64,000 nt of DNA, from the NCBI GenBank assembly GCA_009667805.1, contig CM019064.1, positions 272,285,662 to 272,349,661 on the forward strand, written 5' to 3'. A program made the position numbers and the translations under genes. The DNA comes from Leptobrachium leishanense. Lineage: Eukaryota > Chordata > Amphibia > Anura > Megophryidae. Shown here in pieces: positions 1-64,000 of the stretch. The notes beneath the pieces are model-generated. The model had not been told where the DNA came from, searched no databases, and worked only from the letters and a program-made list of their open reading frames with translations. How positions within the stretch are numbered: the first letter of the stretch is position 1; each line of letters begins with the position of its first letter.

Positions 1-124
1 TTCTCTCGTTTTATCATCATTCTTATGCTGCCCGGTAGGGTGGCACAACACCCGCGTTAGTGCAATAATCTCTTGTGTATCTTCACCCTTGTATCATATG
101 TGTAACATATATTTTTCTCATCAG

Positions 125-560
125 GTATCTATGGCTCATCAGGAAGCAGAACCCTGGTATGCAGCAAGGATGTACGCCAGGTACTGGAAGCATTATAGTC
201 AAGCTATGCATTGGCTGTACAGGCATAAACGGGCATATAGACTGGCTGTGGGATCTATGTGTTCACCCCCGTGGTACCCCATTGACCCTTACCAAACTAG
301 TCGCTATGCAGACTGGGAAGGAGGAGATCCGTCTCGACAAAACGTCCACTTGAGGTCACAGAATGAAGCCGTGCAGCCCCAAAGAAGCCGTCCATGTTTA
401 AAGGTGTCCGAATCAAAAGAAAAAGTGTCCAACATGGAATATGAAGAAAAAGGTCAGGATTCTGAAGAGGAGGGGATTGAATGTGACCTCAGCAATATGG
501 AGATCACAGAGGAACTGCGGCAGTACTTTGCAGAGACTGAAAGGCACCGAGAAGAGCTAA
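125..560 (+). CDS. GEMIN8: GEMIN8, first coding exon (gem-associated protein 8)
   Basis: Gemin8 is a subunit of the SMN complex, which assembles Sm cores on spliceosomal snRNAs in the cytoplasm and accumulates in nuclear gems. The exon follows a pyrimidine-rich acceptor (ttttctcatcag, AG at 123-124) and ends at donor gtaagt (561). The start codon is at 131, giving MAHQEAEPWY. Family hallmarks are the Trp/Tyr-rich N-terminus (ARYWKHYSQAMHW), an acidic stretch and the highly conserved block ECDLSNMEITEELRQYFAE followed by TERHREEL. The reading frame is open further 5', but the acceptor and the family N-terminus favour 131. Coding part 131-560 is 143 codons plus one base and joins in phase to the exon at 14173. 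Non-coding first exon(s) and promoter lie outside the window. The middle of the protein is shorter than in mammals. Family assignment is from memory of the protein, not a search. Confidence 0.93.
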
Positions 561-667
561 GTAAGTGCCATAAGGGTGTGTTTCTAAGTTTAAGTTCTAA
601 ATTTTAGCCTAAAAGGATCTAACAATGCAAAAACTTTACCTCCAGCCTCCTCAGTGTGATTCAACAA

Positions 668-802
668 TTATTATTATTATTATTATTATTTTTTTGAGAA
701 AGTATTTTACCAGGAAGGATATGTTGAGATTTCTCTCGTTTTCAAGTATGTCCTGGGTGGCGAGTATGTACCGTTAGGTGTCTTGCCAAGGACACTTACT
801 GG
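668..802. repeat. (TTA)n microsatellite plus SINE fragment
   Basis: A (TTA)n run (668-690) leads into a poly-T and then a block beginning gtattttaccaggaaggat and ending ggacacttactgga. The same block occurs at 13137, 21440 and 36815, so it is a fragment of the tRNA-derived SINE described at 13137-13310. Confidence 0.75.
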
Positions 803-962
803 ATTTAGAATAGTAATTGACTTTTGATATACAGTACAGTAGAAATACAAAATCATTATGGCAGTTGTGTATCCAATTTATTATATGACGTATCTGATTA
901 AATCTGGTTGGGGGGGTCAATTTTTTTTGTGTTCTAGTATGACTAAATTTTATGTCCTAGAC

Positions 963-1146
963 CAGTGGTTCCTAACCACGATCCTCAAGTACCCCTAACA
1001 GGCCAGATTTTAAGAATTACCTTGGAGAAAAGCAGACTGAATCCTGCAATCACTGAGCAGCAAATCATATCACCTGTGCTGAGCTTCACATATCTGGAAA
1101 ACCTGACCTGTTAAGGGTACTTGAGGACTGCCGTTGGGAACCATTG
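963..1146. mobile_element. hAT-type MITE with perfect 8-bp TSD
   Basis: A 184-bp palindromic element starting CAGTGGTTCC and ending GGAACCATTG. It is flanked by identical 8-bp target duplications tcctagac at 955-962 and 1147-1154. The TIR sequence and 8-bp duplication are typical of hAT non-autonomous elements. Related copies are at 9210 and 39233. Confidence 0.88.
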
Positions 1147-2202
1147 TCCTAGACTGCTAGTCAGGCAGAAAATTACTCTTTGCCACCCATTACCCCAAAC
1201 AGGCCATGCCCATTATTCTGGTCATGGTCGCCCTAAACCTATCCCTGCACCTACTTCCCTCCCTGATTCAAACAGGAGCATCAATCTTGGGCTTTAGTAA
1301 AGCGACGTGCTATAAACCTAGACCATTTAACTAAATTTAAAATTGACTTGTTGCTGAGCGTGATAGTGACAGCAGCAGCCATACTAAGCAGAGGTCTTCA
1401 CTTGGGAGGCTTTCAATCTGCTCCCGCTAGACACCCCACAGGTTTTCAAGCAGCTTTGAATAAGTTATCTGAAGGTGAATGTAAAATGCCTCTCAATGCT
1501 GAAGCATAGAGATTAATTCAATTGGCTTTATCACGATAGTTGCTTATGCACCCATCGTCAGCTCGATAACATCTGCAGGTCAACAGCACTGAGTACATTT
1601 AGCAGCAGGAGTGCCAATGGAGACCGCGCTGTGGAAGAGGAGGGATGTTTTAAAAATAAATAATAAACATCTAGTTCAGGGTTTATTATTTTATTATTCA
1701 TATAAAACTCATGTTTTAATGGAGGTTTTAAAAGCAGCAGTCAGTTTGGCAGATGGTGGCACTCACTGCCCAGCTGAGATTGTCTCACTGATTCGCTTGT
1801 GCATGACTAATCAGATGCCTCTCGATACTTACTGCCCACCCAGCTGACTGTCCTTTTTTAAATTCTTGAATTGTAAATACGAATGACCCTCATTTACAAT
1901 TGCGCGAGCACCAAAACTGGTAGATTTCACCTTCTTCTGAAAGCTATTAATACTATTCATTACAATTCCTTTCTCACCTCTCTAACCCTATTGTTGGAGG
2001 GTGAGGAGTTAATTTATCTATTCATAAACTAGGAGACCTCAATGTCTGTCACACATGTAACATGTCAAGACGTCACACTGACAAGAGGGTGCCAACCATC
2101 TCTGTTCATGAAGCCCTCACCCATTTCTATAAAGTTGTCGAGTCCGTTCAATAAATGTTGACAACCTGCAAACAAGTGCAACTCCTCTGTAATCACTTAA
2201 AG

Positions 2203-2800
2203 GGTTATTCGAAGAGCATTGAACTTGAAACCGAATTGCATCGAACAGTGAATTCCACCGTATGGTGCAATTTTGTGGCAGCTCATCTATTCAGAAAGCT
2301 GTCAATTCACCAAATGCTGACATTTTGACAGCGAGATACAGTGCAGTTCGCCGCAATTCGTCGATCTTCTGCAGCAGCGAAATCGTCCCATAGAGAAGTA
2401 ATAGTTAATCTATTCGCAGAACAACAAACTACACCGAAGTTTCGGTGAAATGCCCAAATTTTCGGTGATTATTTAATTTTTGATTTCCAATTATTTTAAA
2501 TTTTTTTAAAAAAAGGTGCTTTTTAATTTTTTTTTATTCTGTAACGTGGTTTTTTGTTTGTTGTTTTTTTTGTTTCCACACCTTTCCATGCATTTTTGTT
2601 TTAAACACCTTTTAAAGAATAGCAGAGCTATTTTTTTTTATTTTTTCCCCTTAGCGTTTGGACTGATTGGCGGCTCCACATTCGGCGCAATTTGGGGACC
2701 CTGTGGTGAATCGTGAGCTCACCAACAGGGTCGGCGAACTGGAATCGCCGAAGTACGCTGAACGAGAAAGCACTGAAATTTCACTGAAAATTTTGGGGAT
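2203..2800. mobile_element. Harbinger-type element, truncated copy
   Basis: Begins with agggttattcgaagagcat and contains a long AT-rich centre with conserved blocks (caccgtatggtgcaatttt; ggggaccctgtggtgaat). The blocks recur at 39966, 44582 and, in the opposite orientation, in the complete copy at 53568-54496. The right terminal repeat is missing here. No transposase is encoded. Confidence 0.65.
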
Positions 2801-5800
2801 TTCTAAATAGTGCTGCTTTGCTTTGTCTTTGTAGTCTTGGGTAATCAAATATGAAAATGTCATATTTTCCCTATTTGATAACGCAAACCTAGGCGATTTA
2901 TTAGCAATAACATCCTTTAATGTTGGCTTCCCGTTCTTTCCATTCCAGGTGACGCAGTATTATGCAAATGCAAACCCGTTCTGTGTTTCTTCAGTTCTTT
3001 CTACCAAAGTCATTCAGCTTTGTTTTCATCGTGGTTTCCACCATAGTTTAGTCTGAAGTTCTGCATCGTACTCTTCAGTGTTTCCACTGGAGTCCAATGA
3101 AGATCGTATCTTTAACGCACCAAAGTGGGAAGATCAGTGAAGGTCTCTCAAAAGACAATAGATGTAGTTGACTTCTACTGAAGATTGACCGTGGTACTGT
3201 TGTTCAGCAGTGCTGAAGCAACTTTGCTTGCATAGCCAAAGTTTTTATATTGCAAGAATGATGCTTAGTGAATAACCTTATTATGCTCGCACAAAATATC
3301 TGATGTGAGCTACAGTTGTTCACTATTTAAAAGGAGTACAGCTACATTTACTATAGAGCTCACTCTCTTGTTTGTGATGCATAGGAATTTTTTGTTTCAC
3401 ATCTATAAGAACTATGCAGAGGGAGGTGTCAAACTCTGCCCCCCCAATTACAACTCCCATATTTCTCTGGCCATATATTCAAAGAGTTGTGGGAAATGTA
3501 GGTCCTCAACATCTGGGAGGACGGTATTTGAGATCCTCGATTTAAGGAGCTCCCTTTGCTTTCTATATATTTATTTAAAATATGTTCAAAGTTTTATGTG
3601 GTTTTCAGAATGATTATGGAGTTGTTAGTGCATCCCTATGCTGGACGCTCTCACCTTCGAGGTGCATAAAGGTCGAGGTCTATGTATGTAGTTAATTTGG
3701 GCATATTCACACATTTCGCATCTTCAGCCTTTATATAACCTTTAGGATATATGTTAATTGACGTGTTTTACATTTTATAGATGTAAGGATCACGTTTAGA
3801 TAGAGCCCATTTTTTTTACAGGGCGCAGCCTGCTTTCCACAAAGTCGTGAGCACTTCCTCCAAATCATCATTACTATGCCAAGCTCAGCTTCACTTAAAC
3901 ATTGCAATCCCACGCTTTAAAGTCTCCATAACAACAGGGCCGAGGGCTTAGAAAGGCTCCATTGACGAGATTCAATAGGGGCTCTTCAACACGGAGAGGA
4001 CTGGAAGCCTGAGGGAAAACAAAAGGGAGAAAAACACTCGGTAAAATGGAGTCCTAGCATTCTGAATTTATATCAGTCATGGATGCCTTGGTGGACCCTC
4101 CCCTGGCATATCTATTTTCATTCATGGAGGGAAATGTGTTTACTCTGAATTTCTGTTAATTCAGAAAACAAGTTTTTTTTAATTTATTTTTCCTTTTTCT
4201 TAATTCCTGTGCAAAAAAAATTTTTTATGGCTTGGTAGAAGTAGCAATTCAGTTTAAAAAAATATGTGCAAAATCCTGTAACTCTATAACAGCGATGTGG
4301 AAATTTTAAAAAATATCTACTTGTCCTGAGAAGAAATATTATTTCAACAAAATAGTATTAGGTCTTTATTCTTATTCACGTAGAGAACAAATACATTAAT
4401 GTGATCAACAGCCATAGGTGAGTGGTTAGTTTAAATAGAACTTCTTATTGCATTGCAGTTTACTCACACTCATACAACCCACACAATACAGATCACAGTA
4501 ATGTGTGCTGTGTATGAGTATCATAGCGTAACCACAGCAATAAAACTCACAAATAATTTATATTATTGACAAACCCAAAATATTAGAGTAGTTGGAGAGG
4601 CCCAACAGTGGTTCTACTGAACATCCAAGGTTTTGGGAATTACTGGGCATGTAGGTACCGACTACTTGTTTGAGCTACCTGAAACCCCTCAGGTAAACAC
4701 CTCTGACCTCCCACTCCCAAATAAACCCTGTTCCCCCTCCAACCCCAGATAGACACCACTGACCCTAGACACACAGACCTAGAGCTGAACCATTACACCA
4801 GCTGTGTGTCATGGTGAGGGAGAGCTAACTGCCCCTACCCACGCAGTCACATGGAAATCACAGTCCTCATATTCAGCAGGTCCCCAGTGGGCTCCATATT
4901 CCAGCTGGCCAGGCTGTATGACTCTCAGTGGCAGGAAAGCATTTTTAAAGCTCGAGCTCTGAGCGTGCTCCTGCACTGAGCAGAGCTAGGTGATTGCTAT
5001 TTGCTGGTATGGCCTCAATCAGCAGCCTGGGGAGGTAGGGGGTGTGCCAGCAGCTCCCTCCTGCACAGCCTGATTTAAACACTCACCAGCTGCGCCAATC
5101 GGTGGCTGCAAGTACTGAAGCCCTGCCTGCAAAAAGGAGGTGCTGAGCGCTGCATCATACCTTAACAGCAGCCACTTGTCCGGCGCCTGGATGAATCTGT
5201 CCTGGGCGTCGGGCTATACGAATTGTCTATCCCTGCTATAAAAATGCACTTATAAATTTGTTCTATATTTTTTAAGATATGAGAATGAGTCCTGTGCACA
5301 CGGATATAAAATGTTATCAAATTACATAAATTTATAATTATTTATAAACAAAAATAACATAACAATTTATGTGAATTCTAAAGTAGCATCATTCATCAAA
5401 TTACATAAACAAAATTACTATGCAAAAGTATTTAAAATATTGTAGGGTCTTGAATGCTGCACATATAACATCCTGAGTAGGGGTCAGCTGATTATCGGGC
5501 TCGACATAGCGTTTTTTTCAGGTTATCGGTATTGGCATATTCCATTGCTGATATACCGATAACCAGGACTTTTTTTTTACTGCCAGTATACACCAGTACT
5601 CCGTACGCCACATACTAGCAGAGTAGACGCACCTCCGCAGAGTTGCTGTGGACATTTGCAGCCGTTCGGTGAAGATCCGCAGTTCAGCGCCCCTCTGGCG
5701 CTGATCGTGGACTTCTCCCACAGGGGCTGACATCTTGGATGATAGTAATGAAAAGAGCAGATCCTCAAGTGAAAAATGGTGCCATAAAAAATCCTTTTTT

Positions 5801-6037
5801 CAGGGGAGTAAGCAAGCCCCATGGTGCTAAAACATGTGACGTTTCGGCTCAATAGCCTTAATCCTACATCTTGGATGATGTCAGCTGCCTGTGGGACCTA
5901 GCCCCACCCACTGACATCATCAAGTCAGAAACAGGAATCCCCCACCAGGAATTCTCTATGGGGGAGATTCAGTTCAGGGGTCCCTTGGATCCCCCCGTAT
6001 CTCTGGAACCATAGAGGCTAGAAGGTCATATGATGTA

Positions 6038-6072
6038 TCATTGGAAAGGCCAGAGTATAGCCTTTCCAATGA
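6038..6072. repeat. Perfect 35-bp hairpin (TCATTGGAAAGGC arms)
   Basis: Arms TCATTGGAAAGGC and GCCTTTCCAATGA flank a 9-base loop. Similar hairpins are at 16091, 46410 and 46702. Confidence 0.85.
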
Positions 6073-6171
6073 TACCAAGCATGACTGGTGTTTTTGTAAA
6101 ATAAAATTAGAAACTTGTATTTATTTTATTTTCTTCTAATGCAGCATTATTGATCACTTTTTAATTATAAA

Positions 6172-6420
6172 GTGAACCATAATGCTGCACTGTGGAGCTC
6201 TCTGATGCACTCATACACACTGCACATTACTGTGTGTTTATTGCTGTGCAGCTTTGTGATACGCTCATACACACTGCACATTACTGTATCAGAGAGCTCC
6301 ACGGCAATAAAACTCACAGCAATGTGCAGTGTTTTTTTTAAAAAATTTTTATTGTTGTGGAACTCTGCGATACGCTCATACACACCGCACATTACTGTGA
6401 GTTACCGGTCACATTGAGCA
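6172..6420. repeat. Imperfect tandem and inverted repeats (atacactgcacattactgt unit)
   Basis: The unit centred on ctcatacacactgcacattactg occurs three times (about 6208, 6265 and 6375), plus an inverted copy with gcaataaaactcacagcaatg. Related single copies lie near 4490-4560 and 25100-25180. The open frames across it are products of the repeat, not genes. Confidence 0.6.
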
Positions 6421-7018
6421 CTGAGATTTTTTTACCCAAAATATTGTTTCTCTCTCTACTTCTGACGTTTAATGTGTTTTGTTTTATAGGTCCCCCTCAC
6501 CCCCCCCCCCCCATTTTTCTGTGTTCTGGAAAGCTAAGTTATCTTCCAAACACTCTTATTTTTTTCAGTTGTAATGTTTACAATTGACACCAGATTTGTG
6601 TAGAAAGTGATTTTTAAAAAATTTCAATGTACAGAATATTGCCACTTGTTATTGGTTACCGGCCTGAAAGGTGGCCGATAATCGGTACTGAAAAAATTAT
6701 ATTGTTCTATCCCTAATCGTGATGGTTTTTGAAACCGTGGCATCATCTAAAATCTATTGAGTCTTTTACAATGTCCGTAAACTATTCCTGAATTCCTGAA
6801 TCTTATCCCTGTACAGTAGTGAGGGATTGCCGAGCGCTCCTCGTATTCTGCCCTCTCCCTGGCTGTTGTGATACAGTAGTAAAGTTTAAAGAATTTTGTT
6901 TTTGTACTACAGAATTGAGGGGTGCTCATTGTAGCTTCTTAGAGTAATAAAGGATGACAGGAGCGAGATCTCAGAGAATTTAGTTTTTCCCTGGGGGGGT
7001 CACACTAATCGAGCTTTT

Positions 7019-7316
7019 ACCCCCTTAACACCAGGCGAGTGGTGCCTGGTGGGAGGGGTTAACGCTGGCAGGACATGCCGCTAGGTGCTGCTGTAGGCCT
7101 CTCCTTCGGACCGCTCACACAGCTGATGCGCAACTCGCGTCATTAGCTGGAGGGGGACGGCCTGACTAAAGGCAGTCCCACAGCATCTAATAGCACGCCC
7201 TGAGTGCTAGGCTGAGAGGCAGCCCATAGAGGTCAACGGGGCCTACTAGTACGCCCAGCAGCTTCAAGGCCCACCTGTCGCAGGGATGGCATTGTACACC
7301 CTGCCATGTGAAAGGG
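7019..7316. mobile_element. piggyBac-like MITE
   Basis: The right end reads aaaggg followed by TTAA (7317-7320). The left end is cccccttaacaccaggcgag, where the flanking TTAA appears degenerate. The interior (caggcgag near one end, cgcagggatggcattgtac near the other) matches the better preserved copy at 61703-62001. Terminal CCCTT/AAGGG with TTAA flanks is the piggyBac signature. Confidence 0.6.
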
Positions 7317-8471
7317 TTAACAGGCTTAAAAATCAGGTAATATATGCTTGTTTTTCATTGCATTTCCAATGCAAATTTGAGAATACCCCTTTTTTTTTTT
7401 TTTCTGTGGTAAAATGGTTAAACAGCGCATGAGCTTCATCAAAACTTGGTGGTCCGAGTCGTCAAAGGGGATTTCGATGAATGTTCGCTCCATGTGATAC
7501 ATACATATTTTGTTAAGCATTTTATAGCAATTTCGATAGACCATGGGAACTACATTTCTTTGTTTTATCTCGTGGTGATGTGTATACGGTTACATGTCCT
7601 GCAGTTTTGCAACCATGTCATTTCACCAATCTTGGAACCCTCCTGCGTTTGCTTGCTGTCATACGTATCCACGTAGCATTTTCATAGTCCTCCATCTCCC
7701 TATATTGTGTGTTGTTTTAGCTTTTTCTGCTTTGCTGGATTTTGTCTAACATTTTAAAATGACCGTAAACTGGCCTGACGTGTAGTCAGCGGAGTGATTA
7801 CCCTGGCAGGTCTCTCTGTATTCTGTGGGATATAAACCGTGCATTCGTATCCTGACTATCCTTTGTATCTTATCTGGTGAATTAAATTCCTCATATCAGG
7901 TAAATTATTGTAGAATCTTCCTTTATGTCCATCTGCAAAGAATGTTACTCTTCAATTAGTATGATTTCCAGTCACGCACCGATTGATGAATGCCTCTCTG
8001 GGAACTGCTGGGATTTCTAGCACTCCCAGAGTCATGATTATGTGCTTGGGAAGTTTAACTTCATGATTCTCTCATGCGACCGCGCAGTGCGTCTTATTGG
8101 ATGGGGACTGACGGCTAAACAGCAGCTAAGGTGCTGGGGAACGGGACGGAGTTTCAATAGATAGACAGGGGTGAAACGCAGCCACCAAAGAGCTACAGTA
8201 TATGGTTCTTTGTGGGATAATTGTTTTCTCTCTTCAAAAATATTATTCTTTATTTAGATGTACAATATGTATCTGCATGGCCTAAACGTGTAAGCATACC
8301 GGCTAATTTGCTGCAGATGTGCTTTAGGCAAATGACATGACAGAATCTGCTATTATAGAGGTGTTCTCCAAAACTAGGCACCCATGAGGCCCTTTGCCAT
8401 CTCTCTATAATTCCTAGATTATTTCACATTGGGTAGAACCCCTTCGACAAATGGAAAATGAATGAGCCTTA

Positions 8472-8653
8472 CAGGGTTATTCAGAGAAAGGTGAAAACCA
8501 GGAGAACTGGCAGGAGAAGAGAACAATCTAGACCAAATAGCCGATTTGGAAAGTGAGATTAATAAGAGAATTTTTCTGGTTTGACTATTTTGACCTAGAA
8601 TTTTCATTTCTCCAGACATTCTCTTGAATTTCACCTTTCTTTGAATAGACCTG
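8472..8653. mobile_element. Palindromic Harbinger-type MITE (about 180 bp)
   Basis: Starts cagggttattcagagaaagg after TTA and ends with the inverted form tttgaatagacctg. The two halves are near-complementary, with the shared core aaattctaggtcaaaatag. Further copies: 22171, 25210 and 51286. Confidence 0.75.
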
Positions 8654-9209
8654 ATATTGTGCGGCCTCCAATAATGAAGAAAAGGCTATGGCTGTTGTTG
8701 CTTAGTGTAAGCAGTTTGAGCACGTGGCTTATAGTACAGCTTCTCTCATTATTGTGGATACATATGGTGTAGGCAGGTAAATGGGATATCGTACATCTTC
8801 TACTGGTGGATCCACCACGATCAGGCTTAAATTTACCAGGAAAAACAAAACAGACTAGTGAAATATTGAAAGTTCCTCGCCTTCGTATGGCATTTCAAAA
8901 TTACAGATAGTGATCAATTTCACAGCTGCTTTAATTCCTCGTTTTATGAATCTATTGTCTCTTTTATCATTCACCAGTAGGTTGGCCAGCTAGTTACTTT
9001 GTTTCTAGGAAAATTTTGACTGACACATGGTCTATCATCAAATATGGCAGATCAATAACTAGCCTTGAAGGTGAATCTCTAGCCCTATCAACCTGTAGGG
9101 ATTAACACTTCTTTGCGTTGTCCTGGAAATCCTAAACACTGAGGTGGTAAGGCATTTACATTCCATGACAACAGGTTTAACAGTCATCTCACACCTTGAT
9201 CATGTTGAT

Positions 9210-9396
9210 CATTGGTTCCTAACCTCGGTCTTCAAGTCTCACTAACAGTCCAGGTTTTAAGGTTTGCCTTGGGGAAATGCAGACTGAATCCTGCAATCAC
9301 TGAGCAGCAAATCATATCACCTGTGTTGCGCTTCAGATATCTGGAAAACCTGGCTCTTAAGAGGACTTGAGGACCAGGGTTGAGAACCACTTACAT
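9210..9396. mobile_element. hAT-type MITE, diverged copy
   Basis: Same family as 963-1146, sharing the core gaatcctgcaatcactgagc and agcaaatcatatcacctgtg. Ends are cattggttcctaacc and gggttgagaaccactt. I could not find a clear target duplication. Confidence 0.75.
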
Positions 9397-11090
9397 AGAT
9401 GGTTCAAAAACAAGCTCCACCAATTCAGTATTTATGTGACTGCCAGTTTAATCTGATGTTCCTATCAAAATAACCAATCTCTTCCACAGACTTCCTTCCA
9501 AAAATGTACTCTTTAGTAAGGATTTTGAGCACAGGGCAGGGCTTTCCAAGACATGTGATGCCATGACATGTGATGTGCCTTTACAATACAGGTTGAGTGT
9601 ATCTTGTACAGAAATATGAAATTTGTGACTTTTACACAAGTGCTCACTGGAACGAGCACTTGCACAGACAGGAGCCGCCTCCACTGCTCATCGATTGGTG
9701 TGACAAGGAGTGCGCTCAGCCCGATCCTGTCCTGATGCTGCAGCACACGACTGAGACATGTATCATCTCATTGACTGGTCGCGTGCATGCGCTGTTCGAA
9801 TGTAAAGCGCTCCAGTGACTTCTGCTTTCTAGAAGCCTGGAGCAGAAGTGAAGGGAAGATCCCAACACCACAAGAAATACTGATGGTTTTGGGTAATCTA
9901 ATAGAAATTTAAAAAATAGATGTAGAATAGAGTGAGTGGGATGTTGTGGACCATATAAGGGGGGTTAGAATATAATATTTGTTTAACCTTTTGCAATTGT
10001 CTGGTTCAGCAAAAATTCACATGAAATGTTCCCTGGCTGTGCAAAGTAGATTGTGATAGAAACATGTTTAATGAATTAGAGAAAAATAGATTTTATAACA
10101 AGAACTTGGGTTGCCTAGACTTGGCTCATACTTTGGCAAAACCTCTTAAATTTTTCCACTTGATGCTTTGTGTTTGTCTTTTTTTTTTTTTTTTCTTCAG
10201 CCTGGCATCCACTTTGGAAGAGATTTCAACATTCCCACATCCCACCTCCCCTCTTCCCCCTCATCATCATTTTGTATGCTTAAACCGTGCATCTGCTGCC
10301 ATTTACCAAGTCTCATGCCAGAATCCGTCATGTTGTGAGGCAGGTTTCTTACCCAATACGTTGTATAAATTATGTTAGGATTCAGTAGGATTTTAGATAT
10401 GAGTTGTCAAAAGGTCGTTACCACACATATATCCAAATTATAAGATTTATCTTTCCAAAGTTCCATGATTTAAGGTTGTACTAATGGAACTGTCTGCATA
10501 CTGCAGTATTCCTATACATGTACCAGCATACCACACAAAGTATGTGCTGCAGATATGTGGACATCGTGAATATTGTAAACCCACTTTACAATTTCCATAA
10601 TGGCTAAAATAAGATGGCTATTGTCCATCTGGAAACACGACAGGTGCCAAAGTTATCCTGCGTTATAGTACAGACACTCAAGATACAAAGTTGATAGTGT
10701 AATGATGAAAATAGTCTCTTTTTTTTTCTTTGTCTTTTTGCTATCGGTTCCAGTGGCTGGTAAAAGTGGTTAGCAATCAAGAGACATTTTTAGTATCTGG
10801 CATGGCATGTGGTCTATTCCCAATGAAATATAAGTTTGCCCATCAAGGTCTGCCTAGGAAGAGCTCATGAATCGTCGTATTCAACATATGCTTCTTATAC
10901 TATTGCTACAAGATTTTTTTCTTCAGTGAATGTTCTGTCTCTTATTTTGCTTGCCATCTACACAAACCCTCTGCAATATTATGGTGACAGTGTGTTTTCT
11001 GCCTCCTCTGGGTGGTCTTCAGTTTCTTGCATTCGTTGGGTTGTACCTGTGCATTGACCGAATGAAGATATTTCCTTTCTGCGGCATTAA

Positions 11091-11403
11091 GGCCGGGGTC
11101 AGATGAGCAGTAATAAGAACGGAAGGAACGTCCATGAGAGTGGACGTTCCTTCCATTCTGACGTCTGCCTTGCTGAACGCAGTTAGTGCGCTCAGTGTTG
11201 CAAGGCTCGATCCTCCTATGGAGGATCCTGCTTTTCAGCCCCGTCAAAGCACGTCTAGCGTTTTGACGGGGAGGCTTTGTGCCCAGACGCTTGTAGTGTG
11301 CGCAATTCGTGCGCGCGCTACAGTGTGTGACCGGCCCCGTTGCGACGAACGCCAGGAGGCACCTCAGTACGGGCGCACCTAGTGCACTTGTCTGACCCCG
11401 GCC
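11091..11403. mobile_element. MITE with GGCCGGGGTCAGA ends and TAA TSD
   Basis: A 313-bp element starting ggccggggtcagatgagc and ending tgtctgaccccggcc, flanked on both sides by TAA (11088-11090, 11404-11406). It is GC-rich relative to its surroundings. Relatives: 19625, 23548, 37506 and 58710. The TWA duplication suggests PIF/Harbinger. Confidence 0.8.
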
Positions 11404-12505
11404 TAAGTGGCTAAACAGTTTAACAGTAGCTCTGTTTAGGGTTTGGGAACTATTGGATGATATTTTAGAAGCTCGGAAAAGCTACTATCCTGTTGGCTAG
11501 TATTTAGAGTCCGCCATCTCCATGATGTTCCCTACAGGACGTCATGATGGAGGACATTCATTCTCAGGCATGTTTTTGTATACAGCGTTGTGCTGCACAA
11601 GCAGGCTGTAAAGATAAACCTAGATATTTACTAGTACCATCCACATGTCTGCATGATTAAAGAGTTTGCTTAAAGCATGTTTTCATGGTATGAAATGGTC
11701 TGCTGCAGTGACGGGTAGTGATGACATACATTCCAAAATGATGTATACTGTGCAACACCCAGCAATCCATATTTTGTTTTTTTATATTAAATCTATTATT
11801 TCTGAAGAGTGTTATCCATAACCTCTGATCTTGTGTGTGTATGTATACAGGCCAGATCACTGGCATCCAGTATTTACATGATTTGATGGTCAAAATGGTA
11901 ATTTTACCATGGCAGGATAACCGTGTTGTTGATAATGAGGCTGTAAACTGTGTTTATATACAGTAAAGAAGTCTCATCACACTTGGGAAAAGCTCTGACA
12001 TTCCCAACGCATCTGCTGTCCAGTCAGTCACACACATTTTTTAGACACTTGAGGCCTAAGGCATTTCCTTTCTTGAATTACAATTTTCTTTCCACACTAT
12101 AAGCAGAGTCTGCTTCTCTGCTCCCATGCTTGGCTCGACAGACGATTTTCCCTCCTCCCTCTCATTATTTGCTGGGCTTATAATAAAACAATAAAATGTT
12201 ATATAATTAAGAATGGAGCTTCAATCAGTCCTGCAGCAAGTAAAGGCATTTACGTTTTCTCGTAACAATGCAGAGGGCTTATACATGGTTTCTAATACAG
12301 AGTTCATCTCTTAGGTGAGTGATTTCAAATGCAGTTCTCCTAGACGTATAGATCAGCAAATCCCACGCAGAAGAGCTCTAAAGACGACAGAAACCAGGCA
12401 AACAGTAATATCAGTTTAATATAGGACTCCTATAGACACAAATGGCCACTAACACATAGGTGTGACAATTTACACTTAACAAATTTAAATAAAATCTCAC
12501 CTGTA

Positions 12506-13085
12506 ATGGGTGTTCTAGTTTTCAGATGCACCTCTCACACCTCGCCCCTTTGTCAATCTCTACATTGGTTCCCTGTCTCCTATAGAATCCAATTCAAAAT
12601 ACTGGTTCTCACGTACAAAGCTCTCCATAACCGCGCCCCTGCCTATATATCCTCCCTTATTATTAGCAGGTATATCCCGCCCACTTCGCTCTGCCAATGA
12701 TCTGATGCTATCAGCTCCCCGTACCTGCACCCCCAACTCCCGCCTTCAGGACTTCTCCCGAGCTGCCCCCTTTCTATGGAACTCCCTCCCCCGCAACATC
12801 AGACTCTGCCTGTCTCTCCAGTCCTTCAAGAAGTCTCTGAAAACCCATCGGCTCACTCCATAATCCCCCCCCCCCACTGTACATTTCTTGCTCCTTCTTC
12901 CCACTCAGCCCACATGCTACCCACTACTTCTTGTACTCTATTCACCATCACCTAGTGTGTCCCCCTCTTCTCTAAGATTGTAAGCTCTCGAGCAGGGTCC
13001 TCTCTCCTACTGTTCTTTGTATATTTGTTATTCTGTCTCTCCCATTGTACAGCGCTACAGAACTTGTTGGCGCTTTATAAATGCT
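12506..13085 (+). mobile_element. L2-type LINE, 3' end (decayed)
   Basis: The plus strand reads in pieces as the C-terminal end of an L2 reverse transcriptase (LHWFPVSYRIQFKILVLTYK, then interrupted by a stop). The L2 3' UTR signature follows: ttgtaagctctcgagcaggg and gcgctttataaatg. It is 5' truncated, as usual for LINEs. Confidence 0.8.
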
Positions 13086-13136
13086 TGTAACTATAACATC
13101 ATTACAAAATATAGATAGACTTTTTTGGAGAATTTT

Positions 13137-13310
13137 TTTTACATTGAGATTTCTCTCGTTTTCAAGTATGTCCTGGGTGGCGAGTATGTGCCGTTGGGTG
13201 TCTTGCCCAAGGACACTTACTGGAGAGGTGCTCTTGCTGGGATTCAAACCTGTGTCTCCAGTCTCACTCCACGCAGAGCAGTGATGTTACCTCTACTCCA
13301 CGCAGCCGGT
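13137..13310 (-). mobile_element. tRNA-derived SINE
   Basis: Read on the minus strand, the element starts ggctgcgtggagtagaggta (tRNA-like 5' end with a box A-like segment). It has a box B match ggtttgaatcc (about 13240) and continues into a core with gtccttgggcaagacaccca, resembling the central domain of V-SINEs. It ends in an AT-rich tail near 13137. It is not a functional tRNA gene, because no cloverleaf closes. Confidence 0.8.
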
Positions 13311-14172
13311 ACTATTGTAATCTTATGTCTGAGAACTAGAACAACCAACATAGATGGAATATTTTTTTATTCATGATTAGCACGATTTCACACGTATATA
13401 GACGAATGTCCATTTGTTTGTGTCCTATTTTACAGGGCTAGTCTGTGAAGGGGAGTTTGTATTTCATATGGTTTCTCTTATGGTTTTGGTTGCATCTAAA
13501 GGAGATAGCCACATATAGATTTGAACTTCACAGCTGTCGGTCACTAGGTCAGTCAATGGAGACGTCAGCACGCTCAAGCAGTTGTCAAGGAGGAAGCCGA
13601 TGGATCTGATCTGGGTATGCACACGTAGCCATGATCCATCGTTGTGCACAAGCGCTACGGACATATGTAGGTAAAGTTTGTAAGTAGTGTTGCGGTGCGC
13701 AATTTGCTTTCTCTACGCTACGCAAGTAGCGCAGGGTGCGCATGTTGCGCTGAAACACTCTGGGACTTCCGGATTCAGGAGTCCCTCAGCAGCAGAGGAG
13801 GAGCAATGCACGGCGAGGGACAAAAGGTGAGTAATTTCACCTAAAAGTAGTAAAAAATTATTGGGCAGAGGCCAGAGGCTGTCAGTAGCCTCTGACCAAT
13901 TATTTAAGGGCAACAGAAAAAAAAGGACACTATACTTTTCAGTGGAGTGTTCCTATTAAGGGTGAGCTGGTGAATTGCTTGTAGAAGGATCCCTCCCGCT
14001 TTAACCATGTCACGCTTTCCCAATATACGCTGAATTTCCATTGGCATGCCAGTGGAAGAGTCATGTGCACATGACTACGGTATACATTTGTTGTAATTTG
14101 GCTAAAACAATATTTAGACAGAATTTTATTCTTGACGTATTAAGAGATTGATGGTTGTTGTTCTGATTTCAG

Positions 14173-14417
14173 GGAAACAGCAGGAACTCGAGGAGCATTA
14201 TGTGGGAGCTGATCATGGCCTCCATGTTGCCACAAGAAGATCAACGCAGCCTCCCTCAGAGAGACCCGGCGAGAGGCGCAAAGAAGGAATGAAGAAGCTC
14301 TATGGCGAAGATGCCGCTAAAATACAAGGGATGGAGACTGCAATACAGCTCAACTTTGACAGGCATTGTGATAAAAAGCAGCCTAAATATTGGCCCATCA
14401 TCCCTCTAAAATTATGA
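14173..14417 (+). CDS. GEMIN8: GEMIN8, last coding exon
   Basis: The exon begins after acceptor AG at 14171-14172 and completes the split Arg codon from the exon ending at 560. It then reads [20 protein letters not shown] and the very conserved Gemin8 tail: [54 protein letters not shown] and a TGA stop (14415-14417). Spliced length is 224 residues versus about 242 in mammals. The C-terminal region is the part by which Gemin8 binds its SMN-complex partners. The frame is intact and well conserved, so the gene is probably functional. Confidence 0.94.
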
Positions 14418-14589
14418 GCCACTGGGACTATATATGAACCACCATTATGAAAATGTAATATGAGCCTATTCAGCTTTATCAACATGTGTTAAAAAGATTG
14501 AAAAGATTTCTCCATACCTGTCAACGTTTACCAATGTAGCAGATAAGATTCAGCAAGGATTAATGATTTGGATTTAGTTATTATGTTTG

Positions 14590-14595
14590 AATAAA
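14590..14595 (+). promoter_or_regulatory. GEMIN8 polyadenylation signal
   Basis: AATAAA lies 173 bases after the stop codon, in an AT-rich 3' UTR that also holds a second attaaag-type site near 14624. Confidence 0.65.
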
Positions 14596-14999
14596 CTCAT
14601 TGTATTGTATTTTTTTCAGTATATTAAAGTATTTTCTGTTAATTGATTCATTTGTGCAGCATCACTGATGATTTCCGTTCAATTAATGAAACATAGTGGG
14701 CGTTAAGAAAAAGATATTCGGTGAAGAGTGAACAAAGTCTGTAGAATGTTAAACAATAGCGTATGAAATATGACATTATAACATTAAAGTGAATCCGTCA
14801 TTAACTGTGATGTCTATCGAGCCTTGATGGGACTTTACAAACCACTGTTTACCTGGTTCCAGTGCTATTTAGCACCAACTTCCTGCTTCGTGGGCATCTT
14901 TCAATGTGGGTATGGTCTCAAAGTGACACCGGCGTACTGACTCATTACCACGTTTGCAGTCAGTCTCCCATCAGGAGTTTATGAAGAGCCATTGCTGAC

Positions 15000-15415
15000 A
15001 TTGCTGACCAGATCCATTATTATGGTGTATGGGGCCAAGAGAGCACCTGTGCTGCATTCCTTTCAATTGCCTGTTAATTTTGGGCGAGGACCTGTTTTTT
15101 TGGAGTTAGCACCAGGGTTGAGCAGTAGGTAAAATGTTGCAATTAGCGCCCCTCAAGTGGCACCAAGTGATCTGTTAGCTGCAAAAGCACTAGAGATCTC
15201 TAGCACTCCCCATGTTAAGTAAAGGACGCGGAAAAGTACAGTAAGCTTGCCGTACAAATCGCTAATAGTGACGCGCTAAGTGATTTTTCCCATTTGTAGC
15301 GGGAGGCAAACAATCTGTTGGTCAGGCGCTAGACTCAATTAACCTGGTGCTAACGCAAAACCATGCCAATACTAGGGTTAGCTCACACCAGGTAATAGTG
15401 CCCTAAATAAGTATA
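15000..15415 (+). repeat. Dispersed repeat, inverted copy at 52484-52905
   Basis: Shared phrases with the reverse complement of 52484-52905 include tgctgaccagatccattatt, ggggccaagagagcacctgt and gctaatagtgacgcgctaag. It has a gcgc-rich interior and no reading frame. Probably a non-autonomous transposon. Confidence 0.65.
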
Positions 15416-16090
15416 TATAAATAAGATTTCAAAACCCCAGAGTATTGTGATGCAATGATGCCTTTTTGTTGTACTAACCTGTTACTTAAATTCAATATTT
15501 TATTTGCTGCAATTCGGCAGTTTTCGCTGAATGTCTGATTACAGCTTCAGCAACTCCACTTTTAGCAAATTACAGTGACCATTCGCTAAATAGGGAATTC
15601 ACCATAATTTCGGCAAAATAAACTCCCCGAAATGTGACGAAAAGCAGAGGATCTAAAGATCATTAGACCCTTTAGATTCTAGCTTCCATAATAACCCCTA
15701 AAATGCCATAAACCCATGGAAACACAATAAACTTAATAAACAATGTGGCATGTAGCCTACCCCTTAACCCCTAAAATGCCATTAATCAAGGAAAAACATG
15801 AAATGAATACACTGTGAGGCATGTAACCAACCCATTAACCCCTAAAATATAATTAATCAAGGAAAAAATAAAATGTATACTGTGAGGGATGAAGCCTACC
15901 CATTAACCCTTAATATACAACTAAAACCAAGGCAAAAACTAACGTAATACACAATGTAATGTATAGTCTGAACATTAATCACTTCACTGCTGAGACATTT
16001 CAACCCTTTGAAAATGTTTATGTTTAAGTGCACGTTTGTATTTAATATTTTATGACTTTTACTTTACACTGAATATGGTCATGTTGGGAA

Positions 16091-16125
16091 TCATTGGAAA
16101 GGCCAGATTCTGCCCTTTCCAATGA
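16091..16125. repeat. 35-bp hairpin, second copy
   Basis: tcattggaaaggcc and gccctttccaatga arms. Same module as 6038-6072. Confidence 0.8.
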
Positions 16126-16402
16126 CACCTAGAACGTCCATGTACGATGCACAGGAACGGAGATAATGTGGTCTGAAAAGTGTGGGAAGCTGGATGCTGA
16201 TTTTTGGTGGGGGGAGGCACATGGGGGGGGCAAGGAATAACTTAGGCCCCCCTGTAGAGACGCCTATGGACCCAGCTAACATTTTATACAGTAATTTAGA
16301 CAATCAGCTTAAATTAACACAACTGAATGCTTCAAAGTAGTTATCCTAACACTAAACCTTAATGAAACATAATGGGAATGTACGTCTGCTGAACAAGAAC
16401 AA

Positions 16403-16408
16403 TTTATT
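16403..16408 (-). promoter_or_regulatory. Candidate polyadenylation signal of the kinase gene
   Basis: AATAAA on the minus strand about 300 bases beyond the kinase stop codon. It is the nearest match, so the assignment is positional only. Confidence 0.35.
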
Positions 16409-16673
16409 GATGTTTTTTGGTGACATAAAGTGTCAGCTACTGCTTTGGATTCAAAAGAAGGTGAAAAACCCAGTCCGAAACAGTCTCAGAATATGCAAGA
16501 CACTGGGAAAAAATTCCTTCTTGACCCCAGAATGGCGGTCAGATTTCTCTTTGGATCAAATAGCTCTTAACCACATATTAAATATCATTGTTCTTGTTGT
16601 TCCATTCGAGGGTGTTGGGGTCCAGGGCTGCTGCTGTATTTTTGCCATCCCTTCCAGTCCGTATGCTCAGGTC

Positions 16674-16707
16674 TTAAGGCATCCAACCAGCCATCCATTC
16701 GAAGTTC

Positions 16708-16735
<28 letters not shown>
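16674..16735 (-). pseudogene. Out-of-frame hydrophobic motif of the kinase C-tail
   Basis: One base out of frame with exon 14, the sequence reads LEEHRDVFKNFEWMAGWMP and then TAA (16674-16676). This has the F-x-x-F-[ED/W] pattern of an AGC hydrophobic motif and the WM/DW ending of PKN-like tails. A run of three C (complement of 16733-16735) where two would keep the frame is the likeliest site of a one-base insertion. Confidence 0.8.
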
Positions 16736-24361
<7,626 letters not shown>

Positions 24362-24439
24362 ACTCACTCAAACGCACAATCTGCAAAATGTGTCCCAGAG
24401 CACCCAAACACAACCTTCCATAGCCAGTGGGTGTTACTG

Positions 24440-24486
24440 TGATGTCACAAGAGCTCCCAGAGTGTTCCACAGATCTCATGACATCA
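24440..24486. promoter_or_regulatory. Paired CRE-like sites upstream of the kinase start
   Basis: TGATGTCA (24440-24447) and its reverse complement TGACATCA (24479-24486) lie about 80-125 bases upstream of the kinase ATG. Both resemble CREB/ATF half-palindromes. No TATA box is clear. Positional inference only. Confidence 0.3.
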
Positions 24487-24489
24487 CAC

Positions 24490-25910
24490 AGGGGCAGTTG
24501 AGAGACAGGTTGGATGGTTTGCAACAGTTGCAGATTGTACAGTATAAATGACAAATGCAGGTCATTTAAAATTTGTGTTTTTGTTTCTTTTCCCAGAAGA
24601 TGTGGATTAAATCTTTTAAAACCTTTTTCTGATAGTTTTTTAAATGAAAAACCAAGGAATTTATATGCCTTTATGTAATCACTGTCTTGGGAAAAAACAA
24701 TAAAAATGATCCTATTTGCCATTTATTTTTCCTTTAATCTAATGCTTACTCTGTTTTTAGAAAGAGCAAAAAAATAATTTCTTAACCTCATAGTGATCAG
24801 GCGATTTTACCAATGTTTGTCCGAAAGTACCCACTGCTGGTTTTAAACTTCTGCACTGTTTGTGTTTAGCTCTAAGTTTTACTTTTACTCATTTGTAGAT
24901 CCCGTGAATATTCTATTCTGTTTTTCGCGCCATTAAATGGACTTTCTAAAGATACCATTATTTCATTATTCATCATATCGTATAATTTACTATAAAAACA
25001 TTTATGAAATATAATATATAAAATGTAAAAAACACACTTTTTCGATGTTTCACCCACAAAATCTACCCCAGCTTTTCAATTATAAAAGTAAACAATGATG
25101 CTGCATTGTGGAGTTCTGTGATACCCTCATACACAATATACATTGCTGTGAGTTTTATTGCTGTGGAGTTCTGTGATAACCATGGGTGTTTATTGTGGGA
25201 ATAGTTTGAGAGGGGCAGCAGCATTTCATCTTTGAAACCAGGCAACAGAATTTCATGGCCAAAATAGCCAAACCAGAAAAATTCTCCCATTTAACTCACT
25301 TTCCAATGTCTGGAAAACTCTGTATAGTTGGTCTAGATTGTTCTCTTCTCTTGCCAATTCTCCTGAGTTTCACCTTTTAGTGAATAGACCTATATGTGTA
25401 CAGTATACGTCATTACCTGTTAGAACGCTATAACAAAAGATGTCAAAAAAGTGTACATTTGCATTCCGATTTCAATCGTTTGCAGCATGTAAATGTATTT
25501 TCCCACATTTTATCATACAAAGGTTTGTGGTCATATATTCTATGTGTTAGTCTTTATGAGAAAAAAACATAAACGGAGAACCTGTTACTCTTTTATCCTC
25601 CAAAAAATGCATTTATAACCAAAACTGAAAAAAATCATGATTTTATTTCTTCGCTAGTATTTTGGCGCATTGAGTTTAATGAAAAATATGAATATATATA
25701 AAACAATGTTGTAATTTAGATGAAATAACGCATAGTAGCGCATTATGCCATCACTTTCAAATTTGCTCACAGTGTAGTAATACAGTTGCATTGTTTGCGT
25801 TATAAGCAAATAATGTCACTGTCTTAGCACAGAGAATAAAAAGAGATGTTTTGCAGTAGATTTTTTTTCTCCTCTTTAATTTTTAGATATTATATGGTTA
25901 TGTGTGGTAT
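24490..25910. other. Intergenic space upstream of the kinase gene
   Basis: AT-rich; no exon seen. It contains a diverged copy of the 6172-type repeat (about 25080-25180) and the MITE at 25210-25392. Confidence 0.65.
25210..25392. mobile_element. Palindromic Harbinger-type MITE, decayed
   Basis: The core caaaatagccaaaccagaaaa and the end agtgaatagacct match the 8472/22171/51286 family. The left end is degenerate. Confidence 0.6.
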
Positions 25911-26002
25911 TGTAACCGGAATCCACTTGGTTCACTCGGGACGAGGCCGGACCGACACGAGCAAGGATTGTCTGAACACGAGTCTCTTCAGGAAAGGCAA
26001 AC

Positions 26003-26008
26003 TTTATT
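26003..26008 (-). promoter_or_regulatory. LTR polyadenylation signal
   Basis: AATAAA on the minus strand in aaataaagtttgcc, within R. Confidence 0.65.
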
Positions 26009-26080
26009 TGTGTCGTCACACAATGCTCACACAGGATTGAATCGCAAAGAGTGAGCCCCGAACTCACCCCAACAAGGGGT

Positions 26081-26086
26081 CTTATA
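26081..26086 (-). promoter_or_regulatory. LTR TATA box
   Basis: TATAAG on the minus strand (ggggtataagacccc), about 75 bases before the polyadenylation signal. It marks the U3/R region. Confidence 0.6.
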
Positions 26087-26637
26087 CCCCGAATACATAA
26101 TTAGGTACATCCCAATTAACCCACCTCCCGGTGACACTATCCCACCCCACGTGGGTTAGTACCTCCCTTGGTCAATTACAAAGACATTCCATACATTGGC
26201 CATAAATTGGCAAGCTTCATGTTAGTTTGACAGAAGATGATTTGCTGCTACGCTCAATCCGGCCTGTGCCCACCTCCCTAGAGCCTCCTTGTTATTTGCT
26301 GTTTGATAAGACCTGGTCTGTTTCTATGCTCTTCTTTGTCTCGCTGCAGGCCTCTGTGACCTTTTTGTGTATCCATTTCTCATCCTGTCCCCTTTGTGCC
26401 AGGAACAGCCCGGATCTTCCTTTATTTTAATTGCTTCTCTGCTGATCTAACACATTCCTAAAATTCTATGTAAGCTTCATTCTAATTCCAACTAAAATCT
26501 ACCTAGTTATTTTCAAGTGAACCAATATTCTGAACAAGATGGCCGTCTGGCTCATAATGGCGACCATCTTCTGGCCTGATTCTCCTTCATTCCCCCTTGG
26601 CTCAAGCCTCAGGTTCTCCTCCTGAGACTTGTAGCCA

Positions 26638-27402
26638 TTACACCCCACTGATATTATTATTGAGTTCCTCGTACTTTGGGGGGCCTATTTTTGTCAGGAA
26701 CATGTCTTGTGGGATAATCAGTGGTCTCTTTTGTGTCTGTGTAGGTGTCAGTGCTCTCTTGCATAGTGGCCATAGACATAGCCCTATGCGGTACAGTAGT
26801 GTCCCTACGATCAAGATCACCACCAACATCAGAATCATGGATCCAATCTGTGAAATAAATCTCAGAATGGATCCGAACCAATCTCCGATTGCTCCGAACC
26901 CACAGAGTGGATTCCAGCCTTCAGCAGAAATCCGCCTTGCTGTGTTCTGCAACTGTGCTACTTTCTCCTGGTGATCTTGGATTACTTGGTAGTAGTCAGG
27001 GACATCGTGTGTGGTGTTCTTGATGAAGGTGCAACATTCATAATGCATTGTCATTTCACACAGTCCCTTCAGAGCTGCACTGATCTGTTCCAGTGTCAAA
27101 TCATGTATCATTTGTACCTTTTTTCGTATCTCTCGTACTTCCAGATTCAGCAACTGAATATCCATACTAGTCTTGTTCAAAATCTCATCCATCAGACTGG
27201 CATAACTGTACATTCTTGCCATTAACTCTCTTCCCCATCCAGTCCATGCCGGAAACCATGCCCATATTCGATCCGCTTTCCTAAACAACTCCCTCTTATG
27301 TCTCTCAAACACCAGTGGGTACCTAGGGTGGAGTGCTGTGTCTGTATCTGTGTCATCTCCCCTTACTCTCTGAATTGGAATCATTTTTGCCAGATAACAC
27401 AT
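26638..27402 (-). pseudogene. env: ERV env, 3' part: cleavage site and transmembrane subunit
   Basis: This part continues in the same frame as the surface part but follows a TGA (27433-27435). It carries a furin-like RHKR, an amphipathic helical stretch, a disulfide motif C-x7-CC (CEMTMHYECC), NxT sites, a hydrophobic anchor (SMILMLVVILIVGTLLYRIG) and a tail with PPKYEEL. The C-x7-CC spacing differs from the usual C-x6-CC of gammaretroviruses. There is no strongly hydrophobic fusion peptide just after the RHKR site, which is odd. The stop codon overlaps the 3' LTR. Confidence 0.85.
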
Positions 27403-27432
27403 TCCCGTTATTGTTGGTAGTACCCATGTGTA

Positions 27433-28257
27433 TCACATCCTTTCACAACACACCTGGTACCCCCCTTTCAATATGAATGGTGATAAATGTAGTGTTCCCT
27501 TTGATATTTCAATCATCAGTTGTCTCAGTCGTCTCATCATATCCAACGCACTCTGCCTTCCATTGGTCACATTCGCAATCACCATCTCTTGGTCTCTAGT
27601 GAGTTTTCTACATCGTATGTATAGAAAATTTGCCTTCTCTCTTGTGTTGAATGTGTAAATGTATGCTGTCCAGTTGAACTTACTTGAATTACACAATTCA
27701 CCCTCGTTATTTGTTTCTCTATCTGGTCCTAGTTGAAAACACCATTCTGGTGGGTACACTGGTCCTGTTATGGGATACCCGGGACTGAATGCTTCTGGGT
27801 TTTCTCGTGGTGCATCGAAAGCATGTATTGTGACATTTCCTAATGCAAACATACTTAAATTCATTGGAACAGAGGCAAATGGTATATGAATTGTCTCTGG
27901 GTGCAGTCTACTACACACCCAGCATGCGGTTTGCCCAGACTTTTTAGCATAGTCATATTTAAATTGCACAAGTAAATGTCCTCTTGGCATAATCTCGGAT
28001 ATCGCCTCTCGCTTTTGTCTCCACATGGTACGGTTCTCCATCACCGGGTGCGTACCATTCCAGATGTGGGAGATATCCACTTTCTTGGTGGTGCTTGGGC
28101 ACCTGGGGCATGCTCCATGTGATAGTCCATAAATCAGATTCGCAAGGTACAAAATCAGTACCACAAATGCCCCAAATGTCAAAATCCCTTGGGCAACTCT
28201 TTTCACAGTCACATAAACCCAATCCCTCCCCACCGGAATTTCAAAAACAAAAGACAT
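27433..28257 (-). pseudogene. env: ERV env, 5' part: signal anchor and surface subunit
   Basis: Starts MSFVFEIPVGRDW, followed by a long hydrophobic segment (about residues 24-46) acting as signal sequence. It then has a Cys pair, several N-glycosylation sites (NGT, NRT, NLS, NVT, NWT) and CWVC at about residue 112, which matches the CxxC isomerase motif of gamma-type SU. The frame ends at one TGA (27433-27435). With that single exception the env frame is open end to end, so the break is probably a point mutation. Confidence 0.85.
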
Positions 28258-28416
28258 TTCCGGTTGATCAAGGGTCGGGGCCGGGCCCCTAAAAATAGCC
28301 CTTGGGGTATCCCACCGGGGGATCCCTTTGTTCCCTTGTTGGTGGATGGTCAGGCCTTATTGTGTCCATCAAAACACCCACTTGTTGAATATTTTGGGTG
28401 CTCTCAGTTGAGTCTC

Positions 28417-28782
28417 TCAGGTGCTCACATCTGTGGTCTTTGTCAGCTTTAGCCTCAAAGGATTGGTCTCGTTGGTGACGACCTTCCATTTTGGTTCAGG
28501 ATTGGCTGCAGCTACCTTCAGTCTGGAGTGATGTATCCACGGGACCACCTCGGCAACCTTCACTGCTGTAGGGGTTGATAACAGGACAAGGTAAGGACCT
28601 CTCCATTTTGGGCCTAGTGGATCATTTTTCCACTCCTTCACCCATACTGAGTCACCTGGACAATACTTATGCAGTGGGGGATATAAAAAAGTGAGGTATA
28701 TTATCTCCCACCCAAGTATTCAATTTCTGCGTTGATTTACCTAACAGTACAACCTGATCATTTAGTTTAGTTTCCCCCAATG
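28417..28782 (-). pseudogene. pol: ERV pol, integrase C-terminal part
   Basis: After the 1.1 kb insertion the pol frame resumes. It includes SVWVKEW-type text and the GPY/F module KWRGPYLVLLSTPTAVKVAE, followed by VVPWIHHSRLKVA, characteristic of gammaretroviral and chromovirus-like integrases that bind chromatin. It ends near 28417 with TTDVST. Continuity with the N-terminal portion is shown by the 16-bp target copy on both sides of the insertion. Confidence 0.82.
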
Positions 28783-29870
28783 TAATAGATAGGCTTGAAT
28801 GGAAAACTTCAATAGTATTCTTGATCATAATGACAAATGTAGAGCCAAATAAGGCTCAGATAATATCGCCTCTTGACCACTCTGGGGGTCACACCCCTTG
28901 TATGGGATTCTTCACACTTTAAACCAGTCGTAAGGTCATCCGTTGGTGGATTCTTTAACTCTTTAGAAACAAAGGAACACTTCCATTGCGCAAATTCAGT
29001 AACTTTATATGAGCAAATAAGAGAATGGGTACTCACAATCTCTTGAGCCTCTTATGAAAGTGGCTCAGTATAAAGGCTTATCACGGATCTTGTAGCCAAT
29101 GGGTTAGTTTTCCGGTGAGAAATGGTGGACCAAAAAATAAATGAATGTGCACTATAATAGTATTAATGCAACATTTAATAAAATAAATATGAATAAAAGA
29201 GACACGTTTCATCCAACCACACTGTGGGCTTCCTCAGTCTTGTCCATAAGTCTTAGCCATAAGACTGAGGAAGCCCACAGTGTGGTTGGGTGAAACGCGT
29301 CTCTTTTATTCATATTTAATTTATTTTATTAAATGTTGCATTAATACTATTATAGTGCACATTCATTTATTTTTTGGTCCACCATTTCTCACCGGAAAAC
29401 TAACCCATTGGCTACAAGATCCGTGATAAGCCTTTATACTGAGCCACTTTCATAAGAGGCTCAAGAGATTGTGAGTACCCATTCTCTTATTTGCTCATAT
29501 AAAGTTACTGATATTTGCGCAATGGAAGTGTTCCTTTGTTTCTAAAGAGTTAAAGAATGCACCAACGGATGACCTTACGACTGGTTTAAAGTGTGAAGAA
29601 TCCCATACAAGGGGTGTGACCCCCCAGAGTGGTCAAGAGGTGATATTATCTGAGCCTTATTTGGCTCTACATTTGTCATTATGATCAAGAATACTATTGA
29701 AGTTTTCCATTCAAGCCTATCTATTACAGTTAAGTGCGCTCACACTGGGGCTTACGCCCATCTTTTCTAATTGATTTATTGTATAGGGTGTACATAGGTG
29801 TTTATTTGAGCAGCCATTTTACTACACATTATTTAATATCTAGCGCCAAGTGTTCTCTCTGCTTTTTTCT
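28783..29870. mobile_element. 1.1 kb fold-back insertion inside the ERV integrase
   Basis: Two long arms (about 28783-29230 and about 29245-29728) are near-perfect reverse complements around a spacer near 29235. About 140 bp of extra sequence follows on the right, with a poly-T run at the end (ctctgctttttt). The 16-bp target text ttagtttcccccaatg occurs on both sides (28767-28782 and 29870-29885). The duplication plus poly-T (poly-A on the other strand) resembles retroposition with internal inversion, but a fold-back DNA transposon is possible. Confidence 0.8.
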
Positions 29871-30744
29871 TAGTTTCCCCCAATGCCCGAAGGTCCCCCC
29901 TTAGTCCACTAATCAGAGGGGTAGGCCGTCCGAACATAAGCTCGTACAGACTTAGCTTCAATTGGGGGGTTGGCCTGCACCTAATGTGCAATAGGACTAT
30001 CGGCAGCACATCCAACCAGCCTAGTGACGTCTCTTGGCACAGTTTGGCCATCAAAGTCTTTAGGGTGCGGTTCATTCTTTCGACTTTTCCCTAGCTTTGG
30101 GGCCTGTAAGCAGTATGTAGCTTCCAGGTGATGCCCAACAGACGGGCAAGCTGTTGTAAACAGTTCTGTATGAATGCGGGGCCATTTTCCGACCCTATTT
30201 CGAGAGGAAGTCCATAGCGTGGTATTATTTCTTTCATTAGACTCTTCACCACTTCCGCTGTCTTCTCTGTCCTTGTTGGGAAAGCTTCTACCCATCCTGT
30301 CAGGGTGCACACCATTACCAGTAGATATTTATATCCTTTGCAGGGTGGCAGCACTGTGAAATCTATCTGTAATGATGCCATTGGGGACAGCGCGATTGGC
30401 TGTTTCCCTGGAGGTTGAGACGGGCCTGTTCTTGGATTATGTTTGGCACATGTCACGCACTGCTGGGCTATTGCTTTGCAGACTACTGACAGTCCTGGTA
30501 CGTAGAAATGTGGCTCCAACTGTTGTTCCATCATTTCTCTTCCTCCATGAGTACTTGCGTGAAGCGTTCTCACGATCTCAGGTGCCAATGTTGCTGGTAG
30601 GACTATTTGTCCATTCTTTAACTGGGACCATCCGTCTTCTCCATATCCGCCTTGTTCTTCTGATAGCCATTTCTTCTCTTTCTCTGAATACACAGGTGTC
30701 CATTCACTCAGTGGCGCCGGTAGGAGTGCAGCCACCACCGGTGT
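29871..30744 (-). pseudogene. pol: ERV pol, integrase zinc-binding and catalytic core
   Basis: Zinc domain HASTH (about 30561) and CVTC (about 30455). First catalytic Asp is in LQIDFT (30361-30363). The second position reads GSENGPAF (30187-30189), Glu where Asp is invariant. TAG (30091-30093) interrupts the frame just before GKVERMN, which supplies the third catalytic Glu. The frame then runs to the 1.1 kb insertion. Both a stop and an active-site change make the enzyme inactive. Confidence 0.88.
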
Positions 30745-31374
30745 TGCCTTGTATCGTGCCAATTCTCCCTGGTTTCCCCAGACAAATTCTTCTTTTGGGA
30801 AATAGTATCGCCAGGCGAAGAACAGCAGATCTTGTTTCTCTTGCGTATCTCTTACTGCTGGTACAAAAAAGTTCATCACACTTTTCTTCATTCTTGGCAG
30901 TTTATTTTTGATAAGGGTCTCTTTGAGAAAGAACCTCACCAACGGGGCTTGGTATTCTTCTGCTCCCAACTCTCCCAAACTTAGCAGTATTCATGTGATC
31001 CTCAAGTTATTATGAGGGTTGGCTGTTAGGTTGTCAAAACGTGAGGCAAAATTTTCTGCCCGTTCAACTTCAGTTACTTCTGTATCTTCTCCATACTCCC
31101 CCATTAATTTTACGCCGAAGAATTTCAGCATCATTTTGTATGCTCTGCGGAGTCTTTGCTGAACTTCTGAGGTGTTAATCATGAGACGTGTTTCTTGGGG
31201 GGTCAGAGGGGTGGAGTAGAAATTTCGGCCTTGGGACCGTGTTGGAAACAGCCACTGGATATAATCATGGTTGGCCTCCAATAGTTCATAATCGTTGTGC
31301 CATTTGTGCAAAATAATTTCAATAATTTCGCCTTTTGGTTCAAATTTTCTCCAATTCATGTAGAATTCGTAATT
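30745..31374 (-). pseudogene. OGFr-like domain inserted in ERV pol between RNase H and integrase
   Basis: About 210 codons matching the conserved domain of opioid growth factor receptor. Blocks in order: NYEFY and HKWHNDYELLEANHDYIQWL (about 31300), FPTRSQGRNFYSTPLT, RRAYKMMLKFFGVKL, AENFASRFDNLTANPHNNLR (about 31000), ELGAEEYQAPLVRFFLKETL, FFAWRYYFPKEEFVW (about 30790). OGFr is a vertebrate nuclear-envelope-associated receptor for Met-enkephalin that restrains cell growth. Here the block has no introns and is in frame with integrase downstream. It carries one TGA (30991-30993) at a position consistent with CGA decay. The role in a virus is unknown; it could be a host-derived regulator released by protease or a spacer. 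Family match is from memory. Confidence 0.86.
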
Positions 31375-32549
31375 TGGCATGGGAGGTTGAGCTTCCTGCT
31401 TGCAGAGCAGGACCTTGGCTTGATCAGTTGTTAGCAATGGTTTTGCAGCCGCTTTTGCAGCCTGGTCAGTGCGCCTGTTGCCTTTCGGGATTTCACATGA
31501 CCTTTCTGGTGGCCACGACAGTGCATAATACTGACAGCACTTGGTTTCCATACAGCTTCTAGGAGGGCTGCGATTTCAGCTGCATACTTGATTTGTTGTC
31601 CTGAGGAAGTAAGCATGCCTCTTTCTTTGTAGAGTGCACCATGTGCATGGACAGTCATAAAGGCATATTTGGAGTCAGTATAGATATTTACTCTTTTGCC
31701 TTCGGAGATTTCCAGAGTCTTGGTTAGGGCTGTTATTTCAGCCAACTGTGCTGACATATGGCCTGGTAGAGAATTTGCTTCAATAATTTCTTCTGCTGAG
31801 ACAACTGCATAGCCGGAGACTTTCTTCCCATCATCCATGTAGCTGCTACCATCAGTAAATAACTGTAGATCGTATTTGTCTAGGGGTACGTCTTTCAAAT
31901 CTGGTCTGCTACTGAACACTTCTTCCATGACTTGGAGGCATTCGTGATCTGGATCATCTTCACAGTCAGGCAGTAAAGTAGCAGGGTTCAAGGTAGAGAT
32001 GAGGTCCAAATGAACCCATGGATTCTCACACATCATAGCTTGGTACTTCGTCATCCGGCTATTGCTGAACCAGTAGCTTCCTTTTACATCAAGCAGGGCT
32101 TTGACAGCATGTGGTACCTTGACATGAAGAACTTGTCCAAGGGTCAGCTTGTCTGCTTCTGCTATCAGCATTGCGGTGGCTGCCACAGCTTTCAGGCATG
32201 GGGGTAAGCCGCAGGCCACTGGGTCAAGTTGCTTAGATAGGTAGGCCACAGGCCTTGGCCATGAGCCAAAGTTCTGAATCAGCACTCCTGTAGCTGTTTG
32301 ATTGTGTTCATGCACGTACAGCTGGAAGGGCTTGCTGTGATCTGGCAGTCCCAGTGCTGGAGCTTCCATTAGTAGAGTCTTTAATTTCAGGAAAGCTGCT
32401 GTTTGCTCTTCTTCCCAGAGGAAGGGGTCATGCTCTCCCCCCTTGGTGGCTTGATGAAGGGGCTTAGCAATATCTGCGAAGTTGGGGATCCACAGGCGGC
32501 AGAAGCCTGCAGCTCCTAGGAATTCACGGACTTGTCTCCTTGTCTTTCG
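31375..32549 (-). pseudogene. pol: ERV pol, RT connection and RNase H
   Basis: After the TAA at 32550-32552 the frame stays open to about 31480, where it shifts into the frame used by OGFr-like and integrase parts. RNase H motifs are complete: LFTDGSS (about 31851), the AQLAEITAL Glu, NIYTDSKYAF, and HCRGHQKGH near the end. In the other frame GNRRTDQAAKAAAK closes RNase H. The connection domain has the KPFQLYVHEHNQTATGVLIQ text of gamma-like pol. Confidence 0.88.
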
Positions 32550-33430
32550 TTAGGGTATTTGGCATACTGCTTCTTTTCTCTCTGCCCCCAGTGCACGCTT
32601 GGTACCTGTTAATTGGAAACCTAGGTATTTTACACTTTGTTTGCATATTTGTGCTTTCTTTTTGGACACTCTGTAACCTGCTTGGCTTAGCAGATGCAGC
32701 AGGGCTTTTGTGGCGGAAAGACAGTCTTTTTCTGTGGGAGAAGCCAGTAATAAATCATCTACATACTGTAGTAAAACGACTTTGTCTGGCTGAGCATTGA
32801 AGGACAGGAGGTCCTGGCTGAGCGCGCATCCGAAAATCGTGGGCGAGTTTTTGAAACTTGAGGGAGGCGTGTCCAGGTCATCTGATGGCGCGCTCCCGTG
32901 GTGGATTCCTCCCACTGAAATGCAAAAAGGGGCTGGCTTGCTGGAGCCAGATGGATGCAAAATAAAGCGTCTTTTAAATCAAGCACCATGTAATATTTTG
33001 TATTGCCGGGAATTAATGCCAATAAATTGTATGGGTTGGGAACCACAGGGTGTAGAGTTACTGTGGCTTCATTGACGGCCTGTAAATCATGGACTGGGCG
33101 GTACTCTCGTGTTCCCTCTTTCTGTACTGGCAACAGTGGTGTGTTCCACGGTGACATGCAGAATTTCAGAATGCCGTGGTCTTTAAGTCTTTGCAAATGT
33201 GTCTGAATATTCTGCTTGGCTTTTTGTGGGATATGGTATTGTCTTAGAGCCACAGGCGTTGCACCAGGCTTTAAATCCACATACACTGGAGGAATATTTA
33301 CAGCTAGTCCGGGCGGGTTTTCCTCCACCCAGACTCCAGGAATTTCAAGGAGTAGTGTGTACGGGTCTGGGGCGGCCGGCAGGGTTGGTGCCGTGCGCCA
33401 TTCTTCTTCTCTTGGCATAATTACTGCAAT
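32550..33430 (-). pseudogene. pol: ERV pol, reverse transcriptase
   Basis: Motifs: SPWNTPLLPVQK, YRPVHDLQAVNEATVTLHPV, catalytic VLDLKDALF, and YVDDLLLAS (32754-32765) in the neighbouring frame. The frame change lies at about 32857, where one G is missing in the LPQG(F) motif. A TAA (32550-32552) follows. All three catalytic Asp are still readable. Confidence 0.9.
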
Positions 33431-33838
33431 TTTTACAGGTTGAGTATGCTGGCTGGCTGGGCTGTACTGCCGTGTAGAGCTGCCACTCTCAGGCAGGTCT
33501 AATCTAGCGTGACCCCTGGGAAGAAATGTAATTTGGGCTTGCAATTTGCAAAGGATATCCCGCCCCAGGAGTTGGATGGGACATTCGGGCATATACAAAA
33601 ATTCATGTTCTACATTATGCCCACCCACACTACATTTTCGTGAAGCAAGAAAGGGGTACTTAGCAGACACCCCCATTGCTCCCATAATATCAACCTCATT
33701 TCCCATTGGGGGTGCAATTTGCTGTGTTACAACAGAATATTCGGCACCGGTATCAACCATAAAAATTTCATCTTTATTTCCCACCCTCATAGTGACCGTG
33801 GGCTCGTGATTACCGAGCGGGATGGGCCCAGGTCCGTG
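33431..33838 (-). pseudogene. pol: ERV pol, protease
   Basis: Begins directly after the gag UGA. Active site is MVDTGAEYSVVTQQ, with the ILGRD-like flap/end motif IQLLGRDILCKLQ. Gamma-type, expressed as a gag-pol read-through product. This segment has no visible break. Confidence 0.88.
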
Positions 33839-33841
33839 TCA
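33839..33841 (-). promoter_or_regulatory. Gag terminator in frame with pol (UGA read-through site)
   Basis: The gag frame ends ...GQGTY-TGA and continues open in the same frame as HGPGPIPLGNHEP into protease. The stop context is TGA-C, the leakiest type. Gammaretroviruses use UAG at the same place, with a downstream pseudoknot. Confidence 0.8.
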
Positions 33842-34384
33842 ATATGTACCTTGCCCTTCAAATGACGTTCCCGCCAAACCAACAAACCCTGCACCGGCAC
33901 CATAATTTCTCTCATATCTGCCGTTTGTTACCTGACCATTGGAGACCTGGCCTTCCGCTTCCCCAGCCTCCCCCTGCACCCCAAATTTAGCCAAAAATGC
34001 AGGACAATCATTTTTCCAGTGACCTTTCTCCCCGGCACCATGAGCACTGATTGGGCCCCAGGGGTTCCCTAGGGGCTCCCCTACCTCTGCCTCCGTGACC
34101 CCTTGCTCTCCCTCTTTCCGGGGCATCCCTTCCCCTCCGTTACCCATGTAACCGATCACCCCGGTGTGTCCTCTTTGCTTCCTCATCTCCTCCCGCTTTT
34201 CTTCTAGATCCCGATTATGAAACACTTTATTAGCAATTTCTACCAATTCGCTAATACCTTTCCCTAGATACCGATCTATCCTCTGTATTTTGTTCCGTAT
34301 GTCTCTTTGTGACTGTCCCACAAAAGAAGAATTAATTAACCTCTGATTCTCCACCGCTTCAGGGTCAATACATCCGATATGCAT
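33839..34384 (-). pseudogene. gag: ERV gag, nucleocapsid region
   Basis: Contains a basic/acidic helical stretch (RDLEEKREEMRKQRG) and the second half of a CCHC zinc knuckle (GEKGHWKNDC, about 34010-34040). The first two Cys positions read Ala in this frame, while TGC-x-x-TGC is present one base out of phase just before (about 34045). A one-base indel inside the knuckle is therefore indicated. A further shift at about 34375 separates this part from capsid. Confidence 0.85.
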
Positions 34385-35020
34385 CTAGTAACCTTTCTAG
34401 AAATGCACTTGGGGTTTCTTTAGAATCTTGCACAATATCCGCTATTTTCCCCATGTTTGTGGGTTTCTTCCCTCCCGCTTTAACACCCATTATTACCGCT
34501 GTACAGTACGTCTGTAGGTGAGCAATGCCTTCAGCAGTATTGTATGGCCATTTGGGATCTGTTTTGGGGTAGTGTTCGTCTGCCCACGCTTCTGGTAGGG
34601 GCTTGGCATCTTCTACGGCTTGGGCAAGTAGAATTTTCCGCGAGCTACTATTTATTCGGGCTCTTTCCTCAGTTGTGAACATTGTCAGCATTAGTTGCTG
34701 ACAATCTGCCCATGTGGGTTTATGTGTAAGCATAACTGACTTTATCATACTGGCCACCGCTGCGGGATTAGTGGAGTACAGTGGTGTGTGTGTTTTCCAG
34801 TTAAATAAATCTGTTGTTGTGAATGGGACATATGTGTATTGTACTGGCCCAGGTGCTCCATTTTCCAGTAAGGGACCTGGCACCTCCCGTAGGGGCAGTT
34901 GCATTTTACTTTTGCCGGGGTTGTGCTGATATGGTTCTCGGGGTTTATATATATTGTTCGCTGCGCTAGTGGTGGCCCATGGATTTACATCTTTACTCTC
35001 ATCATCACTGTCCCCTGGGT
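34365..35020 (-). pseudogene. gag: ERV gag, capsid
   Basis: Capsid start is of the gamma type (QYTYVPFTTTDLFNWKTHTP), followed by the major homology-like and C-terminal segment ETPSAFLERLLDAYRMY. The frame begins before 34904: an acidic stretch (DSDDES) upstream belongs to it. It is separated from matrix by a shift at about 35020. Confidence 0.87.
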
Positions 35021-35656
35021 TACTAGTTTATATACGCTCCCATCGGGCATTTCAATCCTCCCTGGTGGGACCTCTCTGTCTCTTCCACCCGCAGCCCCCT
35101 CCTCTTCTTCCGCACTGCCAGGAGCTGGGGCGGAGGGAGCCGGCGGGGAAATAGCAGCTGCCTGCTCCCCCCTCCCCGCTCGCGCAACTGCGGCACTCAA
35201 AGCTTCTCTGGCTGCTCCATAACATGATGGATAGGGCGGGGGCAGGGAATCAATCTCCTCCAGTTGTTCTACCAACACCAGTTTCCATTTTTCATCATTA
35301 TCTTCTTTATTTGGGGGTACCTGCTTCTTGTTTTGTCCCGCCATCATTATAAAATGACTTTTATCTTTTACACAATACCTCCATATATCTATATACGGGT
35401 ACTGTTCAGGATGCCCGCATTTCCCAGTGACTTGGGAGTGCACTCTCTGTATTAACTCCGGGTCCATAGACCCCTGTTCTGGCCAATCTGGAACTAACTG
35501 TGGCCACACCATTGTACACAATAATTTTAACTTTTCTTTACTCAATTCCATTCCATAATCATGTGTTGCATACAACACTTCAAAATTCCGCACCATGTAC
35601 CCCAAGGGCGTCTCACCCTTCTTAACCTTCTTGGGTTTGGACGACCCATTACCCAT
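34985..35656 (-). pseudogene. gag: ERV gag, matrix and proline-rich region
   Basis: Starts MGNGSSKPKKVKKGETPLGY: Gly-2 for myristoylation and a basic patch for membrane binding. A Pro/Ala-rich region follows with PPPYP, a PPxY late-budding motif. The frame is open 23 codons further upstream to a Met, but the MGNGSS start is favoured by the myristoylation signal. It runs out of frame at about 35020 and stops at 34985. Confidence 0.87.
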
Positions 35657-36727
35657 TGTTACTCTCCCGGGCAGTAACTTTTTCACAATGCAGATATTAC
35701 TTTCAGCAAAAACACTTGAAATCAACGGTCTGGTACTTCAGTCAACAATTCATATATATCGTATTCGCTTCCTCCGTCAGTAGCCGATTGCAGTCGCCTG
35801 AACCGGAAACGTACTTTAGGAGTCCACTCTCAAGTTTGCTTTCTCGCAAGGCGAGTAGGCGCTCAATCACTCACAGCACTCTCAGCACCATTCACAGCAC
35901 ATACTTGTAGCAGATACATTCGGCACAAAACAATTCATAAACAATTCTACTCTCTCTACTAGCCGAGGGCACGCCGTCCCTCCTCTTGGCTCCTTATACC
36001 CAATTGATTGATCTCAACTCTTGTCTGCTTGTGACTATTTGCACCCCGTTCTATAACAACACTCCCGTCTGCAATTCCAATTTGCCTATGGGTAATCTTC
36101 CCACCCAGCACCACTACCACTGCAGCTACCGCTGGCCCCAATTGGCCCTCCTCACTACACGACGTACACACTAGCACTGACTTAGGGCTCTCAGCCCAGT
36201 CACAGAAATCCCTACTCCTTTCCTTGTCCACGTGCAGAAGCTCTATTTACAAACACTGACTATAACAATGCAACTCCACGTGGCTACCCTCTCCCTCACA
36301 TACAGAACTACCCTTTGGTTAACATCCGATCCCCCGGGTTCAGACACGCGCTAGCCACTCTGGCTCCTTTGCTTGTCCGTGCTGTCGGCGTCGGGTCTGG
36401 TATGTCAACGAAACCGTGGCCGCAGGTTTCCTTATCCAACTATGGTCGGACGTTCCCCTTATACCGGTATCTCTAATACACATACAAACATAGAAAACAC
36501 TTTACCTATCGCCGCGCTGCTCGCTGTTTCCTCAGACTCGGGGTGTCCCAGCTTCCCGGGCCGGGGGTCCGTTTGGGACGAGACAAGGTCCACTGAACAG
36601 GAAATCCTGCTTGGCGCCTGCAGATGTCAGCTCACCTTCAACGGACGCCCAACCAGCGGGATCACTCGCACCTGCAGTCAACCGCTACAGTGTCCAGCAG
36701 TCGTTGCCATGCCGGCAAGGGCCCGAT
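35657..36727 (-). other. ERV 5' leader (about 1.07 kb)
   Basis: Long leader between primer site and gag start, expected to hold the packaging signal and splice donor. A 90-codon minus-strand frame (35959-36231, MDKERSRDFCDWAESP...) is open within it. I recognise no product; it may be chance or an accessory gene. Confidence 0.6.
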
Positions 36728-36748
36728 ATCCCGGCTCACGAGCCCCCA
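36728..36748 (-). promoter_or_regulatory. Primer binding site, tRNA-Pro type with 3-base insertion
   Basis: Minus strand reads TGGGGGCTCGT then GAG then CCGGGAT. Without the GAG it equals the 18-base tRNA-Pro site of murine gammaretroviruses. It lies 5 bases from the LTR remnant. Confidence 0.8.
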
Positions 36749-36753
36749 AGAAA

Positions 36754-36770
36754 TGTAACCGGAATCCACT
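36754..36770 (-). repeat. 5' LTR remnant (17 bp)
   Basis: tgtaaccggaatccact is identical to the outer end of the 3' LTR (25911-25927). Sequence beyond 36770 is unrelated. Confidence 0.85.
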
Positions 36771-37500
36771 GAGATATACATGGTGCACATTACATTATTT
36801 ATTTACTTATTTGCAAAGTATTTTACCAGGAAGGATACATTGAGATGTCTCTCGTTTTCCAGTATGTCCATTAAACATGGGATAGACTGAAGTAGTCATA
36901 GAGGACCTGGGAAAAAATGGAACAATGATTGTCTGAAGTCGACATTGTGGACCTGGAGGGGTCCAGTACATGGGGAGTGACGGGGTGTATGTTGTTGCCA
37001 AGGGTGGGGGGCCTTCATGGATTCCCGCACCTGAGCCCTGAGGTTTCTAGTTACACCTCTGCCCTGCACGCTTACATTTTCGATGAAACAATACTTAATA
37101 ATGCATTACTCCATTCGCTGCACAATCGCTGCTGCTGTAGGAAATGAGAAGGTGAGGTAGTGCAGCATTATTATTCATTTTAATATTGATAAGTGAACAT
37201 AACACAAAATATATAGTGCTTACAAAATCATCCGAAAATTATTTATTCAGAACATAATAGTCTTTCCGACCAAGGAGGAATATACATTCAGTCCAATGTA
37301 CTGAGCAAAACAAATTCATAAAACCCAAGCTTTAGTATCAATGATCACCTAAACACAAATTGCTACAACTAAAGAATAAATAAACAAAAAAGGCTTGTAT
37401 ATGAGTTAAGTTGGTTGGCTGTGAGACCCCACCACCTTGATACTAAATACCGCTGCAGTTATACGTAATGTCAGTGCGTTTATGGATAAAATCACACTGA
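36771..37500. other. Intergenic; SINE fragment
   Basis: A SINE piece (gtattttaccaggaaggata near 36815) begins soon after the broken LTR. Nothing else is recognised up to 37500. Confidence 0.6.
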
Positions 37501-37505
37501 ACTTA

Positions 37506-37766
37506 GGCTAGGGTCAGACTAACGCATTTTTCGCGTCGTCCGTGAAAAAGTGCGTTTGAACGAATGGACGTATTTTTTCATGGAATACGCGATAGCGGTC
37601 ATACCATGCGCATTTTTGTCCATGATTTTGTACGGATCATCAATAAAACACTTTCGTGCGGCCGTACTTCGTATATTGCCCGTCATTGGCCGTCATTTGC
37701 TGCTACTACGGCTGTGATAAAGCGCGGCTGCACGCGCGTTCGCACTGCGTTCATCTGACCCTAGCC
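37506..37766. mobile_element. MITE with GGCTAGGGTCAGACTAACGCA ends
   Basis: 261 bp, starting ggctagggtcagactaacgc and ending tctgaccctagcc. Flanks are TTA and TAA. It is an internally shorter version of 58710-59137. Confidence 0.82.
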
Positions 37767-38251
37767 TAAATCCTTACCAGCTAATCCCCCGTACCAACTG
37801 CCCCTGCAGTGGAATATAGTATGAGCCACAGTGCGCTGCAGGAAAATAAATTGACCTAAGGATTTAGTCATCTCTAGATAGAGCCTGTAGACCAGGATCG
37901 AGAAGTCTGTGGACTCTTGTTTAATACAGGACTAACAAATGCAAGTTTGTGCATATTGTTATTCTTCCAGCTCTTACCAGTAAAATCAACTATTGTAGAC
38001 TTGTGAATGAATTACACGTTTCAGTTATATAATTTTTCCAGGTTCAGTGTTCTTTTTGCTGTTATTTTGACCTAATATTTATAAACTTCCACCAATCCAC
38101 TGCTTAGCAAATAATACCTACAATAGTTTGATTTTAGTGAAGAGCATGTTTTTGTATTACCCACTTTAATGAATATGTGTTTATTTACCTTAAAAACCAA
38201 TTGAATTTGCAGTTTTATTACACTAGTAACACAACTGGTATTGCTGGATTA

Positions 38252-38800
38252 ACATAGAAACATAGAAAAATGTCGGCAGATAAGAACCTTTCGGCCCATC
38301 TAGTCTGCCCAATTACATGGATACTTTACCTGGATTTATCTTTTGTTTAGGATAGCCTTATGCCTATCCCATGTCTGCTTAAATTCAATTACTATTTTGG
38401 CCTCTACCACTTCAACTGGAAGGCTGTTCCATGTATCCACCACCCTCTCAGTAAAATAATGCTTTCTGATGTTACTTTTAAACCTTTGCCCCACTAATCT
38501 AAGACTACGTCCTCTTGTTTTGCTACTTTGTTTCCTTTTAAATATACTCCCTTCCTCTACCTTGTGGATTCCCTTTACGTATTTAAATGTTTCTATCATA
38601 TCTCCTGTCTCGTCTTTTTTCCAAGCTGTACATGTTAAGATCATTAAGCCTTTCCTGGTAACTTTTCTCCTTCAAGCCGTACACCATTTTAGTAGCCCTT
38701 CTCTGAACTCTCTCTAAGATGTCTATATCCTTCTGGAGATACGGTCTCCAGTACTGCACACAGTACTCCAAGTGAGGTCTCACCAGTGCTCAAAACAGAG
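38252..38800 (-). mobile_element. CR1 LINE, 3' end
   Basis: Minus strand reads the end of a CR1-like reverse transcriptase in two overlapping frames: [12 protein letters not shown] and [20 protein letters not shown], then [20 protein letters not shown] and HYFTERVVDTWNSLPVEVVE. The CR1 3' UTR follows (atgggccgaaaggttcttat, ending catagaaacatag). It is 5' truncated with a frameshift. Its tail recurs at 51979. Confidence 0.88.
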
Positions 38801-39232
38801 CCTAGAATTAAAGGCTTTAAATGGTGTGTTGAGGTATAAAAGTAAGTATAGGACAAATTACAGGTGCTGTGCCATACTTTTTAGTTATATCCGCTAGACC
38901 TGCCCTGACTCGTAGAAATCTTTATTCATCTTACCGATTCAATAGCTTTTCTCTATAATTTTTTTTCTGTAACATCTACCTGTCAAGGTAATAGGGAGCA
39001 GCTAATAGAAAAATGCAGAGCGACACAATGGTTCCATATTATCATCTCTGTTACGAGGGAACTGCTTTGATTGCTGCTAACGCTTACTGGCAGTCTCATC
39101 ATTGGTAGCATCTCTTGGAGCCCATAGGACTCCAGGGATACCAGAGAGTTTCATGAGATCACATGTACAAAACTCACGGGGCTGTCAAAAGGAAACTTTT
39201 TGTTCCCTGTGTCATTCTTCTTTCATCTAGAG

Positions 39233-39841
39233 CAGTCCCGATCCTCAAGAACGCATAACAGACCAGATTTTAAAGATGATTTGGGGAAATGCAGTGTGAA
39301 TCCTGCAATCACTGAGCAGCAAATCATATCACCTGGGCTGTGCATCACATATCTGGCAAGCTTGGCCTGTTAGGGGTACCTATCTTGATCCTGGTAGTGA
39401 AGGGGTTATCTCGTGCTTCAAAAGGCACCATCCGGTGCCCAATATCGAGATATCTCGATTTGCTGAGCTGCAGCCCAAAAGCAAATTAAATTTGTTTGCT
39501 TTTGGGCTGCAGAAGGTGCCCTCAAAGTTTTAGCTCTGTGGGCATAATGCACAAAGAGCTAAAACTTTAAAATCGGCTGAAGAATGCTCTGAAATAATGG
39601 GCTTTTAGCAGCAGTCAGCAGCCGATGCAGGGGGGGGGGGAAATAGACCTGCAGCTTAAACCTCTGTAACTCAGTTTGGCAGTAGATGGCACCATCTACT
39701 GGCCAAATAGGTTACTACAGTAATAACTATAACTGTATAATTAATTTAAATGATTTTACAAAAAACACTGGTTTCTGACAATGGTTTTTTTGAAAATCAA
39801 TTGGTATTAAAGGGGTTAATGACCAGAGTCGGGAACCGCAG
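39233..39841. mobile_element. hAT-type MITE with a nested insertion
   Basis: Same family as 963-1146. Flanks are atctagag and gtctagag (7 of 8 alike). The right terminal part is displaced by about 420 bp of foreign sequence (about 39396-39815) bounded by aaggggtta on both sides. Confidence 0.75.
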
Positions 39842-40462
39842 GTCTAGAGTAAGCAGTGGATTGTGATGTCCTTTGCACCATGGGACCAGAGATGAGGAAA
39901 TATTTTTTTGAACTTTGTATTTTTCGTGTCAAGTGTATATGCAAATGCAAAGTCACTTAACACCAGAGGGATTATTCAGAAAGCACCCAACGATGAATTT
40001 CACCGTATGGTGCAATTTTGTGGCCGTTCATCTATTCACTAAGTTGCAAATTTGCCAAATACTGGCAAATTGACAGTGAAATACTGTGCAGATCAGTGAT
40101 CTTCAGCTTCAGTGATAGTGTCCCATAAAGAAGTAATGGTTAATCGATTCAGAGAACGCTGAACTGCACCGTTGTGTCAGGGAAATGCCCTGATTTTCAG
40201 TGATTCAGTTCGACAGGTTTAATAGGCGAATCCCATAGGATTCAATGTAAAAAAAAATATTGTTTTTATTTTTTTATTAAAACGTTTATTCTTTTCCTTT
40301 TCAGCAAATCTTTTATTTAATTTTTTGAAAACCTTTTCTATTTTTTAGACAAAATTTTTGATTCCCAATTTTTTTAACCCTTTTAGCTGCTGCGGGCGAG
40401 CCAGGGGCGGATCCAGAGACTAGTCTCGGGAGGGGCACTAACAGAAAATAAGGTGTTTTAGC

Positions 40463-41097
40463 AGAGAGCCCGACTCACGAGAATTTACAGAGGGCCCGGC
40501 TCACAGGAGCTTACAATCTAGAGGAGCAGAGGGCCCGGCTCATAGGAGCTTACAATCTAGAGGAGCAGAGGGTCCGGCTCACAGGAGCTTACAATCTAGA
40601 GGAGCAGAGGGTACGGCTCACAGGAGTTTACAATCTAGAGGAGCAGAGGGCCCGGCTCACAGGAGTTTACAATCTAGAGGAGCAGAGGGTCCGGCTCACA
40701 GGAGCTTACAATCCAGAGGAGCAGAGGGCCCGGCTCACAGGAGTTTACAATCTAGAAGAGCAGAGGGCCCTGCTCACAGGAGCTTACAATCTAGAGGAGC
40801 AGAGGGTCCGGCTCACAGGAGCTTACAATCTAGAGGAGCAGAGGGTCCGGCTCACAGGAGCTTACAATCTAGAGGAGCAGAGGGCCCGGCTCACAAGAGT
40901 TTACAATCTAGAGGAGCAGAGGGCCCGGCTCACAGGAGCTTACAATCTAGAAAAGCAGAGGGCACCCAGGAGCATACAATCTAGAGGAGCAGAGGGCACC
41001 CAGGAGTTTACAATCTAGAGGAGCAGAGGGCACCCAGGAGCTTACAATCTAGAGGAGCAGAGGGCACCCCGGATTTTACAATCTAGAGGAGCAGAGA
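40463..41097. repeat. Minisatellite, 39-bp then 34-bp units
   Basis: About 16 units of the type gaggagcagagggcccggct plus cacaggagcttacaatcta. From about 40950 the unit loses five bases (gagggcacccaggag). Units are highly uniform, suggesting recent expansion. Confidence 0.95.
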
Positions 41098-41103
41098 GCC
41101 CCC

Positions 41104-41936
41104 AGCTCACACATGGATTTGCCCCCAGCTCATGGATTTGCCCCAGCTCATGGATTTGCCCCAGCTCACACATGGATTTGCCCCAGCTCACACATGGATT
41201 TGCCCCAGCTCATGGATTTGCCCCAGCTCACACATGGATTTGCCCCCAGCTCACACATGGATTTGCCCAGCTCATGGATTTGCCCCCAGCTCATGGATTT
41301 GCCCCAGCTCATGGATTTGCCCAGCTCATGGATTTGCCCCCAGGTCATGGATTTGCCCCAGCTCATGGATTTGCCCAGCTCATGGATTTGCCCCCAGCTC
41401 ATGGATTTGCCCAGCTCATGGATTTGCCCCCAGGTCATGGATTTGCCCCCAGCTCATGGATTTGCCCCCAGCTCATGGATTTGCCCCCAGGTCATGGATT
41501 TGCCCAGCTCATGGATTTTCCCCCAGGTCATGGATTTGCCCCCAGCTCATGGATTTGCCCCCAGGTCATGGATTTGCCCCCAGGTCATGGATTTGCCCCC
41601 TGCTCATGGATTTGCCCCCAGCTCATGGATTTGCCCAGGTCATGGATTTGCCCCCAGGTCATGGATTTGCCCCCTGCTCATGGATTTGCCCCAGCTCATG
41701 GATGCCCCCAGCTCATGGATTTGCCCCCAGGTCATGGATTTGCCCCCAGGTCATGGATTTGCCCCCTGCTCATGGATTTGCCCCAGCTCATGGATTTGCC
41801 CCCAGGTCATGGATTTGCCCCCAGCTCATGGATTTGCCCCCAGCTCATGGATGCCCCCAGCTCATGGATTTGCCCCCAGCTCATGGATTTGCCCCCAGCT
41901 CATGGATTTGCCCCCAGGTCATGGATTTGCCCCCAG
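41104..41936. repeat. Minisatellite, about 19-bp unit
   Basis: About 40 units of ccccagctcatggatttgc and variants (caggtcatgg, ctgctcatgg; 16-20 bp long). No stop occurs in any of the three plus-strand frames, so three long false proteins (MDLPPAHGFAPSSW-type) appear. It is not coding. Confidence 0.95.
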
Positions 41937-42017
41937 TGAGTTTACACATGGATTTGCCCAGCTCTCACCTGGATATTGCTCCAGGCCTCCAGCTCCGGTG
42001 TTCAGGGGTTGAGGGGA

Positions 42018-42270
42018 CCCAGATGCCGCCGGGCAGCGCGGGAGTGCCTGCCCGGTCCTGAAGAGTGCGTCCTGTTAAAGGCATGTGGCAGCGTGCGTGC
42101 GCAGGTCACGCGGTCCGGCCAGTCAGGTGGTACAGAGACTCAGTACCACCTGATTAGCCGGACCACGTGACCGGCTGCGCCTGCACGCAGCCGCCTCCCC
42201 TTTAACAGGACGCACTCTTCAGGACCGGGCAGGCACTCCCGCGCTGCCCGGCGGCATCTGGGTCCCCGGC
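42018..42270. repeat. GC-rich inverted repeat
   Basis: gacccagatgccgccgggca on the left is matched by tgcccggcggcatctgggtc on the right; the arms extend inward past gacgcactcttcaggaccgg to a centre near 42140. A strong cruciform or hairpin is predicted. Confidence 0.9.
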
Positions 42271-43639
42271 TCAAATCTCGGGGGGGGGCAATTGCCCCGT
42301 TGCCCCCCCTGGATCCGCCCCTGCGAGCTCAGCGTGTCAGCCGCGCGAGTACTTGGCTGCGGAGGAAGCGCTGCTGATCGCTGCGGCCCCCTGGTGCGGG
42401 CTGACATCTTGGATGTCAGCTCAGTCTCCGGGACCCCGGCCGCACGAATAGAGTCATAGAGTCTATTCCAGGCACACACACACACCCCCCCCTCCCCGCC
42501 ATGCAGGGAAGGTGCCTGAGGGGAAGGTCCTTTGGACCTCTCTCCCTCTCCATCGGTAAGGGGTACCGAAAAAAGGCAGGCACCGCTTTGAAGGGCAAAG
42601 GCTGTCCTTCCAAGTGGTGGCTGCCTTTAACCCCTGAGGTGCCAATACGCGATCCGGTGATTGCAGTCTAGTTCTGGTGGGGGCTGCCGTCTTGGATGGC
42701 AGCTCCACCTCCGGGACCCCCTCGTTACCTGACGTCATCTCGCATGGCGCGATGACGTCAGTTAGCCGGGGAACCCCTAGCTGCCTGGGGATTTCCTAAG
42801 GAAATCTCATGGTGGAGATAGGGGTTCCTTTGAACCCCCATATCTCCTGAACGATGGCAGCTAGAGGGTCATCTTTGGTGTCATTCAAAAGGCCAGAGCA
42901 AGTTATATTTAAAGAAACAAAAATTTAAAAAAACATTGTGTTTTTTTTGTTTTATTAATGCAGCAATATTGTCCCCATTTCAATTATAATGTGAACAATG
43001 ATGCTGCACTAACGATTTTTCCTATGGGGCGTTTGCTAAAAGTCATGTAATTTCCCCCAAAAAATTGTAACAAGTCCCCATTTCTAATTTTTTTAACAAG
43101 TGCACCCCATAGAAAATATAACCGCAAACCCTCGTATGATAAAAATGTGGAAAAAAAAATTACACGCTGTAGATGATTTAAAATTCAAATTTTATTGCAT
43201 TTCTTGTTATAATATTCAGGCAGGCAGGACATGATATATTATGAATCTGCCGGGAAGAACGATATATAATTTGTCTGGGTGGTATAATAAAATGTGACTT
43301 CAAATCGCGTTTAAACATTATAAGCGAAACCGGTAAAAAATTTGCTTGGCACACGGGGTGAAATGGCTCAAAAGGGTTAAAGCTGTAAAAGTCTGTAAAA
43401 TACCATTACTGTTTTTTAAAAGACCTTTATTATTTAGACACTTTTATTGGTTTGAATATCTATTAGAAGAATAGCATAGTTCTGATTTTTTTAATTTTAT
43501 TTTGTTTTCTGCTGTTTGGTTACATCTTTGGTGCACTACAAGGTGCCTGTGGTGAATAGTTAATTTACCGAACGGTTGGCGAAATTGAATCGCCGAAGTG
43601 CACTGAAGTACAAAGCACCCCTTACGTTTTGTGATCCGG

Positions 43640-44575
43640 TATATTTCTCAACATAACATCAACGCAAGAGGAGAATAACAAGTGACCTTGGTATTGTTAT
43701 TCTCCCGCTGCCCAAAATGTAACACTTCCTATACAAAGTAAAGGAAGTGTTAATTTACTGTAAGGAGCCGGGTGGAATAGAACAAGAGATGTTAAGTATA
43801 ACAGCCCAACTCGTTAATCATAATGACTTGGGATATGGACCTTAGTTTCCTAAATCCATTGCACTACAACACATCCTATTTAAACTTCGCTTTTGGCAGC
43901 CTTTGGGAATGTGGTTTTTGTGGTTATGGTGGAAACGGTTCTAAAGAAAGGAAGCATATAACTTTAATTATAGGTGTGTTCTCCAGCTGATATTCCATTT
44001 ATATATTAAATTAGCTGTATTTCCTTAAACCCTATTACCACTGGAAGCACATACCACAGTTTTGCTGGCTTTAAATTGCTTTATAATGGATCCCTCATGC
44101 TTTAAGTTGAAACATTTATTGATTTGTGTTTTTTTTTTATACTGGTATAATATTATTTGAATCTGAACAAAGGAATTTTATAGCATTTTTGGCATCTATG
44201 CCTACTGAATATGGTGTTCACATATTGCCTAAAATTTAAATATGCAGAACTCATACTTTATTAAGAACATTAAAGAAGACGATTGTTGTCATTTGAGATT
44301 TTTAAGCAGGGGACCAAGACAGGCAAGTGTTATGACAAACTGACCATGTTTCTCATCTCAGGGTGATGATATAATATGGAAAATATAAGATACTAAGCCA
44401 AGGAGAGCCTATTCTAATCACCCTTCAGTGTGAGTCCCAGGCGCTATCCATCAGCTGTATATTAGGAATAATGATCGAAGAAATATTCCGAATCAAACTT
44501 CAAGTGAGAAAAATAAAAACACTCCCAAAATAATGAATTCAACCCCATGTTACATACAACTTCCAAACCAAATCT
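43640..44575. other. No recognisable feature
   Basis: AT-rich sequence without an exon, long frame or familiar repeat. Confidence 0.6.
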
Positions 44576-44581
44576 TAAGGA

Positions 44582-45500
44582 GTTATTCAAAGAGTGCTGA
44601 ACTTGCCACCGAATGTTGAATTTCACCGTATGATGCAATTTCATGGCAATTAGCTTATTTAGAAAGCTGTCAATTTGCAAAATATTGGCGAATTGCCAGC
44701 GAAATACAGTGCAATACGCCTCAAATCACCGCAATCAGCGACCTTCAGTGACAGTGAAAATGTCCCATGGAGAAGTAACGGTTAATTTAATCAGAGAACG
44801 CGGAACAGCACCAAAATTCCCAGATTTCCGGGGCTTAAATTCGACAGGTTTAAACAGACTAATCCCATAGGTTTCACTGGAAAAGAATGGCATTTTTATA
44901 AAAAAAAATGATTTGACTGTTTATTCATCTCATTTTCAGCAAAAAGCCTTTTTATTTATTTATTTTTAGAATTTTTTTGTAATTTTTCTGGATTTTTCAG
45001 CAAAATTTTTGATTCCAATTTTTTAAATGCCATTATTTGTCAATTCTATAACAGACCATTTTATCGTTATTCATAGGACTGTATTTTTTATTTCCATGCA
45101 TTTTCATGCATTTTTTTGTTTTAAACACCATATAAAAATTGCATTTTTTATTCTTTCTTTTTTACCCCTGTTCGGCGGCTGATCGGCTTTTTTTTCGGTG
45201 GCATACGGAGACTGATCAGAGGCGTTCAGTGGATCAGCGACTGCATTCGGTGGTTTGCAGCTGCGATCGGGGATCTGGTGGATCGGTGGCTCCGTTTGGC
45301 AAGCTGCTGGTGTGTTTGGCAGTGTTCAGCACATCGTCAGTTGCTCTCAGTGGTCTGTTCGGCGGGCAGCAGTGGTGTTCAGCGGATACCTTCGGCGCAC
45401 TATGGGGACCCTGTGGTGATCTCTATATTCATCGTAGGGTCGGCAAATTGAGCTCGCTCAAGGGCGCTAAACGAGAGAGCACCGAAATTTTGGTGGTTTT
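44582..45500. mobile_element. Harbinger-type element, larger truncated copy
   Basis: Starts agttattcaaagagtgctga and shares caccgtatgatgcaatttc and ggggaccctgtggtgatc with 2203 and 39966. A ttcggcggctgatcgg repeat-rich middle at 45170-45400 gives chance frames. The right terminus is absent. Confidence 0.65.
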
Positions 45501-45972
45501 TAGTGGTTTTTATGCAAGCCTTAATAAATCCATTCCGGCAAAATACCTGTTCCACAGTTGTCACTAAAATGGGGATGGTAAGCAAGAAAATCTGTGCCTG
45601 CAGATTTTCATTACAAACTCCATTTTAGTGCAGCGATTCTGGTGTGTGCTTTGTCAGCGCCAAGCCGCAGAATGAAGCACAAGGCTGCCAGATGCCCAGT
45701 GGCATTGCACACTTCCGTGGGTATCGGCTTGTGGAGGCTGTAGGGCTCTGTGGAGCCCTGTGTGTTCAGGTGGCAGGTTCTCTCTCTCAAGATAGCACAG
45801 CGCCACGCAGGGAGACTAGGAACTATTTATTTCCTGTTTCACTATGCTTAAGAAGAGAAGAAACTTTGTAATAGGGCCCTTAACTAGGAAGATCGACTAT
45901 ACTTTATCTGCAAGGCACCTCTTGGTGAGTCAGTATCAAGTACAGTCGAGGTTGGTAAATTCTGGAGTAATA

Positions 45973-46850
45973 CCAGTGGCGTAGCGAGGGGGGCACTTGC
46001 CCCCGGGTGCCTGTCAGGGGAAATGGGCCAAAGCATTTCCCCAGTTTGGTGCCGATCTGGGGCGTCAACCACACCGGGCTAACATCATGTATGTCAGCCC
46101 TTGCTGTGGGACTGCCCCTGGTCATCTTGTGTTATGGTCATCAGCGAGTGTCATCTTGTGTGCATGCAATGTCATTACAAAGAGGGGTTCCCCCTGCCCA
46201 GCAGGGGAATCCAATACAAGAGATGCTGTGGTTCTTTGGACCCCCGTATCTCTTGAAACATGTAACCTAGGAGGTCCTTTTTGGTGACATTGGAAAGGCC
46301 AGGTATTTGACATGACCAGATAATCTGTAAAAATAAAAAAAGTAATTTTTATTTCTTGTTTTTCCCCAAAAAGAAGAAAGGCCTTTAATGTAGGAGGTCC
46401 TTTTTGGTGTCATTGGAAAGGACAGATCTTGGTCTTTCCAATGATACCAAACATGAACAGGTAATCTTTAAAAAAAAATTAAAAAAAAGAGGAAGTATTG
46501 CTCACTTTTCATTACCAAAGTGAATAATATTGCTGTACTACTTCACCTTCTCATTTCCTGCAGCAGCAGCAAGTGTGGAGGGGATGGAGCAATATGTTAG
46601 TACGCATTACTTCATCAAAAAGTTAATCTACTTCAAAAAGCGCAGGGATTCTTTGGACCCCAGCATCACCATTCTGTACTCCCCACAAGATCAAGTGAAA
46701 TGTCACTGGAAAGGATAGAGTCTGGCCTTTCCGATGATACAAAAAAATGACCATATAATGTGTAAAAATAAAAAAGTGAATTAAAATAAAAATTTCAAAA
46801 CCCTAGGAGAGGACTTGCCCCCAGGCGCCTCATGACCTTGCTACACATCA
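45973..46850. mobile_element. hAT-like element with CAGTGGCGTAGC end
   Basis: Left end cagtggcgtagcgagggggg followed by cacttgcccccgggtgcc. The right end is the inverted counterpart (gacttgcccccaggcgcctc, ccttgctacac). The interior has three copies of the aggtcctttttggtgtcattggaaag phrase, including hairpins at 46410 and 46702. No clear target duplication. Confidence 0.65.
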
Positions 46851-48769
46851 GAATTTTGTTCCTTGCAGAAAAATTGGGTTTGCAATTGGGCTCCATAGTT
46901 TTAACTTCTCAGACATGAAACCCAAGGTGCTAAAACAGATCAGACAGATTGGTATCTGTTTTGTTTTCCCTCAAGAAAAAGACTGAGCCCATGTTGTATT
47001 ACAATTTTACAAACATGTAGTAGCGTTATTTTGCCTGTCAACTGCCATAATGCATGCAGTTTCGAAATGTGCTTTTGAGCTTTTCAAGCACTGTTTCAGT
47101 ATAAATAAATAAATAATGCAAATTTGTTTCCCAGAAATCCACTAGGTCCTGGCAGTGGTTATATAAAAACAACTTGGTAGTGAAGCGGTTAAACCCTATA
47201 ACACTGAGCGCCAGGGACAAATATATACAACATTAATGTGAGTTTGTCCTAAAACAAAAACAAGCACCGTGAAAATGTAGTTTACTGCATTTTTAATTTA
47301 TCATGCATATAAGGAGCAATGGATTTCATCACGGATTATCATTGAGGGATAGAACCATGATCTAATGCTGTATGTAAATAATATGCAGTCAAAAGTTGGT
47401 GCATGAAATGTTTTAATACAACTGATATTTGAAATAAATGCAAAACCAGGCATAATTTTATATGCAGTATATAAACACTATCAGATATTTAACTATACTC
47501 CTTCGTAGCCAAGTGTTCTCAATGATAGGATCAAGGTTTAACTTAATCGGAGAAAGTGTATTAAATCAAATACAGGCGATTTATCATAAACTGACTGATG
47601 TGTACCAGGGACAAAAAATGAAAACAGAATTTAAGAATTCCAGTGTTGCAATCTTTTCCCTTCTCTCTTTTTTTTTAGGGGGGGGGGATTACTTTTCACT
47701 TTCAGAAAACATTCCTAATGTTTACTTTAATGCCTAAAAGTTAAATCATGTTGTGATAGAAATCGCATTCCATGTACATCCTTACACACTTCATTGTTTA
47801 CATTAGTCTCATTTGTCATGTTTATATTAATGCATATTTCATTGAAAATTCATGATAAGACTTATGAAATACTTTTCTTTCATAGATAGCATTCTTTCCA
47901 CTGACTCCTCCATGCAAATCTGATTTACTGCTAATCTGTTTGGGAGTTCCCGTGGTTTCAGAGCTATATTAGTACAGCGGCAAAAATGCGTGTCTGCTAT
48001 TGGCAACTTTCCTTGGTGTGTGCGAAATATAGAGTAATAATAATGACGTGTTCTATTACATAACCTGTATAAATCTTCCATCCATGCCTGCAAAGGGGAT
48101 ACAGTACACATATTGTTCATATGCAGGTAACAAGGGCAAGACCAGATCCACGAGCTCCACACAGTGAAACCCAAGGTCTATTAATACTGACTGAACACTT
48201 TTACAATATTTTAACATAATTGCTCTTTTACATAATTTTGATTTTGTTTTTTAATCTCCAGCATTTATACAGTGTCCCGTAGATATAAAATTTGGAATGG
48301 TGTAAACATAGGAGGTTCAGCCTATATCATTGGGGTGCATACACAGAACATTTTATTTTTTAGAAATTGTAAACAACTATAAGCAATCCATTTCTCTCTC
48401 TATATAATTAACCAAATAAGACCCACCCCTCAAAAAAATATATGAGATCTAAAAGATGAATAAGCAATACTAATTCATCCAGCCAGCACTCTCTCAGTAC
48501 AGACCTATGGGTGAAACATTGATATGAGCTTTACTGTTAGCTGGAAAATTAAAATGATTCTACAGGAAGTTGAACAAGTAAAAGACAAGCTAATTTAAAT
48601 GGCAATCTAAACGCCATAATAATTCATGCTGTATTCGTAGGTTTTGGTGCAAGGAAACAACATATGTGCAAGGAGGCTAGAGACATGGCTTCAAAGGTTC
48701 AGAAGAACCGATCCCTGGTGGTTGTCATGTTCTCCATTGCTTCATAAAAGACATTGGGCCCTATTCCAA
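46851..48769. other. No recognisable gene
   Basis: Unique-looking AT-rich sequence. A 111-codon minus-strand frame (47839-48174) is open, but its product (…CNRTRHYYYSIFRTHQG…) is not recognised and has no clear splice sites. Confidence 0.55.
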
Positions 48770-48771
48770 AG

Positions 48772-48876
48772 TTGGTGCTAACTTACCCAGAGCTGTTGTA
48801 AACTTACCAGAGCCGTTATAGTCTATGGAGTTGTTAAGATTACAACAGCTCTGTTTAAGATAGCATCAACTTTGGA
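48772..48876. mobile_element. Palindromic MITE-like repeat
   Basis: tccaaagttggtgctaactt at one end and taagatagcatcaactttgga at the other, with gagctgttgtaa / ttacaacagctc inside. Confidence 0.65.
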
Positions 48877-49397
48877 AGTTCACTTTGACCTGACAGGTCT
48901 CCCATCTTTCCAGTGGGTGAGGACGCTCCTGGTCCTGTGTAGCATTTGGCTTACAGTGCATCATTCTAGAGACACTATATCACTGGTGCACACCGTCTAC
49001 ATTTTCTGGTTAGGGCAGGATCCAGGGGTTCCGGCCCTCTCATATCCTTGCCAATGGGAAGGTACTTCCAAGTATAATAGTCCTTCCACTTCCCTGTTGT
49101 GGTTCATTGTCCCCTCCATTTCATCTTGTTTCTTGGCTCCTCTCATATTTGACTTTTGGCTTGGTTCTCGTTTTTCTTGAACTCTCCAATTCTCTGACCC
49201 TGGATAGATTGAATCTGTGTCATACCTAACTTGGCTTTGTTTTTTCCCCACTTATGTATATTTCCTGTCCAGACCATGGCTAATTTTTGACTACCCTCAT
49301 CCTGGTCTCTACAAGGATCTGTTTAATTTTAGGGTCTGTCCTGCCATTGTTGGGGTGGTATTGTGTCCTGGGCAATACCTCAGTGACAGTAGTAGGC

Positions 49398-50238
49398 TGT
49401 CACGGTGGGCCATGCCCGGGGTTGCGCCGCTCCTTTGTCCGTGGTCGCAGTTGTCATGGCAGTCGATATCCGGAACCCCTTATTCCAGGGTAATGTTTAC
49501 TGCCGGACAGAGTTCGTGGAGGGCGGTGTTCGCCAACCATTGAGCAACAACATCCGCCAACCACTTCCGGAAGTCGAGTCTAGCTGCAAACCAGAGGTAC
49601 AGGTCAGGAGTGGTACCCAATCACAAGGCTTGACCGGCGATCCTATAACAGAGCGGGGAGTCTCTTCTATCCTCCAATAGGAGGGCCTGTGGCTCCATTT
49701 AAGGTGCTTCCTTCCTCTCTGTCGTCGCCCTAGCGTGGTTCTTTATACGCCTAGTGCCTTGTTGCGAAACTCTGTGATTATTATCTATTGTCTTCCTAGT
49801 TATTCGATCCCGGCTTGTCTCGTTAATCCGGTCTTCTGGCGCCCCAACATTTTGGCTTTGTTTTACCGGACCTCTCCTCCTCTATCACATTTTTGGGATT
49901 ATTGTTCCATTTTCTAAACCATTACTACTGATCATAACCCGACCGTTATTAAGGACCGGTTAGTCAGGGTATACTGTGCTACCATATTCAGCTGGTTGCT
50001 TGACTGTGGCATCCCACCTATTTCCTGTGTCTTCTAAACATTACTACTGATCATAACCCGGCCATTATCAAGGACCGGTTAGCCAGAGTGTGTTGTGCTA
50101 CCATACTTAGCTGATCGTTTATCTGTGGTACTCCACCTATTACCTGTGTATCCTATTATTCTTACTGACCAAATCCCGGCCGTTATTAAGAGAGTGTGTT
50201 GGCTTGTTGTCTGCGAGCAGGGTTGGCCGATCCTGACA
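49398..50238. mobile_element. Solo LTR with 5-bp TSD (TAGGC)
   Basis: 841 bp, starting TGTCACGGTGGG and ending CGATCCTGACA, with taggc at 49393-49397 and 50239-50243. TG...CA ends plus a 5-bp duplication indicate a solo LTR, probably of a Ty3/gypsy-type element. It contains a tandem repeat at 49918-50190. Confidence 0.82.
49918..50190. repeat. Tandem repeat, about 120-bp unit, 2.3 copies
   Basis: The unit has cattactactgatcataacc, aaggaccggttag and cccacctattacctgtg-type text. Two full imperfect copies and a partial third lie inside the solo LTR. Confidence 0.8.
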
Positions 50239-50243
50239 TAGGC

Positions 50244-51280
50244 TAATTGGGTAGATCAGTTGATCTGCCTATTTGTCCTTAACTCACATAGACCATAGAA
50301 CATACAGGTTTGTGGGAGGAAACATGGAGCCAAGACCTCATTGCATGCTGGAACATACAGACTAAAGGTCTGTGTGAGGAACGTTTAAGCCCTCTCAGAC
50401 CAAAATTTAGGCTCTCACTGTTTTGTCAGCTTAAGTACATGCATGGTGTTTTACCCATTGAGCCGGCACACACAAACCGCAGTCTCATATAATAACTGCT
50501 ATCTGTGACTAGGTTGCAGCTAAGAGATATTTCCAAAGCTATGTTATCTGAATTGAGTTATCGTCTGAATTTGCTATCAGCTTATTGGTGAATAGGGCTG
50601 GTGCCGAGTAGCAGCCCAGAGATTAATTGGATGCTAAGCCACTATGTAAACCAGAGGCAAAAGTGATATTAGCAGACAGATGAACATATTCAGGAAAATC
50701 TGTATCTTTTCTGTTACCGATATGAAATTTCTCTCTCTGCCTTGCAGAAACGGTTAAAAAGCATGGGTCAATAAACTCTCCAACAGATGCGTTACACATT
50801 GTTACACAGGATAGTTAACACATCTACTGGATCAGCTGACCATGAAACAGTTATTGAAAGTGATGACCGAGAGCATTGAAAGTGATGGTCACAATTTAAT
50901 GTGCAGCATTGTCAGTGTCACATGCATTGAGGGCAGCACTATGTTTACAGTTGAGTGAATTTGGTTTTCCGGCGAGCTGTGAACGCTCTACTGTATATTC
51001 CTTTGGCCTACATATCCACAAATGCCCTGTCAACTTAAAGATTGACAGGACATTATGCAAAATAAAATGCTGCCACTACGTGGCCCATGCCGATTGTGTA
51101 TTCTCTTGACTTGCCATGTAGGTTTATACTGGTAGCTGTACATAGCATGGCTGCCAATAAACGATAGGGGCAATCTGTTTTCATATATATGATAGTATTA
51201 AAAAAAAATTGAGTGATTTCTTCTTTACAGTAAATCTCTGTGGAATCTATTGGTGGATGTCAAATCGTTGGCTTTGGACA
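50244..51280. other. No recognisable feature
   Basis: No exon, frame or repeat family identified. Confidence 0.55.
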
Positions 51281-51285
51281 CGATC

Positions 51286-51466
51286 AGGGTTATTCAGAGA
51301 GAGGTGAAAACTAGGAGAATGACTGGAGAAGTGAAAATTCTAGGTCAAAATAGCCAAACCAGAAAAATTCTCCCATTTATCTCGCTTTCCAAATCAGCTA
51401 TTTTGACATAGAAGTTTCACTTCTCCAGTCATTCTCCTGCTTTTCACCTCTCTGAATAACCCTAAT
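51286..51466. mobile_element. Palindromic Harbinger-type MITE
   Basis: Starts cagggttattcagagagagg and ends cacctctctgaataaccct. Halves are complementary, with core attctaggtcaaaatagc. Confidence 0.82.
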
Positions 51467-51978
51467 ATGTTTTGTTAGAAGTGAAATGTCTACCAATAAG
51501 TGAGGTAAACATAGCTCTTGTATACTGAGTGGATATAAAAGGACCTCCACCCTTGTTCTTCTGGTTTGTTTTAGGTGAAGTTGAGTTAAACTATAAATTT
51601 GCACTTTCAATACCAATGTTTCATGTAGTCTTGTATAATCCATTGGCAGCAGAAGAGTAAATGGAAATAGATTTATAGTCATAAATAAACATAAGTATGC
51701 AAAATTGTTTTTAAGGAAGTCAGAGGCTCCTAAAATAGACTTGGCAAGTTGTTTTTGGAAAGGAATGTATTTTTCCTTTTAGTGCACTTAGTAATGCAAT
51801 GGACACGTGCCGAGGTTTGGTCCAGGCCACCTTTCACGAACTGAGCATCTGTTCCCTAAAAAAAGTGTTCTTCTTGCCGTATGCAAGAATTAAAGCAGTG
51901 GTTGCTCCTCCATACGGGCACAAGGGGCAGTGCCCTACCATAAATTTTGGAATAAAATAAATATTAAGAAATTAAATT

Positions 51979-52130
51979 ACATAGAAACATAGAAAAATGT
52001 CGGCAGATAAGAACCTTTCGGCCCATCTAGTCTGCCCAATTACATGGATACTTAACCTGGATTTATCTTTTGTTTATGCCTTATGCCTATCCCATGCCTG
52101 CTTAAATTCCATTACTGTTTTGGCCTCATA
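51979..52130 (-). mobile_element. CR1 LINE 3' tail
   Basis: acatagaaacatagaaaaat and the gggccgaaagg complement are as in 38252. Only the 3' UTR and the last codons are kept. Confidence 0.8.
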
Positions 52131-52483
52131 AATTTTTTTCTGATGTTTTTTATGTCATTTAACATATGCCTCATCCACAGAATGTGTTATGACCCTTTAA
52201 GCAGTGTCATTGTCGCCTCAACAGTTGCCAGACAGAGTAAAAAAAAAAGAAGAAAGATTACATAAGTATTTGCCTCTGACCGGCATCCAGAAATCTGATA
52301 AGCGCTCTATGGTAGATTTTCAAAACACGAACCACACTGTTATCAGCTCTCCTGCTGCTGGCTAATTGAGCTTTGCCGGGCAGTCAAACAAACCGTCCAT
52401 AAAAGCTCTGTTGAGGCTGGAATGCTGATTTTTTATTTCCTGCTACACAAACAAGACACACAAGGTCTTATCCCCATAAAGGG

Positions 52484-52905
52484 CACTATCACCTGCTGTG
52501 AGCTAACCCTAGCGTTGGCATGTTTTTGCATTAGCGCCAGGTTAAATGAGTCTAGCCTCTCACCACAAACGGGAAAAATCACTTAGCGCGTCGCTATTAG
52601 CGATTCGTACCGCGAGCTTACTGTACTTTCCCCGTCCTATCCTTAACATGGGCAGTGCAAGAGATCTTTAGCGTTATTGTAACTAACAGATCACTTGGTG
52701 TGTGCGTTAATTTCTGGAGCGACGCTAATTGCAAAAATTTACCTACTGCTCAACCCTGGTGCTATCTCCAAAAAAAACACAAAAATGAGGTCCTCGCCCA
52801 AAATTAACAGGCAATTGAAAGGCATGCAGCACAGGTGTTCTCTTGGCCCCATACATCATAGTAATGGATCTGGTCAGCAATGTCGCTGCTGTTGCAGTGA
52901 TCTCT
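52484..52905 (-). repeat. Dispersed repeat, inverted copy of 15000-15415
   Basis: Reverse complement shares long blocks with 15000-15415 (tagcgattcgtaccgcgagc; ggccccatacatcatagtaa). A partial relative may lie at 55930-56040. Confidence 0.65.
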
Positions 52906-53567
52906 ATTATGATATATATGTATCCTTTATTCACATATATTCTAATTCTAATATATAGCCTAATTTTAAACATTTTATGCTGGGGGTTATTTATAGTATG
53001 TAAGCAGTTGATTATTAGGGTGACTGGGTGGACCATGTTTAAAGGGACACATGGATAAGTCTTGCCCTGAACATGTATTATTTATATGCTGCAGCAGGGA
53101 AATTATTGTCGCTCCCCTGGCCTTCCTTTTGGATCTATTAAATGCATTGTAATGATTCTACATGCTGTTGGGTGGCATTTATCATACAATGCCCATCAGC
53201 CTTAATTATTATATCTGTGCATACAGTCATGGCCGAAATTGTTGGCACCCCAGACATTTTTCCAGAAAATCAAGTATTTCTCACAGAAAAGTATTGCAGT
53301 AACACATGTTTTGCTATACACGTTTATTCCCTTTGTGTGTATTGGAACAAAACAAAAAAAGGGAGGGAAAAAAGCAAATTGGACATAATGTCACACAAAA
53401 CTCCAAAAATGGGCTGGACAAAATTCTTGGCACCCTTTCAAAATTGTGGATAAGTAAGATTGTTTCAGGCATGTGATGCTCCTGTAAACTCACCTGGGGC
53501 AAGTAACAGGTGTGGGCAATATAAAAATCACACCTGAAAGCAGATAAAAAGGAGAGAAGTTCACTTA

Positions 53568-54496
53568 CAGGGTTATCCAAAGAGATTCGAAAAGTCACCG
53601 CACGTTCGGTGACTTTTCGTTCTCTTCAATTCAGTTCCTTTTGCCGATTGCATTTCGGTGACCCTGCGGTGTATTCAGCAAACACCACAGGGTCCCCGAA
53701 TTGCAGGGAAAAGCTGCCGAAATCCCGACGAAAACTAACCGCAAAACCTGCCGAATGCACGCTGAAAACAAGCAAAAACATCTGGATTAACCTTCAAAAA
53801 ACCCGAGCAGGAGCCGATCACACACAGCGAAGCAGCCGAACAGGAGCCGAATCACGCAGAGCCAAGCAGCTGAGACGCAGAGGAGGCAGTGAATAAATTA
53901 GCAATACCATTTGTATGATTCTGTGAAAATGAAACGCTGTTTGCAAAGAAACTACTGAGCGAAAATGTCTGAAATTTACACAGGAGGTCCAGGGAATGAT
54001 AATAAAGAGGGCTGCTACAGAAAAAAGAAGTAAACTTAAAAAAAAATCCCAAAAAATCGGACTTTTAAAAAAAACAAAAAACAGAAAAATGCTTAAAGTA
54101 TCCTAAAAAATCTATAACTAAAGAGACTTTTTGCTGCAGAATTTTATAATGAATGGTTTATTAGATATTGAATTAAAACGGGAATATTTTTAACATTGAA
54201 GTCTATGGGATTCTCCTGAATAAATTTGCCGAATTAAACCACCGAATGGCAGGGCATTTAGGGAACCTTTCACTGCTGGTTTGTGTTCTCTGAATAGCCG
54301 AAGCAGTGCTTTTTCATGGGGGTTTCACTGCCCTCGAACAGGCACCGAACAGGCACCGTATGTGCAGGCAATTCGCCAGGATTTGGCGAATTGCCTGCTC
54401 TCTGGATAGCCGAATGGCCAGGAAAGGCAACCGAATGCTGATTTTCAGCGTTCAGTTACCTTTCTCAAGCAATTCGGATCTCTTTGGATAACCCTG
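53568..54496. mobile_element. Complete Harbinger-type non-autonomous element inside Tc1
   Basis: 929 bp with termini CAGGGTTATCCAAAGAGAT and its complement atctctttggataaccctg, flanked by TTA on both sides (53565-53567, 54497-54499). This copy defines the family truncated at 2203, 39966 and 44582. No transposase is encoded. Confidence 0.86.
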
Positions 54497-54500
54497 TTAG

Positions 54501-55556
<1,056 letters not shown>

Positions 55557-56340
55557 GGGTGCCAAGAATTTTGTCCAGCCCATTTTTGGAGTTTTGTGTG
55601 ACATTATGTCCAATTTGCTTTTTTTCCTCCCTTTTTTTGTTTTGTTGCAATACACACAAAGGGAATAAACATGTGTATAGCAAAACATGTGTTACTGAAA
55701 TACTTTTCTGTGAGAAATACTTGATTTCTGGACTGTATAAACATGGATAAAACGGTCACCTTGGAGGATTTTAATAATGCAGGCATGTGAGGGCTCTTCG
55801 CTGGATGTGTTCATACTTATACAAGGTTCTAACCTGTACACAACTGCATCAGCGCTGGGTCTCAGCCCACGTCTTGGTGTTCCCTAGCGGGCTCTAAATG
55901 AGCTTGTACACAGACTCCCATGGACAAGTTGATCTGTTAGTAGGTTGCCAGGCGTTACGTTTTAGCGACTCGCGCTTAATTATTTCTTTAGTGATGGCAA
56001 TTTAGCTCACACCAGTTGATAGAGCCCAATGTCTGAAAATGCACCCAGCATTTGTCTTTGTCACGGTCCTCGCTGAAGACACCGGTGGAGAGGCAAGTAA
56101 GGTGCCGTTCCCCTTCCAGAATTAGGTTCCAGTTCAGATCTTACCTCTGCCTGGTCTGGTGTCCAGGCATTCAGGGATCCATTCCAGGTTTCCCCTCACC
56201 TCCCCAGCCTCAGGTGTGGGCTGGGCCTGGACGTCCCATATAATCAGGCCCCACCTTTCGGTGGATGCTTCTGCATTGCTCTTCCTTGGAAGCCTCACTT
56301 AGTGCCAGTTCTGCGTGCTTTACACATTACCTGTCTGAGA

Positions 56341-56530
56341 TCCTTACTGCATCCCGTGGAGACCACCTTCCTTACTGCATCCCGTGGAGACCACCTTCCT
56401 TACTGCATCCCGTGGAGACCACCTTCCTTACTGTGTCCCGTGGAGACCACCTTCCTTACTGCATCCTGTGGAGACCACCTTCCTTACTGCGTCCCGTGGA
56501 GACCACCTTCTTTACTGCGTCCCGTGTTAA
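56341..56530. repeat. 28-bp minisatellite, about 7 units
   Basis: Unit ccttactgcatcccgtggag plus accacctt, with few substitutions (tgcg, tgtg variants). It lies inside the solo LTR. Confidence 0.93.
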
Positions 56531-57475
56531 CCCCTCATCTCTGCATCCCATTGCAAACCTCCTTCCTGGACATTCCTTGTAACTCTCATTCCTGGACTCC
56601 AACTCCCATCACTGCTACTCACAACAATCCTTCAGTTCCGCTTATTGAATTCCCGTGTATGACCTCAGTTCTGGACTTTGACCATTCTCCTGTTATAGCC
56701 CTCCTGATACCACACTTGATATTATTATTGTTCCTTTTGCCCTCTGTGTCTCCTGGTCCTTCATCCTGTTTCTTCAGTAAGTGTGTTCTTTAGTTATTCT
56801 GTATTCAGTGTCCAGTCTAGTACCTGCCCTGTCCACCTTTGTGTATTTCTGTATTCAGTGTCTCTCCTGTTAGCCCTATTGTGCTATTCAGTGTCCTGTC
56901 CTGTCCACCCCTTCCTACCCCATCTGCTCAGCAGGGACGTGCAGTCAGGGGTGGCAGGGGAGGTAGTGCCTCCCCTGTCATTCCAGTAAATTAATGTGCT
57001 CATTGTGCTGTAATGACATGTGTGTATATTTAAACTGTAAATAAAATGTTATTCATTGAAAAAAGTTTTCATACCTCTCCACGCTCCCTCGCTGTGCTTC
57101 TGTCCTCTGCTTTTTTTCCCCCTGCACTTTCAGTTTGCCGGCTGCTGTGTGTGATTCACTACACAGACAGCAGAGGCAGCACTGAGCCAGCCTAGCCTAC
57201 GCAATTTGGCAAGCTGAATGCTACACTAATTGCGTAGCTCAAGCTGGCTTTGCTTCCTGGTTCTACGCTTTTCAGTGCCTCCAGAGGCACTGAGAGCAAT
57301 TGAAAGCTTGAGCCAATGGGAAAGCTCCATTGGTCTCAAGCACTTCTTTTTTTTAAAAACCGCCCCCTATGGGAGGCAGAGCTCCCCATGGGTTGATTGA
57401 CGCAGGACAGTCATGTGACTGTCCTCGTCAGTCGTGGGGGGCGGGCAGGCAGAGTTCAGCAATCAGCATGTGTGT

Positions 57476-57606
57476 AATAGTGCCCTCTATTAGTCAGTAC
57501 TGTAAGTGCATGCTCTTAGAAGTAAAAAGCTATATGCAAACTTTATTTTAAAGAGTTGTAATAGCGCCCTCTATTAGTCAGTATTGTAAGTGCATGCTCT
57601 TAGAAC
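57476..57606. repeat. Direct repeat pair, about 49 bp
   Basis: taatagcgccctctattagt and caagtgcatgctcttagaa-type text occur at 57476-57524 and 57558-57606, 33 bp apart. Confidence 0.85.
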
Positions 57607-57943
57607 TGTTAAAAAAAATGCAAACTTCACTTTATAAATAGTAAACTCTATTCTCCTATATAACGATAATCAAATGCGTAAATTGTGACTGCGTAACCCT
57701 TCGTATATCTGGCTCTGATACTAGCCAGTGCCTCACCAGCCACTGCCCTGTGTATATATTATCTCTCCCAGCCAGCTCCTATACCTGTTTTTGTTATTAC
57801 GTATTCATTGTCCCCTTTCCTGGTTTACTTCTGTTCTTTATTTAATAAACCTTTTATTTCTGGGTAAACCCCTCTTACCTGTCTCTCAGTTTGTGTAACC
57901 ACCCCCTGGGCTCGTAAACCCCCGGCACCCTCGTGACAGTCTT

Positions 57944-58709
57944 AATGCGCTAAATACAAATAAAAAATAATAAAATAAAAAAAAAAGTGCAGCAGTAAAC
58001 AGGATTAAAATAAAATGAACAGGTTCAGCATTCAGGTTTTATTTTTAGCAAATAATAATAAAATCACTTTTCACTTTTAGATTTTTTTACACTGAATAAT
58101 TTTGTAGGTACACATCTTGTGCTTAATTTCTGAATTACAATTGTAATCATTGAATCTTTGGCCATTTTATTTGCTCATTAATAGGAATATATCTATAAGG
58201 TTTATTCCCTATATATGGGATCGTCCACATGTTTTGGAGGTAGTCTTGCCATAGCGACATATTCCTATTCATGTTTCCACTCGGACGCCCCACCAACTAG
58301 AAATGTCACCAGCCACCACTGAATTAAAGCTGTCGTTTTCCTTGATGCCAATTACAATGAAGAAGTCGTCGCAAAATAAGTCTGCTGCTGTCAGAAAGCT
58401 ACACAGAACACAGCATGTAGCACTTAGGAGGCAGGCAGAAGGGATAACCAAGAAATGCGTATGGAATAGTCATCTCTGTAATGGCACCATCAAACTAAAA
58501 CTGTATGAGACACGAGCAGGGAATCACCGTAGGGCAGGCTACTTCTGCTATTGCCCGTTCTAAGGACTCTCGCAAACCTTGTATTTGACACACAGGTCAT
58601 TTCTGCTTGTATGCTAATGATGCAGATCCTGTGTGAAAGTGTATATATTGAATTATAAATTATATGGAAAATTAAAATTTACAAAATTTACATTATTTTT
58701 AATATTTTA
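57944..58709. other. No recognisable gene
   Basis: AT-rich. An 86-codon plus-strand frame at 58303-58563 (MSPATTELKLSFSLMPITMK...) has no recognised homology and is probably chance. Confidence 0.5.
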
Positions 58710-59137
58710 GGCTAGGGTCAGACTAACGCAGTATTAACGTGCGTTTAGCAGCGCTAAATCACGGCCGTGCTAGTAGCAAATGACGTCCAATGCCGGGCAG
58801 CATACGAAGAACGGCCGCATAAAAGTGCGGCTGCGCAACGCAAGTGGTAAATGAACGCATTTTTTCGAGAACGTGATACCGCTAGTACTGACCTACAGAG
58901 TGCGCTGCGTCCGCTAGCAGCGTGTGTGTGCGTGATTAGGAGACGTCAGACGCTGCTAATGTCCGGCCAACATAACGTCCAGACGCAAAAAGGGTTTTAT
59001 TGATGATCCGTACAAAATCACGGACGAAAATGCGCATCGTATGACCGCTATCGCGTATTCCGTGAAAAAATGCGTCCATTCGTTCGAACGCACTTTTTCA
59101 CGGACAACGTGAAAAATGCGTTAGTCTGACCCTAGCC
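58710..59137. mobile_element. MITE with GGCTAGGGTCAGACTAACGCA ends and TTA TSD
   Basis: 428 bp, starting ggctagggtcagactaacgc and ending gcgttagtctgaccctagcc, with TTA on both sides (58707-58709, 59138-59140). The best-preserved member of the family at 23548 and 37506. Very CpG-rich inside (cgtacaaaatcacggacg). Confidence 0.88.
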
Positions 59138-59140
59138 TTA

Positions 59141-61698
59141 ACTGTCTCGGAATAACAATCTTTATGCAGAATTACTATTTTACCCTTTATTTAAGGGTTA
59201 ACTACGCTACCCATGTTTCCAATAAATGTTATGATATTTAATTCAAGAAAAGAGTGCTTGGTAGTGCGATGGTTAATTGTGGACTCCTACAAGATATGTA
59301 GTGAGAGTAGGTACTATTTTAAATTGTGTTAAACCCACTCTGATTTTTGAAATTTCCCTTATTTTTACATTACGCCTCTTCTAATTTGTCATATTCCGCT
59401 GAGTGCTGAAGTAATGATTGTTTTGCAGGTTGCGAACAGCTCTTATGTCATACTTCAACGAAATGTAAATGTTATGGAAAATCTGATCCATAACTAGATG
59501 ACAATCATAAAACATAAATAAACCATATATCACGTGCAGATGTCTCCCTATGGACATGGTAGGTACACGAAATGCATTGGTTAGAATGTATTTGTTGCCA
59601 GATCTTTTAATAATCACCACCGTTCTAGGTTTCATCGAGGTAATAAATGAAAATAGCATGCAGATGTCTTCAGAATGCAGAGGTACCTTCTGGGTTGTAT
59701 GCATTGTGCGATAGGGGATTGAACATTACTCCATCTTACTATTAGGTAACAGGGGCCAGAATTAGGTCAAACACATTTTATCGGAGCAGTAAGTATACGT
59801 ACCAGTATATAAAAAAAAAGGAACAAATTGCTAAATGTATGCGCTCATTGGAAAATGTAATTAGTCCTAAGGGTAAAGGTTTGTTAGATAAAAACAGCAT
59901 GGTGGGGTACATGAGCTCACACATAGCATGGGCCTTTTATTAATTATGATTAATATATATTATAAAGTAAATTACTGGGATGTTTTATACTGAAAGGCAG
60001 ATTTGCTCTTGTAAATCCTGCCAACATTATTTGTCTATATTCAGTACAATTTGATAATTGGAAGTCTCTGATTCCCAGTATTCGTCATACAGTGTGCAAA
60101 ATGAAAACAAATTCAGAGAACTACACAGCAAATAATAACCTGCACAAAAGCCATGTACCAACTGAGAGACCATATACCAGGTCCTCCTGACGTGACATGC
60201 TGCCAGCTTCCTGCAAGTCACAGCATGTCACCTCAAACCAAGAAGAAAGCAGTCCAATACACAAACAACACAACCACAAAGCTTTTATAGATTGTGTATT
60301 GAAGATTTGTTTGTTGTGTCTATTTGTCACCCGCAAGTAAAGTTTTGATTGCTGCACCCCTGCTGTATTCTACAGCATGTCACTGTAACTAATACAATGA
60401 TTCTCAATTTTGTTGAAGGGAGCTGGGTCCTGAAATGGGTTTGCAATTCCTGGTCTACATCCCTGAAGCTCAGGTCAATGATCTGAGCATCTAGGAAGAG
60501 CTAAGCCCCTGCACTCAGATGGCTGAATCAACTCCCAAAAACCCCCCTGTAGGGGAAGAGGAACGAAAGTGGCTCAGGGTACCGTGACTACTCAATTTAC
60601 ATTCAGTGATCACAGTGCATGGAGTGTCACATTAATAACCCATTTTATTGCTTTTGTTGAATTAACTCGTTGGCTATGTTCTCCAATACATTTTCCAAAA
60701 CCGTTCAATAATCCCCGTGTCGACTGTCTCAAATACTCATAAAAAGACTGATTTGCTACATTTACCAATGTATTTGAGACCAGTTGTCTGGGAACAAATG
60801 AAGATAATGTTCTAAACTATGGGAACCTCCTGAGGGACAAATCGTGATCCACTTTTTGAACCAGATTCTAAGAGTAAAAACTATTGTTTCCTATATCACT
60901 AAACAGCAACATTTCTTTCTTTTACTACACTATTTTAGCACCATATTCAGAAAACCGTGAGCATTTTGATGTGATAAAGGTGTCAAACAGCAAAACTTAA
61001 AGTGTACCAGAGATGAGATAGGAATTGATCCCACACTATCAAACTATGCCCCCTGTGAGACTCGGAAACCAACTTGAATTCTTTTTAACTTTGACATGTC
61101 AAATAGAGAACTTCACCTCGTCGTGGAACACCATATTCCTTTCATTTTAGAGCATATCTAATCCTAGATTATCACATCTAACATCCAGAAGATCAAAACG
61201 AATCAATAGTTCTCATTAAATTTATTTCTACATCATCTTTCCCAACAAAAAAGAAACAAAATACAATACTATACTGTAGTGGGAATAGAGTGTATAACTG
61301 ATTTTTATATTGTTTTTACTATTTTTTTTTACTTTTTAACTATTTTCTATATTTTTGCAGCCAGGCTATATTACTAGTAATATAATTATTATTGCTGCCC
61401 TGACCTTGTTTGCTTTTTTGCCCAAATTGTTGTTTTTTTTGGTGCTGGTTATAAACCCACCTTTTTGACTGAGATGAATGGGGTTAGAGACTGCATTGGC
61501 ATTATACTCCCAAAAGAGGATTACCTTGAAACTAACAGGTGGGCTTAAAGCTTTAATGGCCATTTAAGTAAACTAAAATGCTCTGGGTTTCTGTTTATTG
61601 TGGTCATATGCCACCCAAGAGTAGTGGAACTATGTCACGGGACTGAATTTATGTGGTTTTCAATGTGCAAAACTATTAGTCCAATTACCCTCTTGCCA
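59141..61698. other. No recognisable feature
   Basis: About 2.5 kb of AT-rich sequence without an exon, long frame or familiar repeat; poly-T runs near 61320 and 61430. Confidence 0.55.
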
Positions 61699-61702
61699 TT
61701 AA

Positions 61703-62001
61703 TCCCTTACCGCCGGGCGAGTTGTGCTCGCCGGCGCAGCATATTTGTACGCCCCGCTGGCCAGCTGCTGTGGCGGGCCCCCCCTCTGGCCCACCTAGGC
61801 AGCTGAGCTGCCTCACCATCATTGGCTGAAGGGGGACGGCCTGAGTTCAGAGTCCCGCTGCAGCCAATGGTGTGCGCCACACGCCAGCTGGTGCGCAGGA
61901 GCACAGAACCATTGAAGCCAGAGGAGTGTGCTATGCCACCCTGCGGGTTCAAGGCCCACTCACCGCAGGGACAGCATAGTACGCTTCTCTGCGGTAAAAG
62001 G
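61703..62001. mobile_element. piggyBac-like MITE with TTAA flanks
   Basis: 299 bp, starting tcccttaccgccgggcgag and ending ctctgcggtaaaagg. TTAA at 61699-61702 and 62002-62005. Same family as 7019-7316. Confidence 0.78.
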
Positions 62002-62246
62002 TTAAGATATTGACTGTAGTGAATGTGCAGATTGGCTGCAGCACATGTACAGTGGCTGGAGAAGCTATTCTGCTCGTGCTGCATGCTTTGCTTGCGGTTT
62101 AAACATAGCACATCCTTATTGTAAAATTACATCTCCTATACTATGTACAGGAGGCATACATTTAGCCTGGATGTAGAAGAAGTAGCTATTCCATAGCTCA
62201 TTTTTCTATTCTGGAGTTGGCTTTTCTCAAAGAAATACTGCCTCCC

Positions 62247-63344
62247 TGTCAGGTTTGGTTTGGGGTGAGGGTATGAGCCCAGGGTGCAGTGACACAATAG
62301 GCAGACACCGGAGTAAGGTTAAAATGGGGATTAGTAATGGCAAGCACAGAAATGATAGAAGAATGGCAGAGCAATATATGGTAGGATAGTGAGGTGCAAG
62401 GCAGGAAAAGGGCTGACTAGGATAAGGCAGGGAGGAAAAACAGAGGTAGGGTGAACTAAAGACAGGACCCAGAGGAACAAGACACTGAGGGCAACACACC
62501 AGGAGACTCACAGATGGCACGAGACAGCAGACAGACAAGGCAGGAAAAGGGGCTGGCTGGGTGCAGGCAGGAACATAGAAAGCAGAAGGCATAGCTGGAG
62601 GCTTGGAGATCACAGGGCAGTGTGTTATGTTTCCACACATTCTAGCCCTGCTCCCTGGTGGTGAGAAGGATCTGGGCCAGCTCTTACCATGTTTGGGCTA
62701 TCCATTCCTCCTCCTCCGCTCCAAGAATTCCCCATAGCCACTCTGGCCTATGATCACATGCTTTGCCCTGTCCTCTATAAATATTCGGTTACTTCATTTG
62801 CTCAGGGCTCTTGTATGGGTCATTGCTCCCTGAGGGTCTGTTGGTAGATGATCTGCTCTGTGATTTCTTGTGTATGAATTTGGCCTAGTTTTGACTATTC
62901 TATTGTATTTATTTATCTGCTCTGTGATCTTCCGTGTACGGATTCCTGGCTCGTCTGATATCCCTCTCTGGCTTCTGATCTCTGGCTTCTGTATGATTAC
63001 CCGTTCTGATTACAGACTTTGGCTACTGCTTAGACTACGTTTCTGGATTTGTCCCTTGTGTCCTGTCTCTTGTTCTGTGTGTCACCCAGCACTGAGTTTC
63101 CTTTCCCTTAGATTAGTCGGCCATACTAAAGACTGTATTCAGATCAGGGTTCCCTTTAGTGTGCTGCTGGGTGCCAGTCTATTGTTATTCTCTCCCTTAT
63201 CCCTTGCCCTCGCTGTTGCCATGTTGTCTATAGCCTGTAGTCTAGTTCTGTGTATCATGAAGCAAGCGGCTAGCCTGCCTAAAGGGCTAACTATCCCGTA
63301 TAAAGGGCCCACCAACTCGGCTCACGCTGGGTGCCCCCGTGACA
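62247..63344. mobile_element. Possible solo LTR without clear TSD
   Basis: Starts TGTCAGGTTTGGTTTGGGG and ends GGTGCCCCCGTGACA, similar to the termini of the two solo LTRs. A TATA-like ctataaatattc lies at 62773. No matching 5-bp flanks are found, so this is tentative. Confidence 0.5.
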
Positions 63345-63439
63345 CAGGGTTGTTCGGAAACAGGCTTCAAGAGAACATACACATCAAGTGCTAGACAATG
63401 CTGAAGAACTACACCTTGGGAGCTCCACCATTATGTAAC

Positions 63440-63920
63440 GCAGAGGTCCCCTCTGAACTACTGCAACAACCTCCTGACTCGACTTCCTCTCTCCTGTCTC
63501 TCCACCCTGCAGTCCATCCTAAACACATCAGCCCGGTTTATCCATCTCACCCGTCGCTCTGTCTCTGCCACTCATCTCTGTGAATCCCTACACTGGCTCC
63601 CCAGCCACAGCAGAATCAAATTCAAACTACTCACCCTGACCTACAAAACCATCACTAACTCCGCTCCTCATTACCTGTCCTCACTAATCACCAAATACAC
63701 CCCAGCCCACCACCTAAGATCCAAAAATGACCTGCTCCTGACATCCTCCATTATTACCTCTTCACATGCGAGACTGCAGGACTTTTCACGTGTGCCGCCA
63801 ACCCTATGGAATGTGCTTCCTCACAATATCAGACTGTCCCCAAATCTGGCTTCATTTAAATACTCCTACCACCTCACTCCGCATCAAGACTTCCATCTAA
63901 CCCAATAACTCACCTCTCCC
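63440..63920 (+). mobile_element. L2-like LINE, reverse transcriptase end
   Basis: The plus strand reads LNYCNNLLTRLPLSCLSTLQ, SILNTSARFIHLTRRSVSAT, LCESLHWLPSHSRIKFKLLT and LTYKTITNSAPHYLSSLITK. This is the standard end of L2-type reverse transcriptase, with a frame continuing to about 63906. It is 5' truncated. Confidence 0.85.
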
Positions 63921-64000
63921 TCCATTAACATCTCATCACTGCAGTCAGGTTCGGGTCTGCCATGCAGCTGAGACATGCCGCCGAACCTGAACCTGCCGTG

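What the first reader, a model, noticed from the sequence alone, without database searches (positions are those of the whole stretch)
30745..31374. OGFr domain captured into a retroviral pol gene between RNase H and integrase
Seen: about 210 codons with successive OGFr signatures (HKWHNDYELLEANHDYIQWL, AYKMMLKFFGVKL, NPHNNLR, EEYQAPLVRFFL, FFAWRYYFPKEEFVW) lie between the end of RNase H (GNRRTDQAAKAAAK) and the integrase zinc domain (HASTH...CVTC). The block is intronless, shares the integrase frame and carries the same light decay as the rest. Known: OGFr is a host receptor limiting cell proliferation; gammaretroviral pol normally passes directly from RNase H to integrase. Inference: an mRNA-derived host segment was captured at the protease-cleaved junction and could be released as a separate viral protein.
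Basis: partly seen in the sequence, partly recalled or inferred. Interest (0 to 1): 0.96.

Follow-up and report, generated by a model that had tools for sequence, protein, structure and literature searches.

The report
Retrovirus carrying captured host OGFR gene
A retrovirus family in a frog genome (most likely the toad Leptobrachium leishanense) carries inside its polymerase gene a domain of the host growth-control protein OGFR, likely picked up as spliced mRNA and kept under selection while the family spread, where it would be cut out as an extra viral protein.

Summary
Window 30748-31374 (-) is an intronless OGFr_N domain (143 and 85.9 bits on its two pieces, cut-off 22) between RNase H and integrase of a gammaretrovirus-like provirus, in the integrase frame. 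It is a fixed module of a family: 62 of 68 copies read (picked by OGFr) have the order RNase H-OGFr-integrase, and 20 of 20 copies picked by integrase carry it. Six relatives without it have 11-22 residues there, against 241. The domain is under purifying selection (omega 0.19-0.30; 1 rejected), less strictly than the enzymes. Its sister in the tree is the same frog's OGFR (99/93), whose domain is split by four introns that the virus lacks; five of 68 copies keep host exons 1-2, none exon 3. Nearest precedent: dUTPase at this place in non-primate lentiviruses. Shown: capture, fixation, constraint. Inferred: mRNA route; release by the protease at conserved linkers; action as virion-delivered OGFR decoy. 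No report of such an element turned up in six searches of an open-licence library.

The parts
34985..35725 (-). gag, matrix part (Gag_MA)
   Evidence: Pfam Gag_MA 6.8e-11
33839..34904 (-). gag, capsid (Gag_p30) and following part, two overlapping ORFs
   Evidence: Pfam Gag_p30 2.2e-42 on 34368-34904 and 3.2e-05 (under cut-off) on 33842-34384
32550..33790 (-). pol: protease and reverse transcriptase, in pieces
   Evidence: Pfam RVP 5.2e-12, RVT_1 5.5e-06 and 1.3e-14
31434..32369 (-). pol: RNase H (RT connection and RNase H)
   Evidence: Pfam RNase_H 5.2e-21; match to P0014 RNase H at 31886-31497
31375..31482 (-). end of RNase H (GNRRTDQ...) and RNase H-OGFr linker with the motif KVLLC at 31402-31416; predicted protease site
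   Evidence: motif recurs in sibling copies; cutting is a prediction
30748..31374 (-). captured OGFr_N domain, one in-frame TGA at 30991-30993
   Evidence: Pfam OGFr_N on both pieces; 86% to P0014
30709..30741 (-). OGFr-integrase linker (PVVAALLPAPL); predicted protease site
   Evidence: sequence; conserved in sibling copies and similar in relative P0121, which has no OGFr
30073..30720 (-). pol: integrase, zinc-binding and core domain
   Evidence: Pfam Integrase_H2C2 5e-10, rve 5.2e-16; 92.6% to P0014
29833..30075 (-). pol: further integrase ORF (C-terminal side)
   Evidence: ORF resembling the continuing integrase of P0014 by eye; no Pfam match alone
26638..28257 (-). two ORFs at the place of env
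   Evidence: position only; no Pfam match over a cut-off

Best explanation
A gammaretrovirus-like endogenous retrovirus of this frog carries, between RNase H and integrase of pol, the folded domain of the growth-control protein OGFR, likely captured from the host as a spliced mRNA and predicted to be cut out by the viral protease and delivered in the virion as a decoy of host OGFR. Shown: the domain is a fixed pol module of a large family, it lies in the RNase H-integrase linker, it is under purifying selection, its sister in the tree is the same frog's OGFR, and it lacks the four introns that split the domain in that gene. Inferred from exon joins: host exons 1, 2 and 4-8 up to the end of the domain entered as RNA, without exon 3, and the N-terminal part was later reduced to a short linker. 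Predicted: the conserved hydrophobic linkers on both sides are protease sites, so that OGFr is made in Gag-Pol amounts, packaged and brought in with the core. Likely but untested: since the fold and the host-conserved residues are kept and the host C-terminal tail is missing, it would bind the partners of OGFR without passing on its growth-inhibiting or interferon-linked effect, and so favour early steps of infection. My estimates: capture and fixation 0.97, selection on the domain 0.95, mRNA route 0.9, separate product 0.55, decoy 0.35.
For: OGFr_N scores. Order RNase H-OGFr-integrase in 62 of 68 copies picked by OGFr; OGFr before integrase in 20 of 20 copies picked by integrase. Linker of 11-22 residues in six relatives without OGFr, 241 in P0014. 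Omega 0.191 (13 copies) and 0.249 (54), omega 1 rejected by 163 and 421 lnL units; 0.215 and 0.295 in integrase-picked copies; pN/pS near 1 only between the youngest copies. Sister to L. leishanense OGFR, 99/93. Host exon map; joins run through in 52-54 of 54 copies; exons 1-2 kept in 5 of 68, exon 3 in none of 68. Fold predicted with pLDDT 90.7; 70 host-conserved columns kept at 85.5% on average against 27.8% at 69 host-variable ones. Conserved linkers. Lentiviral dUTPase lies at the same place and is a product of Gag-Pol proteolysis (PMC4531489, passages).
Against: OGFr is less constrained than RNase H and integrase. 13 of the 20 integrase-picked copies have a stop or frame break in OGFr, as would follow from decay after insertion. 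No protein, cleavage or binding data. The AU test against another donor grouping gave only p 0.019, on a grouping chosen after a first tree. The missing exon 3 may reflect the second tandem host copy, in which no exon 3 was found, rather than exon skipping. Only one genome could be searched.
Confidence: 0.6

Rival explanations
1. The domain stays attached, as an extension of RT or of integrase, and serves inside the replication complex, for example in nuclear entry or in choosing integration sites, rather than against a host pathway.
For: It is in frame with integrase in 60 of 67 copies, and the second look at folds lists helical-repeat binding proteins, though at middling Z (6.9 and less). 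No cleavage has been shown.
Against: Conserved short hydrophobic motifs on both sides look like cut sites; lentiviral dUTPase at this place is released (PMC4531489, passages).
Confidence: 0.25
2. The domain is released but acts as a mimic that adds to host OGFR action and slows the cell, not as a decoy.
For: Fold and host-conserved residues are kept; host OGFR is described as holding cells before S phase (PMC8363427, passages).
Against: Only the domain is kept; no host C-terminal tail was seen after it. Gammaretroviruses are helped by dividing cells (recalled).
Confidence: 0.15
3. The OGFr segment is a tolerated passenger in a flexible linker without function.
For: The upstream linker varies from 18 to 227 residues (54 copies measured), and OGFr is less constrained than the enzymes.
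Against: Omega 0.19-0.30 with 1 rejected, also in integrase-picked copies; kept in 20 of 20 integrase-picked copies.
Confidence: 0.04

Closest known systems
dUTPase of non-primate lentiviruses
   Same: Extra domain in pol between RNase H and integrase; there a proteolytic product of Gag-Pol (PMC4531489, passages).
   Different: Another protein family (OGFr_N), in a gamma-type virus; no release shown here.
Vertebrate OGFR, in particular that of Leptobrachium leishanense (P0022, P0027)
   Same: Same domain; viral clade is sister to these two in the tree (99/93).
   Different: Viral form lacks the introns, most copies read lack the host N-terminus, and no host C-terminal tail was seen.
Gammaretrovirus-like ERVs of reptiles, bats and other amphibians (P0121, P0122, P0125, P0145 and others)
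   Same: Nearest integrase relatives; Gag_MA and Gag_p30 in the window.
   Different: No OGFr_N among the domains listed for them; RNase H-integrase distance 11-22 residues in the six measured.
Retroviral cyclin (orf a) of walleye dermal sarcoma virus
   Same: Accessory protein with the fold of a host cell-cycle regulator in a replicating retrovirus (PMC3185748, passages).
   Different: Made from its own spliced transcript, under 20% identical to host cyclins, not in pol (same passages).
OGFr protein of Marseillevirus LCMAC202 (A0A481YX38)
   Same: OGFr domain in a virus; Foldseek E 6.1e-06, TM 0.66 and 0.73.
   Different: Giant DNA virus; 21% identity over the match.

Membership tests
OGFr_N domain (PF04664) | Profile score over the curated cut-off | tested here: met
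   143 and 85.9 bits on the two pieces, cut-off 22
OGFr_N domain (PF04664) | Host-conserved residues and fold kept | tested here: met
   70 host-conserved columns kept at 85.5% on average in 32 viral rows; sibling copy modelled at pLDDT 90.7
Full-length OGFR gene | Host introns and host C-terminal tail | tested here: not met
   joins of the four domain introns run through; no tail seen after the domain
Gammaretrovirus-like (class I) ERV | Gamma-type gag and nearest pol relatives | tested here: met
   Gag_MA 6.8e-11, Gag_p30 2.2e-42; nearest integrase relatives
Gammaretrovirus-like (class I) ERV | Pair of LTRs and gamma-type env in the window copy | tested here: inconclusive
   no LTR pair found; env-like ORFs without Pfam match
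Lentivirus-type pol accessory module (dUTPase position) | Domain between RNase H and integrase | tested here: met
   62 of 68 copies with both neighbours seen
Lentivirus-type pol accessory module (dUTPase position) | dUTPase homology | tested here: not met
   no dUTPase family in the Pfam scan of the block; OGFr_N instead
Lentivirus-type pol accessory module (dUTPase position) | Release by the viral protease | not testable with these tools
   only conserved linker motifs
Retroviral capture of a host mRNA | Close to a host gene, without its introns | tested here: met
   tree, exon map and joins

The most novel reading that the evidence does not exclude
A self-replicating retrovirus lineage took its host's own OGFR, turned it into a protease-released, virion-packaged protein at the place where lentiviruses keep dUTPase, and uses it to disarm OGFR in newly infected cells; this would make OGFR a host factor against retroviruses and the OGFr domain a new class of retroviral accessory protein.
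Probability: 0.35. Interest if true: 0.94.

Novelty: new variant of a known kind. Interest (0 to 1): 0.87.

Why it matters
Host genes taken up by retroviruses are known mainly from defective transducing viruses (recalled). Here a host-derived domain became a lasting part of pol, a close relative of the donor gene lies in the same genome, and exons of the captured mRNA can still be read in some copies. What OGFR does biochemically is unclear (recalled), and trout ogfr is listed among interferon-stimulated genes (PMC6009034, passage); a virus that keeps the domain under selection gives a direct handle on what OGFR does and whether it matters in infection. It would also be a second use of the RNase H-integrase junction for an extra protein.

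Full report
What is there. The minus strand of the window holds a decayed provirus: gag with matrix and capsid of gamma type, protease and RT, RNase H, the OGFr block (30748-31374) and integrase (30720 down to 30073 by match), then two ORFs at the place of env without a Pfam match over a cut-off. The OGFr block reads as two pieces around a TGA at 30991-30993, scoring 143 and 85.9 bits against OGFr_N with a cut-off of 22. It shares its frame with integrase; the matched part of RNase H is in another frame. No LTR pair was found.

It is a module of a family. In the window's own genome (3.54 Gb) the first look for OGFr_N gave 5871 candidates, of which 150 were scored, all at E 7e-69 or better, some within open frames of over 1000 residues. 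I read 68 of these 150 (8 returned by the tool, 60 that I picked for spread, not at random): RNase H lies before OGFr in 63 of 68, integrase after it in 67 of 68, both in 62 of 68; the first integrase piece is in an OGFr frame in 60 of 67, the last RNase H piece in 51 of 63. Because these copies were picked by OGFr, I also took the 150 best matches to the window's integrase (30900 first-look candidates) and fetched 20 of them, every third from place 2 to place 59: 20 of 20 carry OGFr, with 196 to 210 of 210 residues covered.

Relatives without it. A search with the integrase part of the UniProt protein P0014 (L. leishanense) found 207 proteins; of the 120 listed, four have OGFr_N among their domains and all four are L. 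leishanense; the other 116 do not, among them proteins of lizards, bats, Pelobates and a caecilian. P0130, one more L. leishanense entry there, begins inside integrase. With an OGFr query (741 found, 120 listed), 14 listed proteins join OGFr_N to RNase H or integrase domains, all L. leishanense. A search with the OGFr-integrase junction gave five proteins, all L. leishanense; host OGFRs did not appear there, so its reach is short. In six relatives without OGFr, RNase H and integrase lie 11, 12, 13, 15, 17 and 22 residues apart, in P0014 241; two further ones (P0145, P0156) matched only a later part of integrase, gave negative values and were set aside.

Selection. Codon models on blocks aligned apart gave omega for OGFr 0.191 (13 copies with all three blocks open) and 0.249 (54 stop-free copies); RNase H 0.070 and 0.119 (13 and 36 rows), integrase 0.117 and 0.125 (13 and 28 rows; the window's own pieces could enter these two sets). 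Fixing omega at 1, with kappa at its estimate, cost 163 and 421 log-likelihood units for OGFr. Pairwise pN/pS of OGFr is 0.98 at pS under 0.02 (5 pairs), then 0.49, 0.27, 0.23, 0.19 and 0.20 up to pS 0.5, and 0.37 beyond, where pS nears saturation; RNase H behaves alike (1.09 falling to 0.09), integrase has too few close pairs to say. This is the pattern of a sequence constrained while it replicates and drifting once inserted. In the integrase-picked copies OGFr gave 0.215 (8 copies stop-free over at least 80% of the domain) and 0.295 (16 copies, stops masked), omega 1 again worse by 54 and 55 units. Integrase gave 0.065 there (19 copies), which its own picking lowers. OGFr is thus constrained, but less than the enzymes; 13 of those 20 copies have a stop or a frame break in OGFr.

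Donor and route. In a tree of 45 OGFr domains the 15 viral ones form one clade (100/100) whose sister is the pair P0022 and P0027, host OGFR proteins of L. leishanense (99/93); holding Leptobrachium, Pelobates and Spea OGFR together without the virus is worse by 15.1 units, p-AU 0.019, a grouping that I chose after a first tree of 67 rows. Many host branches are unresolved. The host locus lies on contig C12 at about 9.48-9.51 Mb, in two tandem copies; exons 7 and 8 of one are identical to P0022, and with the 13 large contigs this is why I take the genome to be L. leishanense (inference). P0022 maps to eight exons, with GT and AG at the joins as far as I read them; it seems to combine exons of both tandem copies, and exon 3 was found only in one of them. 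OGFr_N spreads over exons 4-8. Viral copies run through the four joins without indel in 52, 54, 54 and 54 of 54. Upstream of the domain five of 68 copies (L005, L006, L010, L014, L047) match host exons 1-2 at E below 0.001, against a best of 0.008 with 20 shuffled queries; exon 3 is matched by none of 68 at E below 0.01. In L005 this match lies over 1 kb before the domain. Of the five, only L047 and L010 were in the tree: L047 is the first viral branch in both trees, L010 the next and in an open fork. In Pelobates, isoform P0029 lacks the same stretch that P0030 has. So a spliced mRNA without exon 3 was likely taken up, from near its start codon to the end of the domain, either a skipped form or a transcript of a copy without that exon. 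RNase H-OGFr distances now fall into two groups, 18-46 and 84-227 residues (54 copies measured).

How it likely works. The RNase H-OGFr linker often keeps a hydrophobic motif ending in L-x-C (KVLLC, KMLPC, ETLLC and alike), and the OGFr-integrase linker keeps a form of PLLP-P-L--WTP, resembling the linker of relative P0121, which has no OGFr; broken copies deviate. I read both as protease sites, by analogy with lentiviral dUTPase (PMC4531489, passages). The domain is predicted to keep its fold (pLDDT 90.7, sibling copy L023) and the host-conserved residues, so it should still meet the partners of OGFR; without the host tail a decoy seems the likeliest use. Host OGFR is described as holding cells before S phase (PMC8363427, passages) and trout ogfr as an interferon-stimulated gene (PMC6009034, passage). 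Nothing in this paragraph has been tested by experiment.

What is known. An extra domain between RNase H and integrase is known from lentiviruses, and an accessory protein with a host-like cyclin fold from a fish retrovirus (PMC3185748, passages). A domain of OGFR in a retrovirus was not found in the listings. I call it a new variant of a known kind.

Noticed in passing
window 28781-29728: A foldback element (inverted arms of 74 to 193 bases, 91-100% complementary) lies inside the provirus between integrase and the env-like ORFs.
   Followed up: no
window 23547-23975 and 37505-37767: Two related repeats, about 79% alike over 188 bases, flank the provirus far out; they have matching inverted ends and look like another mobile element rather than LTRs.
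   Followed up: partly
window 40371-41955: Arrays of 39-base and about 19-base tandem repeats.
   Followed up: no
window 26638-28257: The env-like ORFs match no Pfam envelope family, although gag and pol are of gamma type.
   Followed up: no
L070-L072 (host OGFR locus): Host OGFR stands in two tandem copies; exon 3, rich in hydrophobic residues, was found in only one, and UniProt protein P0022 seems to mix both copies.
   Followed up: partly
proteins P0001-P0006, P0008, P0010: Proteins of fishes and poison frogs with two or three OGFr domains in a row; the domain has multiplied in hosts as well.
   Followed up: no
BFVD entry A0A481YX38: A marseillevirus protein named opioid growth factor receptor shares the predicted fold (TM 0.66 and 0.73); OGFr domains occur in a giant DNA virus too.
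   Followed up: no
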